DNA of 64,000 nucleotides from Sphingomonas metalli (lineage in GTDB: Bacteria; Pseudomonadota; Alphaproteobacteria; Sphingomonadales; Sphingomonadaceae): NCBI RefSeq assembly GCF_014641735.1, contig NZ_BMIH01000003.1:310001-374000 (forward strand). Direction: 5' to 3'. Position numbers and translations under genes: made by a program. The notes under the pieces were generated by a model that saw nothing but the letters and a program-made list of their open reading frames with translations, ran no database searches and was not told where the DNA came from. This document shows positions 1-64,000 of the stretch, in pieces. Numbering within the stretch: the first letter of the stretch is position 1; the number at the start of each line of letters is the position of its first letter.

Positions 1-73
1 GTCGAAGCACTGTCTTTTTTCCGCACGCATCACCAGAAGAAGAACGGCACTTCGACAGGCTCAGTGCGAACGG
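1..73. repeat. Family E intergenic palindromic element (cut by window edge)
   Basis: The first ten bases and the stretch ending GCTCAGTGCGAACGG match the two halves of the family E element seen whole at 17405-17472. Bases 35-73 are an exact 39-base copy of 2163-2201. The remaining bases up to tyrS at 157 show no gene I can support; any gene lying upstream is outside the window. Confidence 0.6.
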
Positions 74-156
74 ATGGGGTCAGGGGTTGGGATGCCAAGC
101 TCCCCCCAGAAGACGACCATGTCGACGGACGCCCCCCGGCTTGCTAGTCGCGCGCC

Positions 157-1380
157 ATGACCTACCAGTCCGATCTTCTCGCCGTGCTGCACGAGCGCGG
201 CTATGTCCATCAGATGACCGACGCCGCCGCGCTCGACGCGCTGGCGGCCAGGTCGGTGGTGCCGGGCTATATCGGTTTCGATCCGACCGCGCCGTCGCTG
301 CACGTCGGCAGCCTCGTCCAGATCATGCTGCTCCGCCGCCTGCAACAGACCGGGCACAAGCCGATCGTGCTGATGGGCGGCGGCACCGGCAAGATCGGCG
401 ATCCCAGCTTCAAGGACGAGGCGCGCAAGCTCCTCGCCGAGGACGGGATCACCGCCAACGTCGCCTCGATCAAGCGGATCTTCGAGCGGTTCCTGACCTT
501 CGGCGACGGCCCGACCGACGCGGTGATGCTCGACAATGCCGAGTGGCTCGACCGGCTGGAATATATCCCCTTCCTGCGCGAGGTGGGGCAGCATTTCTCG
601 GTCAACCGGATGCTGTCCTTCGATTCGGTGAAGCTGCGGCTCGACCGCGAGCAGTCGCTCAGCTTCCTCGAATTCAATTACATGATCCTGCAGGGCTATG
701 ATTTCGTCGAGCTGTCGCGCCGCGCCGGCTGCCGGTTGCAGATGGGCGGCAGCGACCAGTGGGGCAATATCGTCAACGGCATCGAGCTGGCCCGCCGGAT
801 GGACGGCACCGAGGTTTTCGGCGTGACGACGCCGCTCATCACCACCGCCGATGGCGGCAAGATGGGCAAGACGATGGCGGGCGCGGTGTGGCTGCACGAG
901 GACCAGCTGCCGCATTTCGATTACTGGCAGTTCTGGCGGAACACCGACGACCGCGATGTCGGCCGCTTCCTGCGCCTCTTCACCGACCTGCCGCTGGACG
1001 AGATCGCCCGGCTGGAGGCGCTGCCGGGCGCGGAGATCAACGAGGCCAAGAAGATCCTGGCGACCGAGGCGACCGCGATGTGCCGCGGGCGCGCCGCGGC
1101 GGAGGAGGCGGCGGAGACGGCGCGGCGGACCTTCGAAGAGGGCAGCGCGGGCGACGCGCTGCCGCAGATCACCGTCGACGGTGCGATCGGCATCGTCGAT
1201 GCGCTGATCGGCCTGGGCTTCGCCAAGTCGAAGGGCGAGGCCCGCCGGCTGATCGCGGGCGGCGGGGCCAGGATCGACGGCGAGAAGGTGTCGGACGAGG
1301 CCGCGATGGTCGAGGTCGGCGCCGCGCCCGTCCGCCTTTCCGCGGGCAAGAAGCAGCACGGGCTAATCGCAAAAAGCTAG
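157..1380 (+). CDS. tyrS: Tyrosyl-tRNA synthetase
   Basis: Cytoplasmic class I aminoacyl-tRNA synthetase that charges tRNA-Tyr with tyrosine using ATP. The 407-residue length fits the bacterial TyrRS family. The HIGH-type motif appears as HVGS at residues 49-52 after [12 protein letters not shown]. The KMSKS loop is KMGKT at residues 235-239, and the GGSDQWGNI motif that forms part of the tyrosine pocket is present. The last ~75 residues form an S4-like RNA-binding domain containing [10 protein letters not shown]. The ATG start gives the usual short N-terminus before the Rossmann fold. It appears to be a single gene followed by a PilZ protein 100 bases downstream. A divergent upstream partner, if any, is outside the window. 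Confidence 0.96.
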
Positions 1381-1480
1381 CCGGATTATGCGGTTACGCG
1401 GTAAGATGTCGTCAATGCCTGACTCGCTATCCTTGGCCTGCACCGTTGCGGCGTATGTCTAGCGCGGCGGTGCCAGGAGG

Positions 1481-1801
1481 ATGATGGCCAGTTTTCAGCC
1501 AGCGACCTATGAAGAGCGGCGCGAGCCCCGGCTGGAGGTGCTGTTCCGCGCCCGCGCGATCCACCCGAACGGGGTCGAGCGCCCGGTGACGATCGTCAAC
1601 GTCTCCTCGGGCGGGTTCATGGCGCGGGCCGATGGCGACTGGGCGCCAGGCGACCAGCTTTCGGTGACGCTGCCGGTCGTGGGCGTGGCCCGGGCAGAGG
1701 TGCGCTGGTCGCTGGGCGGGCGGATCGGGTGCCAGTTCGTGAAGGCGATCGACGTACCGGTGTTCGAGGAAATGCTGCAGAGGATGCGGCGCAGCATTTA
1801 G
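1481..1801 (+). CDS. PilZ-domain protein
   Basis: A 106-residue single-domain protein. The N-terminal EERREPRLEV segment matches the RxxxR signature of PilZ domains, and VNVSSGGFMA matches the second signature ([D/N]xSxxG), so it probably binds cyclic di-GMP. PilZ proteins act as effectors or adaptors for motility, exopolysaccharide or other surface functions; its target here is unknown. A strong Shine-Dalgarno AGGAGG lies directly against the first of two in-frame ATGs (1481 and 1484). The spacing is tight for both, so translation may begin at 1484. The window also encodes an EAL phosphodiesterase at 8714-10198, but nothing links the two directly. Confidence 0.85.
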   Translation: MMASFQPATYEERREPRLEVLFRARAIHPNGVERPVTIVNVSSGGFMARADGDWAPGDQLSVTLPVVGVARAEVRWSLGGRIGCQFVKAIDVPVFEEMLQRMRRSI

Positions 1802-1853
1802 TGCAGCAATTTCCTTGGGCCCGACATTCCGTTCGTGCTGGGCTTGTCGAGGC

Positions 1854-1887
1854 ACTGCACGTCTGAATCTACTGCACGTCTGAATCT
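1854..1887 (+). repeat. 17-base perfect tandem duplication
   Basis: ACTGCACGTCTGAATCT occurs twice head to tail (1854-1870 and 1871-1887) next to a family E fragment (about 1830-1856). It lies in the 423-base gap between the PilZ gene and recG, which otherwise holds only repeats. Confidence 0.8.
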
Positions 1888-1915
1888 GATGTCATCCCGG
1901 CAAAGCAGTCCTCTG

Positions 1916-2008
1916 TCCACCCCGGCGAAGGCCGGGGTCCAGTTGGGAGACGGCCGTAGGTTACTGCAAAGCTTCACCCAGCTGGACCCCGGCCTTCGCC
2001 GGGGTGGA
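1916..2008. repeat. Long inverted repeat with 27-base perfect arms (family A type)
   Basis: The arms at 1916-1942 and 1982-2008 are exact reverse complements over 27 bases, each containing a CCCCGGCGAAGGCCGGGG-type core, with a 39-base spacer. Transcribed from either strand it would fold into a long hairpin. It sits in the gap between two convergent genes (PilZ and recG) and could work as a bidirectional terminator or simply be a REP-like element. Confidence 0.85.
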
Positions 2009-2042
2009 CGAGGAGTGTGGAGCGCCCGGACTTTCGCACGGG

Positions 2043-2201
2043 TCTCGCGAAGGCTGGGATCTCCCGCTTATCATGCGAGGCAAGAGTCGCAAAAGGCCCC
2101 AGCCTGCGCTGGGGCGACAAGTGTGGCTGAGTGGATCAACCTCTGGCTACCCGCTTCGAGCAAGAAGAAGAACGGCACTTCGACAGGCTCAGTGCGAACG
2201 G
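2043..2201. repeat. Family A element followed by a family E half-element
   Basis: Bases 2043-2123 carry the family A pattern: GAAGGCTGGGATCTC, an AT-richer centre, then CCCCAGCCTGCGCTGGGG. Bases 2163-2201 repeat 35-73 exactly over 39 bases. No gene is supported in this stretch. Confidence 0.7.
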
Positions 2202-2224
2202 TTGGAAGTATGCACCGCCCCCCC

Positions 2225-4273
2225 TCACCCCGATCGCAGCAACCCCACCGCCGTGTCCCGCTCGAACAGATAGAGCGCCGTCCTGGCCGCCTGCCCCCGC
2301 TCACCCTCGAGCCCGCCGTCGCGGTCGATCAGCAACCGGGCATCGTCGTGCGCGCAGGCGATCAGATCGGCGAGCATCTCGGGCGGGGCGAGGCGGAAAC
2401 CGGCTTCGCCCGACTGGCGCGTACCAAGCAGCTCTCCGCCGCCCCGCAAGCGGAGATCCTCCTCCGCGATCTGGAAGCCGTCGTTCGACTCGCGCATCAA
2501 CGCGAGGCGCGCGCGCGACGTCTCGCTCAGCGCATTGCCGCGCATCAGCAGGCAGGTGGAGCGCCCCCCGCCGCGCCCCACCCGTCCGCGCAGCTGGTGG
2601 AGCTGGGCGAGGCCGAACCGGTCGGCATGTTCGATCACGATCAGCGTCGCGTTCGGCACGTCGACCCCCACCTCGATCACGGTGGTCGCGACCAGCACGC
2701 CGAGGCGGTTGGCGGCAAAGGCCTCCATCACCGCATCCTTCTCCGCCGGCTTCATCCGGCCATGGACGAGCCCGACCCGGCCCGGGAAACGCGCCGCCAG
2801 CGCTTCCGCCCGTGCCTCCGCCGCGGCAAGGTCCGACTTCTCGCTCTCCTCGACCAGCGGGCACACCCAATAGGCCTGGCCACCGCCCTCCAGATGCCGG
2901 CCGAGCGCCGCGACCACCTCGTCCAGCCGCTCGTCGGAGAGGACGCGAGTCTCGATCGGCTGGCGGCCGGGCGGCATCTCGTCGAGCCGGCTGACATCCA
3001 TCTCGCCATATTGCGCCAGCGTCAGCGTGCGCGGGATCGGCGTGGCGGTCATGGCGAGCAGGTGCGGGCTGCGGCCCTTTTCCTGCAACATCAGGCGCTG
3101 GGCGACGCCGAAGCGATGCTGCTCGTCGACGACGACGAGGCCGAGATCGCGATAGCGCACCGCCTCCTGGAAGATCGCGTGGGTGCCGATCAGGATGTCG
3201 ATGCTGCCCTCGGCCAGAGCCATCAGCGTCGCCTCGCGCGCGCGGCCCTTGTCGCGGCCGGTGAGGATCGCAACCTCGACCGGCAGGCCCGACAGCGTCC
3301 GCCGCAGCGTCTCGTAATGCTGGCGCGCTAGGATCTCGGTCGGGGCGAGCAGCGCGCCCTGCGCGCCCGCCTCCACCGCGACCAGCAGCGCCAGCGTCGC
3401 GACCAAAGTCTTGCCCGCGCCCACATCGCCCTGGAGCAGCCGCAGCATCGGCGATTGCTGGGCCATGTCGCCCTCGATCTCCGCGATCGTCCGCGCCTGC
3501 GCGCCGGTGAGCGAATAGGGCAGCCTCAGCAGATCGCGCAGCCGCCCGTCCCCGGCCAGCGCCCGGCCCCGCCGCTTGCGCGTGTCGGCGCGGACCAGCG
3601 CCATGGCGAGCTGGCTGGCGAACACCTCGTCATAGGCGAGCCGCTCGCGCGCCTTGGCATCGGCGGGATCGCTGTGGATTTGGGTGAGCGCCTCGCGCCA
3701 GCCGGGCCAGCCGCGCCGCGCCTTCAGGCTGGGCTCGATCCATTCGGGTAGATCCGGCGCGCGCGCGATCGCCTGCGACGCCAGGGCTGCCATGCGGCGG
3801 GCAGTCAGGCCCTCAGCGAGCGGATAGACCGGCTCTCGGGCGCGAAACTCCTCACCCTCCTCGGCGATGTCGGGATGCACCATCTGGAGCTCCTGACCGT
3901 AGAGATCGAGCCGGCCGGAGACCCGGCGCGGCTCGCCGATCGGGTAGAGCTTCTTCGCCCAGCCGGGATGGCCGCCGAAATAGACGAGACTGACATAGTT
4001 GCCGTGGGCGTCTGTCGCCTGCACCCGCGTTGGGCTCCTCCCGTTCGAGGGGCGGATGTCCCGCGCGGTCAGGGTGATGGCGATGATCCGCCCGGCATCG
4101 GCGGCCATCAGCTCGTCGCGCGGAATGCGGTCGACCCAGCCGGTCGGCAGGTGGAAGGCGATGTCGACCACCCGAGTCAGCCCCAGCCGGCCCATCGGCT
4201 TGGCGAGCGCGGGCCCGACGCCCTTCAACGCCGTGACCTCGGCGAACAGCGGATTGAGGATGTCGGGGCGCAT
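2225..4273 (-). CDS. recG: ATP-dependent DNA helicase RecG
   Basis: Superfamily 2 helicase that remodels stalled replication forks and branched recombination intermediates. The 682-residue protein has the N-terminal wedge/OB-fold region (about 1-160), which recognises branched DNA. Two helicase lobes follow, with Walker A GDVGAGKT at 282-289 and Walker B DEQH at 383-386. TATPIPRTL and the QLRGRVGRG motif are also clear. The length is typical of alphaproteobacterial RecG. It is transcribed divergently from sdhE-mfd, 78 bases from the sdhE start, so the recombination helicase and the transcription-repair coupling factor flank one promoter region. This arrangement is known from other sphingomonads. 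Confidence 0.96.
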   Translation of the reverse strand: MRPDILNPLFAEVTALKGVGPALAKPMGRLGLTRVVDIAFHLPTGWVDRIPRDELMAADAGRIIAITLTARDIRPSNGRSPTRVQATDAHGNYVSLVYFGGHPGWAKKLYPIGEPRRVSGRLDLYGQELQMVHPDIAEEGEEFRAREPVYPLAEGLTARRMAALASQAIARAPDLPEWIEPSLKARRGWPGWREALTQIHSDPADAKARERLAYDEVFASQLAMALVRADTRKRRGRALAGDGRLRDLLRLPYSLTGAQARTIAEIEGDMAQQSPMLRLLQGDVGAGKTLVATLALLVAVEAGAQGALLAPTEILARQHYETLRRTLSGLPVEVAILTGRDKGRAREATLMALAEGSIDILIGTHAIFQEAVRYRDLGLVVVDEQHRFGVAQRLMLQEKGRSPHLLAMTATPIPRTLTLAQYGEMDVSRLDEMPPGRQPIETRVLSDERLDEVVAALGRHLEGGGQAYWVCPLVEESEKSDLAAAEARAEALAARFPGRVGLVHGRMKPAEKDAVMEAFAANRLGVLVATTVIEVGVDVPNATLIVIEHADRFGLAQLHQLRGRVGRGGGRSTCLLMRGNALSETSRARLALMRESNDGFQIAEEDLRLRGGGELLGTRQSGEAGFRLAPPEMLADLIACAHDDARLLIDRDGGLEGERGQAARTALYLFERDTAVGLLRSG

Positions 4274-4351
4274 GACTATCTGTCCCTATAGACCAGCCGA
4301 CGCGCGCCGCCAGCGCCCGCCGGCCGTACCGCTATCGGAGAACCGCCCCTC

Positions 4352-4621
4352 ATGGACCACGATATCCGCCTGAAGCGCCTGCGCTTTCGCGCCTGGCACC
4401 GCGGCACGCGCGAGGCGGATCTGATGATCGGCGGCTATTTCGATGCGCATCACGCCCGCTGGAGCGCCGAGGAGCTCGACTGGTTCGAGGCACTTCTCGA
4501 GGAGCAGGATGTCGACATCATGGGCTGGGCGATCGGCTCCATCCCTTGCCCGGCGCGTTGGGACGGACCGATGATGGCGGGGATGCGGGCGCTCGACTTC
4601 GTGCCGAAGCCGGGGGACTGA
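4352..4621 (+). CDS. sdhE: Succinate dehydrogenase assembly factor SdhE (YgfY family)
   Basis: An 89-residue protein matching the SdhE/SDHAF2 family, which promotes covalent attachment of FAD to the succinate dehydrogenase flavoprotein. The family motif RGxxE is visible as RGTRE at residues 20-24, followed by the helical pattern LEEQDVDIMGW typical of the family. It is the first gene of a plus-strand pair with mfd (gap 47 bases) and is divergent from recG. The ATG at 4352 agrees with the family N-terminus. Nothing is unusual in the sequence. Confidence 0.88.
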   Translation: MDHDIRLKRLRFRAWHRGTREADLMIGGYFDAHHARWSAEELDWFEALLEEQDVDIMGWAIGSIPCPARWDGPMMAGMRALDFVPKPGD

Positions 4622-4668
4622 CCCCTGCTCGCCCGCATGATGCTTCGCTGAACACGACGGAACCTGCC

Positions 4669-7600
4669 TTGCCCGAATTGAAGACGATCCTGACCGCCAA
4701 GTCGCCGCTGACCCTGTCGGGGGTGCCGACCGGCTTCCAGCCGTCGCTCCTCGCCGATCTGGCGCGGGCGGCCGGACGCGCGGTGTTCATCGCGCCGGAT
4801 GACGCGGCGATGCGGGCGATCGCCGCGACCGCGCCCTTCTTCGCGCCGGAGCTGGAGGTGGTGACGGTGCCCGCCTGGGACTGTCTGCCCTATGACCGCG
4901 CCTCCCCCTCGCTGCGGATCATGGCCGAGCGGGTGGCGGCGCTCCATCGCTTGCAGGGCAAGGCGAAGTGGCCGCAGCTGGTCCTGACCACCGCCAATGC
5001 CGCGACCCAGCGCGTGCTGACGCCGTTCCGCATCCGCCAGCTCGTCGCGAAGCTGGCGCCCGGCGAGCGGATCAGCCTCGAAAAGCTCGCCGCCCTGCTC
5101 CAGGCCAATGGTTATGTCCGTACCGAGACGGTCCACGACCAGGGGGAGTTCGCGGTGCGCGGCGGGCTGGTCGACCTGTTCCCGAGCGGCGAGGAGCAGG
5201 CGCTGCGCCTCGACTTCTTCGGCGACGAGATCGAGAGCGTGCGCACCTTCGATCCGGGCGACCAGCGAACCACCGGGCGGATCGACGGCTTCACCCTGCT
5301 CCCCGCCTCGGAGGCGCTGCTCGACGAGGAATCGATCAAGCGCTTCCGCACCCGCTATCGCGAGACCTTCGGCGCGACCGCGACCGGCGACCCGCTCTAT
5401 CAGGCAGTGTCCGAGGGGCGGCGGATGGCCGGCATGGAACATTGGCTGCCGCTGTTCGAGGAGAAGCTGGCGACGCTGTTCGACCATCTGGGCGAGGCGG
5501 TGGTGCTGCGCGATTCAGGCGTCGCCGCGGCGGCGGAGGCGCGGCTGGAGGCGATCGCCGACTATTACGAGAACCGGAAGCGCGCCGAGGCGGCGCAGCC
5601 CGGCAGCTATCGCCCCCTGCCCGCCAAGGCGCTGTATCTCGACAGTGCCGAATGGGCCAAAGGGCTGGAGGCTGCGACCGCACATGTCACCAGCAGCTTC
5701 CACGAACCGGAATCGAAGACGGTGCTGGACTTCGCGGTCGACGGCCCGCGCGACTTCGCGCCGGAGCGGGCGAACCAGTCCAACGTCTATGAGGCGGTGG
5801 TCGCGCATGTCGAGAAGCTGCGCCGCGACGGGCGCAAGCCGGTGCTGGCGAGCTATTCCATCGGCGCGCGCGAGCGGCTGGCCGGGCTGCTCACCGATCA
5901 CGGGCTGAAGGGGGCGAAGGCCGCCGACAGCTGGCACGAGGCGCTGGCGGTGGCCGATACCGCGAAGAGCTTCGGCGTCGCGCTGGTCGTGCTGCCGCTC
6001 GACCATGGCTTCACCGCGCCGGGCGTCGCGGTGCTGACCGAGCAGGACATGCTGGGCGACCGGCTGGTCCGGCGAACCAAGCGCAAGAAATCGGCCGACG
6101 CCTTTCTCGCCGAACTGGCGACGCTGTCGCCCGGCGATCTGGTCGTCCATGCCGATCATGGCATCGGCCGCTATGAGGGGCTGACCTCGATCCCGGTCGG
6201 GCAAAGCCCGCACGACTGTGTCGCCCTCTCCTATGCCGGCGGCGACAAGCTGTACGTGCCGGTCGAGAATCTGGAGGTGCTGACCCGCTACGGCTCGGGC
6301 GAGGACGGGGCGAGCCTCGACCGGCTGGGCGGCGAGGCGTGGCAGCGGCGCAAGTCGAAGATGAAGGAGCGCATCCGCGAGATCGCGGGTGAGCTGATCG
6401 CCACCGCCGCCGAACGCGCGCTGCGCCCCGGCGAAGTCGCCGAGCCGGACAGCGCCGGCTATCCCAGCTTCGTCGACCGCTTCCCCTATGAGGAAACGGA
6501 CGATCAGGACCGCGCGATCGGCGACGTGCTGGAGGATCTGGGCGCGGGCAAGCCGATGGACCGGCTGATCGTCGGCGATGTCGGCTTCGGCAAGACCGAG
6601 GTGGCGCTGCGCGCCGCCTTCGTCGCCGCGATGGCGGGGATGCAGGTGGCGGTGGTCTGCCCCACCACGCTGCTCGCGCGCCAGCATTACAACAATTTCG
6701 TCCAGCGGTTCGAGGGCTTCCCGATCAATATCGGCCGCCTCTCGCGCCTCGTCACCGCGAGCGAGGCGAAGAAGGTCAAGGACGGTGTGGCGTCGGGCGA
6801 TATAGACATCGTCGTCGGCACTCATGCGATCCTCGCCAAGGGGGTGGGGTTCAAGCGGCTGGGCCTCGTCATCGTCGACGAGGAGCAGCGCTTCGGCGTG
6901 ACCCACAAGGAACGGCTGAAGGCGCTGAAGGCCGACGTTCACATGCTCACGCTGACCGCGACGCCGATCCCGCGCACGCTCCAGATGGCGATGTCGGGCC
7001 TGCGCGAGCTGTCGGTGATCCAGACCCCGCCGGTCGATCGCCTCGCGGTCCGCACCTATGTCATGCCCTGGGACCCGGTGGTGCTGCGCGAGGCGCTGCT
7101 GCGCGAACATTATCGCGGCGGGCAGAGCTTCCTCGTCACCCCGCGCATCGCCGACCTGCCCGATATCGAGGAGTATCTGCGCAACGAGGTGCCCGAGGTC
7201 CGCTACGTCGTCGCGCATGGCCAGATGGCGGCGAGCGACGTCGAGGAGCGGATGAGCGCCTTTTACGACCGCAAGTTCGAGGTGCTGGTCTCGACCACTA
7301 TCATCGAGAGCGGGCTCGACATCCCCTCGGCCAACACGATGATCGTCAACCGCGCCGACCGGTTCGGCCTCGCCCAGCTCTACCAGCTGCGCGGGCGCGT
7401 GGGACGGTCGAAGACGCGCGCCTATGCCTATCTCGTCACCCCGCCCGAGCGGCAGATGACCGAGGCGGCCGAGAAGCGGCTGAAGGTGCTGAGCGACCTC
7501 GATTCGCTCGGCGCGGGGTTCCAGCTCGCCAGCCACGATCTCGATATCCGCGGCGCGGGCAATCTGCTCGGCGACGAGCAGTCGGGGCATATCAAGGAGG

Positions 7601-8130
7601 TCGGCTACGAACTCTACCAGTCGATGCTGGAGGAGGCGATCCTGGAGGCGAAGGCTGGCGGCGCGTTCGAGCGGCCGCGCGATTTCAGCCCGCAGATCAC
7701 CGTCGATGCGCCGATCCTGATCCCGGACGACTACGTCCCCGATCTCGACCTGCGCATGGGCCTGTACCGCCGCCTCAACGAGCTGGAAAAGGGTCAGGAG
7801 ATCGAGGGCTTTGCCGCCGAGATGATCGACCGGTTCGGCCCGCTGCCCGATGCGACCGAGAACCTGCTGCGCGTCATCGAGATCAAGCTGAACGCCAAGC
7901 GCGCCTGCATCGCCAAGATGGACGTGGGGCCGCGCGGGGTGCTGGTCGCCTTCCACAACGACACGCCGCCCAACGTCGCGGGGCTGCTCGCCTATGTCGA
8001 CCGGCTGAACGGCGTGGCGAAGCTGCGGCCGGATTCGAAGCTGGTCCTGCAGCGTGCCTGGCCGGATGCCAAGGCGCGGCTGCACGGAGCGCTTCAGCTG
8101 ACCAAGGGGCTCGCCAAGGCGGCGGGGTGA
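4669..8130 (+). CDS. mfd: Transcription-repair coupling factor Mfd
   Basis: Displaces RNA polymerase stalled at DNA lesions and recruits UvrA. I place the start at the TTG at 4669, because the family N-terminus begins (M)PELKTILTAKSPLTL. An upstream in-frame ATG at 4546 lies inside sdhE and would add unrelated residues. This gives 1153 residues, close to E. coli Mfd. Domains in order: a UvrB-like N-terminal region; the RNA-polymerase interaction domain with VVHADHGIGRYEG near residue 492; the translocase with Walker A GDVGFGKT near 636 and DEEQ near 737; QLRGRVGRS; and the C-terminal TRCF domain. The weak start codon may keep its translation below that of sdhE. Confidence 0.95.
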   Translation: MPELKTILTAKSPLTLSGVPTGFQPSLLADLARAAGRAVFIAPDDAAMRAIAATAPFFAPELEVVTVPAWDCLPYDRASPSLRIMAERVAALHRLQGKAKWPQLVLTTANAATQRVLTPFRIRQLVAKLAPGERISLEKLAALLQANGYVRTETVHDQGEFAVRGGLVDLFPSGEEQALRLDFFGDEIESVRTFDPGDQRTTGRIDGFTLLPASEALLDEESIKRFRTRYRETFGATATGDPLYQAVSEGRRMAGMEHWLPLFEEKLATLFDHLGEAVVLRDSGVAAAAEARLEAIADYYENRKRAEAAQPGSYRPLPAKALYLDSAEWAKGLEAATAHVTSSFHEPESKTVLDFAVDGPRDFAPERANQSNVYEAVVAHVEKLRRDGRKPVLASYSIGARERLAGLLTDHGLKGAKAADSWHEALAVADTAKSFGVALVVLPLDHGFTAPGVAVLTEQDMLGDRLVRRTKRKKSADAFLAELATLSPGDLVVHADHGIGRYEGLTSIPVGQSPHDCVALSYAGGDKLYVPVENLEVLTRYGSGEDGASLDRLGGEAWQRRKSKMKERIREIAGELIATAAERALRPGEVAEPDSAGYPSFVDRFPYEETDDQDRAIGDVLEDLGAGKPMDRLIVGDVGFGKTEVALRAAFVAAMAGMQVAVVCPTTLLARQHYNNFVQRFEGFPINIGRLSRLVTASEAKKVKDGVASGDIDIVVGTHAILAKGVGFKRLGLVIVDEEQRFGVTHKERLKALKADVHMLTLTATPIPRTLQMAMSGLRELSVIQTPPVDRLAVRTYVMPWDPVVLREALLREHYRGGQSFLVTPRIADLPDIEEYLRNEVPEVRYVVAHGQMAASDVEERMSAFYDRKFEVLVSTTIIESGLDIPSANTMIVNRADRFGLAQLYQLRGRVGRSKTRAYAYLVTPPERQMTEAAEKRLKVLSDLDSLGAGFQLASHDLDIRGAGNLLGDEQSGHIKEVGYELYQSMLEEAILEAKAGGAFERPRDFSPQITVDAPILIPDDYVPDLDLRMGLYRRLNELEKGQEIEGFAAEMIDRFGPLPDATENLLRVIEIKLNAKRACIAKMDVGPRGVLVAFHNDTPPNVAGLLAYVDRLNGVAKLRPDSKLVLQRAWPDAKARLHGALQLTKGLAKAAG

Positions 8131-8183
8131 GGTTGCGGCGATCGGTGCTTGGCCACCGCAAAGGTCGGCGCGCTTCCCGTGTC

Positions 8184-8280
8184 CGTCATTCCCGCGAAGG
8201 CGGGAATCCAGAGCCTCTAACGTTGGCGGGTGATGCGGAACGCTCCCGCGTCTGGGTCCCCGCCTTCGCGGAGATGACGG
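8184..8280. repeat. Family B palindromic element
   Basis: A 97-base element starting CGTCATTCCCGCGAAGGCGG and ending CCCCGCCTTCGCGGAGATGA followed by CGG. The two halves are inverted copies around a less conserved centre. Related copies lie at 19261-19359 and, reversed, inside fmt at 50263-50358. It sits in the gap between mfd and the convergent DUF4440 gene. Confidence 0.8.
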
Positions 8281-8306
8281 GAGGTTTGTGGGAGTGGGAC
8301 GCCCCC

Positions 8307-8717
8307 TCAGCTGCTGTGATCGCTGATGATCCGCCAGCGACCGCCCTGCTTCTCGAACAGCAATGTCGTCAGCCCGCTTCGCGGCTTCGGTCCAGACAGC
8401 ATCCAGCGCGCCACATAGAGCCGATGCGTCGGGTCGATCGCGCGCTCGAGGAGCGGCTGGAAGGTCAGCGTGCCACGCGCATTGCCGCCCGTGCGAAAGC
8501 TCGCGGCGAAATGCGCGGCGATCGCGGGCCTGCCGCGGAGCAGCCCCTTCGATCCCGCGAACACCGCATCCTCGGCATAGACCGACGTGAAGCGCGAAAG
8601 ATCGCCGCTGTTCCACCCGGCCGCGCTGTCCGCCAAGGCGGCGGCGATCGTGTCGTGCCGGTCGGCCGGCGCGAGCTGCGCGGCGGCCGCCATGACCATC
8701 ATCGGTGCGATCATCAT
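8307..8717 (-). CDS. DUF4440 / SnoaL-like (NTF2-fold) protein, probably exported
   Basis: A 136-residue protein with a short hydrophobic N-terminus (MMIAPMMVMAAAAQ) that looks like a signal peptide. An NTF2-fold domain of the DUF4440/SgcJ-YybH type follows: GWNSGDLSRFTSVYAEDAVF, then KGLLRGRPAIAAHFAASF, then GRWRIISDHSS at the end. These domains are small ligand-binding cavities or enzymes of diverse function, and I cannot assign a substrate. Its ATG overlaps the stop of the upstream EAL gene (ATGA), so the two are translationally coupled. A purine-rich GGAGGGGGA just before the ATG would serve as the ribosome binding site. Confidence 0.75.
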   Translation of the reverse strand: MMIAPMMVMAAAAQLAPADRHDTIAAALADSAAGWNSGDLSRFTSVYAEDAVFAGSKGLLRGRPAIAAHFAASFRTGGNARGTLTFQPLLERAIDPTHRLYVARWMLSGPKPRSGLTTLLFEKQGGRWRIISDHSS

Positions 8718-10198
8718 TCCCCCTCCACCATCGCGACCAGCGCCGACTCGTCCAGCCCGCCGGCGCGCAGGAACCCCTGGTACCAGCCGCAGCCCTCCGC
8801 CGTCAGCAGCGCGAGTTGCTGCGGCGTCTCCACCCCCTCCGCGATGACGCCGAGGCCGAGCGCGCAGGCGATCTCGATCACCCCGCGGATCACCACCCGG
8901 TCGCGGGGGTCGCCGGCGATGTCGCGCGCCAGCGCCTTGTCGATCTTCACATAGTCGAGCGGCAGCGCCTTGAGATAGGCGAGGCTGGAATAGCCGGTCC
9001 CGAAATCATCGATCGCCACCCGGCACCCCGCCCCGCGCAGTTCGGCCAGCAAGGCGGCGGCGCGGCCGAGTTCCTGGATCATTCCCGTCTCGGTCAGCTC
9101 CACGGTCAGCCGCCCGCGGGGGAAGCCGCTGGCATCGACGCGCGAGAGGAACAGCCGCGCAAAGCCCGGCCGCGCGACATCCGCCGCGGTCAGGTTGAGC
9201 GACAGCCGCAGTTGCCCCAGCGCGCGCGGCCAGGCGGCGGCCCGCGCCAGCGTCAGCTCCTGGATGTGGTCCGACAGCGCGATACCCAGATCGGCACGAT
9301 CGGCGGCGGCGAACAGCGTGTCCGCGCCGAGCGGGCCGAGCACCGGATGCGTCCAGCGCGCCAGCGCCTCGACGCCGCTGATCCGGCCGGTCGCGATCTC
9401 CACCTGCGGCTGGAAGACGATGCCGATCTCTTCGCGACGAACGGCGTGATGCAGGTCGGCGGCGAGCTCGTCGAGCGTCGCGACGCGGTCGCTGCCCGCG
9501 ACATGGACGGTGCCGCCGTCGCTCGCGCGCGCGGCATCCAGCGCGTCTAGGGCGTGCGTGACGAGCGCCTCGGGCAGCTCGCCCGGCGCGTGGCCGGCGA
9601 CGCCGACACGGCTGCCGAGCAGCACCGGCACACCCTCCACGTCGAAGGGACGACCCAGTTCGCGCGACACGGAAGCCGCGGCCGGGATCGCCGCCTCATC
9701 CGGCAGGGCGGCGAGGAAGCGGTCGCCACCCGCGCGCGCGACCACCGCATCGGCGCCGAGCGCGGCGGTGATCCGGCCCGCGGCCTGGGCGATGGCGGCG
9801 TCGACCCGCTCGCGTCCATGCGCGGCGTTGACGAGGTCGAGGCGCGACAAGGCGACCGCCACCACCGTCCCGCCGCGTCCCGCCGCGTGCCAGCCGGCCA
9901 GCCGGTCGAGCAATGCGGCGTGATCCTCGCCATCGAACAGCGATGCGTGCCGCCGGTCGCCAAGGCCGCCATGACGGGCGAAGCGGAGCGCCATCGCCAC
10001 CTCCGCTGCATCGCGGGGCGAGGCGAGGAAGGCATGCGCCCCGGCGCGCAGGAAGGGCTCGGCCGCGCCGGCGTCGCCGGTCAGCACGAGCACCGCCTCG
10101 CCCCGGGCGGCGGCGGACGAAACCTCTGTCAGCGCGGCATCTTCACGGCCGCGTGCATCGACCAGCGCCACGGAGCGTTCGGCAAGCATGTTCGTCAT
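8714..10198 (-). CDS. EAL-domain cyclic di-GMP phosphodiesterase with degenerate GGDEF
   Basis: A 494-residue cytoplasmic protein. The N-terminal ~120 residues resemble a receiver domain without a clear phosphoacceptor. The central GGDEF-like domain has AGGDRF instead of GGDEF, so diguanylate cyclase activity is unlikely and it may bind GTP as a regulator. The C-terminal EAL domain keeps the catalytic set: EALARW, LNLTAADV, ELTETG, IDDFGTGYSSL, VKIDK, AEGVETP and YQGF. It should therefore hydrolyse c-di-GMP to pGpG. The ATG at 10198 is chosen; a GTG one codon upstream and an ATG at 10189 are alternatives. It is coupled to the downstream DUF4440 gene. Confidence 0.88.
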   Translation of the reverse strand: MTNMLAERSVALVDARGREDAALTEVSSAAARGEAVLVLTGDAGAAEPFLRAGAHAFLASPRDAAEVAMALRFARHGGLGDRRHASLFDGEDHAALLDRLAGWHAAGRGGTVVAVALSRLDLVNAAHGRERVDAAIAQAAGRITAALGADAVVARAGGDRFLAALPDEAAIPAAASVSRELGRPFDVEGVPVLLGSRVGVAGHAPGELPEALVTHALDALDAARASDGGTVHVAGSDRVATLDELAADLHHAVRREEIGIVFQPQVEIATGRISGVEALARWTHPVLGPLGADTLFAAADRADLGIALSDHIQELTLARAAAWPRALGQLRLSLNLTAADVARPGFARLFLSRVDASGFPRGRLTVELTETGMIQELGRAAALLAELRGAGCRVAIDDFGTGYSSLAYLKALPLDYVKIDKALARDIAGDPRDRVVIRGVIEIACALGLGVIAEGVETPQQLALLTAEGCGWYQGFLRAGGLDESALVAMVEGE

Positions 10199-10277
10199 CA
10201 CTTCCGTTCGTAGACCCGCCCGCCCGCCGGCTCAATGCGGGCTTGCCGCCCGCCCCGCCTCGGCCTAGCTCCTGTCC

Positions 10278-11276
10278 ATGGCCTGTGCCCCGAGCCTGAC
10301 CGACATCCATGGCCGCACGATCCGCTACCTGCGGATCTCGGTGACCGACCGGTGCGACCTGCGCTGCCGCTATTGCATGGCGGAGCAGATGACCTTCCTG
10401 CCGCGTCGCGCCCTGCTGGCGCTGGAGGAGATCGCCCTGATCGCGGAGCGGTTCGTCGCACGCGGCGTCGACAAGATCCGCCTGTCCGGCGGCGAGCCCC
10501 TGGTGCGGCGCGACGTCAGCGAGCTGATCCGGCGGCTCGGCCGGATGGTCGGCCATGGCCTCGACGAGCTGACCCTGACCACCAACGGCACGCGCCTCGC
10601 CGAGCATGCGGGCGCGCTGGTCGATGCCGGGGTCCGCCGGGTGAACGTCAGCCTCGACAGCCTCGACCCCGATCGCTTCCGCTTCATCACCCGGCATGGC
10701 GACGTCGCGCAGGTGATCGCCGGCATCCGGGCGGCGCGCGACGCGGGGCTGCGCGTGAAGATCAACGCGGTCGCGCTCAAGGGGCTGAACGAGGACGAGC
10801 TGCCGGCGCTGCTGCGCTGGTGCGTCGACGAGGATCTCGATCTCTCGCTGATCGAAACGATGCCGCTGGGCGCGGTGGACGAGGATCGCACCGATCGCTT
10901 CGTACCGCTGACGGCGGTGTTCGACCGGCTGGCAGGACAATTCCCACTGGTCCGCGATACGCACCGCAGCGGCGGCCCCGCCCGCTATTGGCGGGTCGAG
11001 GGCAGCGCCACGCGGCTGGGGCTGATCTCGCCACTGACCGCAAATTTCTGCGACGGCTGCAACCGCGTGCGCCTGACCACCGAGGGCAAGCTGTATCTGT
11101 GCCTGGGGCACGAGGCGCATGTCGACCTGAAGGCGGCGTTACGCGACGGCGGTCTGGCCGCTCTCGACGCGGCGATCGACCGGGGGCTGGGCGTGAAGCC
11201 CGCCCGCCACGACTTCCGGATCGAGGCGGGCGCGGCGCCGGCGGTCGAGCGGCATATGAGCGTGACCGGCGGATGA
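10278..11276 (+). CDS. moaA: GTP 3',8-cyclase MoaA (radical SAM)
   Basis: Catalyses the first step of molybdenum cofactor synthesis, converting GTP to 3',8-cyclo-GTP with two [4Fe-4S] clusters. The N-terminal radical SAM motif CDLRCRYC (CxxxCxxC) is clear. The C-terminal cluster is present as CDGCNRVRL with a further cysteine in LYLCLG. The protein ends in Gly-Gly, which is essential for catalysis in the family, and 332 residues is the usual length. It overlaps nadK by ATGA, so the two are co-translated. No other moa gene is in the window, and no molybdenum-cofactor riboswitch is evident in the short 79-base upstream gap. Confidence 0.96.
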   Translation: MACAPSLTDIHGRTIRYLRISVTDRCDLRCRYCMAEQMTFLPRRALLALEEIALIAERFVARGVDKIRLSGGEPLVRRDVSELIRRLGRMVGHGLDELTLTTNGTRLAEHAGALVDAGVRRVNVSLDSLDPDRFRFITRHGDVAQVIAGIRAARDAGLRVKINAVALKGLNEDELPALLRWCVDEDLDLSLIETMPLGAVDEDRTDRFVPLTAVFDRLAGQFPLVRDTHRSGGPARYWRVEGSATRLGLISPLTANFCDGCNRVRLTTEGKLYLCLGHEAHVDLKAALRDGGLAALDAAIDRGLGVKPARHDFRIEAGAAPAVERHMSVTGG

Positions 11277-12052
11277 CCGACTATCCAAGGCGGGCGCTGG
11301 TGGCCTCGCCGACGCCCCCTGCGCGGGCGGCCGCCGCCGAGCTTCACGACGCCTGCGACTGGTATCCGGTCGAGGAAGCCGATGTGGTGATCGCGCTGGG
11401 CGGCGACGGGTTCATGCTCCAGACGCTCCACGGCATGCTCGAGCGGCGCAATCCGCCGGTGCCGGTGTTCGGGATGAACCTCGGCACGGTCGGCTTCCTG
11501 ATGAACGAGTGGCGGCGGCACGGGCTCGACGAGCGCCTGTCGCGCGCGCGGCCGTTCAAGGTGACGCCGCTTCAGATGACCGCGACGGGGATCGACGGCC
11601 GCATCCACACGCTGCCGGCGATCAACGAGGTGTCGCTGCTGCGCGAGACGCGGCAGACTGCCAATCTAGAGGTCACGGTCAACGATCGCGTCGTGTTGCC
11701 GGAGCTGGCGTGCGACGGCATCCTGGTGGCGACGCCGGCCGGATCGACCGCCTATAACTTCTCGGCGCAGGGGCCGATCCTGCCGCTCGGCTCGGCGATG
11801 GTCGCGCTGACCCCCATCAGCCCCTTTCGCCCACGCCGCTGGCGGGGCGCGATCCTGCCCGACAAGGCGCGCATCACCCTGCGCGTCATCAATGCGGGCA
11901 AGCGCCCCGTCTCCGCCGTGGCGGACCAGCGCGAGGTGCGCGACGTGGCGCAGGTCGACATCTGCATGGACCGCCAGCGCGAGCTGACGCTGCTGTTCGA
12001 TCCGGAACATGCGCTGGATGACCGGATCACGATGGAGCAGTTCATCGCTTAA
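11273..12052 (+). CDS. nadK: NAD kinase
   Basis: Phosphorylates NAD to NADP. I place the start at the ATG overlapping the moaA stop (ATGA), giving 259 residues, typical for alphaproteobacterial NadK. The catalytic GGDG motif is present in VVIALGGDGFMLQTLH. GMNLGTVGFLMNE, NEVSLLRETRQTANL and the substrate loop GILVATPAGSTAYNFSAQGP follow in the family order. A longer in-frame extension upstream is only the shadow of moaA. The moaA-nadK pairing recurs in sphingomonads and makes co-expression likely. Confidence 0.94.
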   Translation: MTDYPRRALVASPTPPARAAAAELHDACDWYPVEEADVVIALGGDGFMLQTLHGMLERRNPPVPVFGMNLGTVGFLMNEWRRHGLDERLSRARPFKVTPLQMTATGIDGRIHTLPAINEVSLLRETRQTANLEVTVNDRVVLPELACDGILVATPAGSTAYNFSAQGPILPLGSAMVALTPISPFRPRRWRGAILPDKARITLRVINAGKRPVSAVADQREVRDVAQVDICMDRQRELTLLFDPEHALDDRITMEQFIA

Positions 12053-12068
12053 GGGAGAGCGGCGCTTG

Positions 12069-12118
12069 CGTTCGTGCCGAACCACCTGCCCGTTCGTGCC
12101 GAGCCTATCGGGGCACTG
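12069..12118. repeat. Degenerate family E fragments
   Basis: Two close copies of CGTTCGTGCCGA (at about 12069 and 12091) with a following GGGGCAC resemble broken halves of family E. They lie in the 413-base gap between nadK and the convergent yjbQ. Confidence 0.45.
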
Positions 12119-12167
12119 TTCTTATTCGCCAAGCAGTGATCCATCGAGACTGAACCGCCGTAAGCCC

Positions 12168-12300
12168 AGCCCAGCGAAGGCGAGACCTTTGCGAATGGCC
12201 TGTCGTCATGCCGGACGTGTTCCGGCATCCACGGCACCGCAAACGCGCGATCCGTTGATCTTGCGGTACGGTGGATCCCGGAACAAGTCCGGGATGACGA
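12168..12300. repeat. Family A remnant plus family C palindromic element
   Basis: Bases 12168-12200 look like a family A half (CCCAGCGAAGGCGAGACC). Bases 12203-12300 are a full family C element: CGTCATGCCGGACGTGTTCC, then a variable centre, then GGATCCCGGAACAAGTCCGG and GATGACG. Other copies are at 44782, 48064 and 53905. Bases 12301-12465 show nothing I can identify. Confidence 0.75.
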
Positions 12301-12465
12301 GGGAAAGCGGGCCGCGTCGCGGCTTTTGCAAAGGCCCCGCGAAAGTTGCGATCTCCCGGTGAGGACGTGAGGCAGGGGCCGCAAAGGCCTAGCTTTCGAT
12401 CGGAGACGATTTTCGGGCAAACGGGGCAGACTTCAGCAACGGCGGACGGGCGACACGCCCCCTCC

Positions 12466-12882
12466 TCACTCCCCCAGCAGATGCAGCGCCACCTCGCGGC
12501 GATGCGGCCGGCGGCGGTGCTCGAACAGGTAGATTCCCTGCCACGTCCCCAGCATCAGGTCACCGTCGATCAGCGGCACCGACAGCTGCGTCGCGGTCAG
12601 GGCGCTACGCAGATGGGCCGGCATGTCGTCAGGCCCCTCGTCGTCATGCTCGTACTCGGTCGATTCCGGCGCGATGCGGGCGAAGTAGCGCTCCACGTCG
12701 CGCCGTGCGGCGGGCGCGGCATTCTCCTGGATCAGGAGCGAGGCGGAGGTATGACGGCAGAAGACGGTCAGCAGCCCCTCGTCCATCCGCTGCTCGCGCA
12801 CCCATGCGACGATCGGCCGGGTGACTTCGATCATGCCCTGGCGCGGCGTATCGATGGTGAGGACGGTAGTGGCCTGTCGCAT
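12466..12882 (-). CDS. YjbQ family protein (UPF0047)
   Basis: A 138-residue protein of the YjbQ/UPF0047 family; members have been reported to have weak thiamine-phosphate synthase activity, but the physiological role is unsettled. Family motifs seen: LLTVFCRHTSASLLIQENA, the acidic YEHDDEGPDDMPAHLRS loop, and LGTWQGIYLFEHR near the end. Conserved His, Cys and Glu residues fit the metal-binding site proposed for the family. It stands alone on the minus strand immediately downstream of tRNA-Asn on the same strand, so it may be partly read from the tRNA promoter. Confidence 0.88.
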   Translation of the reverse strand: MRQATTVLTIDTPRQGMIEVTRPIVAWVREQRMDEGLLTVFCRHTSASLLIQENAAPAARRDVERYFARIAPESTEYEHDDEGPDDMPAHLRSALTATQLSVPLIDGDLMLGTWQGIYLFEHRRRPHRREVALHLLGE

Positions 12883-12909
12883 ATCCGACCAACCCGCGAA
12901 GGGGGATGG

Positions 12910-12984
12910 TGGCTCCCTGAGTAGGATTCGAACCTACGGCCGCTCGATTAACAGTCGAGAGCTCTACCGCTGAGCTATCAGGGA
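12910..12984 (-). tRNA. tRNA-Asn (anticodon GTT)
   Basis: Read on the minus strand, the acceptor stem TCCCTGA pairs with TCAGGGA. The D-arm has AGCTCAGCGGTAGAGCT, the anticodon stem-loop CTCGACTGTTAATCGAG has GTT at the centre, and the T-arm has GGTTCGAATCC. Discriminator G is followed by an encoded CCA at 12912-12910. All stems close, giving a 75-base gene including CCA. Confidence 0.97.
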
Positions 12985-13001
12985 TCGTTGCCGTGGGCGG
13001 C

Positions 13002-13029
13002 TCTATAAACGGGCGAATGCAGGATGCAA
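13002..13029 (-). promoter_or_regulatory. Probable promoter of tRNA-Asn
   Basis: On the minus strand TTGCAT (13029-13024) and TATAGA (13007-13002) are separated by 16 bases, resembling -35 and -10 boxes. A GC-rich stretch of about 17 bases then leads to the tRNA 5-prime end at 12984. Judged by eye only. Confidence 0.55.
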
Positions 13030-13185
13030 CCCCGATTGCGCGGCATTGTGACTGATGCGTGTCATCGAATTTACCAGGCGGCGTGGTACTTCCTGAACGG
13101 GAGCCAAATCCGTTCATCAGCCGTTCCACAACCGGCAGCTAGTGCCGGGCGGTTCGCCGCATTGGCCGCGAACGGAGATGTCGAG

Positions 13186-13794
13186 ATGGCTTTTTCATTC
13201 GGCCGCAAGGCCATCGTGGCGATGATGGCCACGACCACCCTGCTCGTCGCGGGTTGTGCGACGGAAACCACCTACCGCCCGGCCACCGGCCAGGGCTTCA
13301 ACCGCACGGGCTATAGCGACCGGCAAGTCGAGCCGAACCGCTTCCTGGTCACCTTTGCCGGGAACAGCGTGACCTCGCGCGACACGGTCGAGCGCTATCT
13401 GTTCTTCCGCGCGGCGGAACTGACGCTGCAGCAGGGCTATGACTATTTCGTTATGGCCGATCGCGACACCAACCTGCAGAGCCGCACCTATTCGACGCCG
13501 GGCGCCTTTGGCGGTCCGTTCGGCTATGGCGGCTTTGGCGGCTATTGGGGCCCCTCCTGGCGCTATTACGGCCGCGGCTTCGGCTGGCGCACCTGGGACC
13601 CATGGTTCGGCGGCGGCTTCGGCCCGTGGGGCAACGACTTCGACGTCCGCACCATCGACCGCTACGAGGCATCGGCCGAGATCGTGATGCGCAAGGGGCC
13701 GATCCCCGGCGACAACATCCGCGCCTTCGACGCGCGCAAGGTGGTGGAGTCGATCGGGCCGAGCGTGGTGCTGCCGCAGGATCGCCGGCGCTGA
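13186..13794 (+). CDS. CC0125/CC1285-type lipoprotein
   Basis: A 202-residue lipoprotein. The signal peptide ends in the lipobox LVAGC with the lipidated cysteine at residue 24. The mature region contains a conserved RFLVTFAGNSVTSRDTVERY segment and AELTLQQGYDYFVM. An unusual Gly/Phe/Tyr/Trp-rich stretch (about residues 105-148, with GGPFGYGGFGGYWGP) precedes the C-terminal VRTIDRYEASAEIVM. This order matches the CC0125/CC1285 family of alphaproteobacterial lipoproteins, whose function is unknown. The start at 13186 is preferred over upstream codons because GGAG lies eight bases before it and the signal peptide begins there. It is followed by a strong terminator and is monocistronic. Confidence 0.85.
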   Translation: MAFSFGRKAIVAMMATTTLLVAGCATETTYRPATGQGFNRTGYSDRQVEPNRFLVTFAGNSVTSRDTVERYLFFRAAELTLQQGYDYFVMADRDTNLQSRTYSTPGAFGGPFGYGGFGGYWGPSWRYYGRGFGWRTWDPWFGGGFGPWGNDFDVRTIDRYEASAEIVMRKGPIPGDNIRAFDARKVVESIGPSVVLPQDRRR

Positions 13795-13815
13795 TCTGAC
13801 GCGACGCCGACGGCA

Positions 13816-13855
13816 AAAGGGCCGGGCTACCCCAGGGGGTGGTCCGGCCTTTTTG
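13816..13855 (+). terminator. Rho-independent terminator after the lipoprotein gene
   Basis: A long stem, AAAGGGCCGGGCTACCCC paired with GGGGTGGTCCGGCCTTT (with GU pairs), closes over a three- to five-base loop. It is followed by a T-rich run (TTTTTGTTT). It lies 22 bases past the stop codon. Confidence 0.88.
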
Positions 13856-13889
13856 TTTGAGCGGTTGACGTGAAGTCGATCCGAATCAA

Positions 13890-13990
13890 GCCCCTCCCCT
13901 TCAGGGGAGGGGTTGGGGTGGGGTGCCTCCGCAAACGCCGCGTTCGCGGAAGCGCCCCACCCCCGGCCCCTCCCCTGAAGGGGAGGGGTG
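13890..13990. repeat. Family D palindromic element (C/G-tract type)
   Basis: Outer arms CCCCTCCCCTTCAGGGGAGG at both ends are themselves palindromic. Inner arms GGTTGGGGTGGGG and CCCCACCCCCGGCC are inverted around a small GCAAACGCCGCGTTCGCG hairpin. The whole could fold as a cruciform. It is the only family D copy I noticed here. Confidence 0.8.
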
Positions 13991-14055
13991 ATTCAAACTC
14001 ATGTCATCCCATTCGGAATTCTCGGGGGGTGCAGGTCGCGCAATCGCCATTCGTC

Positions 14056-14132
14056 CATCCCAGCGAAGGCTGGGATCTCTGGCGACCGGAGCGCATCGGC
14101 CGAGAAAGGCCCCAGCCTGCGCTGGGGCGACG
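14056..14132. repeat. Family A palindromic element
   Basis: It begins CATCCCAGCGAAGGCTGGGA and ends CCCCAGCCTGCGCTGGGGCG, with a variable 30-base centre. It fills the space just before the end of secA. With the terminator and the family D element it accounts for most of the 389-base gap; I see no gene there. Confidence 0.8.
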
Positions 14133-14183
14133 TTTTGTGACGAACCGGACAATCGAAGTGCGGATGATCCGGCCCCCCTCACC

Positions 14184-16934
<2,751 letters not shown>

Positions 16935-17029
16935 GGGCGGATGTTCCTGATATGAAAGTAGGGCACGGGGCACCGCGACAGAGTGGCGGGCCTTCGGAAG
17001 AGAGCGCGGGCTGGGGGCGGCGCCAGGCG

Positions 17030-17287
17030 CTATTCGCGCCGGCGGCTGGCCCAGAGCGGGACGGTGGCGACCACCGGCTGCGCGACGATGCGCGGCATGA
17101 CGGCCGACATGGCCAGCCGCGGCCGCTCCGCCACCGGCCGGACGGAGAGGGCCGGTCGCGCCGGCCGGGCGGCGGGACGCGCGACGCTCGCCTCCGCCAC
17201 CGTCTGAACCGCCGCCGGCGCCCGCGCGCCCGCACCCAGCCCGGACAGGGCCGAGAACAGCGCAGACAGGAGGAGCAGCAGGTTCAT
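17030..17287 (-). CDS. Small putative exported protein, function unknown
   Basis: An 85-residue frame starting [16 protein letters not shown], a convincing signal peptide or membrane anchor. A low-complexity Ala/Pro/Arg/Val-rich tail with repeated AARPA- and VRPVA-like units follows. It has the same orientation as secA and ends 95 bases before the secA start. I recognise no domain. The composition could also arise by chance in a GC-rich region, so the call rests mainly on the hydrophobic N-terminus and location. Function not assigned. Confidence 0.4.
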
Positions 17288-17404
17288 GTGCCCCCGACAT
17301 AGGGGCGCGCCCGCGAACAGTCCATCCCGACACATGGTTAGCGGGATGGGGGCGCGTCGGGCCGGGGGGTGCCGGCTCTTGAGCTATGAGACATCACGAT
17401 GACC

Positions 17405-17472
17405 GTTCGTGCTGAGCGAAGTCGAAGCACAGGTGTGTCTCAGGCCCTTCGACTGCGCTCAGCGCGAACGGT
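17405..17472. repeat. Family E palindromic element (complete)
   Basis: The left half CGTTCGTGCTGAGCGAAGTC and the right half CTTCGACTGCGCTCAGCGCG followed by AACG are inverted copies. The centre is about 20 bases. It is the reference copy for fragments at 1-73, 1830, 2163 and 12069. Confidence 0.8.
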
Positions 17473-17519
17473 CGGAGGTGGGGCGACCTTCTGTCATCTT
17501 CCACCGACGCCGCCCCTTC

Positions 17520-17602
17520 CGTCGCCCCAGCGCAGGCTGGGGCCTCCCTGTTGGTTAGCGTTGCGGCGATACCGGGAGATCCCAGCTTGCGCTGGGATGA
17601 CG
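17520..17602. repeat. Family A palindromic element
   Basis: It runs from CGTCGCCCCAGCGCAGGCTG to GATCCCAGCTTGCGCTGGGA, with inverted halves. Together with the family E element it fills most of the 376-base gap between the small exported protein and argJ; no gene is seen in the rest. Confidence 0.8.
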
Positions 17603-17663
17603 AATTAGGAAGCCCGCACCGTCCCCGCTAGCATCGCGCCCCACACACCATTATCGGGACGCC

Positions 17664-18884
17664 ATGCAGACGTCTCCCCTCGCCACCCCCTTCCCCGCCA
17701 TGCCGCCGGTCGCCGGTGTCGAGCTGCGAGTCGCGCGGGCGCGGTACAAGGCGTGGGACCGGTGCGACCTCACCTTCGTGACGCTGGCCGAGGGTACGAG
17801 CGTCGCCGGCGTGCTGACCCAGTCGAAATGCCCCTCGCCCGAGGTCGAATGGTGCCGCAAGGCGCTGGTGCTCGGCCGGGCGCGGGCGCTGGTGGTGAAT
17901 GCGGGCAACTCCAACGCCTTTACCGGGCATCGCGGCCGGCAGGCGGTGGAGGCGATCGCGGCGCGCGTCGCCGGCAAGGCGGGGTGCCAGCCGTCTGACG
18001 TGTTCGTCGCCTCGACCGGCGTGATCGGCGTGCCCCTGCCCGTCGACAAGGCCGAAGCCGGGCTGAGTGCCGCCTTCGACGCGCCCCTATGCGACTGGCG
18101 GGCGGCGGCAGAGACGATCGGCACGACGGACACCTATCCGAAGGGCGCGTCCACCACCGCGGTCGTGGACGGGCGGACGGTGACGCTGGTCGGCATCATC
18201 AAGGGCTCGGGCATGATCGCGCCCGACATGGCGACGATGCTCGGCTTCATCTTCACCGATGCGGCGGTTGAACCCGGCTTCCTCCAGGCGGCACTGGCCG
18301 CGGCCAACGCGCCGAGCTTCTCGTGCATCACGGTCGATGGCGATACGTCGACCAGCGACACGGTGCTCGCCTTCGCGACCGGCGCGGCCGGGAACGCGCC
18401 GCTGACCGGCGAGGACAGCCCGGGCGCGGACGCCTTCCGCGCGGCGCTCGCCGACCTGTGCCGGCAGCTCGCCCTGCTGGTGGTGCGCGACGGCGAGGGC
18501 GCGACCAAGCTGATCGAGATCACCGTCGAGGGCGCGGAGAGCGACCGCAGCGCGCATCGCGTCGCGATGAGCATCGCCAACTCGCCGCTGGTCAAGACCG
18601 CGATCGCGGGCGAGGACGCCAATTGGGGCCGGGTCGTCATGGCGGTCGGCAAGGCGGGCGAGCCGGCCGAGCGCGACCGCCTGTCGATCCGCTTCGGCGC
18701 GACGCAGGTCGCGCGCGAGGGCCTGGCGGTCGAGGGCTATGACGAGGCGCCGGTGGCGGCGCATCTGAAGGGCCAGGAGGTCGAGATCGGGGTCGATCTG
18801 GGTCTAAGCGAGGGCCGCGCGACGGTTTGGACCTGCGACCTGACCCATGGCTATATCTCGATCAACGCGGACTATCGCAGCTGA
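17664..18884 (+). CDS. argJ: Bifunctional ornithine acetyltransferase/N-acetylglutamate synthase ArgJ
   Basis: Transfers the acetyl group from N-acetylornithine to glutamate (arginine synthesis, cyclic version) and may also use acetyl-CoA. The 406-residue precursor cleaves itself. The site is visible as KGSGMIAPDMATMLGFIF, with the nucleophilic threonine at residue 191 of ATML. Upstream VVNAGNSNAFTG, and downstream FSCITVDGDTSTSDT and GEDANWGR, are family signatures. The protein ends in an Asn-Ala-Asp-Tyr-Arg-Ser tail, as usual. No other arg gene is nearby. The ATG at 17664 fits the family start. Confidence 0.96.
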   Translation: MQTSPLATPFPAMPPVAGVELRVARARYKAWDRCDLTFVTLAEGTSVAGVLTQSKCPSPEVEWCRKALVLGRARALVVNAGNSNAFTGHRGRQAVEAIAARVAGKAGCQPSDVFVASTGVIGVPLPVDKAEAGLSAAFDAPLCDWRAAAETIGTTDTYPKGASTTAVVDGRTVTLVGIIKGSGMIAPDMATMLGFIFTDAAVEPGFLQAALAAANAPSFSCITVDGDTSTSDTVLAFATGAAGNAPLTGEDSPGADAFRAALADLCRQLALLVVRDGEGATKLIEITVEGAESDRSAHRVAMSIANSPLVKTAIAGEDANWGRVVMAVGKAGEPAERDRLSIRFGATQVAREGLAVEGYDEAPVAAHLKGQEVEIGVDLGLSEGRATVWTCDLTHGYISINADYRS

Positions 18885-19015
18885 TCGCCGCGCCGGCCGA
18901 CGGCGGGCGTCGCCTGCCGCCGCCCGATTTGCGTGCTGCAAACGATTATGGCATCATCCGTCTGCCGGGACACCCCGGATAACGAGGGCCCGGCTCCTTT
19001 TGGAGAGGATGGGCC

Positions 19016-19147
19016 ATGGACACGATCAAACATATCGGACGGGACGGCGCGATCCTGCTGGCATTCGTGCTGGCGGCGTTCCTGGTGACGCTGCTGGCGC
19101 AGTTCGCGGCGGACGTGATCATGCGGTTGGGCGAGATGATGATGTAG
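19016..19147 (+). CDS. 43-residue single-span membrane protein
   Basis: A short frame with a very good ribosome binding site (TGGAGAGGA eight bases upstream of the ATG). It starts MDTIKHIGRDG, continues with a hydrophobic helix ILLAFVLAAFLVTLLAQF, and ends RLGEMMM. The positive N-terminal side and the single helix suggest an inner-membrane peptide. I recognise no family. The Shine-Dalgarno quality and the clean charge-hydrophobic-charge design argue that it is real. It follows argJ by 131 bases and is followed by palindromic repeats. Confidence 0.6.
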   Translation: MDTIKHIGRDGAILLAFVLAAFLVTLLAQFAADVIMRLGEMMM

Positions 19148-19206
19148 CGGGAGGCGGGTGGCGGCAAGTCGCCGCGTCACCTCGCTGAGGTGCTGCTCCA
19201 ACACAG

Positions 19207-19240
19207 CGTCATCCCAGCGAAGCCGAGACCGTTGCAGAAG
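19207..19240. repeat. Partial family A element
   Basis: Only the left half is recognisable (CGTCATCCCAGCGAAGCCGA). It lies at the start of a 379-base gap whose main content is three palindromic elements. Confidence 0.55.
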
Positions 19241-19260
19241 GCCGTGGTCTGCCTCACAAG

Positions 19261-19359
19261 CGTCATTCCCGCGAAGGCGGGAATCCATAGTCTCTGACGT
19301 CTGCGAGCTACGCGGAAAGGTCACGCGCGTCTGGATCCCCGCCTTCGCGGGGATGACGG
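19261..19359. repeat. Family B palindromic element
   Basis: It starts CGTCATTCCCGCGAAGGCGG and ends CCCGCCTTCGCGGGGATGAC, matching the copy at 8184-8280 over both halves and part of the centre (CGCGTCTGG). Confidence 0.82.
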
Positions 19360-19380
19360 ATGTATTTTGCAACCGTCTCG

Positions 19381-19453
19381 CGAAGCCGGGGATCTTCCGA
19401 AACTGCCGGAGCGCCCACCAACAGGGGGCCCCGGCCTGCGCCGGGATAACGCG
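19381..19453. repeat. Family A palindromic element (diverged)
   Basis: It contains CGAAGCCGGGGATCTTCC and GGCCCCGGCCTGCGCCGGGA, a GG/CC-shifted version of the family A halves. Confidence 0.65.
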
Positions 19454-19526
19454 GGCTCGGTAACCCCGCCGGCCCCGTTTCACGCCGATCGAGCGCCGCG
19501 AGGATCACCCGCGGCGCCCGTGTTCC

Positions 19527-19847
19527 TCACAGCGACCCTTCGAGCCAGGCCTTGATCCGGCCCTTGGGCTCCGCACCGACCTTGGTGGCGGCGGGGGTGC
19601 CAGCCTTGAACAGGATCATCGTGGGGATGCCGCGCACGCCATAGCGGCCGGGGGCATCGGGATTGTCGTCGATGTTGAGCTTGGCGATCGTCACCTGCTC
19701 GCCCAGCTCCTCGGACAGTTCCTCGAGCGACGGGCCGATCATCTTGCAGGGGCCGCACCATTCGGCCCAGAAATCCACCAGCACCGGCTTGTCGGACTTC
19801 AGCACGTCCGCATCGAAGCTCGCATCGGTGATCTGCTTGGTCGCCAT
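19527..19847 (-). CDS. trxA: Thioredoxin
   Basis: A 106-residue thioredoxin with the active site WCGPC (Cys31 and Cys34) in [16 protein letters not shown] and the cis-proline loop RGIPTMILF. It is a general cytoplasmic disulfide reductant. It is the last gene of the long minus-strand unit beginning at divL, 63 bases after addA. It has its own strong ribosome binding site AAGGAG nine bases before the ATG, and could have its own promoter in that gap. Confidence 0.96.
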
Positions 19848-19910
19848 CGTTTCATTCTCCTTGAAGCTGCCATCTAGGATCGCGGATCGCTTCGCTCAAC
19901 TCGCCGGGAT

Positions 19911-22900
19911 TCAGCTTTGCTCCGCCGCCGGATAGCGCGGCTTGTGCGCGGCGAGCTGTGCGTCGGTCAGCACGACGAGCCGCGGGCCTGCCGTATAGAG
20001 CAGGGCGGCCTCCACCGGCCGGTCCGGGAAGATCACGCGCAGCGCCGCGGCATAGCCCGCCATCTGGCGCAGATGATAGTCGGGCGGCGCGTCGGGCACG
20101 CGGCGGCCGGTCTTGAAGTCGACGACGCGGATCGTGTCGCCGATCAGCAGCCGGTCGACCTTGCCGGCGACTACGATGCCGCCCTCGATCGTCGCGGCGA
20201 TCGGCGCTTCCGCCAGCGCGTCGGAGCCGAACAGCTCGGCATGCTCCGGGTCCTCGATCACGGCGAGCGCCGCGTCGAGGATCGCCGCGCGCTCGCCGGG
20301 ATCGACGACGTCGGCGGCATGGCTCAGCCACCGTTCCCCGGCGCTCCTCCGCTCGGCGGCTACGACGGGGGGAAGACGCTCGAACAGGGCGTGGAGCAGC
20401 CGGCCACGCTCCGCGGCGGCGCGCATCGCGGCGTCCGGGGGCGGATCGGCGACGCTGTCGTCGCCCAGGGACGAGGGCGCGAGCGGGCGCGGCGGACGCG
20501 CCTCCTGCGGGGCGGCACGGCGGGCCCAGAGTGGCAGGGGCGGCGATTCGCGCCCGGCGATCTCGGTCTTGCGGGACGGAGGCACCGGCGTGCCGCCGGC
20601 GAAGATGCGCTCGCCCTCACCCGCCGCCACGCCGAGCGCGGTCAGTGCCCGCTCGGCGGCGCCGTACCAGCTCATCGCCGGCGGCTCCCCCTTGGCCGCC
20701 GGACCGAGGGCACCGGCGACCACCAGCCGCTCCTCCGCCCGCGTGGCGGCGACGTAGAAGAGCCGCCAATGTTCCTCCAGCTCGCGCCGGTCCGCCTCGG
20801 CCCGCACCGCGTCGAGCGGCCCGCCGCGCTCGCTGCTGCGCGGGGCGAAGACCGGGATCGGCGCAGCGCCTTCCTCGGGCGACCAGCGCAGCACCGAGCG
20901 CGGGTTGCGCGTAGGATCGAGCGTGGCATCGGCCAGGATCACCAGCGGCGCCTGCAAGCCCTTGGCGCCATGCGCGGTCATCACCCGCACCGCGTCGAGC
21001 GGCGCCGAAGGGTCGCGGACGATCTCCACATCGCCGCGGTCGAACCAGTCGAGGAAGCGCTGGAGCGAGGGCGTGGCGCTGTTCTCGAACGACAGCGCCG
21101 CGCCGAGCAGCTCGTCGATCGGGTCGCGGGCCTCTGCACCCAGCCGTTCGAGCAGGCGCCGCCGCCCGTCGAGCGGGCCCGACAGCATCTCCTCGAGGAA
21201 CTGGTAGGGCGTCGTGAAGTCGGCCCGGTTGAGCAGCGTGCGCAGCGGCGCGAGGCGCTCGGGCGGCTGGGTGTCGACCAGATGCCGCCACAGGCTGATC
21301 CCGGTGCGGGGCGCGGCGTGCATCAGATCGTCCTGCGTCCAGCCGATCAGCGGCGAGACGAGCAGGCTGGCGAGCGAAAGGTCGTCGTCCGGCTGGAGCA
21401 CGAAGCGGATCGCGGCGAGCAGGTCCTGCACCGCCAGCGGTGCGTTGAGGCGCAGCCGGTCGACGCCCGCGACCGGCACGCCCTCCGCATAGAGGCGCGC
21501 GACGATCAGGGCCGCCAGTTCGCCGCGCCGCTTGACGAGGATCATCACGTCCTCGGGCCGCAGCGGACGACCGCGCGCGCCCAGCATCAGCTCTCCGTCC
21601 AGCCAGCGGCGGACGCTCCGGGCGATGTCGGCGGCCAGTCGGCGGGTGGCGTCGTCCACCCAGCCCTCCTCGTCGTCGGGATCGCCGCCCGCGATCACCG
21701 GGGGCCAGAGTTCGACCGCGCCCGATCCCGGCACCTCGCTCGCATGCGCCTCGATCGCGCCGATCGCCCCCATGCCCGGCTCCGGCACCGCCGCCACCGC
21801 CGCGTCGACGAAAGTCAGGATCGGGCGCGTCGAGCGGAAGCTGTGGGTGAGCGACAGGCTGTGGAACGGCAGGCCGCGATCGTCGAGCGGCCAGTCCTCG
21901 TTGCCCTGCACGGCATCCGCCTGGCGCTGGAAATGCCCCTCCGCCCAGGCGAAATTAAGCGGGCTGGTGCCCTGGAAACCGAAGATCGCCTGCTTCCAGT
22001 CGCCCACCGTGAACAGCGTGCGCGTGCCGGGTGCATGGACGCCGCGGCCGACAAAGAACTCGCCGGCGAGCGCATCGACGATCCGCCACTGGTCGAGATT
22101 GGTGTCCTGCGCCTCGTCGATCAGGATATGTTCGGTGACGCGATCGAGCTTGAAGCGCACCCATTCGCCGACCCCCGGCTGGCCGAGCAGCGCGACGGTC
22201 AGGCGGATCAGATCGTCGAAATCCACCCCGCCGATCCGTCGCTTGGCGACGTCGTAGGCGCGAGCATAGTCGCGGCCGACCGTCAGCGCGTCGGCGAGCA
22301 GGTCGGCATAGCCGATCCGCGCCGCGGTCCCGAGCAGGCCGGCGCAGGCCGAACCCAACGCCGCCGCCAGCGCGGCATAGTCCGGCTCGGCGGCGATCAG
22401 CTTGGCCGATGCTTTCCGCGCCTCGCCCTTGCCCGTGAACACGACCGACTGGAGCGTGGCGAGAGTCTCGACCTGCCGCTCGGGTCCGGCGGCGAGCCAG
22501 TCGCCCAGCGTGTCGGCATGGGTCGCGCCGGTCGCGGTGCCCCAGGCCCGGTTGGCGGCGAGCAGCCGGCCGATCGCATCGCGGTCGATCGCGGCGCAGC
22601 CGTCCGCCACCACCTCGTCGGCCGTGCCCGATGGCAGGTCGAGCGCGCGGCGCAGCCACGGGCCGATCCCGGCGGGCAGCGCCTCCAGCGCGGCGAGCGC
22701 CTTGGAACAGGCATGGAGGAACGCCTCCGCCCCGCCCTCGCCCAGCCGCAGCGACAGCTTGCCGATCGTCGCGACGGGCAGCGCCCGCCGCTCCCGCTCG
22801 GCATCGGCCAGCATCGTCGCCAGCGCGTCGCGCGCCAGCAGCGCCTCCTCGCGCGCCTCCAGCGGTCGAAAACCGGGGGCGAGGCCGGCCTCGACCGAAA

Positions 22901-23318
22901 AGGCGGCGAGCAGCGCCTGGCAGAAGCCGTGGATGGTCTGGATGCGCAGGCCGCCGCCCGGCGCGTCGAGCACCTTGGCGAACAGGGTGCGGGCGGCGCG
23001 GCGCTGCTCGGGCGTGCCCTCCTCGCCCAGCGCGTGGAGATCGGCGGCCAGGTCCGCCTCGGGCATCCGCACCCAGGCGGCGAGACGCGCGCTGACGCGT
23101 TGCGCCATCTCCGCCGCCCCCGCCTTGGTGAAGGTCAGGCACAGGATCGCGGCGGGATCGGTGCCGCGCAGCAACAGGCGGAAGACCCGCGCGGCGAGCA
23201 CCTGAGTCTTGCCGGTGCCCGCGCTCGCCGACAGCCAGACATGCGCGGCCGGGTCGCTCGCCCGGCGCTGTTCGCCCTTGAGCGGCGGCAGGCGGCGCAG
23301 TTCAGCGGTCACGGCCAT
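19911..23318 (-). CDS. addA: Double-strand break repair helicase AddA
   Basis: UvrD-like helicase-nuclease subunit of the AddAB complex, which resects double-strand breaks for RecA. In the 1135 residues, Walker A is present as SASAGTGKTQVLAARV near residue 30. FDDLIRLTVALL and DEAQDTN give helicase motif II. VAATRAEERLVVAGAL and the C-terminal nuclease motifs VVDFKTGRR and QMAGYAAAL (QxxxY) complete the architecture. The start ATG overlaps the end of addB by 17 bases, so translation is coupled. The addB-addA-trxA order is typical of alphaproteobacteria. Confidence 0.95.
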   Translation of the reverse strand: MAVTAELRRLPPLKGEQRRASDPAAHVWLSASAGTGKTQVLAARVFRLLLRGTDPAAILCLTFTKAGAAEMAQRVSARLAAWVRMPEADLAADLHALGEEGTPEQRRAARTLFAKVLDAPGGGLRIQTIHGFCQALLAAFSVEAGLAPGFRPLEAREEALLARDALATMLADAERERRALPVATIGKLSLRLGEGGAEAFLHACSKALAALEALPAGIGPWLRRALDLPSGTADEVVADGCAAIDRDAIGRLLAANRAWGTATGATHADTLGDWLAAGPERQVETLATLQSVVFTGKGEARKASAKLIAAEPDYAALAAALGSACAGLLGTAARIGYADLLADALTVGRDYARAYDVAKRRIGGVDFDDLIRLTVALLGQPGVGEWVRFKLDRVTEHILIDEAQDTNLDQWRIVDALAGEFFVGRGVHAPGTRTLFTVGDWKQAIFGFQGTSPLNFAWAEGHFQRQADAVQGNEDWPLDDRGLPFHSLSLTHSFRSTRPILTFVDAAVAAVPEPGMGAIGAIEAHASEVPGSGAVELWPPVIAGGDPDDEEGWVDDATRRLAADIARSVRRWLDGELMLGARGRPLRPEDVMILVKRRGELAALIVARLYAEGVPVAGVDRLRLNAPLAVQDLLAAIRFVLQPDDDLSLASLLVSPLIGWTQDDLMHAAPRTGISLWRHLVDTQPPERLAPLRTLLNRADFTTPYQFLEEMLSGPLDGRRRLLERLGAEARDPIDELLGAALSFENSATPSLQRFLDWFDRGDVEIVRDPSAPLDAVRVMTAHGAKGLQAPLVILADATLDPTRNPRSVLRWSPEEGAAPIPVFAPRSSERGGPLDAVRAEADRRELEEHWRLFYVAATRAEERLVVAGALGPAAKGEPPAMSWYGAAERALTALGVAAGEGERIFAGGTPVPPSRKTEIAGRESPPLPLWARRAAPQEARPPRPLAPSSLGDDSVADPPPDAAMRAAAERGRLLHALFERLPPVVAAERRSAGERWLSHAADVVDPGERAAILDAALAVIEDPEHAELFGSDALAEAPIAATIEGGIVVAGKVDRLLIGDTIRVVDFKTGRRVPDAPPDYHLRQMAGYAAALRVIFPDRPVEAALLYTAGPRLVVLTDAQLAAHKPRYPAAEQS

Positions 23319-26220
23319 ACCATTCGTCGCGGCGCATCAGCTGGTCGTACTCGGCATAGGGGGCGTATTCGGGGACGAGCTTGGCGGTGAAGGGCGCCTC
23401 GCCGGTCAGCCACTCGCCCGCGACCTCGGCGAAATTGGCGGCAGCGATCTCCGTGAAGCGCGCGGTGACGATCCGGTCGCGCTTGCCCTCCGGGTCGCAG
23501 GGGCTGTCGAGATAGCCGATGCCGTCACGCCCACGCGCCAGCGACCAATATTCGAAGCCCCCGGCAGTGCCGCGCACCCCCTCGAACCCGCCGCGCTCGG
23601 CGATCAGGCCGAGCAGGCCGAGCTGGAGGCTGAATCCCTCGCGCACCGCGGCGGCAGACGGGGGCTTGCCGGTCTTGTAGTCGATCACCGCCAGTCCGCC
23701 GCCCGGCAGCGCATCGATCCGGTCGTATCGGCCCGACAGGGTGACGCCGGCGATCGGGATCTCGCCCCGCCCCTCGGCGGCGAGTACGCGGCGGCCGTCC
23801 GCGGCCTGAACCCGCACCGTCGCGGCAATCCAGTCGATTGCCTCGGCAAGCCGCGGCTGCCACAGCGCGCGCAGCAACGGGTGGACCGGTGCCTCCTCGA
23901 GCATCCGCGCGGCGCGGGCGGACAGGGTGTCGGGCGCGCAGCGATCCTCATTCCACCACGCTTCCAGAATGGCGTGGACGGCGGTGCCGCGCCAGGCGGC
24001 GGTCGGGTCCGCATCGACCGGGTCGAGCGGCATCAGCCCGAGCACGCGGCGGGCGTAGAAGGCATAGGGGTCGGCCTTGAGCCGGTCGACCTCCGTCACC
24101 GAAATGGCGCGCGGGCGCAGCGCCCTGGGCGGGACCGGCGCGGGCCGCGTCGTCGGCCGATGTTCCTCGGCCGCGTCGAGCCGGCGCGCCCAGTCCTCCA
24201 GCGCGCCGTCGCGTTCGAAGCGGTCTCCGGCCATCGCCTGAAGCCTCAGCCAGAAGCGCGAGGCGAGCGCGGGCGCGGAGGCGTCGCGCCGCGCGCGGGT
24301 GATGAGCACGTGCGGCGCACAGAGCCCCGCGGCGAAATCGTGCGCGGCGACGCCGATCCGTCGCTCCAGTCCGGGAAGTCCCAGCGCCACCCGGATGCGG
24401 GGCGCCAGCCAGGGATCGGGGGCCGGCGTGCCCGGCCAGACGCCCTCGTTGAGCCCACCCAGCACCATCAGGTCGGCGGACTGGAGCCGGGCCTCGATCT
24501 GGCCGTAAATGGCGAGGCGCGGATGGCCGATGCCGGGCGGCAGGCGCACCGGCACCTCGTCGAGCAACGTGCGCAGGATCGCCGGCACCTCGCGCGGATC
24601 GATCAGCGCGGGGCCTTCGCCGGCATGGGCCTCCAGCGCCTCAACGAACTCCGCCGCCGCACGGCCCGCGGGCCCGGCCCAGAGCGGGTCGCCGCACAGC
24701 GCCACCGCCGCCTCGCGCAGGCAGGCGATCAACGCGGTCATCGGCTGGCTGCCCGTATCGAAGGTGCGGCCGACCGCCGCGAGACAGGGTTCGGCGTGCT
24801 CCGCCCAGAAGGCGGCGGCGCGTCCCTTGAGCGCGCCGCCGATCCCGTCGAGACCGGCGGGCGGGCGGGGGCCGCGCAGGCCGCGGTCGAGTGCGCGGAC
24901 GCCGTCGAGCCAGTCGAGCCGGTTCGCGCCGCTCTTCACCAGCGGATGCTTGAGCAGGGCGAGCAGCGCCAAGGGGGCGAACCGCTGCGCCGCCGCCTCG
25001 GCCAGGGCGAGGAGCAGCGTGCCGGGCGGGCTGAGCGAAAGGGGCTGGCCGGCGGTGTCGAACACCTCGATGTCCCAGCGCCGGCAATGCGCCGCGACGC
25101 GGCGGGCGAGCGCGCGGTCGGGCGTGACGAGCGCCGCGGTGCGGCCCGGCTCCTCCAGCGCGCCGCGCAACGCCAGCGCGATCGCCTGCGCCTCGTCGGC
25201 CGGGGTCGCGCATTCGACCGCGGCGACGCCCGACAGGCGGCGATCGGCGGCGGCGAGCTCGGTCCACTTGCCGGTGAAGTCGGCGGGCGCGAGCGCGTTG
25301 GCGATGGCGCGGCCGCGCACCGCATCGGCATCCGCCCCCTCCCCGCCGCCGCGCCAGCGCGCCACCTCGCCGCGGCCGACGCCCATCCGGTCGAGCAGCA
25401 GCTTGAGGTGATATTGGGGATGGGTCTCGATCGCGCGCCGCCCGCTGTCCGAAGCGAACGGCCCGAGCGCGTCCCACTCCTCCTGCGGCATGTCGAGCGC
25501 CAGGCCGGCGAACACCACCTGCCCCGCCGGCATGTCGGCAACGCAGCGCAGCAGCCGCGCGATCGCAGGCGCCGTATCGGTGACGCCCGCGGCGCAGACG
25601 AAGCCGGGCGGCGGGCTGGCGGACCAGCGCGCGCGGAGCTGCTCGATCAGGATGATCCGCCGGGTCGCGGCGTCGATCCGGCCGAGCCGTTCCAGCTCGC
25701 CGGGCCAGGAGTCGAGCACGATGCGGAACAGGGCGAGCGCGCGCTGCCAATGCTCGCTCAGCTCCGGCCCCAGATCGAGTTCGGCGAGCTGCCGCGGCGC
25801 GATCTCCTCGACGAGCAGCTGGTCGAGCGTGCGGGCGAGATCGCCCGCGAGCCGCACCGCCTCCGCCGCGGGCATGGCGCGGGACGCCGCGACGAGGCGC
25901 GACAGGATCATGCGCCGGGCGAGCGGCGCCACGGCCGGCGGGGGCGGCGCGGGGCCATCGGCCGGCTCCAGCGCCGCGCCTACCGCCTCGCCCAGGTCGG
26001 GATCGCCCAGGGCGACCAGCCGCGGCAGGATCAGCCCGCCGCCGCTCGCCCGCACGAACGCGTCGTTGACCGCGCGCACCGCGCGATTGTTGGGCAGCAG
26101 GACCAGCCCGCGCGCCAGCGTCGCCTGATCGCGCCCGCGCATCAGCCCCGCGACCAGCGCATCGGCGAAGGCGCGGTGCGCGGGAATGGTATAGAGCCGC
26201 GGGCGGCCCGGCTCAGGCAT
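23302..26220 (-). CDS. addB: Double-strand break repair protein AddB
   Basis: Second subunit of AddAB, thought to recognise the recombination hotspot and to carry a second nuclease. I place the start at the ATG of ATGCCTGAG, which overlaps the murU stop by eight bases. This gives 972 residues (MPEPGRPRLYTIPAHRAFAD); a longer in-frame extension is a shadow of murU. LVLLPNNRAVRAVNDAF marks the inactive helicase-like N-terminus. VIDYKTGKPP and SLQLGLLGLIAE give the C-terminal RecB-type nuclease. I do not see the cysteine cluster that holds Fe-S in Bacillus AddB, as expected for the alphaproteobacterial type. Confidence 0.92.
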   Translation of the reverse strand: MPEPGRPRLYTIPAHRAFADALVAGLMRGRDQATLARGLVLLPNNRAVRAVNDAFVRASGGGLILPRLVALGDPDLGEAVGAALEPADGPAPPPPAVAPLARRMILSRLVAASRAMPAAEAVRLAGDLARTLDQLLVEEIAPRQLAELDLGPELSEHWQRALALFRIVLDSWPGELERLGRIDAATRRIILIEQLRARWSASPPPGFVCAAGVTDTAPAIARLLRCVADMPAGQVVFAGLALDMPQEEWDALGPFASDSGRRAIETHPQYHLKLLLDRMGVGRGEVARWRGGGEGADADAVRGRAIANALAPADFTGKWTELAAADRRLSGVAAVECATPADEAQAIALALRGALEEPGRTAALVTPDRALARRVAAHCRRWDIEVFDTAGQPLSLSPPGTLLLALAEAAAQRFAPLALLALLKHPLVKSGANRLDWLDGVRALDRGLRGPRPPAGLDGIGGALKGRAAAFWAEHAEPCLAAVGRTFDTGSQPMTALIACLREAAVALCGDPLWAGPAGRAAAEFVEALEAHAGEGPALIDPREVPAILRTLLDEVPVRLPPGIGHPRLAIYGQIEARLQSADLMVLGGLNEGVWPGTPAPDPWLAPRIRVALGLPGLERRIGVAAHDFAAGLCAPHVLITRARRDASAPALASRFWLRLQAMAGDRFERDGALEDWARRLDAAEEHRPTTRPAPVPPRALRPRAISVTEVDRLKADPYAFYARRVLGLMPLDPVDADPTAAWRGTAVHAILEAWWNEDRCAPDTLSARAARMLEEAPVHPLLRALWQPRLAEAIDWIAATVRVQAADGRRVLAAEGRGEIPIAGVTLSGRYDRIDALPGGGLAVIDYKTGKPPSAAAVREGFSLQLGLLGLIAERGGFEGVRGTAGGFEYWSLARGRDGIGYLDSPCDPEGKRDRIVTARFTEIAAANFAEVAGEWLTGEAPFTAKLVPEYAPYAEYDQLMRRDEWYGRDR

Positions 26221-26968
26221 CCAGCAGCATCGCCTCGGTCCGGGTGACGGCTGCGGGCGTGCCGATCTCGAACCACAGGCCCTGATGCACCTGGCCATAG
26301 GCGCGGCCCGCCGCGATCGCGCGATCCCAGAACAGGTTGGTCGAGAACGGCCCCTCGGGCGCGCCGGTGATGATCGCGGGATTGAGGATCTGCACGCCGA
26401 CAAAGGCGAAGGGCGCGACCGTTCCCGCCCGCCGCCGTCCGACGATGCGACCATCGGGGGCCAGCCGGAAGTCGCCGGCGCCGCCGAGATTGTTGGCGCG
26501 GGCGAAGGGGACCATCAGCAGCAGTGCGTCCATCGCCGCCGGATCCCAGCGCGCCGCCAGCAGCCGGATCGTGTCGACCGGGCCATCGATCCACAGGCTG
26601 TCGCCATTGACGACGAGCACCGGCCCCTCGCCCATCAGCGGCTTCGCCTTGACCAGACCGCCGCCCGTTTCGAGCAGCTGCTCGCGCTCGTCGGAGATGA
26701 TGATCTCCATATCGGGCCAGGTGCGGCGCAGATGCGCTTCGAGGCTGTCGGCGAGATAATGGACGTTGACGATCACCCGCGCGATCCCGGCCGCGCGCAG
26801 CCGGTCGAACACGTGATCGATCAGCGGTCGTCCGCGCACCTCGACCAGCGGCTTGGGGCGGGTGATGGTGAGCGGCCGCATCCGCTTGCCGAGCCCGGCG
26901 GCCATGACCATCGCGGTCCTGGGCACCGCGCCGCCGGGATCGGGGCGCAGCGACAGCTGGCGGGTCAT
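26213..26968 (-). CDS. murU: N-acetylmuramate-1-phosphate uridylyltransferase MurU
   Basis: A 251-residue nucleotidyltransferase that makes UDP-MurNAc from MurNAc-1-phosphate in the peptidoglycan recycling bypass described in Pseudomonas. The sugar-nucleotide pyrophosphorylase signature MVMAAGLGKRMRPLT with KPL at the N-terminus is clear. VVNGDSLWID gives the metal-binding Asp. The protein lacks the C-terminal left-handed beta-helix of GlmU-type enzymes, as MurU does. The start ATG overlaps the amgK stop (ATGA) and the gene overlaps addB by eight bases. Adjacency to amgK is the main reason to prefer MurU over a generic NDP-sugar enzyme. Confidence 0.88.
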   Translation of the reverse strand: MTRQLSLRPDPGGAVPRTAMVMAAGLGKRMRPLTITRPKPLVEVRGRPLIDHVFDRLRAAGIARVIVNVHYLADSLEAHLRRTWPDMEIIISDEREQLLETGGGLVKAKPLMGEGPVLVVNGDSLWIDGPVDTIRLLAARWDPAAMDALLLMVPFARANNLGGAGDFRLAPDGRIVGRRRAGTVAPFAFVGVQILNPAIITGAPEGPFSTNLFWDRAIAAGRAYGQVHQGLWFEIGTPAAVTRTEAMLLDA

Positions 26969-27942
26969 GCGCCGATCACCAGCGGATCGCCGCGCCGCTC
27001 GGCGGGGATGTTGGCGTCGAACCAGGCGCGCACCGGGGCGAGCACCGGCTGGGCGAGATCGCGCTCCAGATAGTCCCACACGCGCGGACACAACGCGGCG
27101 TAACGCGGCTTGCTGTCGCGCTGCCATAGCCGGGTGAAGATGCCGACGATCTTGGCGTTCCGCTGCGCACCGAGCACGTGATAGGCGGCCATGAACGCCT
27201 CCCCCGCCCCGGTCGCAGCCCGGTACCGCTCCAGCATCGCCGCCTCCAGCGCGGGGTCGACGGTGCGGCGCGCGTCCTGCAACAGCGAGACGAGGTCGTA
27301 GGCGGGATGCCCCGCCAGTGCGTCCTGGAAATCGAGCAGGCCGAGCCTGCGATCTGGCCCGACCAGCATCAGGTTCTCGGCATGATAGTCCCGCAGCACG
27401 GTGACCGGGGCATCGGCCAGCGCATGGTCGAACACCGCGTCCCACGCCGCGCGATAGCCCGCCCGATCCGGCACGATGCCGACCGCCGGGCAGTACCATT
27501 CGGTCAGCAGGTCCGCCTCGCGATGCAGGACCGCGCGGTCATAGGGCGGCACGTCCGCGGCGGGGCGACGGGACAGGCCGGCCAGCAGGTCGACCGCGGC
27601 CGCATAGAGGTTCGTCTCGTCGTCCGCAGCGGCGTCCACCGTCTCGCGGAAGCGGATGTCGCCGAGGTCGGTGAGCAGCACCAGCCCCTGGTCGAGATCG
27701 GCGGCGAGGATTGCGGGGGCGAGGAGATCGTGCCGGGCCAGCCATTCGGCCATCACGACGAACGGGCGCGGATCCTCGTGCGGGGGCGGTGCGTCCATCA
27801 GCACCGCGCTGCGATCCGGCGCGACGACGCGGAAATAGCGGCGGAACGAGGCGTCGCCGGCGAGCGGCTGCACGTCCGCTCCAGCCCAGCCATGTGCGGA
27901 AAGAAAGGCGCCGGCCCCAGCCGGCGGCGTCATATCGGCCAT
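26965..27942 (-). CDS. amgK: N-acetylmuramate/N-acetylglucosamine kinase AmgK
   Basis: An aminoglycoside-phosphotransferase-fold kinase that produces MurNAc-1-phosphate for MurU. GDASFRRYFRV is an N-lobe motif. The catalytic loop is LRDYHAENLML (HxxN with Asp) and LLDFQDA is the metal-binding motif. The C-terminal NAKIVGIFTRLWQRDSK matches the family. I choose the ATG at 27942, because GGAG lies about seven bases upstream; ATGs at 27954 and 27981 are possible. It overlaps the end of tsaE by 13 bases. With murU it suggests recycling of cell-wall sugars that would lower sensitivity to fosfomycin, as known for the Pseudomonas pathway. Confidence 0.88.
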   Translation of the reverse strand: MADMTPPAGAGAFLSAHGWAGADVQPLAGDASFRRYFRVVAPDRSAVLMDAPPPHEDPRPFVVMAEWLARHDLLAPAILAADLDQGLVLLTDLGDIRFRETVDAAADDETNLYAAAVDLLAGLSRRPAADVPPYDRAVLHREADLLTEWYCPAVGIVPDRAGYRAAWDAVFDHALADAPVTVLRDYHAENLMLVGPDRRLGLLDFQDALAGHPAYDLVSLLQDARRTVDPALEAAMLERYRAATGAGEAFMAAYHVLGAQRNAKIVGIFTRLWQRDSKPRYAALCPRVWDYLERDLAQPVLAPVRAWFDANIPAERRGDPLVIGA

Positions 27943-28373
27943 CGCGCGCTCCATGCCGCCGGGACCGCGGCTGTCAAGCATCGTCCGCCATCCGGTGCCA
28001 TGGCAAGGGTCAGCGCCAATGCCTCCGGCCAGCCATATTCCCCCGCCCGGTCGGGCCATTCGACCAGCAAAAGCCCGTCCTGCCGCTCGTCTTCCAGTCC
28101 CAGTTCCTCGACCTCGCCGGGATCGTCGAGCCGATAGAGATCGACGTGGAGGACGGGCAGAGTCACCTCGGGCGGGGCATAGGGCTGGACGATCGCGAAG
28201 CTGGGGCTCGGTGCCTCGCCCGTCAGCCCGAGGGCGCCGAGCAGGCCGCGCGCGATGCTGGTCTTGCCGGCCCCGAGCGGTCCAGACAGGGTGATCACGT
28301 CGCCGGGCCGTACCTGCGCGGCGAGGCGCGCGCCGAAGGCCAGCGTCGCCGCCGCATCCGCCAGCCGGATCAT
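27930..28373 (-). CDS. tsaE: tRNA threonylcarbamoyladenosine biosynthesis ATPase TsaE
   Basis: A 147-residue ATPase of the t6A37 tRNA modification system, working with TsaB and TsaD (not in the window). Walker A LSGPLGAGKTSIARGLL lies near residue 33. The family block PSPSFAIVQPY is followed by VLHVDLYRLDDPGEVEELGLED and LLVEWPDRAG. Its start overlaps the divL stop by four bases, and its end overlaps amgK. Confidence 0.95.
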   Translation of the reverse strand: MIRLADAAATLAFGARLAAQVRPGDVITLSGPLGAGKTSIARGLLGALGLTGEAPSPSFAIVQPYAPPEVTLPVLHVDLYRLDDPGEVEELGLEDERQDGLLLVEWPDRAGEYGWPEALALTLAMAPDGGRCLTAAVPAAWSARWPI

Positions 28374-30709
28374 CGCCGCGGCAACTCGACGGTGACGAGC
28401 GTGCCCTGCCCCGGCTCCGACACAAGCGTGATCGTGCCGCCATGCGCCTCGACGAACTGGCGGGCGAGCGGCAGGCCGGTGCCGAGCGCGCGCTCGCCCC
28501 CGGGCTGGAGCTGGGGTTCGGCGAACCGGTCGAACAGCTTCGCCGCGCTCTCCGAATCCAGTCCCGGTCCGTCATCGGAGACGATGATCCGCGCGCGGCT
28601 GCTGGTGCCGTCGCTGTGCAGCAGCAGTCGCCCGCCGGGCGGCAGCGAACCGAGCGCGTTGCGGAGCAGATGCTCGATCACCTCGCGCAGCCGGCGAGCA
28701 TCGCCCTGCACCCGGCCGGTCGAGCGCGCCAGCTCGACCGCGAAGTCGATCTGGTGGCGGCGGATCGCGGGCTGGACGGTCGAGGCGGCCTGCCGCGCGA
28801 CCTCGGCCAGATCCACGTCGCCGCGCTCGATCCCCTCGCCGCCCTGGGTCAGGTCGAGCACATCGTCGACCAGCAGGGCCAGCCGCTCGGTCGAATCGAG
28901 GATCGCGCCGACATAGCTGGCCGCCTGTTCGGGCAGCTCGCCGGCATAGCCGCCGTGCAGCATCTCGGCGAAACCGCTGATCGAGGTGAGCGGCGTCTTG
29001 AGCTCGTAGCTCATGTTCGCGACGAACTGCGTCTTCAGCCGATCGGCCTCTTCCAGCGCCTCGGCGCGCTCGCGAAGGGCCAGTTCGGCGCGGCGGCTGT
29101 CGGTGATGTCGAGCATGGTGAAGAGCGCGTTGCCGTCCGGCAACGGCACGGCGGCGAACTCGAAATGGCGGCCATCCGCGAAGGCGACGCGCCCGCCGCG
29201 CTGCTGGCGCTCGACCGTCGCGGCGCGGACCAGCTCGGGAATCAGTCCGGCGCGATTAGGGGTGGCGAGCCGCCCGGCGACCTCGTTGGCGAAGGCATCG
29301 ACGCGCGGATGCCGGACCATGAACGCCTCGTCCACGCCCCAGACCGCCCGGAAGCGATTGTTCCAAAGCTGGAGCCGGCCATCGGCGGCGAAGACGCCGA
29401 GCGCCTCGAACAGATTGTCGAACGTGGCGGTACGGACGCGGAGCAGCGTGTCGCGGGCGCTGGCGAGCTGGACCTGCTCGGTGCGGTCCTCGAAGATCAG
29501 CAGCAGGCCGCCGTCGGGCAGCGACTGGGCGACGACGCGCAGATGCGTGCCGCCGGGCAGGTGCCAGCTCTCCTCGGTCGCGCCCTCCGCCCCGACGAAC
29601 CAGTCGCGCCGCTCGCGCTTCCAGCCGGGAAAGTCGCGCACCTCGGGCAGCCGGTTCGCCTCGCGCATCCGCTCGAGCACGCGGTCGAACTCCATCCCCT
29701 CGGCCAGCCATTCGGGGCGGATCGCGAACAGGCGCTGGAACGGCTGGTTGCTGAACACCAGCGTGCGATCCGCGCCGAACTGCGCCACCCCCGCCGAGAG
29801 ACGGTCGAGCATTCCCCGCTGCGCCTCGGCGAAGCGCTTGGCGCCGCTCTTCGCCTGCTCCAGATCCTCGATATCGACCGCGAAGCCCGCAACGCTGCCG
29901 GTCGCGAGCGGCACGTCGATCACCCGCAGCATGCGCCGCGCGCCGCCGATCGTCGCCGGCAGGACCTGCTCGATCGGCGATCCCCGCTCGCGCGCCGCGG
30001 TCGCGCCGGCAAGCGGGCTGCCGCGATCCGAGCCGTCGATCAGTTCCAGCCCGTTCGCCACCACCTCGTCGGCATGGCCGGCGTCGACCGCATCGACATA
30101 GGCCGCATTCACCATCTGGAGCCGCAGGTCGGGGCCGCGATACCACATGGGCAGCGGCGCCGCCTCGATCAGCCCGGTCAGCGCGTCATAGGCGCCGCCC
30201 AGCCGCGCGACCTCGTTGGCCAGCCGGTCGATCTCGGTTCGCGTGTCGGTGACGTCGAACACCCAGATCACCACCGCGCCGCGCGCCTCGCCCGCGATGC
30301 GCTGGCCGCACATCATCAAGGCCCGCGAGGAGTCGACAGGATGGACCACCCGGTGGAAGGCACGCCCCGAGCGCTGCGCCGTGTCGACGTCGTGCCCGAT
30401 CAGTGCGGCGTCGTCCGGGGTCAGCCCCGCTCCGTCGGCCGACAGGCCGGCGATGGTGGCGGGCGCCACCGCCAGTCCGAACGAGTCGACCAGCGCGGCG
30501 GGCATCTCGATCCGGCCGTCGCCGCGCACCAGCATCGCCGTCGCCGGGCTGGTCGCCAGCAGGGTCTGGAGGCGCTGGTTGTCGCGCTGCACCGCCGCCG
30601 CCTGCCCGCGGGCGCGAAGGCCGACGAAGATCAGGATGCCGCCCAGGATCAGGCACGCGAGCAGCGCCGCCCCCAGCGCCATCGCCGCCTCGGATTCGAG
30701 CACCGTCAT
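28370..30709 (-). CDS. divL: DivL-type PAS sensor kinase with tyrosine at the phosphoacceptor site
   Basis: A 779-residue membrane-anchored kinase-like protein. One N-terminal helix (about 10-32, LGAALLACLILGGILIFVGL) is followed by several PAS-like regions. The dimerisation helix has FVANMSYELKTPLTSISG, in which Tyr568 stands where other kinases have histidine. An HATPase domain has N-box RNALGSLP, DDGPGLD, and GTGLPLAR. In Caulobacter, DivL carries a tyrosine at the same place and acts as an allosteric regulator of CckA in cell-cycle control. The gene lies at the head of the tsaE-amgK-murU-addB-addA unit, 155 bases and a terminator downstream of ahcY. The name follows from the tyrosine and context; signalling details are inferred. 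Confidence 0.82.
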   Translation of the reverse strand: MTVLESEAAMALGAALLACLILGGILIFVGLRARGQAAAVQRDNQRLQTLLATSPATAMLVRGDGRIEMPAALVDSFGLAVAPATIAGLSADGAGLTPDDAALIGHDVDTAQRSGRAFHRVVHPVDSSRALMMCGQRIAGEARGAVVIWVFDVTDTRTEIDRLANEVARLGGAYDALTGLIEAAPLPMWYRGPDLRLQMVNAAYVDAVDAGHADEVVANGLELIDGSDRGSPLAGATAARERGSPIEQVLPATIGGARRMLRVIDVPLATGSVAGFAVDIEDLEQAKSGAKRFAEAQRGMLDRLSAGVAQFGADRTLVFSNQPFQRLFAIRPEWLAEGMEFDRVLERMREANRLPEVRDFPGWKRERRDWFVGAEGATEESWHLPGGTHLRVVAQSLPDGGLLLIFEDRTEQVQLASARDTLLRVRTATFDNLFEALGVFAADGRLQLWNNRFRAVWGVDEAFMVRHPRVDAFANEVAGRLATPNRAGLIPELVRAATVERQQRGGRVAFADGRHFEFAAVPLPDGNALFTMLDITDSRRAELALRERAEALEEADRLKTQFVANMSYELKTPLTSISGFAEMLHGGYAGELPEQAASYVGAILDSTERLALLVDDVLDLTQGGEGIERGDVDLAEVARQAASTVQPAIRRHQIDFAVELARSTGRVQGDARRLREVIEHLLRNALGSLPPGGRLLLHSDGTSSRARIIVSDDGPGLDSESAAKLFDRFAEPQLQPGGERALGTGLPLARQFVEAHGGTITLVSEPGQGTLVTVELPRR

Positions 30710-30788
30710 CGGGCGGCGGGGCGAAGGGCGGCGATAACCATCATCCCGTCCCTAACGCAGCGGCCGGATCGTCAAAAGACCCGGATGC

Positions 30789-30820
30789 AAAAAGGCCCGG
30801 CGCTGATGGCCGGGCCTTCC
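30789..30820 (-). terminator. Rho-independent terminator after ahcY
   Basis: On the minus strand the stem AAGGCCCGGC with GCCGGGCCTT closes over a short loop and is followed by TTTTTGCAT. It separates ahcY from the divL unit, implying that divL has a promoter in the 80 bases that remain. Confidence 0.88.
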
Positions 30821-30864
30821 AGATGGCAGGACGGGCGGCGCGCGCGGCCGCCTGCCCGTGCCGC

Positions 30865-32283
30865 TCAATAGCGGTAATGGTCGGGCTTGAACGGCCCTTC
30901 GACCGGCACGCCGATATAGCCTGCCTGCTTCGGGGTCAGCTTCGACAGCTGCACGCCTAGCTTCTCGAGGTGGAGCGCCGCGACCTTCTCGTCGAGATGC
31001 TTGGGCAGGACGTAGACCTCGTTCTTGTACTGGTCGCCCTTGGTCCAGAGCTCGATCTGCGCCAGCGTCTGGTTGGTGAACGAGGCCGACATCACGAACG
31101 ACGGGTGTCCGGTCGCGCAGCCCAGGTTCACCAGCCGGCCCTTGGCCAGGATGATGATCTGCTTGCCGTCCGGGAACTCGACCAGGTCGGTGCCCGGCTT
31201 CACCTCGGTCCACTTGTAGTTGGACAGGGCGGCGATCTGGATCTCGCTGTCGAAATGGCCGATGTTGCAGACGATCGACATGGGCTTCATCGCCTTCATG
31301 TGATCGGCGGTGATGACGTCGGCATTGCCGGTCGCGGTGACGAAGATGTCGGAGCGCTTCACCGCCTCGTCCATCGTCACGACCTCATAGCCCTCCATCG
31401 CCGCCTGCAGCGCGCAGATCGGATCGATCTCGGTGACGAGCACGCGCGCGCCGCCGTTGCGCAAGCTGGCGGCCGAGCCCTTGCCGACATCGCCGAAGCC
31501 GGCGACGGTGGCGACCTTGCCGGCCAGCATCACGTCGGTGGCGCGGCGGATCGCGTCGACCAGCGACTCCTTGCAGCCGTAGAGGTTGTCGAACTTCGAC
31601 TTGGTGACCGAGTCGTTCACGTTGATCGCCGGGAAGGGCAGCTCGCCCTTCTTGGCGATCTCGTACAGGCGGTGGACGCCGGTCGTCGTCTCTTCCGACA
31701 CGCCCTTCAGGTTCTTCACGGTCTCGGTCAGATAGCCCGGCTTCTTGGCGATGAACGCCTTTACCGACCGCTGGAACTCGACTTCCTCTTCATTCTCGGG
31801 CTCGGCGAAGGTCGCGCCGGCCTCGAGCTTCGCGCCCCACAGCGCGAACATGGTCGCGTCGCCACCGTCGTCGAGGATGATGTTCGCGGTCTGGCCGTTG
31901 CCGTCGTCCCAGTCGAAGATGTCGCCGACATAGTCCCAATATTCGGCCAGCGTCTCGCCCTTCACGGCGAAGACGGGGATGCCGGCGGCAGCGATCGCCG
32001 CGGCGGCATGGTCCTGGGTCGAGAAGATGTTGCAGGTCGCCCAGCGCACGTCGGCGCCCAGCGCGACCAGCGTCTCGATCAGCACCGCGGTCTGGATCGT
32101 CATGTGGAGCGATCCGGTGATGCGCGCGCCCTTGAGCGGCTGCGACGCGCCGAACTCGTCCCGCAGCGCCATCAGGCCCGGCATCTCGGTTTCGGCGATG
32201 CGGATCTCGGCGCGGCCGAAATCGGCGAGGCCGATATCCTTGATGACATAGTCGTTGCCCGTGGGGGCGATTGCGGTGGCCAC
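30865..32283 (-). CDS. ahcY: Adenosylhomocysteinase
   Basis: Reversibly hydrolyses S-adenosylhomocysteine to adenosine and homocysteine, relieving product inhibition of methyltransferases. The 472 residues include the NAD-binding [46 protein letters not shown] and the C-terminal KPDHYRY. The start is a GTG at 32283: a strong AGGAG lies seven bases upstream, and the family sequence (M)[20 protein letters not shown] begins there. A perfect 20-base palindrome 61-80 bases upstream is a likely operator. The gene has its own terminator and is probably monocistronic. Confidence 0.97.
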
Positions 32284-32289
32284 GTGATG

Positions 32290-32295
32290 CTCCTC
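32290..32295 (-). promoter_or_regulatory. Ribosome binding site that fixes the GTG start of ahcY
   Basis: GAGGAG on the minus strand, six bases before the GTG at 32283. No ATG in this frame lies at a suitable distance, so it decides the start. Confidence 0.8.
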
Positions 32296-32343
32296 GCGAA
32301 AGATGGATGCGCGCCCTTTAGGCGCTCCGGCCCTGCCGATCAA

Positions 32344-32363
32344 ATATAAAGATATCTTTATAT
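32344..32363. promoter_or_regulatory. Perfect 20-base palindrome upstream of ahcY (candidate operator)
   Basis: ATATAAAGATATCTTTATAT is its own reverse complement over all 20 bases. It is strikingly AT-rich in a GC-rich chromosome, and lies between yqgE and the ahcY start on the ahcY promoter side. ArsR-family regulators of methionine/SAH metabolism (SahR/SamR type) are known to control ahcY in proteobacteria, and from memory their sites look like this; I cannot verify that match here. Confidence 0.7.
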
Positions 32364-32390
32364 CGCTATGACCGAGCGGCGCAGCGCCGG

Positions 32391-32963
32391 TCAGGCGGTT
32401 CCCGAGCCGGCGACCAGATGCCGCGGATCGATGCCCGCCGCGGCATAGGCGCAGGCCCAGCGTTCCTCGGCCTCGACATCCCAGAGCAGGCTTGTGTCCC
32501 CTTCCGTGGTCAGCCAGCCGGGGGCGGCAAGCTCGTCCTCCAGCTGACCGCCGCTCCAGCCGGCATAGCCGAGCGCGACCACCCAGCGTTGCGGTCCGGT
32601 GCCGTCGGCGATCGCGCGCAAGACGTCGATCGTGCCGGACAGCGCCCAGCGGCCCGCGACGTCGATCGTGTCCTGCCCCGACCAGTCGCGACTGTGGACG
32701 ACGAAGCCGCGGCGGATCTCGACCGGACCGCCGAAATGGACGGGTGCGTCGGGCGTGTCGCCGCGATCGATCTCGAACTGGTCCAGCAGCGTATGCAGGC
32801 CCAGCCCATCGATCGTCGCGCCCAGGCCAATGCCGATCGCGCCCTGCTCGTCATGCGCGCACATGGCGATCACCGCATGGGCGAAGCGCGGATCGCCCAG
32901 GCCGGGCGTCGCCAGCAGGAACTGGCCGGTCAGATAGGGGCTGGTGTCGGACGATGCGGACAT
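32391..32963 (-). CDS. yqgE: YqgE/AlgH family protein
   Basis: A 190-residue UPF0301 protein. The start at 32963 gives [31 protein letters not shown] in place, matching the family opening GxxLIAxPxLxDPxF. [15 protein letters not shown], and [19 protein letters not shown] further on, are the other hallmark blocks. The molecular role is unknown; some relatives influence alginate or stress genes. It is divergent from the peroxiredoxin gene (115 bases) and lies upstream of ahcY on the same strand, but the palindrome between them suggests separate control. Confidence 0.9.
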
Positions 32964-33078
32964 GCCCGGAAGATAGGAAGGCGTTCGCCGCGCCGCCATG
33001 GCAAAACGGCCGCTTGCGGCGCGCCTGCGTCTGGTCGAGAGAGGCGGCCGATCCGCTTCAGCAAACAGGGAGAATGCC

Positions 33079-33558
33079 ATGACGATCCGCCCCGGCGACA
33101 CGCTGCCCGAGGTCACGCTGGTCAAGGCGACGCCAGACGGGCCGGATCAGGTCCAGTCGCCCGAATTCTTCGCCGGGCGCACGGTCGCGCTGTTCGCGGT
33201 GCCGGGCGCCTATACGCCGACCTGCTCGGCGCGGCATCTGCCGGGCTTCGTCGAACAGCTCGACGCGTTCAAGGCCAAGGGTGTCGACGAGGTCGCCTGC
33301 ACCGCGGTGAACGACGCCTTCGTGCTCGCCGCCTGGGCGAAGGCGAGCGGCGCCGAAGGCGTGACGATGCTCGCCGACGGCAATGGCGAGTTCGCGCGCG
33401 CGATCGGGCTGGACTTCGACGGCAGCCGCTTCGGCATGGGCGTGCGCAGCCAGCGCTATGCGATGATCGTGCGCGACAACGTGGTCGAGCAGCTCCATGT
33501 CGAGGCGCCGGGCGAGTTCAAGGTCAGCAGCGCCGACCATCTGCTCGCCGGGCTCTGA
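33079..33558 (+). CDS. Peroxiredoxin (Prx5/AhpC-TSA type)
   Basis: A 159-residue thiol peroxidase that reduces hydroperoxides. The peroxidatic cysteine is Cys49 in VPGAYTPTCSARHLPGF, the Prx5 signature. A second cysteine occurs in VDEVACTAVND. FGMGVRSQRYAMIVRD is the conserved C-terminal block. The ATG at 33079 is preceded by AGGGAGA. The reductant is not shown; the thioredoxin at 19527 is a plausible partner, but this is inference. A short tandem duplication overlaps the end of the gene. Confidence 0.92.
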   Translation: MTIRPGDTLPEVTLVKATPDGPDQVQSPEFFAGRTVALFAVPGAYTPTCSARHLPGFVEQLDAFKAKGVDEVACTAVNDAFVLAAWAKASGAEGVTMLADGNGEFARAIGLDFDGSRFGMGVRSQRYAMIVRDNVVEQLHVEAPGEFKVSSADHLLAGL

Positions 33559-33590
33559 CGCCGGGCTCTGACGCCGGGCATCCTGACGCC
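33550..33590 (+). repeat. Short tandem repeat across the peroxiredoxin stop codon
   Basis: GGGCTCTGACGCC occurs twice in tandem (33550-33562 and 33563-33575). A third diverged copy (GGGCATCCTGACGCC) follows at 33576-33590. The first copy contains the stop codon, so the duplication does not change the protein. Confidence 0.8.
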
Positions 33591-33661
33591 GGCCGATGCC
33601 CGCGTCAGGGCCCCGATCCCGTCGTCTTGCCAGCGTCATCGGGCGCGCGTAACCCTGCCCG

Positions 33662-35098
33662 ATGACACTCGCATCCGACATCGTCGCGAAGCTCGACGAA
33701 CTCTATACCGCCTCGGTCGAGCGGCTTCAGGCCGCGCTCAACGCCTATCTTTCCGATGGAATCACCCCCGATGCCGATGCGCGGCGCGAGGGTGCTTTCG
33801 CCTATCCCGAGATCCATCTGCGCTTTTCGGGCGAGCCCGGCCGGCCGACGCCGATGCGCGCGTTCGGCCGGCTGGTCTCGCCCGGCGAATACCGGATCAG
33901 CGTGACCAAGCCGGCGACGTTCGCCGATTACCTCACCGAGCAGCTCGACCTGCTGATCGCCAATTACGACGTCTCCGTCGAGGCGGTGGCGGGGCATCAG
34001 GAGATCCCCTTCCCCTATGTGCTCGACCCCGGCCATGCGCTGAGCCTCGACCAGGTGTCGGTGGCCGAGCTGGCGCGCTGGTTCCCGGCGACCGAGCTCG
34101 CCTTTATCGGCGACGAGATCGCCGACGGGCTGTGGATGACCGCCGACGGCAGCCGCCCGCTGGCGCTGTTCGACGCGCTGCGCACCGATTTCAGCCTCGC
34201 GCGACTGCGCCACTATATGGGCACGCCGGCGGAGCATGTGCAGCGCTTCGTGCTATTCACCAACTACCACCGCTATGTCGACGAGTTCGTGCGCTGGGCG
34301 GCGACCCAGCTAGGCGAGGGCAGCCGTTTCACCGCGCTGTCGGGCGCGGGCAATGTCATGATCCGCTCGCCCGAGGATGTCGACCAGATCGTCAACGACA
34401 GCGCATGGCGTCGACACCAGATGCCTGCCTATCACCTGATGGCGGAAGACGGCACGGGCATCACGCTGGTCAATATCGGCGTCGGCCCGTCCAATGCGAA
34501 GACGATCTGCGACCATCTGGCGGTGCTGCGACCCGAGGCGTGGCTGATGATCGGCCATTGCGGCGGCCTGCGCCCCTCGCAGCGGATCGGCGACTATGTG
34601 CTGGCCCATGCCTATCTGCGCGACGACCATGTGCTCGACGACGTGCTGCCCCCGGAGATCCCGGTGCCGGCGATCGCCGAGGTGCAGGTGGCGCTCGCCC
34701 GCGCCGCCGAGATCGTCTCGGGGCAGAGCGGCGAGGAGCTGAAGCGGCGGCTGCGCACCGGTACGATCGTGACCACCGACGACCGCAACTGGGAGCTGCG
34801 CTATTCGCGCTCGGCGCTGCGCTTCTCGCTGAGCCGCGCCGTCGGGATCGACATGGAGTCGGCGACGATCGCGGCGCAGGGCTATCGTTTCCGCGTGCCC
34901 TACGGAACGCTGCTCTGCGTCTCGGACAAGCCGCTCCATGGCGAGCTGAAGCTGCCGGGTCAGGCCAACCGCTTCTACGAGCGCGCGATCAGCGAGCATA
35001 TGCGGATCGGGATCGAGGCGTGCGAGCAGCTGCGGCTGGAAGGCGAGCGGCTCCACAGCCGCAAGCTGCGCGCGTTCAACGAGCCGCCCTTCCGCTAA
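33662..35098 (+). CDS. amn: AMP nucleosidase
   Basis: Splits AMP into adenine and ribose-5-phosphate, regulating purine pools. The N-terminal ~200 residues match the AMN-specific regulatory domain (FAYPEIHLRFSGEP, then SPGEYRISVTKP). The C-terminal half is a purine-nucleoside-phosphorylase-fold domain with LVNIGVGPSNAKTICDHLA, MIGHCGGLRPSQRIGDYV and GIDMESATIAAQG. The 478-residue length is normal. The upstream 103-base gap begins with the tandem repeat of the previous gene. Confidence 0.95.
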   Translation: MTLASDIVAKLDELYTASVERLQAALNAYLSDGITPDADARREGAFAYPEIHLRFSGEPGRPTPMRAFGRLVSPGEYRISVTKPATFADYLTEQLDLLIANYDVSVEAVAGHQEIPFPYVLDPGHALSLDQVSVAELARWFPATELAFIGDEIADGLWMTADGSRPLALFDALRTDFSLARLRHYMGTPAEHVQRFVLFTNYHRYVDEFVRWAATQLGEGSRFTALSGAGNVMIRSPEDVDQIVNDSAWRRHQMPAYHLMAEDGTGITLVNIGVGPSNAKTICDHLAVLRPEAWLMIGHCGGLRPSQRIGDYVLAHAYLRDDHVLDDVLPPEIPVPAIAEVQVALARAAEIVSGQSGEELKRRLRTGTIVTTDDRNWELRYSRSALRFSLSRAVGIDMESATIAAQGYRFRVPYGTLLCVSDKPLHGELKLPGQANRFYERAISEHMRIGIEACEQLRLEGERLHSRKLRAFNEPPFR

Positions 35099-35180
35099 AA
35101 GTCCGGAGCGCGCAACCAATGCGGCCGCGCTGGCGTTTCGCCTGCGCAACCAATTCGCTCATCGCGTGAGGGGACGCCGC

Positions 35181-35654
35181 ATGGCCGACAACGAAGCAAC
35201 GCCGCCCGAAACGCCCAAGGCGCCACGCCGCCGCCGGACCACCACGCCGGCCAAGGCCGCCGCGGCCAAGCGCCCGAGCCGTGCGAAGAAGCCGGAGGTG
35301 GAAACCGCGGCCGAAGCGAAGCCCAAGGCGGCGGCCGTCAAGGCGCCGCCCAAGCCGCGCACGACCAAGCGTACCACGGCGGCCAAACCGGCGACTCCGC
35401 GCTCGGCGGCGAGCCGCGTGCGCGCGGCGGCTGGAACCGCGACCGACAAGGTCGGCGGCAAATGGGGCGCGGCCGCGATCGCCGGCGGCATCGCCGCGGC
35501 GGGCGCGGCGGCCGCGGCGCTGCTGTCGCTGCGCGGCTCGACGCCAAAGGGCGCGGACAAGCCGAAGGGCAAGACGGCGCATCAGCCCGACGGCACCGAT
35601 GCCTCCAAGTCGTTCGAGGCGAAGATCGCGGACGAGAACACGATCCCGGAGTGA
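35181..35654 (+). CDS. Lys/Ala/Pro-rich (histone H1-like) protein with a membrane helix
   Basis: 157 residues of strongly biased composition. Residues 1-90 are rich in Lys, Ala, Pro, Arg and Thr with PAKAAAAKRP- and KPRTTKRTTAAKP-like units, resembling eukaryotic H1 tails and bacterial H1-like proteins. A hydrophobic Ala/Gly segment (AAIAGGIAAAGAAAAALLSL, about 98-117) could span the membrane. The tail contains DGTDASKSFEAKIADENTIPE. A GAGGGG ribosome binding site precedes the ATG at 35181. I do not recognise a named family; DNA or polyanion binding is a guess from the charge. Confidence 0.6.
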   Translation: MADNEATPPETPKAPRRRRTTTPAKAAAAKRPSRAKKPEVETAAEAKPKAAAVKAPPKPRTTKRTTAAKPATPRSAASRVRAAAGTATDKVGGKWGAAAIAGGIAAAGAAAAALLSLRGSTPKGADKPKGKTAHQPDGTDASKSFEAKIADENTIPE

Positions 35655-35737
35655 GGGGCGGGCGTTCGCGCCCGCCGCCCGAAGGCCAGGGCCTTCGCAG
35701 AAGAGCCGGGGCGGAGGCCGCTCGCCGTTTCCTCGAT

Positions 35738-35819
35738 CGTCATCCCGGCGCAGGCCGGGATCTCCCGGTCAGGCGCGCAGCAAGAGCCGCAAAAGACCCC
35801 AGCCTCCGCTGGGGCGACG
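35738..35819. repeat. Family A palindromic element
   Basis: CGTCATCCCGGCGCAGGCCG at one end and CCCCAGCCTCCGCTGGGGCG at the other. It lies between the convergent H1-like and M2 peptidase genes. Confidence 0.8.
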
Positions 35820-35865
35820 ATACTGGCCGCATATACACACACTGGGGCAACAGGGCGGCGCTCCC

Positions 35866-37704
35866 TCACCAGCCCTGCGGCTTGCCCTTGTTCTGCTGGT
35901 CGAGCCACGTCTTGAGCGGTGCGAAATAGGCGATCAGCGCCTTGCCCGACATCTCGCGACTGCCGGTGAAGGTCTGGAGCGCATCCGGCCATGGCTTTGA
36001 CTGGCCCATCGCCAGCATCGCGTTGAGGCGACGGCCGACCTCCTTGTTGTCGTAGAAGGAACAGCGGTGGAGCGGCCCCTTCCAGCCCGCCTGCCGGCAC
36101 GCCGCCTCGTAGAACTGGAACTGGAGCACGCGCGCGAGGAAGTAGCGGGTATAGGGCACGCCGGCCGGCACATGGTATTTCGCGCCCGGATCGAACTTCG
36201 TCTCGTCGCGCGCGACAGGCGGCTTCACGCCCTGATATTGCAGGCGCAGCGCATCCCAGCCGGCCTGATAGCCGCCCGGCGCGATCTGGCCGGAAAAGAC
36301 CTGCCAGCGCCATTTGTCGATCAGGAGGCCGAAGGGAAGGAACGCGACCTTGTCCATCGCCTGCCGCAGCAACAGGCCGATATCCTTGTCCGGCCCCGGC
36401 ACCTGCGCGCGGTTTAGCAGGCCGATGTTCACCAGATAATCGGGCGTGATCGACAGCGCGATCGTGTCGCCGATCGCCTCGTGGAAGCCGTCATTGGCGC
36501 CGTTCTTGTAGAGGAAGGGCTGCGCCTTGTAGGCGCGCTGATAATAGTTGTGGCCGAGTTCATGATGGATGGTGGTGAAGTCGTCGCCATTCACCTTGGT
36601 GCACATCTTGATGCGGATATCGTCCGCATTGTCGAGGTCCCAGGCCGAGGCGTGGCAGATCACCTCGCGATCGGCGGGCTTCACGATCTGCGAGCGCTGC
36701 CAGAAGCTTTCGGGCAGCGGCGCGAAGCCGAGCGAGGAGTAGAAGGCCTCGCCCTGCTTCACCATCCGGACGGGATCGTACTGCCTGGCCTTGAGCAGCT
36801 CGCCCACGTCATAGCCGAGATCGCCTGCCCCCTTGGGGGCGACCACGTCGTAGATATTGCCCCATTCCTGCGCCCACATATTGCCGAGCAGGTCGGCGCG
36901 GATCGGACCGGTCCTGGGCTGGACGGCGTCGCCATATTTCTCGTTGAGCTTCCAGCGGACATAGGTGTGGAGCGCGAGGTAGAGCGGCTTGACCTCGCCC
37001 CAGATCCTGTCGGTCAGCGCGGCGAACTGCTCGGGCGGCATGTCATAGCCCGAGCGCCACATCGCGCCGGTATCGGCATAGCCGAGGCCCTTGGCGCCCT
37101 CGTTGGCCAGCACGCTCATCCGCTGATAGTCGGCGCGCATCGGGGCGCCGACATTGTCGTGCCAGCTGGTCCACATCTCCTGCAGCTTGGCGGGATCGCG
37201 GCTGGTGCCCATCGCCGCCTCGATATCCGATCCGTTGATCGGCTTGCCGTCCAGCGTGCCACGGCCCTTGCCATAGCCCGAGGCCATGCGCGTGGTCAGC
37301 ATCGCCAGCTCGTCCGCCGCACCGGGCCGGTCGGCGGCGGGCAGGACGATCCCGCCGCGCAGCAGGTCGAGCTTGCGACGCGTGTCGTAGGACAGGCTTT
37401 TCACCGTCGCGAACCGCGCCGCCTCATTGGCCAGCTTCACTTGCAATTCGGTCAGTCGCGCATTGTCGGCGGCGGCGAGCGCGTCGGTATCGTCGGTGAT
37501 ATAGGTAGCGTTGACCCAGTTGATCCGATTGTTGGGCACCGAGACGGCGGCCAGCTGCTTCTCCGCATCGGCGACGAACGCGTCCGCCTCCGCCGCGGTC
37601 GGTGCGGCGGTGGTGGCTGTGGGAGCTTGGGCGGCGGTCGCCGCGGGAATGGCGAGAAGGGCGGCGAGGACGCCGAGCGAGGGACGGATGCGGATGGTCG
37701 ACAT
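35866..37704 (-). CDS. M2 family peptidyl-dipeptidase (ACE-like), exported
   Basis: A 612-residue zinc metallopeptidase related to angiotensin-converting enzyme; it releases C-terminal dipeptides from oligopeptides. A signal peptide (MSTIRIRPSLGVLAALLAIP, then an AAQA-type cleavage region) sends it to the periplasm. The zinc site HELGH has His381, Glu382 and His385, and the third ligand lies in GFHEAIGDTIALS. The C-terminal KTWLDQQNKGKPQGW is preserved, so it appears intact. It is followed by the palindromic element. The upstream hydrolase gene on the same strand begins at 38491, 25 bases before its start region, so the two may form an operon. Confidence 0.93.
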   Translation of the reverse strand: MSTIRIRPSLGVLAALLAIPAATAAQAPTATTAAPTAAEADAFVADAEKQLAAVSVPNNRINWVNATYITDDTDALAAADNARLTELQVKLANEAARFATVKSLSYDTRRKLDLLRGGIVLPAADRPGAADELAMLTTRMASGYGKGRGTLDGKPINGSDIEAAMGTSRDPAKLQEMWTSWHDNVGAPMRADYQRMSVLANEGAKGLGYADTGAMWRSGYDMPPEQFAALTDRIWGEVKPLYLALHTYVRWKLNEKYGDAVQPRTGPIRADLLGNMWAQEWGNIYDVVAPKGAGDLGYDVGELLKARQYDPVRMVKQGEAFYSSLGFAPLPESFWQRSQIVKPADREVICHASAWDLDNADDIRIKMCTKVNGDDFTTIHHELGHNYYQRAYKAQPFLYKNGANDGFHEAIGDTIALSITPDYLVNIGLLNRAQVPGPDKDIGLLLRQAMDKVAFLPFGLLIDKWRWQVFSGQIAPGGYQAGWDALRLQYQGVKPPVARDETKFDPGAKYHVPAGVPYTRYFLARVLQFQFYEAACRQAGWKGPLHRCSFYDNKEVGRRLNAMLAMGQSKPWPDALQTFTGSREMSGKALIAYFAPLKTWLDQQNKGKPQGW

Positions 37705-37729
37705 GGCCCGGTTCTAGGGCCGGCCCACC

Positions 37730-38491
37730 TCACTCCGCAAGGAAATCGGCGATGGCCTGACCGAGCTCGGGCTTGACGACGCTGCTCATATGGTTGCCCG
37801 GCACCGCGACATAGCGCCCGTCCGGCAGCGCATGGGCGAGCTCGGCCGCCGAGCCGTTGTCATCGTCGTCGACGCCTGCGACGACCAGCACCGGCTGCGC
37901 GATGGCGGCGATCGCCTCCGCGGGCGTATCGACGAAGGTCTGGAGAACGCCGAGCAGCGCCTTGGGGTCGCCACCCGTCGTCTTGAGAAACGCCGCCGCC
38001 AGCCATTCGGGCGAGCCGCGGACATGCCCGTCGGGATCGGCGAGGATGCGGGTGAAATGATCCACCCGCCGCCCGGTATGGAGCAGTCCGTCGAGCCCCA
38101 TGCCCGCGATCACCACGCGGCGCGGCGTCGCTCCGGTCGCGAGCATCCGCGCGGTCGTGCGGGCGCCGAGCGAATAGCCGCCGAGGTCGTAGTCGGTCAG
38201 GCCCAGATGCGCGACCAGCGCATGGCCGTCGCGGGTCAGCGCGTCGGGCAGATAGGCGGCAAGATCGTGCGGCCGGTCGCTGTCGCCATGCGCGCGCAGG
38301 TCCGGCATGATGACGCGAAAGCCCCTGGCGGCGATCAGCGCGGCGTGGCCGTAGCGGATCCAGTTGGTCCAGGCGTTGGAGAAATAGCCGTGGATCAGCA
38401 CCACCGGCCGCCCCTCGCCAACCTCCCGCCACGCGATGCGCGTGCCGTCGAAGGAGGAGAAGACGCGCGGTTCGGTTGCGGTGGTGGCCAT
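37730..38491 (-). CDS. Alpha/beta hydrolase
   Basis: A 253-residue serine hydrolase. VLIHGYFSNAWTNW forms the oxyanion region. The nucleophile elbow is GGYSLGAR. VVAGVDDDDNGSAAELA gives the acid region and PGNHMSSVVKPELGQAI the catalytic histidine. The start at 38491 (MATTATEPRVFSSFDGTRIAW) is at the edge of the fold; a longer frame runs through a palindromic element and is not credible. The substrate is unknown. It reads in the same direction as the M2 peptidase gene, with 25 bases between them. Confidence 0.85.
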   Translation of the reverse strand: MATTATEPRVFSSFDGTRIAWREVGEGRPVVLIHGYFSNAWTNWIRYGHAALIAARGFRVIMPDLRAHGDSDRPHDLAAYLPDALTRDGHALVAHLGLTDYDLGGYSLGARTTARMLATGATPRRVVIAGMGLDGLLHTGRRVDHFTRILADPDGHVRGSPEWLAAAFLKTTGGDPKALLGVLQTFVDTPAEAIAAIAQPVLVVAGVDDDDNGSAAELAHALPDGRYVAVPGNHMSSVVKPELGQAIADFLAE

Positions 38492-38566
38492 GGGGGCGCT
38501 GTAGCGGGGGATGGGCGGAAGGCGAAGGGGTGAAGAGCCGGCATAGCCGCCCTCCCTTCCCCAATC

Positions 38567-38649
38567 CGTCATCCCGGCGCAGGCCGGGATCTTCCTGTGG
38601 CGGCCACAGCGCTCTCCCCGCAAAGGCCCCAGCCTTCGCTGGGGCGACG
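38567..38649. repeat. Family A palindromic element
   Basis: CGTCATCCCGGCGCAGGCCG, then a variable centre, then CCCCAGCCTTCGCTGGGGCG. It occupies the gap between pckA and the hydrolase gene. Confidence 0.8.
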
Positions 38650-38705
38650 GAGGTTCAAAGCCCGAGTGGTGGGTTGGCGAGAGGGCAACTCCCGCCACGC
38701 CCCCC

Positions 38706-40304
38706 TCACGCCACGCTGGGCGCAGCCTTCCGCACGCCTTCGTCGACATGCTCCGCGAACTGCGCGAAATTCTCGACGAACAGGTCGACGAGCTTCGCCG
38801 CGGTCGCGTCATAGGCGGCTTTGTCCGCCCAGGTGTCGCGCGGGTCGAGGATCGCCGGGTCGACGCCCGGCACCGCCACCGGCACCTTGAAGCCGAAATT
38901 GGGATCGGTGCGGAACTCGGCATCCTTGAGCGAGCCGTCGAGCGCGGCGTTGAGCAGCGCGCGGGTCGCCTTGATCGGCATCCGCCGGCCGGTGCCGTAT
39001 TTGCCGCCGGTCCAGCCCGTGTTGACCAGCCAGCAGTCCACCCCGCCCCTGGCGATCCGCTCCTTCAGGAGATTGCCGTAGACCGAGGGATGCCGCGGCA
39101 TGAAGGGCGCGCCGAAACAGGTGGAGAAGGTCGCATCGGGCTCGGTCACGCCGATCTCGGTCCCGGCGACCCGGGCGGTATAGCCCGACAGGAAATGGTA
39201 CATCGCCTGGTCGGGCGTCAGCTTCGCGATCGGCGGCAGGATGCCATAGGCGTCCGCCGTCAGCATCACGATGTTCTTGGGCACCGCACCCATATTCTCG
39301 TCGGACGCATTGGGGATGAAGTCGATCGGATAGGCGCCGCGGCTGTTCTCGGCGAGGCTGTTGTCGTCGAGGTCGAGCTGGCGCGTGACGGGGTCCATCA
39401 CGACATTCTCGAGCACGGTGCCAAAGCGCTTGGTGGTCGCGAAGATCTCCGGCTCGGCATCGGCCGACAGGCGGATCATCTTGGCGTAGCAACCGCCCTC
39501 GAAATTGAAGACCGCGGTGTCGGACCAGCCGTGCTCGTCGTCGCCGATCAGCGTGCGCGCCGGGTCCGCCGACAGCGTCGTCTTGCCGGTGCCGGACAGG
39601 CCGAAGAACACCGCCGTATCCCCAGCCGGGCCCATATTGGCCGAACAGTGCATCGGCATCACGCCCGTCTCAGGCAGCAGATAGTTGAGGATGCCGAACA
39701 CCGACTTCTTCATCTCGCCGGCATAGGCGGTGCCGCCGATCAGGATCAGCTTCTCGGTCAGGTTGACCGCGATCACCGTCTCGCTGCGGCAGCCGTGCCG
39801 CTCCGGATCGGCCTGGAAGCTGGGGAGGTCGATGATCGTATAGTCGGGCACGAACTTGCGCAGGTCCTGCTCCTCCGGCCGGACCAGCATCGTCCGGATG
39901 AACAGGTTGTGCCATGCCAGCTCGTTGATCACGCGCACCCGGACGCGATGTTCGGGCTGCGAGCCGCCGTAGAGATCCTGGACGAACAGCGTCTCGCGGC
40001 TGCCCAGCGCGGCGAGGAAATCGGCCTTCAGCGCGGCGAAATGCGCCGGCTCCATCGCCTTGTTCGACTTGCCCCACCAGATCGTGTCCGCGGTCGCGGC
40101 ATCCTTGACGATGAACTTGTCCTGCGCGGACCGGCCGGTGTGGCGCCCCGTCTCGACCACCAGCGGGCCGTCGGCGGAGAGCTTGCCCTCGCCGCGCGCG
40201 ACGGCGGTCTCGACCAGCCGTGCGGTGACCATGTTCCAGTCGAGGTCGGCGCGGGTCTCGATCCCCTGGGCGGACAGACCGAATTCAGGAATGCGCTCGT
40301 TCAT
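38706..40304 (-). CDS. pckA: Phosphoenolpyruvate carboxykinase (ATP)
   Basis: Converts oxaloacetate and ATP to phosphoenolpyruvate, the entry to gluconeogenesis. [14 protein letters not shown] is the P-loop and [11 protein letters not shown] the second metal site. [18 protein letters not shown] is near the C-terminus. I place the start at the ATG at 40304 (MNERIPEFG), because GGGGA is better spaced to it. An ATG at 40307 and a TTG at 40310 immediately upstream are alternatives; the product is 532-534 residues. It is divergent from chvI, a fixed arrangement in alphaproteobacteria, with a 14-base palindrome in the shared promoter region. Confidence 0.95.
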
Positions 40305-40342
40305 CATCAATCCCCAACAATTCTACCGATGCGATCTTCTGC

Positions 40343-40356
40343 CGCATACGTATGCG
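40343..40356. promoter_or_regulatory. 14-base perfect palindrome between pckA and chvI
   Basis: CGCATACGTATGCG is an exact palindrome 39 bases before the pckA start and 84 bases before chvI. It is a candidate operator for either gene; the regulator is unknown. Confidence 0.6.
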
Positions 40357-40440
40357 CTTAGGAGCGGGTTCCCGACCGGTCAATCGCGCTGACCCTTCTG
40401 TGCGGTTGAGCGTGTCCCCGCTTTGGACTAGTCGCCGGGC

Positions 40441-41145
40441 ATGACGGCCACGATCGCCCTGGTCGACGACGACCGCAACATCCTGACCTCGGTGTCGATC
40501 GCGCTCCAGGCGGAGGGTTTCCTGACCCGCGTCTATTCGGACGGCGAGGCGGCGCTCAAGGCACTGGCGGACAATCCGCCGGACCTGGCGATCTTCGACG
40601 TGAAGATGCCGCGGATGGACGGGCTGGAACTGCTGCGCCGGCTGCGCGAGCGCCAGTCGACCCCGGTGATCTTCCTCACCTCCAAGGATGACGAGCTCGA
40701 CGAGGCGCTGGGCCTCGCGATGGGCGCGGACGACTATATCGCCAAGCCCTTCTCGCAGCGGCTGCTGATCGCGCGCATCCGCGCGATCCTGCGCCGGACC
40801 GAGGCGCACCAGCCGAGCGGCGAGGACACGGCGGAGCCGGCACCCGCCCTGGAGCGCGGACGGCTGCTGATGGACCCGGCCCGCCACCGCGTCACCTGGA
40901 ACGGGCAGCCGGTCACGCTCACGGTCACCGAGTTCCTGATCCTCGAGACCCTGGCGCAGCGGCCGGGCGTGGTGAAGACGCGCAATCAGCTGATGGATGC
41001 CGCCTATCAGGACGACATCTATGTCGACGACCGCACCATCGACAGCCACATCAAGCGGGTGCGCCGCAAGTTCCGCGAAGCCGATCCCAGCTTCGACGCC
41101 ATCGAGACGCTCTACGGTGCCGGATACCGTTTTTCGGACGACTGA
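40441..41145 (+). CDS. chvI: Response regulator ChvI (OmpR family)
   Basis: A 234-residue DNA-binding response regulator. The receiver has the acidic pocket DDD at 9-11, the phosphoacceptor Asp53 in [10 protein letters not shown], and Lys102 in IAKPF. The C-terminal winged helix has [18 protein letters not shown], and [16 protein letters not shown] for DNA recognition. It works with ChvG in the acid/envelope-stress system known from Rhizobiales and conserved upstream of hprK-rapZ. The coding end overlaps the start of chvG by 29 bases. Confidence 0.94.
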
Positions 41146-42691
41146 CCTCGCCGAGGAGGGGCGCGACCTCGCGCTGCGCTGGTCCGGCCGGGTCTCGCTG
41201 ACCGTCCGCATCCTCGCGGTCAACATCATCGCGCTGCTGCTGCTGGCGGGCGGCTTCTTCTATCTCGATTCCTATCGCAGCCGGGTGGTTGACAACCGGG
41301 TCAGCCAGGCGGCGCGCGAGGCCCGGCTGATGGGCGAGGCGCTGGCGGCGGCGCCGGCCGACCGCGACGCGTTGCTCGCGCGACTGGCCCACGATACCGG
41401 CGCACGCATCCGGATCATGGCGCGCGACGGCCGGATCACCGCCGACAGCCGCGCGCTGGGCGTGCGCAACTTCGTGTTGCAGGACCCCGATCGCGAAGGG
41501 CTCGACCAGCGCATCGCCCGCTTCCTGGACGGGGCGATCGACACGGTGGTCGATGCCGAGCGCCCGCCCCTCTATCGCGAGCGGACCGATCCGGTCGAAT
41601 GGCCCGATGTCGAGGCCGCGCGCCGGCACGGCATCGTCGCCGCGACCGTGTGGCGCGCGCCGGACCGCACCCCGGTGATCACCGCCGCGGCGCGACTGCC
41701 GGACCGGTCGGTGGTGCTCACCGCCAACAACACGCGCTCGATCACCCGCACGGTGCGGCTGGAACGGTTCCGGCTGAGCGTCGTGCTGCTCTGCGTCACC
41801 ATCGTCTCGGTGCTGCTGTCGCTGTTCCTCGCCCGCACGATCGTTCGCCCGCTGCGCCGGCTGGCGCGCGCGGCGGTGCGGGTACGGCTGGGCCGGGCGC
41901 GGGAGGTGGTGGTGCCGCGCCTGCCCTCCCGCCGCGACGAGCTGGGGATGCTGGCGCGCGCGCTGTCGGACATGAGCCTCGCGCTGCGCGCCCGCATCGA
42001 CGCGACCGAGGCCTTCGCCGCCGACGTCACGCACGAGCTCAAGAACCCCCTCGCCTCGCTGCGTTCGGCCGTCGACGGACTGGGCCGGATCACCGATCCC
42101 GCCCTCCAGGCGCAGCTGATCGCGATCGTCCAGGACGATGTCCACCGGCTCGACCGGCTGATCACCGACATCTCGGAAGCCTCGCGCCTCGACGCGCAGC
42201 TGAGCCGCGCCGAGTTCGAGCCGGTCGATCTCGGCGCGATGATCGAAGGCCTGATCGCGCAGCGCGAGGCGCGCGGGCCGGCGCGGGACGTGCGCTATCG
42301 CTTCGTCCGTAACGGTGCGACGCCGCTGGTCGTGCGCGGCGAGGGCGCGCGGCTGGAGCGGGTGTTCGAGAACCTGCTCGACAACGCCCTCTCCTTCTCC
42401 CCCGATGGCGGCATGATCGCGATCGAGGGGCGGGTCGAGGACGACGACCTGATCCTGTCGGTCGAGGACGACGGCCCCGGGGTTCCCGCCGAATCGCGCG
42501 AAGCCATCTTCCGCCGCTTCCAGTCGATCCGCCCGGAGGGCGAGGCGTTCGGCCGGCATTCGGGCCTCGGCCTCGCGATCGCGCGCACGATCGTCGAGGG
42601 CCATGGCGGTGCGATCGCCGCCGAGGCGCGGCCGGACGGGGCGCGAGGCGCGCGCTTCGTCGTCCGGCTGCCCGCGGCGGAGCGCGGCTGA
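41117..42691 (+). CDS. chvG: Sensor histidine kinase ChvG
   Basis: A 524-residue membrane kinase, partner of ChvI. The GTG at 41117 inside the end of chvI is my start ([21 protein letters not shown]); no downstream in-frame start keeps the first helix. Two transmembrane segments ([16 protein letters not shown], and [18 protein letters not shown] after about 180 residues) enclose a periplasmic sensor, and HAMP follows. The phosphoacceptor is His306 in [14 protein letters not shown]. The HATPase has [21 protein letters not shown] and SGLGLAIA. Its stop overlaps the start of hprK by one base. Confidence 0.92.
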
Positions 42692-43116
42692 TGGGCTCCG
42701 GCGGCGCGCTGACCCTCCACGCCTCCACCGTCGCGATCGACGGGCGCGCGGTGATGCTGACGGGCGCCTCGGGGGCAGGCAAGTCCGACCTCGCGCTGCG
42801 GCTGATCGACCGCGGCGCGCTGCTCGTCAGCGACGACTATACCGTCGTCCGGCGCGAGGCCGATGCGCTGATCGCCGCCCCGCCCGCGACGATCCGCGGA
42901 CGGATCGAGGTCCGTGGGCTGGGCATCGCGGAGCTGCTCGCGGCGGGCGACACGCCGGTAGCGCTGGTCGTGCGGCTCGGCGCGGCGGCGGAACGCATGC
43001 CCGAACGCGAGTGGTGCGAGATCGCCGGGGTTCGGCTACGCAGCCTGGCCCTCGATCCCTTTACCGCGTCTGCCCCCATCAAGGTCGAGATCGCCCTTCG
43101 CCAGGAGCTGCCATGA
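42691..43116 (+). CDS. hprK: HPr kinase/phosphorylase, short alphaproteobacterial form
   Basis: 141 residues, containing only the kinase domain: Walker A LTGASGAGKSDLALRL, VSDDYTVV and the signature IEVRGLGIAEL. Firmicute HprK is about twice as long because of an N-terminal domain that is absent here; this truncation is normal in alphaproteobacteria, where phosphorylation of HPr at serine controls regulatory rather than transport functions. It is translationally coupled on both sides: TGATG with chvG, ATGA with rapZ. Confidence 0.93.
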   Translation: MGSGGALTLHASTVAIDGRAVMLTGASGAGKSDLALRLIDRGALLVSDDYTVVRREADALIAAPPATIRGRIEVRGLGIAELLAAGDTPVALVVRLGAAAERMPEREWCEIAGVRLRSLALDPFTASAPIKVEIALRQELP

Positions 43117-44036
43117 GCGAGCCGCAGGATATCCTGATCATCACCGGCATGTCCGGCGCGGGCAAGTCGACCGTGCTGAAGACGCTGGAGGACCTGGGCT
43201 GGGAGGTAGTCGACAACCTGCCGCTGACCCTGCTCGACCGGCTGCTCGACACGCCGCTGCCGGCGGGCGCGGACGGGCGGCGGGTGCCGCTGGCCGTCGG
43301 GCTGGGGGTGCGGACCCGCGACTTCGACCCGGACCGGATCGTCGAGCGGATCCGCCATCTGTCCGAGTCGACCGCGCTGCGGGTCGGCACGATGTTTCTC
43401 GATTGCGCGGGCACCGAACTGGCGCGCCGCTATGCCGAGACGCGGCGGCGACACCCGCTGGCGCAGGACCGGCCCGCCCAGGACGGCATCGCGCGCGAGC
43501 GCGAACTGCTGCGCCCCTTGCGTGACTTCGCCAACCGGCTGATCGACACGACCGACCTCAACGCCCATGCGCTCGGTCTCCAGATTCGATCCACCTTCGG
43601 CGCGGTGGCGGCTGCGGAAGGGCCGGTGCTGACCGTCACCTCCTTCGGCTTCGCCCGCGGCCTGCCGCGTGACGCGGACCTCGTCTTCGACATGCGCTTC
43701 CTGCGCAATCCGCACTGGGTCCCGGCGCTGAAGCCCGGCACCGGCCTCGATCCCGACGTCGCCGCCTATGTCGCGGGTGATCCCGCCTACGAGCCCGCCG
43801 TTTCGCGTATCGAAGAGCTGCTGGCGCTCCTCCTCCCGCGCTATCGGGCGGAGGGGAAGTCCTATGTGTCGATCGCGATCGGCTGTACCGGGGGGAGACA
43901 CCGCTCGGTCCATGTCGCCGACCGGATCGCGCGCTTCTTGTGCGATGCAGGATTTTCGCCCACAGTCGTGCATCGTGATTTGAAGGCCGCTCCGCAGGAC
44001 TCGCTCGAAGGTCCACCGGCGGCCCGGCAGGATTAG
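43113..44036 (+). CDS. rapZ: RapZ-type P-loop nucleotide-binding protein
   Basis: A 307-residue protein of the RapZ/YvcJ family. In E. coli it is an adaptor that directs RNase E to GlmZ sRNA; in alphaproteobacteria its role is less clear. The start ATG overlaps the hprK stop. Walker A is GMSGAGKSTVLKTLEDLGWE, followed by VVDNLPL. The C-terminal domain has SFGFARGLPRDADLVFDMRFLRNP and IAIGCTGGRHRSVHVADRIA, the cysteine- and glycine-rich motif of the family. Confidence 0.92.
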   Translation: MSEPQDILIITGMSGAGKSTVLKTLEDLGWEVVDNLPLTLLDRLLDTPLPAGADGRRVPLAVGLGVRTRDFDPDRIVERIRHLSESTALRVGTMFLDCAGTELARRYAETRRRHPLAQDRPAQDGIARERELLRPLRDFANRLIDTTDLNAHALGLQIRSTFGAVAAAEGPVLTVTSFGFARGLPRDADLVFDMRFLRNPHWVPALKPGTGLDPDVAAYVAGDPAYEPAVSRIEELLALLLPRYRAEGKSYVSIAIGCTGGRHRSVHVADRIARFLCDAGFSPTVVHRDLKAAPQDSLEGPPAARQD

Positions 44037-44051
44037 GTAGCATATCCGGTT

Positions 44052-44459
44052 ATGATCGGTCTGGTTCTGGTGACGCATGGGCGGCTCGCCGACGAGTTCG
44101 TGACCGCGATGGTCCATGTCGTCGGCCCGCAGGAGCGCGTGGCGACGATCGCGATCGGCCCGGACGATGACATGGAGGAGCGGCGGCAGGACATCGCCGC
44201 CGCGATCGCCGCGGTCGACATGGGACGCGGGGTGATCGTGCTGACCGATCTGTTCGGCGGCACCCCCTCCAACCTCGCGATCAGCCTGATGGAGCGCGGC
44301 CGGGTGGAGGTGATCGCGGGCATGAACCTGCCGATGCTGATCCGACTCGGCTCGGCCCGCAAGGCGATGAAGGTGGTCGACGCCGTCGCCGCCGCGCGCG
44401 AGGCGGGCCGCAAATATATCTCCGTCGCCTCCGAGGTGCTGGGAGAGGCCGCCGCGTGA
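44052..44459 (+). CDS. PTS IIA component, mannose/fructose-specific type (EIIA-Man-like)
   Basis: A 135-residue EIIA-Man fold protein. The phosphorylated histidine is His9 in LVLVTHGRLADEF; LTDLFGGTPSNLA is the family block. No EIIB/C/D gene is present, so it is probably a regulatory phosphoacceptor of HPr rather than part of a sugar transporter, as proposed for the alphaproteobacterial PTS. It overlaps ptsH by four bases (start-stop overlap). Confidence 0.92.
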   Translation: MIGLVLVTHGRLADEFVTAMVHVVGPQERVATIAIGPDDDMEERRQDIAAAIAAVDMGRGVIVLTDLFGGTPSNLAISLMERGRVEVIAGMNLPMLIRLGSARKAMKVVDAVAAAREAGRKYISVASEVLGEAAA

Positions 44460-44725
44460 CCGTCACTCGCACCGTCACCATCGCCAATCGCCGCGGACTC
44501 CATGCCCGCGCCAGCGCCAAGTTCGTCACCCTCGCCTCCGGCCTGCCCTGCGAGGTCGAGGTGAAGAAGGACGACGGCGCGGTCACCGGCACTTCGATCA
44601 TGGGGCTGATGATGCTGGGCGCGGCGATGGGCGACACCATCACCATCACCGCCAGCGGCGACGGCGCCGAGGATGCGGTCGGTCGGCTGGTCGAGCTGGT
44701 CGAGGCGAAGTTCGGCGAGGATTGA
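44456..44725 (+). CDS. ptsH: Phosphocarrier protein HPr
   Basis: An 89-residue HPr. His16 in NRRGLHARASAKFV is the PEP-dependent site, and Ser47 in VTGTSIMGLMMLGA corresponds to the regulatory serine modified by HprK, encoded two genes upstream of the IIA gene. Start at GTG 44456, overlapping the IIA stop. Enzyme I is not in the window. A family C palindromic element follows. Confidence 0.94.
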   Translation: MTVTRTVTIANRRGLHARASAKFVTLASGLPCEVEVKKDDGAVTGTSIMGLMMLGAAMGDTITITASGDGAEDAVGRLVELVEAKFGED

Positions 44726-44781
44726 GGGCGGGCGCGCGATCGCGCGCGACAGTCAAGTAAACGGCAGCTCCCGCAACCATT

Positions 44782-44880
44782 CGTCACCCCGGACTTGTTC
44801 CGGGGTCCACCGTCCCGCAAGAACAATCGCCGGATCATGGGCGGCACAGTGGATGCCGGGACAAGCCCGGCATGACGTAG
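44782..44880. repeat. Family C palindromic element
   Basis: CGTCACCCCGGACTTGTTCC at the left and GGATGCCGGGACAAGCCCGG followed by CATGACG at the right are inverted. It fills much of the 233-base gap after ptsH. Confidence 0.8.
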
Positions 44881-44958
44881 AAGGCGTGGGGAGTTTCGGT
44901 CCTCGCCAACCGCATCACACCCTAGGCCCCGCCCGAAACCCGGTGTAGCGCGAACGGC

Positions 44959-45759
44959 ATGCCCCGCCAGATCACCGCCTATTCCAACCCGCTCGTCAAA
45001 AGCGTCCGCGACCTGCGTGACAAGCGGCACCGGCGCGAGCAGCGCCGCTTCCTCGCCGAGGGGTTGCGCATCCTGACCGAGGCGCGCGAGGCGGGGCGGC
45101 TGCCCGTCCTCCTCTTCTTCGCCGCGCAAAGCGCCGGCCATCCGCTTGTCGGCACGCTCGTCGCGGCGGTCGAGGCGGCGGGCGGCGAGGCGATCGAGAC
45201 GACCCCCGACATCCTCTCCAAACTCTCGGGCAAGGACAATCCGCAGGCGGTGGTCGGCGTGTTCGAGGAGTTCGACACGCCGCTCGCCGCGATCGACCGG
45301 CAGGCGGCGGGGATCTGGCTGGTTGCGGAGCGGCTGCGCGATCCCGGCAATCTCGGCACCATCCTGCGCACCGGCGACGCGGTCGGCGCGGGCGGGCTGA
45401 TCCTGATCGGCGAGTGCGTCGACCCCTTCTCGGTCGAGGCGGTGCGCGCGAGCATGGGCGCATTGTTCACCGTGCCGGTGGTGCGCAGCGAGTGGCAGCC
45501 GTTCCTCGACTGGCTGCGACTGGGGCCGGGGCAGCTGGTCGGCCTCAGCCTCGACACCGATCACGACTATCGCTCGGCACGCTATACCGCCCCGACCTTC
45601 CTCCTCACCGGCAACGAGGCGCAGGGGATGCCCGACGAATATGCCGCGGCGTGCGACCTCCTCGTCAAGATCCCGATGCTCGGCAAGGCCGACAGCCTCA
45701 ACGCGGCGGTCGCCACCGCGGTGATGGCCTATGAGGTGCTGGCGCAACAGCGCGGGTGA
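44959..45759 (+). CDS. TrmH/SpoU family RNA 2'-O-methyltransferase
   Basis: A 266-residue SPOUT-fold methyltransferase. The N-terminal substrate-binding part has NPLVKSVRDLRDKRHRRE and FLAEGLRIL. The catalytic domain has ERLRDPGNLGTILRTGDAVG (motif 1), LTGNEAQGMPDE (motif 2) and the knot KIPMLGKADSLNAAVATA (motif 3). It methylates ribose in tRNA or rRNA; the target nucleoside cannot be read from sequence. It stands alone, convergent with the AAA ATPase gene (nine bases apart). Confidence 0.92.
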   Translation: MPRQITAYSNPLVKSVRDLRDKRHRREQRRFLAEGLRILTEAREAGRLPVLLFFAAQSAGHPLVGTLVAAVEAAGGEAIETTPDILSKLSGKDNPQAVVGVFEEFDTPLAAIDRQAAGIWLVAERLRDPGNLGTILRTGDAVGAGGLILIGECVDPFSVEAVRASMGALFTVPVVRSEWQPFLDWLRLGPGQLVGLSLDTDHDYRSARYTAPTFLLTGNEAQGMPDEYAAACDLLVKIPMLGKADSLNAAVATAVMAYEVLAQQRG

Positions 45760-45768
45760 GAGTGGCGC

Positions 45769-46530
45769 TCATGCCAGCATCGCCTCGATCGTGCCCGCGG
45801 GATCGAGGATGAACTCGCGGTAGAGCCGGTAATGCGGAAGCTCCTCGATGCTGACCGGGTCGAGCCCTGCCGGCGTCATCGACAGAAGGCGCGCTCCGGG
45901 CAGCGCCATCAGGATCGGCGAGTGGGTCGCCATGATGACCTGTGCGTTGGCGCCGGACTGGATCGTCCGGAGAATGCGCAGGAAGTCGAACTGGCGCCGC
46001 GGCGACAACGCCGACTCCGGCTCGTCGAAGAAGAAGATGCCCTGCCGCCCGCACCGCTCGCCGAAAAAGCGGAGGAAGCCCTCGCCATGCGAGAAGGAGA
46101 GGAAATCGGGCGGCGCGGCCCCAACCTCCAGCGCGGCCTGATCGAGATAGCGCGCGACCGAGAAGAAGCTTTCCGCGCGGAAGAACCAGCCCTGCCCCAC
46201 CTTGGGCAGCCAGCTCAAGCGAAGCGCTGGCGCGAGGACATCGCCATTCGTCTCGACCGCCGCGCTGTGATCCATCGGGCGATACCCGGGACCGCCACCC
46301 GCCGGATCGAAGCCGGCCGCGGCGGCCAGCCCCTCGATCAGCGTCGACTTGCCGACGCCGTTCTCGCCGACGATGATCGTCACCGGCGCATCGAAGTCGA
46401 GCGCGAAATCCCCGTCGCGGAACAGCGGCAGGTCGAACGGATAGGGGCGATCCGGCGGGATGCGCGCCGGGTCGAGGCGCACCCGCTTCAGATAAGGCGA
46501 TGGCAGCGTCGTCCGATACTGCCGCGCCAT
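45769..46530 (-). CDS. AAA family (SMC/ABC-like) ATPase
   Basis: A 253-residue ATPase of the COG3910-like group. Walker A is VGENGVGKSTLIEGLA near residue 55, SHGEGFLRFFGER an ABC-type signature, GIFFFDEPESALSPRRQ the Walker B, and MATHSPILMALPG the H-loop. No partner domain or coiled coil is present. It overlaps the rmuC start by one base (both minus strand), so the two are probably co-expressed, but its function is not established. Relatives sometimes sit with recombination or defence genes. Confidence 0.8.
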   Translation of the reverse strand: MARQYRTTLPSPYLKRVRLDPARIPPDRPYPFDLPLFRDGDFALDFDAPVTIIVGENGVGKSTLIEGLAAAAGFDPAGGGPGYRPMDHSAAVETNGDVLAPALRLSWLPKVGQGWFFRAESFFSVARYLDQAALEVGAAPPDFLSFSHGEGFLRFFGERCGRQGIFFFDEPESALSPRRQFDFLRILRTIQSGANAQVIMATHSPILMALPGARLLSMTPAGLDPVSIEELPHYRLYREFILDPAGTIEAMLA

Positions 46531-47966
46531 CAGATCGCGTCCTCCACGGTTAATTTGGTCAGCGGCCGCACGGCCTGTTCGCCGATCGGCAGCGGATCGA
46601 TCGTCTTGCCGCCCGTATCGATGTTGAGGCTCTCGAACCGGCGCGCACTGGTCAGCACCTGGCTTTCGAGACTGCCGACAAAGGCATTATAGGCGCCCAT
46701 CGCCGTATCGAGATTGCGCCCCAGCCGCGACACATGGCTGCCCATCGTCGCCAGCCGCTGGTACAATTCCTTCCCCAAGGCCCCGATCGCGCGGGCCTCG
46801 CTTGCCAGCTTCTCCTGCCGCCATACCGCCGCGACGGTGCGGGCGATCGCGATCAGGTTGGTCGGCGTCGCGAGCAGGACGCGCTTGTCGAAGGCGAAGT
46901 CCCACAAGGTTGGATCATGCTCCAGCGCGGCGGAGAGGAAATGCTCGCCGGGAACGAACATCACGACATATTCGGGCGTGTCGTCGAACTGCGCCCAATA
47001 GGCCTTGTTGCCGAGCCCGTTGACATGCGCCTTCATCGACTGGACGTGCGCGATCAGCGCTGCCTGGCGCTCGCCCTCGTCGACCGCGCCGAACGCGTCC
47101 TGATAGGCGTTGAGCGATACCTTGGCGTCGATGATCAGCGACTTGCCGCCCGGCACGCGGACGATGGCGTCGGGGCGCAGTCGCCCGCCCTCCCCGTCCG
47201 CGACGCTGACCTCCATCATGAAGTCGGTATGTTCGGCCAGACCGCAGCTTTCGAGCACGTTGCGCAGCTGCTGCTCGCCCCAGCGGCCCCGCGCCTTGGG
47301 GGCGTTGCGCAGCGCGTTGACCAGCTTGGCCGCCTCGCTGCGCACCGTCTCCTGTCCGACCCGCATCGATTCCATCAGGCCGGTCAGGTTGCCGAAGGCA
47401 TCGCGCCGCTCCGCCTCGACCTTGGTCACCGTCTCCTCATAGCGTTGCAGCCGGTCGTGCACCGGCTGGAGCAGCGCGGCGAGGCGCTGGCCCTGCAGCT
47501 GCTCCGATTCGGTGAAGCGCTGCTGCGCGCGTTCGAGGAAGCGGGTCTGCGCCGTCTCCAGCGCCTTCACCGCCGCCGCGCCAAACTGGGCGTTCATCGC
47601 CTCCTTGAACTCGGTCAGCTGGCGCAGCGTCTCGGCATGGGCGGCCTGCCGCTCCTCGGACTGGGCGCGGAGCGAGGCGAGGTCCTGCATCGCGGTGCGG
47701 GCGTGGTGCAGCTGGCGCTGCGCCTCCTCATGCGCGGCCTGCCGCTCCGCCGCCTGCGCGCGCAGGCTGGCGAGCTCCTGCAACGCCTCGTTCCGCTCGC
47801 GCTCGACCGCATCGCGGGTCTGGCGGAGCAGCTCGGCATCGGCCGCCCGCGTCTGCGCCACGGCCAGATCGCTGGCGAGCGCGGCCGAGCGGCGGCCCGC
47901 GATCAGCCAGCCGGCGAGCAGGCCCAGCGCCAGGGCGAGCAGCGAAACGAGGATCCATTCGGTCAT
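46530..47966 (-). CDS. rmuC: DNA recombination protein RmuC
   Basis: 478 residues. A membrane helix (ILVSLLALALGLLAGWLIAG) is at the N-terminus, followed by a long coiled coil of Gln/Glu/Arg-rich helices (QAAERQAAHEEAQRQLHHAR-like repeats, about 60-230). The C-terminal RmuC nuclease-like domain has GRWGEQQLRNVLESCGL, IVRVPGGKSLIIDAKVSLNA and FVPGEHFLSAALE. RmuC is linked to limiting recombination between inverted repeats, which is notable in a genome full of palindromic elements; this link is inference. Confidence 0.93.
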   Translation of the reverse strand: MTEWILVSLLALALGLLAGWLIAGRRSAALASDLAVAQTRAADAELLRQTRDAVERERNEALQELASLRAQAAERQAAHEEAQRQLHHARTAMQDLASLRAQSEERQAAHAETLRQLTEFKEAMNAQFGAAAVKALETAQTRFLERAQQRFTESEQLQGQRLAALLQPVHDRLQRYEETVTKVEAERRDAFGNLTGLMESMRVGQETVRSEAAKLVNALRNAPKARGRWGEQQLRNVLESCGLAEHTDFMMEVSVADGEGGRLRPDAIVRVPGGKSLIIDAKVSLNAYQDAFGAVDEGERQAALIAHVQSMKAHVNGLGNKAYWAQFDDTPEYVVMFVPGEHFLSAALEHDPTLWDFAFDKRVLLATPTNLIAIARTVAAVWRQEKLASEARAIGALGKELYQRLATMGSHVSRLGRNLDTAMGAYNAFVGSLESQVLTSARRFESLNIDTGGKTIDPLPIGEQAVRPLTKLTVEDAI

Positions 47967-48063
47967 GCCGCGGAACGTAGCCGGAACGGCGGGGCGCGAA
48001 CAGATGCTTGCGATGAAATGTGGCGGGGGCGGTTGGATAGTGGGCAGGTTAGCCCATTACTCT

Positions 48064-48160
48064 CGTCATGCCGGGCTCGTCCCGGCATCCACCGTGCCGC
48101 GTGAACGCGGTCGGATGCGCGTGCGGAGGCGTGGACCCCGGAACACGTCCGGGGTGACGT
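48064..48160. repeat. Family C palindromic element
   Basis: CGTCATGCCGGGCTCGTCCC and GGACCCCGGAACACGTCCGG followed by GGTGACG are inverted halves. It lies between rmuC and def. Confidence 0.8.
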
Positions 48161-48204
48161 ATCGCTTTGGGAAAGGCGACCAAGCCAAGCCGCCCGCCCC
48201 AATA

Positions 48205-48729
48205 TCAGGCCGCGCGGCGGGCCTTGTTCAGCTTCTTCATCAGCATGTCCCGCTTCAGCCGCGAAATATGGTCGATGAACAGCACGCCGTCGCAATGGTC
48301 GATCTCATGCTGCATGCAGGTGGCGAGCAGGCCGGTCATCTCCTCCTCCTGCACCTGCCCCTCCGTATCGAGCCAGCGGACGCGGCAGGCGGAGGGGCGC
48401 TTCACCTCGGCATATTGTTCGGGGATCGAGAGGCAGCCCTCGTTGTAGCTCGACTGCTCATCCGACACCGACAGGATCTCGGGATTGATATAGGCGCGCG
48501 GGTTGCGGACGGGCTTGCCCTCCGCATCCTCCTCCTCCTGCAGGTCGATGACGACGACGCGCCTGTCCACCCCGACCTGGATCGCGGCGAGGCCGATGCC
48601 GTGCGCGGCATACATCGTCTCGGTCATGTCGGCGACGAGGGTGCGCACCGCATCGTCGACCGTCTCGACCGGCTGGGAGACGAGGCGGAGGCGGGGGTCG
48701 GGAACTTCGACGATGGGGAGTACGGCCAT
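48205..48729 (-). CDS. def: Peptide deformylase
   Basis: A 174-residue metal-dependent enzyme removing the N-formyl group from nascent proteins. All three motifs are present: GIGLAAIQVG, EGCLSIPEQ and QHEIDHCDGVLF (His-Glu-His metal site). It is functionally paired with fmt nearby, though on the opposite strand. It is followed on the minus strand by a repeat-filled gap. Confidence 0.96.
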   Translation of the reverse strand: MAVLPIVEVPDPRLRLVSQPVETVDDAVRTLVADMTETMYAAHGIGLAAIQVGVDRRVVVIDLQEEEDAEGKPVRNPRAYINPEILSVSDEQSSYNEGCLSIPEQYAEVKRPSACRVRWLDTEGQVQEEEMTGLLATCMQHEIDHCDGVLFIDHISRLKRDMLMKKLNKARRAA

Positions 48730-48767
48730 GGGCGGCAGCTATGCGCGCCGAAATGCGCCGTCAAGTT

Positions 48768-49364
48768 TCACGCCACAGGGCGGCGCGCGCGCAGCGCCTG
48801 CGCCAGCGTCCCCTCGTCCAGATAGTCGAGCTCCCCGCCCACCGGCAGGCCATGGGCGAGCTGGGTGAGGCGCACGGGGAAACGCTCGATCCGCTCGGCG
48901 AGATAATGGGCGGTGGTCTGCCCCTCCAGCGTCGCGTTCATCGCCAGCACCACCTCGTCCACCCCGCCGCCCTCGATCCGGCGGACCAGCGCCTCGATCG
49001 CGAGATCCTCGGGCCGGATGCCCTCCAGCGCCGACAGCCGCCCGCCGAGCACATGGAAGCGGCCGGGGAACAGCCGCGAGCGTTCGAGCGCCCACAGATC
49101 CGCCACCTCCTCCACCACGCACAGCGCGCGGGCATCGCGGCGCGGGTCGGCGCAGATCGCGCAGGGGTTGACGGTATCGACATTGCCGCAGGTGGCGCAG
49201 GTCTCCAGCCGCTCGTCCACCGCCTCCAGCGCGGCGCGGAGCGGCCCCAGCGCCGCCTCGCGCTTCTTGAGAAGGTGCAGCACCGCGCGCCGGGCCGAGC
49301 GCGGGCCGAGCCCGGGCAACCGGGCCAGCGCCTGGGTCAGCGCTTCGATTTCGGGGGATGCCAT
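48768..49364 (-). CDS. recR: Recombination mediator RecR
   Basis: A 198-residue protein of the RecFOR pathway. The helix-hairpin-helix [17 protein letters not shown] is at residues 16-32. The zinc finger CATCGN with CAIC follows, then the TOPRIM domain ([27 protein letters not shown]). The ATG at 49364 gives the normal length. It is divergent from fmt (52 bases between starts) and upstream of def on the same strand. Confidence 0.95.
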
Positions 49365-49416
49365 GGGGAACAGATAGGGGGTTGCGCGGGGGTGCGCCAG
49401 CGCGGAAGGGGGCGCG

Positions 49417-50508
49417 ATGCGGATCATCTTCATGGGAACGCCCGGCTTCGCGGTGCCGACGCTGGAGGCGCTGGTCGCGGCGGGGCATGACGTCGTCGCC
49501 GCCTACAGCCAGCCGCCCCGTCCCGGCGGCCGGCGCGGGCGCGAACTGGTGCCCTCCCCCGTCCAGCAGCGCGCCGAGGTGCTGGGCATCGCGGTGCGCA
49601 CCCCGGTGTCGCTGAAGGGGGCGGAGGAACAGGCGGCGTTCGCGGCGCTGGAGGCCGATGTGGCGGTGGTCGCCGCCTATGGCCTGATCCTGCCGCGCGC
49701 GGTGCTCGATGCGCCGCGCCATGGCTGCCTCAACGTCCATGGCTCGCTGCTGCCGCGCTGGCGGGGCGCCGCGCCGGTGCAGCGCGCGATCCTCGCCGGC
49801 GACGCGGAGACCGGCGTCGGGATCATGCAGATGGAGGCGGGCCTCGACACCGGGCCGGTGCGGCTCGAGGGGCGGACCGCCGTCGACGGCAAGACGGCGG
49901 GCGCGCTGACCGACGAACTCGCCACCATGGGCGCGGCGCTGATGGTGCGGGTGCTGGCCGATCTTGACGGCCACCCGCCGGTGCCGCAGCCGACGGACGG
50001 CGTCACCTATGCCGCGAAGATCGACAAGGCGGAGGCGCGGATCGACTTCGCGCAGGATGCCACGGCGGTCGAACGCCTGATCCGCGCGATGAACCCGGCG
50101 CCCGGCGCATGGTTCGAGGTGGCGGGCGAGCGGGTGAAGGTGCTGGCGGCGGAGGTCATCGCCTCCGACCGTCGCCCCAGCGAAGGCTGGGGCCTTGATG
50201 CGGAGGTCACGGCAGGCGCCACGGGAAATTCCGGCCTGCATCAGGCCTTCGCACATACCCCCGGTCATCCCCGCGGAGGCGAGGATCCAGACGCGTGGGA
50301 GCCTTCCGCATCCCTCGAAACGTCAGAGAATATGGATCCCCGCCTCCGCGGGGATGACAAGGCTGGTTTGGTCCTCGACGATCGCCTCACCATAGCCTGT
50401 CTGAACGGCGCGCTTCGACCGACGCTGGTGCAACGCGCCGGGCGCGGCGTGGCGAGTGCGGAGGAACTCCTCCGCGGCTTCCCCATTCCCGCAGGCACGC
50501 GGCTTTGA
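49417..50508 (+). CDS. fmt: Methionyl-tRNA formyltransferase, with in-frame repeat insertion
   Basis: Formylates initiator Met-t[23 protein letters not shown], and [18 protein letters not shown] with [10 protein letters not shown], are family motifs. Length is 363 residues, some 50-60 more than usual (about 300-315). The extra residues (about 252-314: RRPSEGWGL through [12 protein letters not shown]) are encoded by the family A half and family B element at 50169-50358. The insertion is in frame in a loop of the C-terminal OB-fold domain, between AAEVIAS and [18 protein letters not shown]. Everything after it is intact, including [18 protein letters not shown]. The stop overlaps truA by four bases. 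Confidence 0.94.
50169..50194. repeat. Family A half-element inside fmt
   Basis: CCGTCGCCCCAGCGAAGGCT followed by GGGGCC, identical in form to the left halves of the intergenic family A elements, here read as part of fmt codons. Confidence 0.85.
50263..50358. repeat. Family B element inside fmt (inverted relative to 8184-8280)
   Basis: GGTCATCCCCGCGGAGGCGA at one end and CCCCGCCTCCGCGGGGATGA at the other; the centre CCAGACGCGTGGGAGCC followed by TTCCGCATC matches the reverse complement of the 8184 copy. It is a near full-length copy in coding sequence without breaking the frame. Confidence 0.88.
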
Positions 50509-51254
50509 CCCGCTTCGCGCTGACCGTGGAATATGACGGCCGCCCCTTCATGGGCTGGCAGCGGCAGGCGCATGGGCCGAGCGTGCAGCAGGCGCTCGAA
50601 GAGGCGGCGCAGGCGATCACGGGCGAAGCGGTGCAGGTCCACGCCGCGGGCCGCACCGATGCGGGTGTCCACGCGCTGGCGATGCGCGCGCATTGCGACA
50701 TCGCCAAGCCGATCGCGCCCTTCCGGCTGATGGAAGCCCTGAACGCCCGGCTGCGGCCGAACCCGGTCGCGGTGCTCGGCTGCGCGGTCGTGGCCGACGA
50801 CTGGCATGCGCGCTTCTCCTGCCTCGGACGCGCCTATGAATATCGCATCGTCAACCGCCGCGCGCCGCTGACCTTCGAGAAGGGGCTGGCCTGGCAGGTG
50901 CCCCAGCCGCTCGACACCGCAGCGATGGCGGAGGGCGCGGCGCAACTGGTGGGCCGGCACGACTTCACCACCTTCCGCTCGGCGCATTGCCAGGCGGACA
51001 GTCCGGTCCGCACCCTCGACCGGCTCGACGTGATCCGTGAGGGCGATCTGGTGGTGATCGAGGCGGCGGCGCGCTCCTTCCTCCATCATCAGGTCCGCTC
51101 GATGGTCGGCTGCCTCGCGCTGGTCGGCATGGGGCGCTGGACGCCGGGCGATCTGGCCGACGCGCTGGTGGCGGCGGACCGCACCCGGCTGGGTCTGAAC
51201 GCCCCGCCCGACGGGCTGTTCTTTACCGGCGCGACCTATCCCGTCAGCGGCTGA
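50505..51254 (+). CDS. truA: tRNA pseudouridine synthase TruA
   Basis: A 249-residue enzyme making pseudouridine at tRNA positions 38-40. The catalytic Asp52 is in [11 protein letters not shown]. The TTG at 50505 overlaps the fmt stop and is the only start that keeps the family opening (M)[34 protein letters not shown] is the late motif. Its 3-prime end overlaps the convergent RNA methyltransferase gene by 11 bases. Confidence 0.95.
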
Positions 51255-52416
51255 GCCGCGCCGCCAGCTCGACATGGGTCGACCAGCGGAACTGGCCGAC
51301 CGGCTGGATCCAGTCGATCCGCCAGCCCGCCGCCACCATCAGCTTCGCGTCGCGGGCAAAGCTGGCCGGGTTGCACGAGACATAGGCGATGCTGCCGACC
51401 GTGCAGGCGGCGAGCGCCTCCACCTGGTCGCGCGCGCCCGCGCGCGGCGGATCGAGCACGACCGCATCGAAGCGGTTGAGCTCGGCGATGGTGAGCGGCC
51501 GCCGGTAGAGGTCGCGGTGGTCGGCGAAGACCGGCCGCCCGCGCGCGTTGGCAGCGGCCTTCAGCGACAGGATCGCGTCGCGCGCGCCCTCCGCGGCATA
51601 GACCTTGGCCGGCAGCGCCAGCGCGAAGGTGCCGAGGCCGGAGAACAGGTCCGCGACCGTCCGCGCCGCGCCCACCGCCTCCCGCGCGGCGGCGACCAGC
51701 GCCGCCTCCCCCTCGCGCGTCGCTTGCAGGAACGCGCCGGGGGGCAGCGGCACCGGCACGTCGCCCAGCGTGATCGTGACCGGCTGCGGCTCCCACCGCG
51801 TCTCGGGACCGAGCCCGTCGTCGAGCGACAGCCGGGCGACGCCGTTCGCCTGACAGAAGCCGGTCAGCGCCTCGGCCGCCGCCAGCCCTTCCGGCGACCA
51901 GCCGCGGATCAGGATGTCCGGCCCCTGATCGGCCAGCGTTAGATGGACGTCGGCGCGGCGCTTCAGCCCTAGCCGCTGGAACAGCGACCGCAGCGGCGCG
52001 ATCAGCGCGAACAGCTCGGGCGCGAGGATATGGCATTCGCGCACGTCGACGAGCTGGTGGCTTCCCTCCACCGCAAAGCCGAGCAGGCCGCGTTCGGCAT
52101 GGAGCGTCGCGCGACGGCGCGTATCGGGCGGCGACAGCGCGGCGGCGCGGATCGGCGCGGCCAGCCCCTGCGCGTCCAGCGCGCTCGCGATCCGGTCGAC
52201 GCAGAAGGCGGCATAGCTCTCGTCGTCGAGATGCTGGAGCTGGCACCCGCCGCATTCCGGAAAGTGCCGGCACGGCGGGGTCCGGTGATGCGGCCCCGGC
52301 GTGATCGCGCCGTCCGCATCGATCAGGTCACCGGGCGCAGTGAAGGCGATATGGCGGCCGTCCCCGGTGACGCCGTCGCCGCGCGCCGCGACCCGCAGGA
52401 TCGGGCTCAGAGACAT
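51244..52416 (-). CDS. TrmA/RlmD-type RNA m5U methyltransferase
   Basis: 390 residues. The iron-sulfur cysteines [14 protein letters not shown], with a fourth in DVRECHIL, point to the [4Fe-4S]-containing RlmC/RlmD branch. The methyltransferase fold has [29 protein letters not shown], and the catalytic cysteine in [12 protein letters not shown]. It would make m5U in 23S rRNA or tRNA; the exact site is not decidable. Start at 52416 overlaps the nnr end by 10 bases. Confidence 0.9.
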
Positions 52417-53771
52417 TGCGCGATCGCCTGCGGCAGATGCGCGGCGAGATCGTCCGCGAGAAAGGCCGGCCCGGCGCGGCGCGCGGCCTCGCCATGCAGC
52501 CACACCCCGGCACAGGCCGCGGCGAAAGCGTCGGTCGGACCGGCGAGCCGTGCAGCGATGGTGCCGGCGAGGACGTCGCCCGTGCCCGCGGTCGAGAGCC
52601 ACGGGCTGCCGGTTTCGGACACGACGACGCGGCCGTCGGGACCGGCGATCACGGTGGCCGCGCCCTTCAGGACGACGATGGCGCGGGCGCTGGCAGCAGC
52701 GGCACGCGCCCGGTCGATACGGCTGCCGGACAGATCGCCGAACAGCGCGGCGAACTCGCCGTCATGCGGCGTCAGGATGGCGGGTGCCGTGCGGCCGGCC
52801 AGCGCTGCCGGATCGAGCAGATGGAGCGCATCCCCGTCCACCACCAGCGGGTGCGGCGCGGCGAGCACGGCGGACAGCTTCCCCCGCGCCGTCTCGTCCC
52901 GTCCAAGCCCCGGCCCGACCAGCACCGCGCCGATCCGCGCGTCATCCAGCGCGCCGTCTGCCCAGCGGCGGCGGACGACGGCATGGGGCAGGCGATCGGT
53001 CGCGCTGCCGAGCAGCAGGACATAGCCTGCCCCCGCCCGGCCCGCCGCCGTCACAGCGAGCGCCGCCGCACCCGGCATCGCCCCGGCGACGATCGCGACC
53101 ATGCCACGACTATATTTATGCGCCTCCGCCTTGGGCCGCGCGAGGCGCGGACGGCGCATCACGTGCGTATCGGCGTCCAGGCACAGACCGAGGTCGATCC
53201 ACCGCACCGCTCCGCAGAAACCGGCCGCCGGATGGAGGAGGTGGGCCGGCTTCAATGCGCCCAGCGCCAGCGTCACCGCGAAGGGCGGCACCGGGGAGAG
53301 GCACGCGCCGCTGTCGGTCTCGACGCCGCTCGGCAGGTCCACGGCGATGGCGAGCCGCGCCGCCCCGGCGAGCCGGACGAGCGTGTCCGCCTCCGCGACG
53401 GGGCGGGTCAGGCCGGTGCCGAACAGCGCATCGACCAGCACCGGCGCAGGCCGCGCTTCCGCCAGCGGCTCGACCGGCCCCGTCCAGCGCACCCGGGCGG
53501 CGCGGGCGAGGTCGGTGCGCGGCTCTGCCGATGCCGCGACCCTGACCGGCAGACCCGCCTCGGCGAGCAGACGCGCGGCGACATAGCCGTCACCGCCATT
53601 ATTGCCCGGCCCGCACAGGATCAGCACCTCGGCACCGGCCGCGAGACGATGGACCGCCGCGGCGATCCCTCCGCCCGCACGCTCCATCAGCGCGGCGAGG
53701 TCGCCATGCGCCGCCTCGGCAGCGCGCATCGCCGCGGCGGTCAGGACGGGGGTGCCGGATATCGGGAGCAT
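52407..53771 (-). CDS. nnr: Bifunctional NAD(P)H-hydrate repair enzyme Nnr
   Basis: 454 residues. The N-terminal YjeF_N epimerase has ILCGPGNNGGDGYVAARLL, and AIAVDLPSGVETD. The C-terminal ADP-dependent dehydratase has LTPHDGEFAALFGD, VVLKGAATVIAGP and STAGTGDVLAGTIAARL. It repairs hydrated NAD(P)H damage products. The start at 53771 gives the family opening; an upstream in-frame extension is not convincing. It is translationally coupled to the downstream RNA methyltransferase gene. Confidence 0.95.
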   Translation of the reverse strand: MLPISGTPVLTAAAMRAAEAAHGDLAALMERAGGGIAAAVHRLAAGAEVLILCGPGNNGGDGYVAARLLAEAGLPVRVAASAEPRTDLARAARVRWTGPVEPLAEARPAPVLVDALFGTGLTRPVAEADTLVRLAGAARLAIAVDLPSGVETDSGACLSPVPPFAVTLALGALKPAHLLHPAAGFCGAVRWIDLGLCLDADTHVMRRPRLARPKAEAHKYSRGMVAIVAGAMPGAAALAVTAAGRAGAGYVLLLGSATDRLPHAVVRRRWADGALDDARIGAVLVGPGLGRDETARGKLSAVLAAPHPLVVDGDALHLLDPAALAGRTAPAILTPHDGEFAALFGDLSGSRIDRARAAAASARAIVVLKGAATVIAGPDGRVVVSETGSPWLSTAGTGDVLAGTIAARLAGPTDAFAAACAGVWLHGEAARRAGPAFLADDLAAHLPQAIAQCL

Positions 53772-53847
53772 GGCGCAGGCCTTTGAACCGGCAGGCGGCG
53801 GCGTGTCAAAGGGCGGTGTGGGATTGCGGTCCACCTCTGCCACAGCC

Positions 53848-53888
53848 CGTCATCCCCGGGCAGGCGAGACCTCTGCGGAAGTCGCGAC
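53848..53888. repeat. Family A half-element
   Basis: CGTCATCCCCGGGCAGGCGA followed by GACCTCTGCGG, the left half only, at the start of a 382-base gap filled by repeats. Confidence 0.6.
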
Positions 53889-53904
53889 GGTGGCTCCTTC
53901 TGAT

Positions 53905-54001
53905 CGTCATCCCGGACCTGTTCCGGGATCCACGGTCCAGCAAGAATCAACGCCTGATACGCTTGCCGCGCGGTGGATGCCGGAACAAGTCCGGCATGAC
54001 G
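53905..54001. repeat. Family C palindromic element
   Basis: CGTCATCCCGGACCTGTTCC and GGATGCCGGAACAAGTCCGG followed by CATGACG are inverted halves. Confidence 0.82.
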
Positions 54002-54026
54002 CGGTCACTTTCGCATCAGCCCCGAC

Positions 54027-54110
54027 CGTCGCCCCAGCGAAGGCTGAGGCCGCAAGCCCCTCCTGCCCCGCGCTATCGCCGGAAGATCCCAGCCTTCGCT
54101 GGGATGACGA
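54027..54110. repeat. Family A palindromic element
   Basis: CGTCGCCCCAGCGAAGGCTG and GATCCCAGCCTTCGCTGGGA followed by TGACG, inverted. It ends 43 bases before the ilvD stop. I see no gene in the gap. Confidence 0.8.
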
Positions 54111-54153
54111 CGAGAAGCGCGCAAATGCCGGGCGAGGAGGCGCTTCCGCCCCC

Positions 54154-55884
54154 TCAAATATCCGCGTAGACGTGCCGCTCCGCCGCGGCGCCCGGATGCG
54201 TCACCGCGCCCGCCCAGGCCGGGCCGACATTCTGCGCATAGCGCCACAGCGCGCCCGACTGATAGTCGTTCACCCGCGGCTGCCAGCGGGACCGACGCTC
54301 GGCCAGGACCGCCTCGTCGACGAGCAGGTCGATCGTCCCCGCCTCGGCATCGATACGGATCGGGTCGCCGTCCTCGACCAGCGCGATCGGGCCGCCCTCG
54401 GCGGCTTCCGGTCCGACATGGCCGATGCAGAATCCGCGGGTTCCGCCCGAGAAGCGTCCGTCGGTGATCAGCGCCACCTTCTCCCCCATGCCGAGGCCAT
54501 AGAGCGCCGCGGTGGTGGACAGCATCTCGCGCATCCCCGGCCCGCCCTTCGGCCCCTCGTAGCGGATGATGATCACCTCGCCCTCCTGGATGCTGCGCGC
54601 CTCGACCGCGGCAAAGGCGTCTTCCTCGCAGTCGAAGCAGCGCGCCGGCCCCTCGAACTGGAGGCGATGCATCCCCGCGACCTTGACGATCGCGCCCTCT
54701 GGCGCCAGCGAGCCGCGCAGGCCGACGACGCCGCCTGTGGGCGTGATCGGCGTCTTCGCGTCGTAGATCACCTTCTGGTCGGGGTTCCACGTCACCTGGT
54801 CGATATTCTCGGCGAGCGTCCGCCCGGTCACCGTAAGGCAGTCGCCGTACAGCAATCCCTCGGCCAGCAGCGTCTTCATCAGCATGTAGATGCCGCCGGC
54901 CTCGTACATGTCCTTGGCCACATAGCGCCCGCCCGGCTTCAGGTCGGCGATATAGGGCGTGGTCTTGAAGATCTCGGCGACGTCGAACAGGTCGAAGCGG
55001 ATGCCCGCCTCATGCGCCATCGCCGGCAGGTGGAGCGCGCCGTTGGTCGAGCCGCCGGTCGCCGCGACGATCCGGGCGGCGTTGATGAACGCCTCGCGCG
55101 TGCAGATGTCGCGCGGGCGGATATTGGCGGCGATCAGCTCCATCACCTGCGCGCCCGCCGCGACCGCGATCTGCTCGCGGCTGCTATAGGGCGCGGGCAC
55201 CATGTTGCTGTTGGGCAGGCTGAGGCCGATCGCCTCGCCGACGCACGCCATGGTGTTGGCGGTGAACTGCCCGCCGCACGCGCCGTGCCCCGGACAGGCG
55301 ACCTTCTCCAGCGCATGGACCTCGCCGAGCGGGCAGGCGCCCGCGGCATACTTCCCGACCACCTCGAACACGTCGACCACGGTCACGTCGCGGTCGTGAT
55401 AGCGGCCGGGCAGGATCGACCCGCCATAGACGAAGATCGACGGCACGTTGAGCCGCAGCATCGCCATCATCATGCCGGGCAGCGACTTGTCGCACCCGGC
55501 AAAGCCGACCAGCGCGTCGTAGCAATGGCCGCGCACGCTGACCTCGATCGAATCGGCGATGATCTCGCGGCTGACCAGCGAGGACTTCATGCCCTGATGG
55601 CCCATGGCGATGCCGTCGGTGACGGTGATGGTGTTGAACCGCCGCGGCAGGCCGCCGCCCTGCACCACTCCGGCCTGCGCCGCATCCGCCTGCGCGTCGA
55701 GCGCGGTATTGCACGGCGCCGAATTGTTGCCGGCCGAGGCGAGCGCGACGAACGGCCGCGCGATCTCTTCCTCGCTGAGGCCCATGGCATAATAATAGCT
55801 GCGGTGCGGCGCACGCTCCGGCCCGACCGAGACATGGCGGCTGGGCAGGCGGGACTTGTCGAAACGGGATGCTGTATCGGTCAT
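54154..55884 (-). CDS. ilvD: Dihydroxy-acid dehydratase
   Basis: Dehydrates dihydroxy-acids in valine, isoleucine and leucine synthesis. The 576 residues keep the Fe-S cysteines: [19 protein letters not shown] and [33 protein letters not shown] lies near the C-terminus. It is monocistronic between two repeat-filled gaps; no other ilv gene is in the window and no leader peptide or attenuator is evident upstream. Confidence 0.96.
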
Positions 55885-55944
55885 GATGGCGCCGCCTATG
55901 TCGCGGCAGGCGGGGTTCGCGCAAGCAAATTGCGTCGCGCGCTC

Positions 55945-56025
55945 CGTCGTCCCGGCGGAGGCCGGGATCTCTCGCGGCTATTGCACAGTCGATCGCGGAA
56001 GGCCCCAGCCTGCGCCGGGGCGACG
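55945..56025. repeat. Family A palindromic element
   Basis: CGTCGTCCCGGCGGAGGCCG and CCCCAGCCTGCGCCGGGGCG, inverted, between ilvD and the response regulator gene. Confidence 0.78.
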
Positions 56026-56062
56026 TGACGGCAAGGGGGCGTTCCCGGTCGCCCCCTGATCC

Positions 56063-56416
56063 TCAGAGCGACGCCAGCGCCTTCGCCACGCCGTCCATCG
56101 TGAACGGCTTCTGGAGCACCGGGCGATCGCGGAAGCGTTCGTCGACGCTGTCGTCGCTGCCGCCCGTCGCGAAGACGAAGGGGACGCCGGCATCGGCCAG
56201 CGCCTCGGCCACGGGGGTGCTCTTCTCGCCGCCCCGCAGGTTGAGGTCGAGGATCGCGGCGTCGATCCCGCCCTCCTGGACGCGCGCGAGCGCGCCGGCG
56301 ACGGTGTCGGCATTGCCGGCGACCCTGCGATCGAGCACCTCGAGGAAATCCTCGAGCATCATCGCGATCAGCGGCTCGTCCTCGACGATGAGAATGTTCT
56401 GCGGCGTCATCGCCAT
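56063..56416 (-). CDS. Single-domain response regulator
   Basis: A 117-residue receiver without an output domain. ILIVEDEPLIA holds the acidic pocket, the phosphoacceptor Asp lies in AAILDLNLRG, and LQKPFTMD has the conserved Lys. The LNLRGGEKSTPVAEAL pattern resembles receivers associated with HWE-type kinases rather than CpdR. It begins 10 bases after the cckA-like gene on the same strand and is probably co-transcribed. The start is the first of two close ATGs, with GAGG upstream. Confidence 0.85.
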   Translation of the reverse strand: MAMTPQNILIVEDEPLIAMMLEDFLEVLDRRVAGNADTVAGALARVQEGGIDAAILDLNLRGGEKSTPVAEALADAGVPFVFATGGSDDSVDERFRDRPVLQKPFTMDGVAKALASL

Positions 56417-56426
56417 CGCCTTTGCC

Positions 56427-58826
56427 TCAACCGGAACGGTCTGGCAACGGTGCGGCCGGCTGCATCGCCGCCACCGCCTCCGCCAGCTGCTGGACGGAGA
56501 AGGGCTTGGGCAGGAAGGAGACATTGTCGAGATCGATCGAGCGGCGCAGCTGCTCCTCGGCATAGCCCGACATGAACAGCACCGGCAGGTCGGGATAGCG
56601 CTCGCGCACCCGGCGGACCATGGTCGGCCCGTCCATCATCGGCATGACCACGTCGGAGACGAGGATGTCGGGCCGCGGCGACGCCTCGATCAGCTCGAGC
56701 GCCGCCTCGCCATTCTCGGCGGTCAGCACGCTATAGCCCTGTCGCGTCAGGGCGCGCTCGGCGACCGCGCGCACCATGTCCTCGTCCTCGACCAGCAGGA
56801 TCGTCCCCTGGCCCCAGGGCGTCGTGGCGCGCGGGGCCGGCTTGGGCGGCGGCAGTCGCGCCGGCGCGGCGCCGGCGGCATGCACCGGCAGATAGATGGT
56901 GAAGGTCGCGCCCTTGCCGGGACGCGAGTCGGCGAAGATCCAGCCGCCGGACTGTTTGACGATGCCGTAGACGGTCGACAGGCCCAGGCCCGTGCCCTTG
57001 CCCGTCTCCTTGGTGGTGAAGAAGGGTTCGAAGATCTTCGGCAGCACGTCGGGCGGGATGCCGGTGCCGGTGTCGCTGACCGACAGGGCGGTATAGTCCG
57101 CGACCGGCAGGATCTCGTTGCCCATCGCGCGCACCTCGTCCGCGGCAACGGCGCGGGTCTGGATGGTCAGCGTGCCACCGCCCGCGGGATTGGCGGAGAG
57201 CATCGCGTCGCGCGCGTTGACGGCGAGGTTGACGACGACCTGCTCCATCTGCCCCGGATCGGCGCGGACGGGGCCCAGGCCGCGGCCGTGGCTGACGTCG
57301 AGCCGCACCGTCTCGCCCATCAGCCGCTTGAGCAGCGTCGACACCTCGGAGACGACGTCGGGCAGCTGCAGGATCTGCGGCCGCAGCGTCTGCTGGCGCG
57401 AAAAGGCGAGCAGCTGCCGGGTCAGGCTGGCGGCGCGGTTCGAGTTGGTGCGGATCTGCTGGATGTCGTCATAGTCGCTGTCGCCCGGCGCGTGGCGCAT
57501 CAGCATCAGGTCGCAATGCCCCAGGATCGCGGTGAGAATATTGTTGAAGTCGTGCGCGACGCCGCCCGCCAGCTGGCCGACCGCCTGCATCTTGGTGGCC
57601 TGCGCCACCTCGCGCTTAAGACGCGTCTCCTCGGAATTGTTCTTTAGGCTGAGCAGCACCGCCGCATCGCCCAGCCCGCGCGCGCCGGCGATCGTCAGCG
57701 CGACCGGCTCTTCGGGAAAGTCCTTGAGCCGCACCGCCATATCGGCCGAGTGGGTCGCGCCGGCGGCGAAGCGGCGGATCGCATCGGCGACCGCCGTCTT
57801 GTCCTCGCGCACCACCAGGTCGCCCGGATAGACGGGTAGCGCCTTGGCATCGGCGCCCGCGGCGCGGATGAAGGCGGCGTTCATCTGCAGGAAGCGGCCG
57901 TCGCGATCGACCAGTGCCATGCCGAAGGGCATCAGCCCGACAAAGGCGCGGACATGGTCGGGCCCCGCCCCGCCCGAGCCGGGCAGCGCGGCCGCGCCGA
58001 GATCGTCGAGCAGCAGGACGAGCAGCGGCGCGTCCGCCGCGTCAAGGAACGGGATTTCGAGGAAGCGGAGTGGCGGTCCCCGGTCCCCTTCGCGGGCGAG
58101 GCGGAGCATGCCGCGCCCGTCGCCGGTGACGAATTCGGCGAGATCGCGCCCTTCGAGCGTGCCGTTGCCCTCGCCCAGCGCGCGCCGGGTCAGGCCGGGA
58201 TCGGCGGCGATCACCGTTCCGTCATGCGCTACCAACGCCGCCATCGCACCCGCCCGACCGAGCCGGTCGCCGATCGGCCCCGCGACCATCCGCCGCAGCG
58301 CCTCGAACGCGCCGCGCGCGTCGGGGCGGGCGAGCCGCCAGACCAGCATGTCCGCCTCGTCGCCGGCACGGACCAGCGTGACGTCGTAGAGGCCGTCCAC
58401 GCCCTCGGCCCGGGCGAAGCCGTCGCGCCAGGCGATCCGCGCCGCCTCGGCCATGCGCGCGATCGCCGTCTCGCCGAGCGGCAGGCTGGGCGGGGTCGGC
58501 AGGTCGGGAAAGAGCGCGACGAAGGCGTCGTTCGCGCAGACCAGCCGGCCGCCCCGGTCGGTGACCGCGACCGGGTCCTCGCCGGTGCAGGCGATCGCAC
58601 GGGCCAGATGCCAGTCGATCGACCGGACCGGCGGCGGCGCGACCGGCGCGAGCAGCCGCCACGCGATGGCCGCGCCGCAGGCGACCACGCCCGCCGCCGC
58701 GAACCCGCCGGCGATCAGCCAGTCGCGCGCCACCCCCAGCGCGATCGCACCGGCCGCCACCGCCGTCAGCACGGCGACGAGGGCGGCGATCCGGGTCGGC
58801 GCGGGACGGGAGGGAAGCGGAGCCAT
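56427..58826 (-). CDS. cckA: Hybrid histidine kinase CckA
   Basis: A 799-residue membrane hybrid kinase. Two N-terminal membrane helices ([17 protein letters not shown], then [15 protein letters not shown]) are followed by a PAS region. The phosphoacceptor His425 is in [19 protein letters not shown], the CckA-type H-box. The HATPase and a C-terminal receiver follow, with Asp725 in [11 protein letters not shown] and KPF at the end. In Caulobacter, CckA feeds ChpT and then CtrA and CpdR; neither partner gene is in the window. GAGGGG precedes the ATG. Confidence 0.88.
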
Positions 58827-58944
58827 GACGCCCCTCTTCGGGCGGGCAAGCGGGTGACGTCAAGCGATGGTGAACGGGGCGAAAAGCTCGGTGGGCGTTG
58901 GGGCGGGCAATCCTCCCCATGGCGGGGGAGGATGAAGCGTACCG

Positions 58945-58974
58945 AAAAAAGGGCGGCCCTTCCGAGCCGCCCTT
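58945..58974 (-). terminator. Rho-independent terminator after the M13 peptidase
   Basis: On the minus strand, AAGGGCGGC pairs with GCCGCCCTT over an eight-base loop and is followed by TTTTTT. It starts six bases past the stop codon. Confidence 0.88.
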
Positions 58975-58979
58975 CCCGA

Positions 58980-61061
58980 TTACCAGACCTTGATACGATC
59001 CGCCGGCGACAGATAGTATTTCTCGCCCGGCTGGACGTTGAACGCCGGATACCAGGCGTCGAGATTGCGGACCACATAGGGCCGCCAGGCGCCCGGCGTA
59101 TGCGGATCGGTCGTCAGCTGCTGGCGCAGCGCTGCCTCGCGCGACTTGTTCTGCCAGACCTGGCCGAAGCCAAGGAAGAAGCGCTGGTCGCCCGTATAGC
59201 CACCGATCACCGGCGCGGGCTTGCCGTTCAGCGAGATCTTGTAGGCGTCGTAGGCGACGTTGACGCCCGCCAGATCGGCCATGTTCTCGCCCAGCGTCAG
59301 CTCGCCGTTCACATGCATGCCCGGGATCGGCTCATAGGCCGAATATTGCGCGACCACGCGGTCGGTATAGGCCTTGAACCGCTCCGCGTCCTGCGGCGTC
59401 CACCATTCGACCAGATTGCCCTTCGGATCGAACTTGCGGCCCTGATCGTCGAAGTGATGGCTGATCTCGTGGCCGATCACCGCGCCGATCGCGCCGTAAT
59501 TAACCGCCGGATCGGCGTTCGGATCGAAGAAGGGTGGCTGGAGGATCGCCGCCGGGAAGACGATCTCGTTCATCAGCGGATTGGCATAGGCGTTGACCGT
59601 CTGCGGAGTCATGAACCACTCCGACCGGTCGACCGGCTTGCCGATCTTGGCGAGCTGGCGGTCATACTCGAACTCGGTCGCACGCTGGGCGTTGCCCAGC
59701 ACGTCGCCCGGCACCACGCGCAGCGCGGTATAGTCACGGAACTTGTCCGGATAGCCGATCTTGGCGGTGAAGGCGGCGAGCTTCTGCCGCGCCTTGACCT
59801 TGGTCTCGGGCGCCATCCATTCGAGCCGCTGGAGCCGGAGGTCGAACGCGGCGATGATGTTGCGCACCAGCTCGTCGGCCTTGGCCTTGGCCTCGGGCGG
59901 GAAGTAGCGCTGGACATAGACCTGGCCGACCGCCTCGCCCATGCTGCCGTTGACGAGGTCGACGCCCCGCTTCCACCGCTCCTTGAGCTGCGGGGTCCCG
60001 CTCAGCGTCGTGCCGTAAAAGGCGAAGTTCGCGTCGACGAACGGCTTGGACAGGAGCGGCGCGGCGTCGCTGATCGTGTGGAACGCCAGATAGTCGCGCC
60101 AGGTCGCAATCGGGGTCGCGCCGATGATCTTGGCGGTGGCGGTCAGCGCGGACGGCTGGCTGGCGATCACGCGCGGCTGGCCGGCGAAGCCCGCGCCCTT
60201 CAGGAAGGTCGCCCAGTCGAAGCCGGGCATCCTCGTGGCCAGCTGCGCCTCGGGCACAGGGTTGTAGAGCTTGTCGACCTGCCGCTGCTCGGCGCGGGTC
60301 CAGTGGACCTTGGCGATCTGCTTCTCGAGCGCGAAGATGCGCTGCGCCGCCCCGTCCGGATCGGGGCGACCGGCCAGGCGCAGCATCGTCGCGATGTGCG
60401 CGACATATTTGGTCCGCGCCTCGGCGAACTTCGGATTGTCGACGAGGTAATAGTCGCGATCGGGAAGGCCCAGTCCGCCCTGGCCGAGATAGACCGAGTA
60501 GACGCTGTTGTCCTTCAGGTCCTGCTCGACGCCGACGCCGATCGGCATGCCGATGCCGCGACGGTTGGCGTTGGCGAAGGCGGAAGCGAGCTGCGCCGGG
60601 GTCTTCACCGCGTCGATCGCGGCGAGATAGGGCTTGAGCGGGGTCGCACCCGCCCGCTCGATCGCCGCCTCGTCCATGAAGCTCGCATAGACGGTGCCGA
60701 TCTTCTGCCCGACGCCCCCGGTCGCGCCCGGCGCCTTGGCCGAATCCTCGATCACCTGGCGGGTGCGCTGGTCGGAGAGGTCACGCAGGATGCCGAAGCC
60801 GCCCCAGCTCGACCGGTCGGCGGGGATCTCGGTCCGGTCGTTCCACTTGCCGTTGACGAAGCGGTAGAAGTCGTCGCCCGGCTTCACCGAAGTGTCCATG
60901 CCGGTCAGGTCGACGCCGAACGTCCCGAGGCTCGGCTTGCCGCTGGCGGCGACCGGTGCGGTCGCGGCGGGAGCGGAGCTTTGGGAGGTGGCGGTCGTCT
61001 GGGCGATCGCGGCGGTGGTAACGGAGGTCAGGAGCAGGGTAGCGAACAGGCGCCGGCGCAT
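58980..61061 (-). CDS. M13 family metallopeptidase (neprilysin/PepO-like), exported
   Basis: A 693-residue zinc peptidase for oligopeptides. Signal peptide MRRRLFATLLLTSVTTAAIA. The zinc site HEISH has His531, Glu532 and His535, with the third ligand in GENMADLAGVNVAYDAY. The C-terminal CxxW-like end is here SPADRIKVW. The length is normal. It is the second secreted di-/oligopeptidase in the window. It is monocistronic with its own terminator. Confidence 0.95.
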   Translation of the reverse strand: MRRRLFATLLLTSVTTAAIAQTTATSQSSAPAATAPVAASGKPSLGTFGVDLTGMDTSVKPGDDFYRFVNGKWNDRTEIPADRSSWGGFGILRDLSDQRTRQVIEDSAKAPGATGGVGQKIGTVYASFMDEAAIERAGATPLKPYLAAIDAVKTPAQLASAFANANRRGIGMPIGVGVEQDLKDNSVYSVYLGQGGLGLPDRDYYLVDNPKFAEARTKYVAHIATMLRLAGRPDPDGAAQRIFALEKQIAKVHWTRAEQRQVDKLYNPVPEAQLATRMPGFDWATFLKGAGFAGQPRVIASQPSALTATAKIIGATPIATWRDYLAFHTISDAAPLLSKPFVDANFAFYGTTLSGTPQLKERWKRGVDLVNGSMGEAVGQVYVQRYFPPEAKAKADELVRNIIAAFDLRLQRLEWMAPETKVKARQKLAAFTAKIGYPDKFRDYTALRVVPGDVLGNAQRATEFEYDRQLAKIGKPVDRSEWFMTPQTVNAYANPLMNEIVFPAAILQPPFFDPNADPAVNYGAIGAVIGHEISHHFDDQGRKFDPKGNLVEWWTPQDAERFKAYTDRVVAQYSAYEPIPGMHVNGELTLGENMADLAGVNVAYDAYKISLNGKPAPVIGGYTGDQRFFLGFGQVWQNKSREAALRQQLTTDPHTPGAWRPYVVRNLDAWYPAFNVQPGEKYYLSPADRIKVW

Positions 61062-61119
61062 CTCGTATCCTTTGACACCAAAATCGGTGTCCGGCGTTGT
61101 AGCGCGCTAATACGGCACG

Positions 61120-61707
61120 TCAAACGTCCTGACGTTGATCGCGCACGGCGTGGCGATGCCGCCATTTGCGCGCGATCCACAGCCGCCAGCCGAGCGCGGA
61201 CAGCGCATAGCCGAGCGTGGAGGCGAGCCCGGTCAGCACCAGCAGCCCGATGCCGAAGGCGGGTCCCTGGTCCCACAGCCAGTGCAGGCAGCCGGTCGCC
61301 CATTGCAGCCACCCCGTCGCCGCCTCCTGCACCGGCTGGCTGACCATCGGCACATCGGTGCGCATCATCCACGCGCCGATGCGATAGGCGACGAACCACA
61401 GGAGCGGCGTGGTCAGCGGATTGGTGATGAAGGTGGTCAGCGCCGCCACCGGCACATTGGCGCGGAACGGCAGCGCGAAGACCGCCGCGATCGCGATCTG
61501 CGCGACCGGGAACAGGAAGCCCGCGATCATGCCCAGCGCGACGCCCCGCGGCACCGAGCGGCGGGTGAAGCGCCACAGTTCGGGCGCCAGCACGCGATGC
61601 GAGACCGGGCGGAGCAGCCGGCTGCGCTCCATCGACTCGCGCGTCGGCAGGTTGCGGCGGCACCAGGCGGCCGAGCGCTGCCACATGGAGGGCGGCGCGG
61701 ACGCCAT
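61120..61707 (-). CDS. DUF2062 membrane protein
   Basis: A 195-residue protein with the DUF2062 pattern: PRGVALGMIAGFLFPV, then FRANVPVAALTTFITNPLTTPLLW, then a hydrophobic segment ending in GLLVLTGLASTLGYALSALG. About three membrane spans. The function is unknown. It overlaps the smpB stop by one base (TGATG), so it is likely translated with it. Confidence 0.85.
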   Translation of the reverse strand: MASAPPSMWQRSAAWCRRNLPTRESMERSRLLRPVSHRVLAPELWRFTRRSVPRGVALGMIAGFLFPVAQIAIAAVFALPFRANVPVAALTTFITNPLTTPLLWFVAYRIGAWMMRTDVPMVSQPVQEAATGWLQWATGCLHWLWDQGPAFGIGLLVLTGLASTLGYALSALGWRLWIARKWRHRHAVRDQRQDV

Positions 61708-62189
61708 CAGCCGCGGTCGCGCAGGATGCGGCCGGCCTCGCGCTTCCAGTCGCGCTCCTTGATCGCCTCGCGCTTGTCGTGCGCCTTGCGACCCTTGGCC
61801 AATGCCAGCTCCACCTTCGCCCGCCCCCGCGAATTGAAATAGACCGACAGCGGCACCAGGGTCATGCCTTCGCGCGCCACCGCTCCGTGCAGCTTGTTTA
61901 TTTCCCGCTGATGAAGGAGCAATTTACGCGGCCGCTTGGCCTCGTGATTGAACCGGTTGCCGTGGCTGAATTCGGGGACGTTGGCGTTGACCAGCCAGAT
62001 CTCCTCTCCCTTCACCTCCGCATAGCTTTCCGCGATCGAGCCTTCGCCAAAGCGCAGGCTCTTCACCTCGGTGCCGGTCAGCGCGATCCCGGCCTCGTAG
62101 ACCGTGTCGATACTGTAGTCGAACCGGGCCTTGCGGTTCTCGGCGACGATCTTCTTCTTGTCGAAGGTTGCGGGCTTGGGACGGGACAT
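61707..62189 (-). CDS. smpB: SsrA-binding protein SmpB
   Basis: A 160-residue partner of tmRNA in trans-translation. [34 protein letters not shown] and the basic C-terminal tail [19 protein letters not shown] are diagnostic. The start at 62189 ([14 protein letters not shown]) is the family start. The tmRNA gene is not seen in this window. Confidence 0.95.
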
Positions 62190-62347
62190 GCGCGAGCGAT
62201 GTAGGCGTCGCCGGGGTCGCTGGGAAGCGGCTGCGCGGCGGACATGCGCAAAGTCGGGACGGACCGGCAGATCGAACGCTTCGTCGCTGCTCATGCACGG
62301 TTCATCGATGATACTCCATCTCTCGGCCTCTAGGCAGGAGGCTGGGC

Positions 62348-63058
62348 ATGGATCGGGCATGGACGCGGGGAACAGGGCTGGCATCGGCCGCGGTACTGGC
62401 GGCGGGCCTGGTGGCGGGCGGCTATCTGATGGGGAACGGACTGGTTCGTGCGCATCTCGCCGACCGGTCGGTGACGGTCCGCGGCCTTGCCGAGCGCAAC
62501 GTCACCGCGGATCTCGCCGTGTGGACGCTCAACTATTCGGAAGCGGGCAGCGACCTGGCGACGGTGCAGGCGCAGATCGACCGCGACACGCAGACGATCC
62601 GCCGCTTCTTCGCCGCGCTCGGCTTTCCCGATTCGGCGCTCAGCCCGGCCGGCGCCGGCGTGCAGGAGAATTTCATCAACGGCGTCCAGCGCGTCACGGT
62701 CAGCCAGCGGCTGCAACTGCGCACCACCGATATCGCGCGGGCACGGGCGGCGGTCGCGCGGCAGTTCGACCTCGTCCGCAACGGCGTCGTCCTGCAGGAG
62801 GGGTCGGGAATGACCTACAGCTTCACCAAACTCAATGCGGTGAAGCCCGCGATGGTGGCCGAAGCCACCCGCGACGCGCGCGCGGCGGCGGAGCAGTTCG
62901 CCAAGGACAGCGACACCGGCGTCGGCGGGATCAAGAGCGCGACGCAGGGCTATTTCTCCGTCGAGGCGCGCGACGGCGAGCAGGCGGGCTATGGCGTCGC
63001 CGACACGCCCTTCAAGAAGGTGCGCGTGGTGACGACGATCGACTTCTACCTGCGATGA
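62348..63058 (+). CDS. SIMPL-domain protein, exported or membrane-anchored
   Basis: A 236-residue protein with an N-terminal anchor ([19 protein letters not shown]) and a SIMPL (DUF541) domain: [20 protein letters not shown], then an internal duplication of beta-alpha units to [10 protein letters not shown]. Members are periplasmic or outer-membrane proteins with poorly known roles (oxidative stress is reported for some). GGAGG precedes the ATG. A parS-like site follows 19 bases after the stop. Confidence 0.87.
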
Positions 63059-63076
63059 GCGGCATCGACGGAGGAA

Positions 63077-63092
63077 TGTTCCACGTGGAACA
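63077..63092. promoter_or_regulatory. parS-like centromere site (ParB binding)
   Basis: TGTTCCACGTGGAACA is a perfect 16-base palindrome and fits the bacterial parS consensus TGTTNCACGTGNAACA. It lies between the convergent SIMPL and dapA genes and is the only such site I found in the window. Confidence 0.85.
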
Positions 63093-63136
63093 ATTGTAGA
63101 ACGCAGCTCGCCGTCGTCCGGCGGAGGTCGACTGGG

Positions 63137-64000
63137 TCAGCGCAGCCCCGCCGTCGCCAGCGCCGCGTCCACCAGCCCGCGCGAGGCCTCGCCCGCCGGC
63201 GTCATCGGCAGCCGCAGCGTCTGCGGAAAGCCCGGCCGCACCACCCCCAGCGCATATTTGGCCGGGCCGGGCGAGGCGTCGGTGAACATCGCCTCGTGCA
63301 GCGGATACAGCCGGTCGTGCAGCGCCAGCGCATCTCCCCACCGGGCCTCGGCACAGGCGGTCTGGAAGTCGGCGCATAGCCGCGGCGCGACATTGGCGGT
63401 CACCGAGATGCACCCCACCCCGCCCAGCGCGTTGAAGGGCAACGCCGTCTCGTCATTGCCGGACAACTGGATGAAGTCCGGCCCCAGCGCCAGACGGTGC
63501 TGGGTGGCGCGCGTCAGCACCCCGGTCGCATCCTTGATGCCGACGAAGACTTTCGGAAAGGCCCGAACGATCCGGATCACCGTGGCGGGCTGGATGTCCG
63601 TCACCGTCCGTCCGGGCACATTGTAGAGGATGATGGGCAACGGTGCGTCCGCCGCCAGCGCCTCGAAGTGGCGGAAGATCCCCTCCTGCGAGGGGCGGTT
63701 GTAATAGGGCGGCACCATCAGCGCCGCGGCCGCGCCGGCGTCGCGCGCGGCCGCCAGATTGGCGATCGCGACGCGCGTATCGTTCGACCCGGCCCCGGCG
63801 ATCACCGGCACCCGCCCCCGCGCCTGGTCGATGCAGACCCGCACGACATGGAAATGCTCGTCCTTGTCGAGCGTCGCCGCCTCGCCCGTCGTGCCGCAGG
63901 CGACCAGCGCCGACGAGCGTTCCGCGATCTGCCACTCGACAAGGTCGCGAAAGGCACGCTCGTCGAATCGTCCTTCGGCATCGAAGGGGGTGACGAGCGC
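63137..64000 (-). CDS. dapA: 4-hydroxy-tetrahydrodipicolinate synthase (5-prime end outside window)
   Basis: 287 residues are visible, in frame to the last base of the window; perhaps five to eight N-terminal residues are missing. It condenses pyruvate and aspartate semialdehyde in lysine/diaminopimelate synthesis. The frame opens ALVTPFDAEGRFDERAFRDL. ACGTTGEAATL gives the CGTTGE motif, YNVPGRT the tyrosine, and GIKDATG the Schiff-base lysine. The true start lies beyond position 64000. Confidence 0.94.
   Translation of the reverse strand, partial: ALVTPFDAEGRFDERAFRDLVEWQIAERSSALVACGTTGEAATLDKDEHFHVVRVCIDQARGRVPVIAGAGSNDTRVAIANLAAARDAGAAAALMVPPYYNRPSQEGIFRHFEALAADAPLPIILYNVPGRTVTDIQPATVIRIVRAFPKVFVGIKDATGVLTRATQHRLALGPDFIQLSGNDETALPFNALGGVGCISVTANVAPRLCADFQTACAEARWGDALALHDRLYPLHEAMFTDASPGPAKYALGVVRPGFPQTLRLPMTPAGEASRGLVDAALATAGLR

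Follow-up and report, generated by a model that had tools for sequence, protein, structure and literature searches.

Does the methionyl-tRNA formyltransferase gene (fmt) of Sphingomonas metalli encode a working enzyme with palindromic repeats inside it, and if so, what allows such repeats to persist there? The question arises from a 64,000-nucleotide stretch of the 3.86-Mb genome (the window; contig NZ_BMIH01000003.1, positions 310,001 to 374,000), for which a preliminary description had placed palindromic repeats in frame within fmt, adding some 50–60 residues (about 252–314) in a loop of the C-terminal OB-fold domain. The sequence, comparison with homologues and the AlphaFold model all confirmed the in-frame repeats, and their extent was borne out at about 60 residues, 252–314. 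The insert begins with the codon of residue 252 (50170–50172), which is the CGT of the first repeat arm, and ends with residue 314 (50358). The features concerned are collected in Table 1.

Table 1. Positions in the window of fmt, its insert and the palindromic dimers compared with it
Feature	Position	Strand	Description
B dimer, intergenic, same family	8185–8278		80.8% over 99 nt against the fmt B dimer; just after the Mfd-like ORF 4546–8130
A dimer	38568–38648		best E-value against the fmt A part among the sampled dimers listed
fmt, methionyl-tRNA formyltransferase	49417–50508	+	363 aa, insert included; Pfam match and fold match
A-type CGTC palindromic dimer	50169–50239	+	left arm 50170–50194 intact, right arm decayed; encodes RRPSEGWGL
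Inserted stretch, in frame, OB-fold loop	50170–50358	+	residues 252–314; open; about 60 aa above the usual 303
B-type dimer, left arm	50264–50288	+	GGTC tag, 4-nt loop and CCA tail; one mismatch in the 8-bp stem; encodes HPRGGEDP
B-type dimer, right arm	50334–50358	-	TGTC tag, CCA tail; plus strand encodes MDPRLRGDD

The protein matched Formyl_trans_N (1.5e-37; residues 1–180) and Formyl_trans_C (2.3e-18), with the best C-domain stretch reaching residue 253. As measured, the loop is 78 aa long in the S. metalli Fmt, against 15–21 aa in 144 of the 170 Fmts compared. Outside the loop, comparison with the Fmt of L003 gave a dN of 0.081, a dS of 0.48 and a dN/dS of about 0.17, and a 53-row Fmt alignment with insert carriers among its rows shows no variation at N106, H108 and D144, which we take to be the catalytic residues. 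In the AlphaFold model, 261 of the 363 residues reach a pLDDT of at least 90; the core lies mostly above 90, and values fall below 50 at residues 261–285, 287–290 and 293–311. Among known structures the model matches E. coli Fmt (1fmt and 2fmt) best, in which the equivalent of the loop is a short stretch around SVIDTATNAAPG. The enzyme core is conserved and the reading frame is open through the insert; the very low model confidence across the insert would fit disorder, as expected. Among named relatives, those with the closest Fmts are mostly Sphingomonas. The close homologues do not all carry unrelated sequence of the same length at this position: L003 and L004 (303 aa each), its closest neighbours in the Fmt tree, are without the insert.

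The preliminary description had recognised half of a family A element and a near-complete family B element in the insert. The B element proved to be a near-perfect dimer, its two arms differing at 1 of 25 positions, but the A element, rather than a half, is a dimer that has decayed in its right arm. As the B arms are nearly identical and the A arms now pair poorly, B probably inserted after A. The A dimer of fmt matched the A dimer at 38568–38648 (reverse complement) with 80.6% identity over 72 nt (E 5e-14), and the B dimer matched another B dimer of the same genome (L182:5162-5257) with 88.9% over 99 nt (E 2e-28); these alignments show both fmt dimers to be relatives of repeats dispersed in the same genome. 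The dimer at 38568–38648 overlaps an abhydrolase ORF solely upstream of its domain, and for that reason an N-terminal extension carrying the repeat is possible.

The elements were compared with the CGTC-1 REPs of Di Nocera et al. (2013; PMC3733652), with which they share tag, stem, loop, dimers and mostly intergenic placement. According to the text of that paper, CGTC-1 REPs have a terminal CGTC tag (TGTC or CCTC also reported), an 8-bp stem, a 4-nt loop and a CCA tail, form head-head dimers and are mostly intergenic, and their stems have complementary A and T in the first two positions “almost invariably”. In fmt, the A left arm bears CGTC (50170–50173) and the B right arm TGTC; the GGTC of the B left arm departs from the CGTC, TGTC and CCTC tags. 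An 8-bp stem with a 4-nt loop is present in the A left arm (GCCCCAGC-GAAG-GCTGGGGC) and, on the minus strand, in the B right arm (ATCCCCGC-GGAG-GCGGGGAT). Both B arms have the complementary A and T at stem positions one and two as well as the CCA tail; the A left arm has GC at these positions and no CCA tail. Two-arm head-head dimers of 63–105 nt were found at 51 of 70 sampled sites (37 A and 14 B by our own split). Copy number is high, with 386 arms in the genome against 3 for a reversed-pattern control, and placement is mostly intergenic, 3 of the 70 sites being Pfam-supported as intragenic. On these features the elements appear to be members of the known CGTC-1 REP family, fitting most of its published features, with the A arm departing in the first stem pairs and the tail.

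The window alone contains 23 arm-like sites against 0.29 expected, a number reached in none of 100 shuffles, and the arm pattern has at least one match in each of 101 genus genomes, with totals from 1 to 512. The 70 sampled sites came from the window and 40 fetched stretches; 27 were flagged by an ORF spanning the repeat by at least 40 aa on either side. A Pfam scan of at least one frame per flagged site (leaving out the second frame at window 14054–14131, minus strand) gave matches flanking or crossing the repeat at three sites, in fmt, pheT and ccmA, and no Pfam match for 17 further frames at flagged sites; as Pfam can miss genes, three intragenic sites is a minimum. As to the view that the repeats otherwise occur only between genes, no other in-gene repeat was found in the window, but the genome has the pheT and ccmA cases. 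Of the 306 frames of the sampled dimers, 186 contain no stop codon, and 13 of the 51 measured lengths are divisible by three, so that about one landing in six could be read through. A further palindrome family of the GTCATGCCGGACTTGTTCCGGCATCC type lies in the window at 12205–12230, 48065–48090 and 53906–54000, with no copy inside fmt.

We then compared the loop across 170 Fmts, taken from 30 genus loci (S. metalli included), 80 named loci and 60 fetched loci. Besides the 144 rows with loops of 15–21 aa, four had 23–25 aa, which were left uncounted, and 22 had 27–78 aa, representing 20 distinct Fmts. In-frame palindromic loop inserts are present in 20 of 158 distinct Fmts, Sphingomonas sp. 37zxx (L039) and S. 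jeddahensis (L035) being among the carriers. Sorted by sequence under our own labels, 15 are CGTC REPs, three belong to a GERG/RRGEG palindrome and two to a PVEAL/STSSG palindrome; three of the CGTC rows (L031, L041 and L135) were assigned by eye, with no arm within 3 mismatches, and two others (L002 and L168) match through the right arm only. Most of the inserts form long hairpins, and at least two reading frames are in use among them. Every internal insertion of at least 8 aa in the 170 Fmts falls at core columns 249–259 of 301, the rest of the 301-column core having none, and every one of the 170 frames continues into a C-terminal tail of 36–47 aa. By sequence comparison, this loop contains other repeats in relatives, which goes beyond what the preliminary description could see, and unrelated palindromic families are shown to occupy it in other lineages. 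The Fmt loops of L034, L122, L224 and L212 are repeat-like and resemble halves of elements or what decay has left of earlier insertions.

Insert frequency was taken from the genus sample alone because the 80 named loci had been chosen partly with insert peptides: an insert is present in 11 of 96 genomes, S. metalli excluded (89 read first and 7 later; G007, G012, G094 and G099 left out; a short possible remnant in G026 uncounted). The non-CGTC families are also repeats in their host genomes. With a GERG query, G003 and G004, which both have GERG in fmt, gave 61 and 56 matches; L054, the third GERG carrier, gave 5 from its genome, the two PVEAL carriers gave 27 and 4, and G000 gave none. A PVEAL query had 49 and 46 matches in its two carriers, and 22 and 17 in the non-carriers G000 and G003, with up to 40 candidates scored per genome. 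Genomes with CGTC inserts had a median of 127 arms against 64 in the others (n = 9 versus 89; one-sided p 0.065), so repeat load was not significant as a cause of insertion, and load alone is no predictor because these genomes lack a clear repeat excess. At the order level, 134 of 137 genomes matched, with the match split around the loop only in G000, G010, G227 and G232; the G227 insert is the same as that of L052, and that of G232 is degenerate and repeat-like. The Fmt of G133 has a proline-rich stretch there, not a palindrome. At the class level, 130 of 142 genomes matched, split across the loop only in G000 and G010, apart from a few ambiguous partial matches (e.g. G283 and G343). Given so few split matches at either level, a wide taxonomic spread of loop inserts was rejected.

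A quick tree was built from the 158 distinct Fmt cores with the loop excluded; 72 of its 155 branches are weak and were treated as open, and gain and loss are not separable on it. Insert presence required 16 changes and the family labels 17; for the label “none”, at least 7 are required by well-supported branches. A single clade of the 15 CGTC rows was rejected (p-AU 8e-8), and the three unrelated repeat families imply at least three gains. A well-supported trio contains L054 with GERG, L117 with a CGTC dimer and L122 with a short loop that looks like a GERG remnant in sequence. The carriers L036, L138, L056 and L120 lie together, with L110, which has no insert, among them; since they cluster and three of them share similar spacer residues, part of the insert count reflects inheritance. 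Taken together, tree and alignments indicate that palindromic repeats of at least three unrelated families have inserted on several separate occasions into one Fmt loop.

Other genes were examined for comparable events. In pheT (L209:663-755; S. metalli contig C2 near 312.7 kb) a B dimer lies in frame. The PheT loop is filled, at least among the matches listed, by a B dimer in G000 and G095 and by PVEAL-like repeats in G001 and G040; in G093 it appears filled, judging by match length only. PheT thus appears, by these matches, to be a second recurrent site on a smaller scale. In a gene that we read as ccmA, of the ABC-type ATPase kind (L186:4879-5036; contig C1 near 684.9 kb), three in-frame REP arms encode IPAEAGVQ...IPAQAGIH...IPAFAGAT; as a further hotspot it was rejected, no other genome among the rows listed having a filled site by eye. 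The fmt neighbour genes served as controls: 0 of 77 TruA and 0 of 41 RecR rows (those of 79 past the start filter) had an insert, and a separate gene comparison of 73 RecR rows revealed no insertion of at least 12 aa. Some genes picked automatically in that comparison look antisense, and the controls are therefore based on the TruA and RecR counts given first. Def has a length-variable loop in 18 of 72 rows, rejected as a repeat insert since it is mostly His-rich. This loop of peptide deformylase (Def), whose gene is close to fmt, occurs for instance as HDGHHHHH in Novosphingobium-like genomes, among named loci such as L059, L072 and L082.

The explanation that we consider highly probable is that two REP-type dimers, A being the older and decayed and B the younger and intact, inserted in fmt, are translated in frame and are tolerated by the loop, the peptide probably being a near-neutral passenger. 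Mobile palindromes would land widely across the genome, and landings in genes would mostly be purged; since the Fmt loop would tolerate a hydrophilic disordered extension, in-frame open insertions could survive there, be inherited for a time, be joined by more copies and then decay. Survivorship is the most likely account: palindromes persist where an open, in-frame insertion yields a harmless disordered tail. It explains the mixed families, the empty relatives and the decay; it does not explain the excess in Fmt over the other proteins looked at. 

Selection might instead keep the inserts, the peptide or an mRNA hairpin tuning Fmt through formylation rate, tRNA contact or mRNA stability. Recurrent hits in one loop, the involvement of two tRNA-handling enzymes (Fmt and PheT), the long palindromes that several inserts still form and the related inserts common to some carriers would all suit such a role. 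It is nevertheless unlikely: the loop is occupied by unrelated families with unrelated peptides, the closest Fmts are without any insert, sister species differ (GERG in L054, CGTC in L117, a short loop in L122), and the insert is modelled at the very low confidence expected of disorder. We also regard it as quite improbable that the loop DNA is a preferred insertion target and that the hotspot stems from target choice and not from protein tolerance; of the 10 distinct Fmts with a recognised left CGTC arm in a counted insert, 8 have that arm in frame 0, and entry points lie a few codons apart, but at least three unrelated families use the loop, entry points vary by up to about five codons among species, and PheT has another loop of this kind. 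An assembly artefact or decaying pseudogene is scarcely credible and not supported: repeats often cause misassembly, but the frame is open across the insert, core dN/dS is low, the presumed catalytic residues are invariant, and the single-contig genome G010 carries its own Fmt insert. A bolder reading, to which we give little chance, is that the Fmt and PheT loops are standing entry ports for any mobile palindrome and that some extensions have been retained for tuning initiation.

Intragenic REPs are already reported in the text of PMC3733652, including in tRNA synthetases of S. alaskensis and E. litoralis. A shared insertion site is reported there only for Xanthomonas recB; unlike that site, the present case involves one Fmt loop, at least three repeat families and one genus. 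Neither “fmt” nor “formyl” appears in the main text of that paper, and the literature searched showed no report of repeats in fmt. In-frame REPs are known (PMC3733652), and recurrent multi-family use of one Fmt loop was not found in print within that search. The likeness to the in-frame elements of Rickettsia suggested earlier is apt, as PMC3733652 equates the CGTC-1 repeats of R. conorii with RPE-6. Like the Rickettsia palindromic elements (PMC3733652, PMC10969869), those of Sphingomonas are in-frame palindromes inside conserved genes, and in fmt the product appears to be kept. Unlike them, as far as these sources describe them, they occur in another lineage, include non-CGTC families and differ in frame and spacer between species.

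The Fmt loop offers a natural replicate experiment, in which unrelated repeats separately extended the same core-enzyme loop in one genus and relatives supply empty, full and apparently decayed states. How selfish palindromes turn into protein sequence, neutral or not, becomes directly testable. For annotation, repeat peptides such as RHPGEGRD, GLRRGDD and IPAQAGI occur inside real proteins.

A REP-like segment of 36–38 aa was also observed in frame in the NAD(P)H-hydrate repair enzyme of the S. faeni group, at six loci (L043–L047 and L053; about 8.9–10.7 kb). It is of the type SPADAGAQ...SWAPASAGER, and Pfam was run on two of the six loci.
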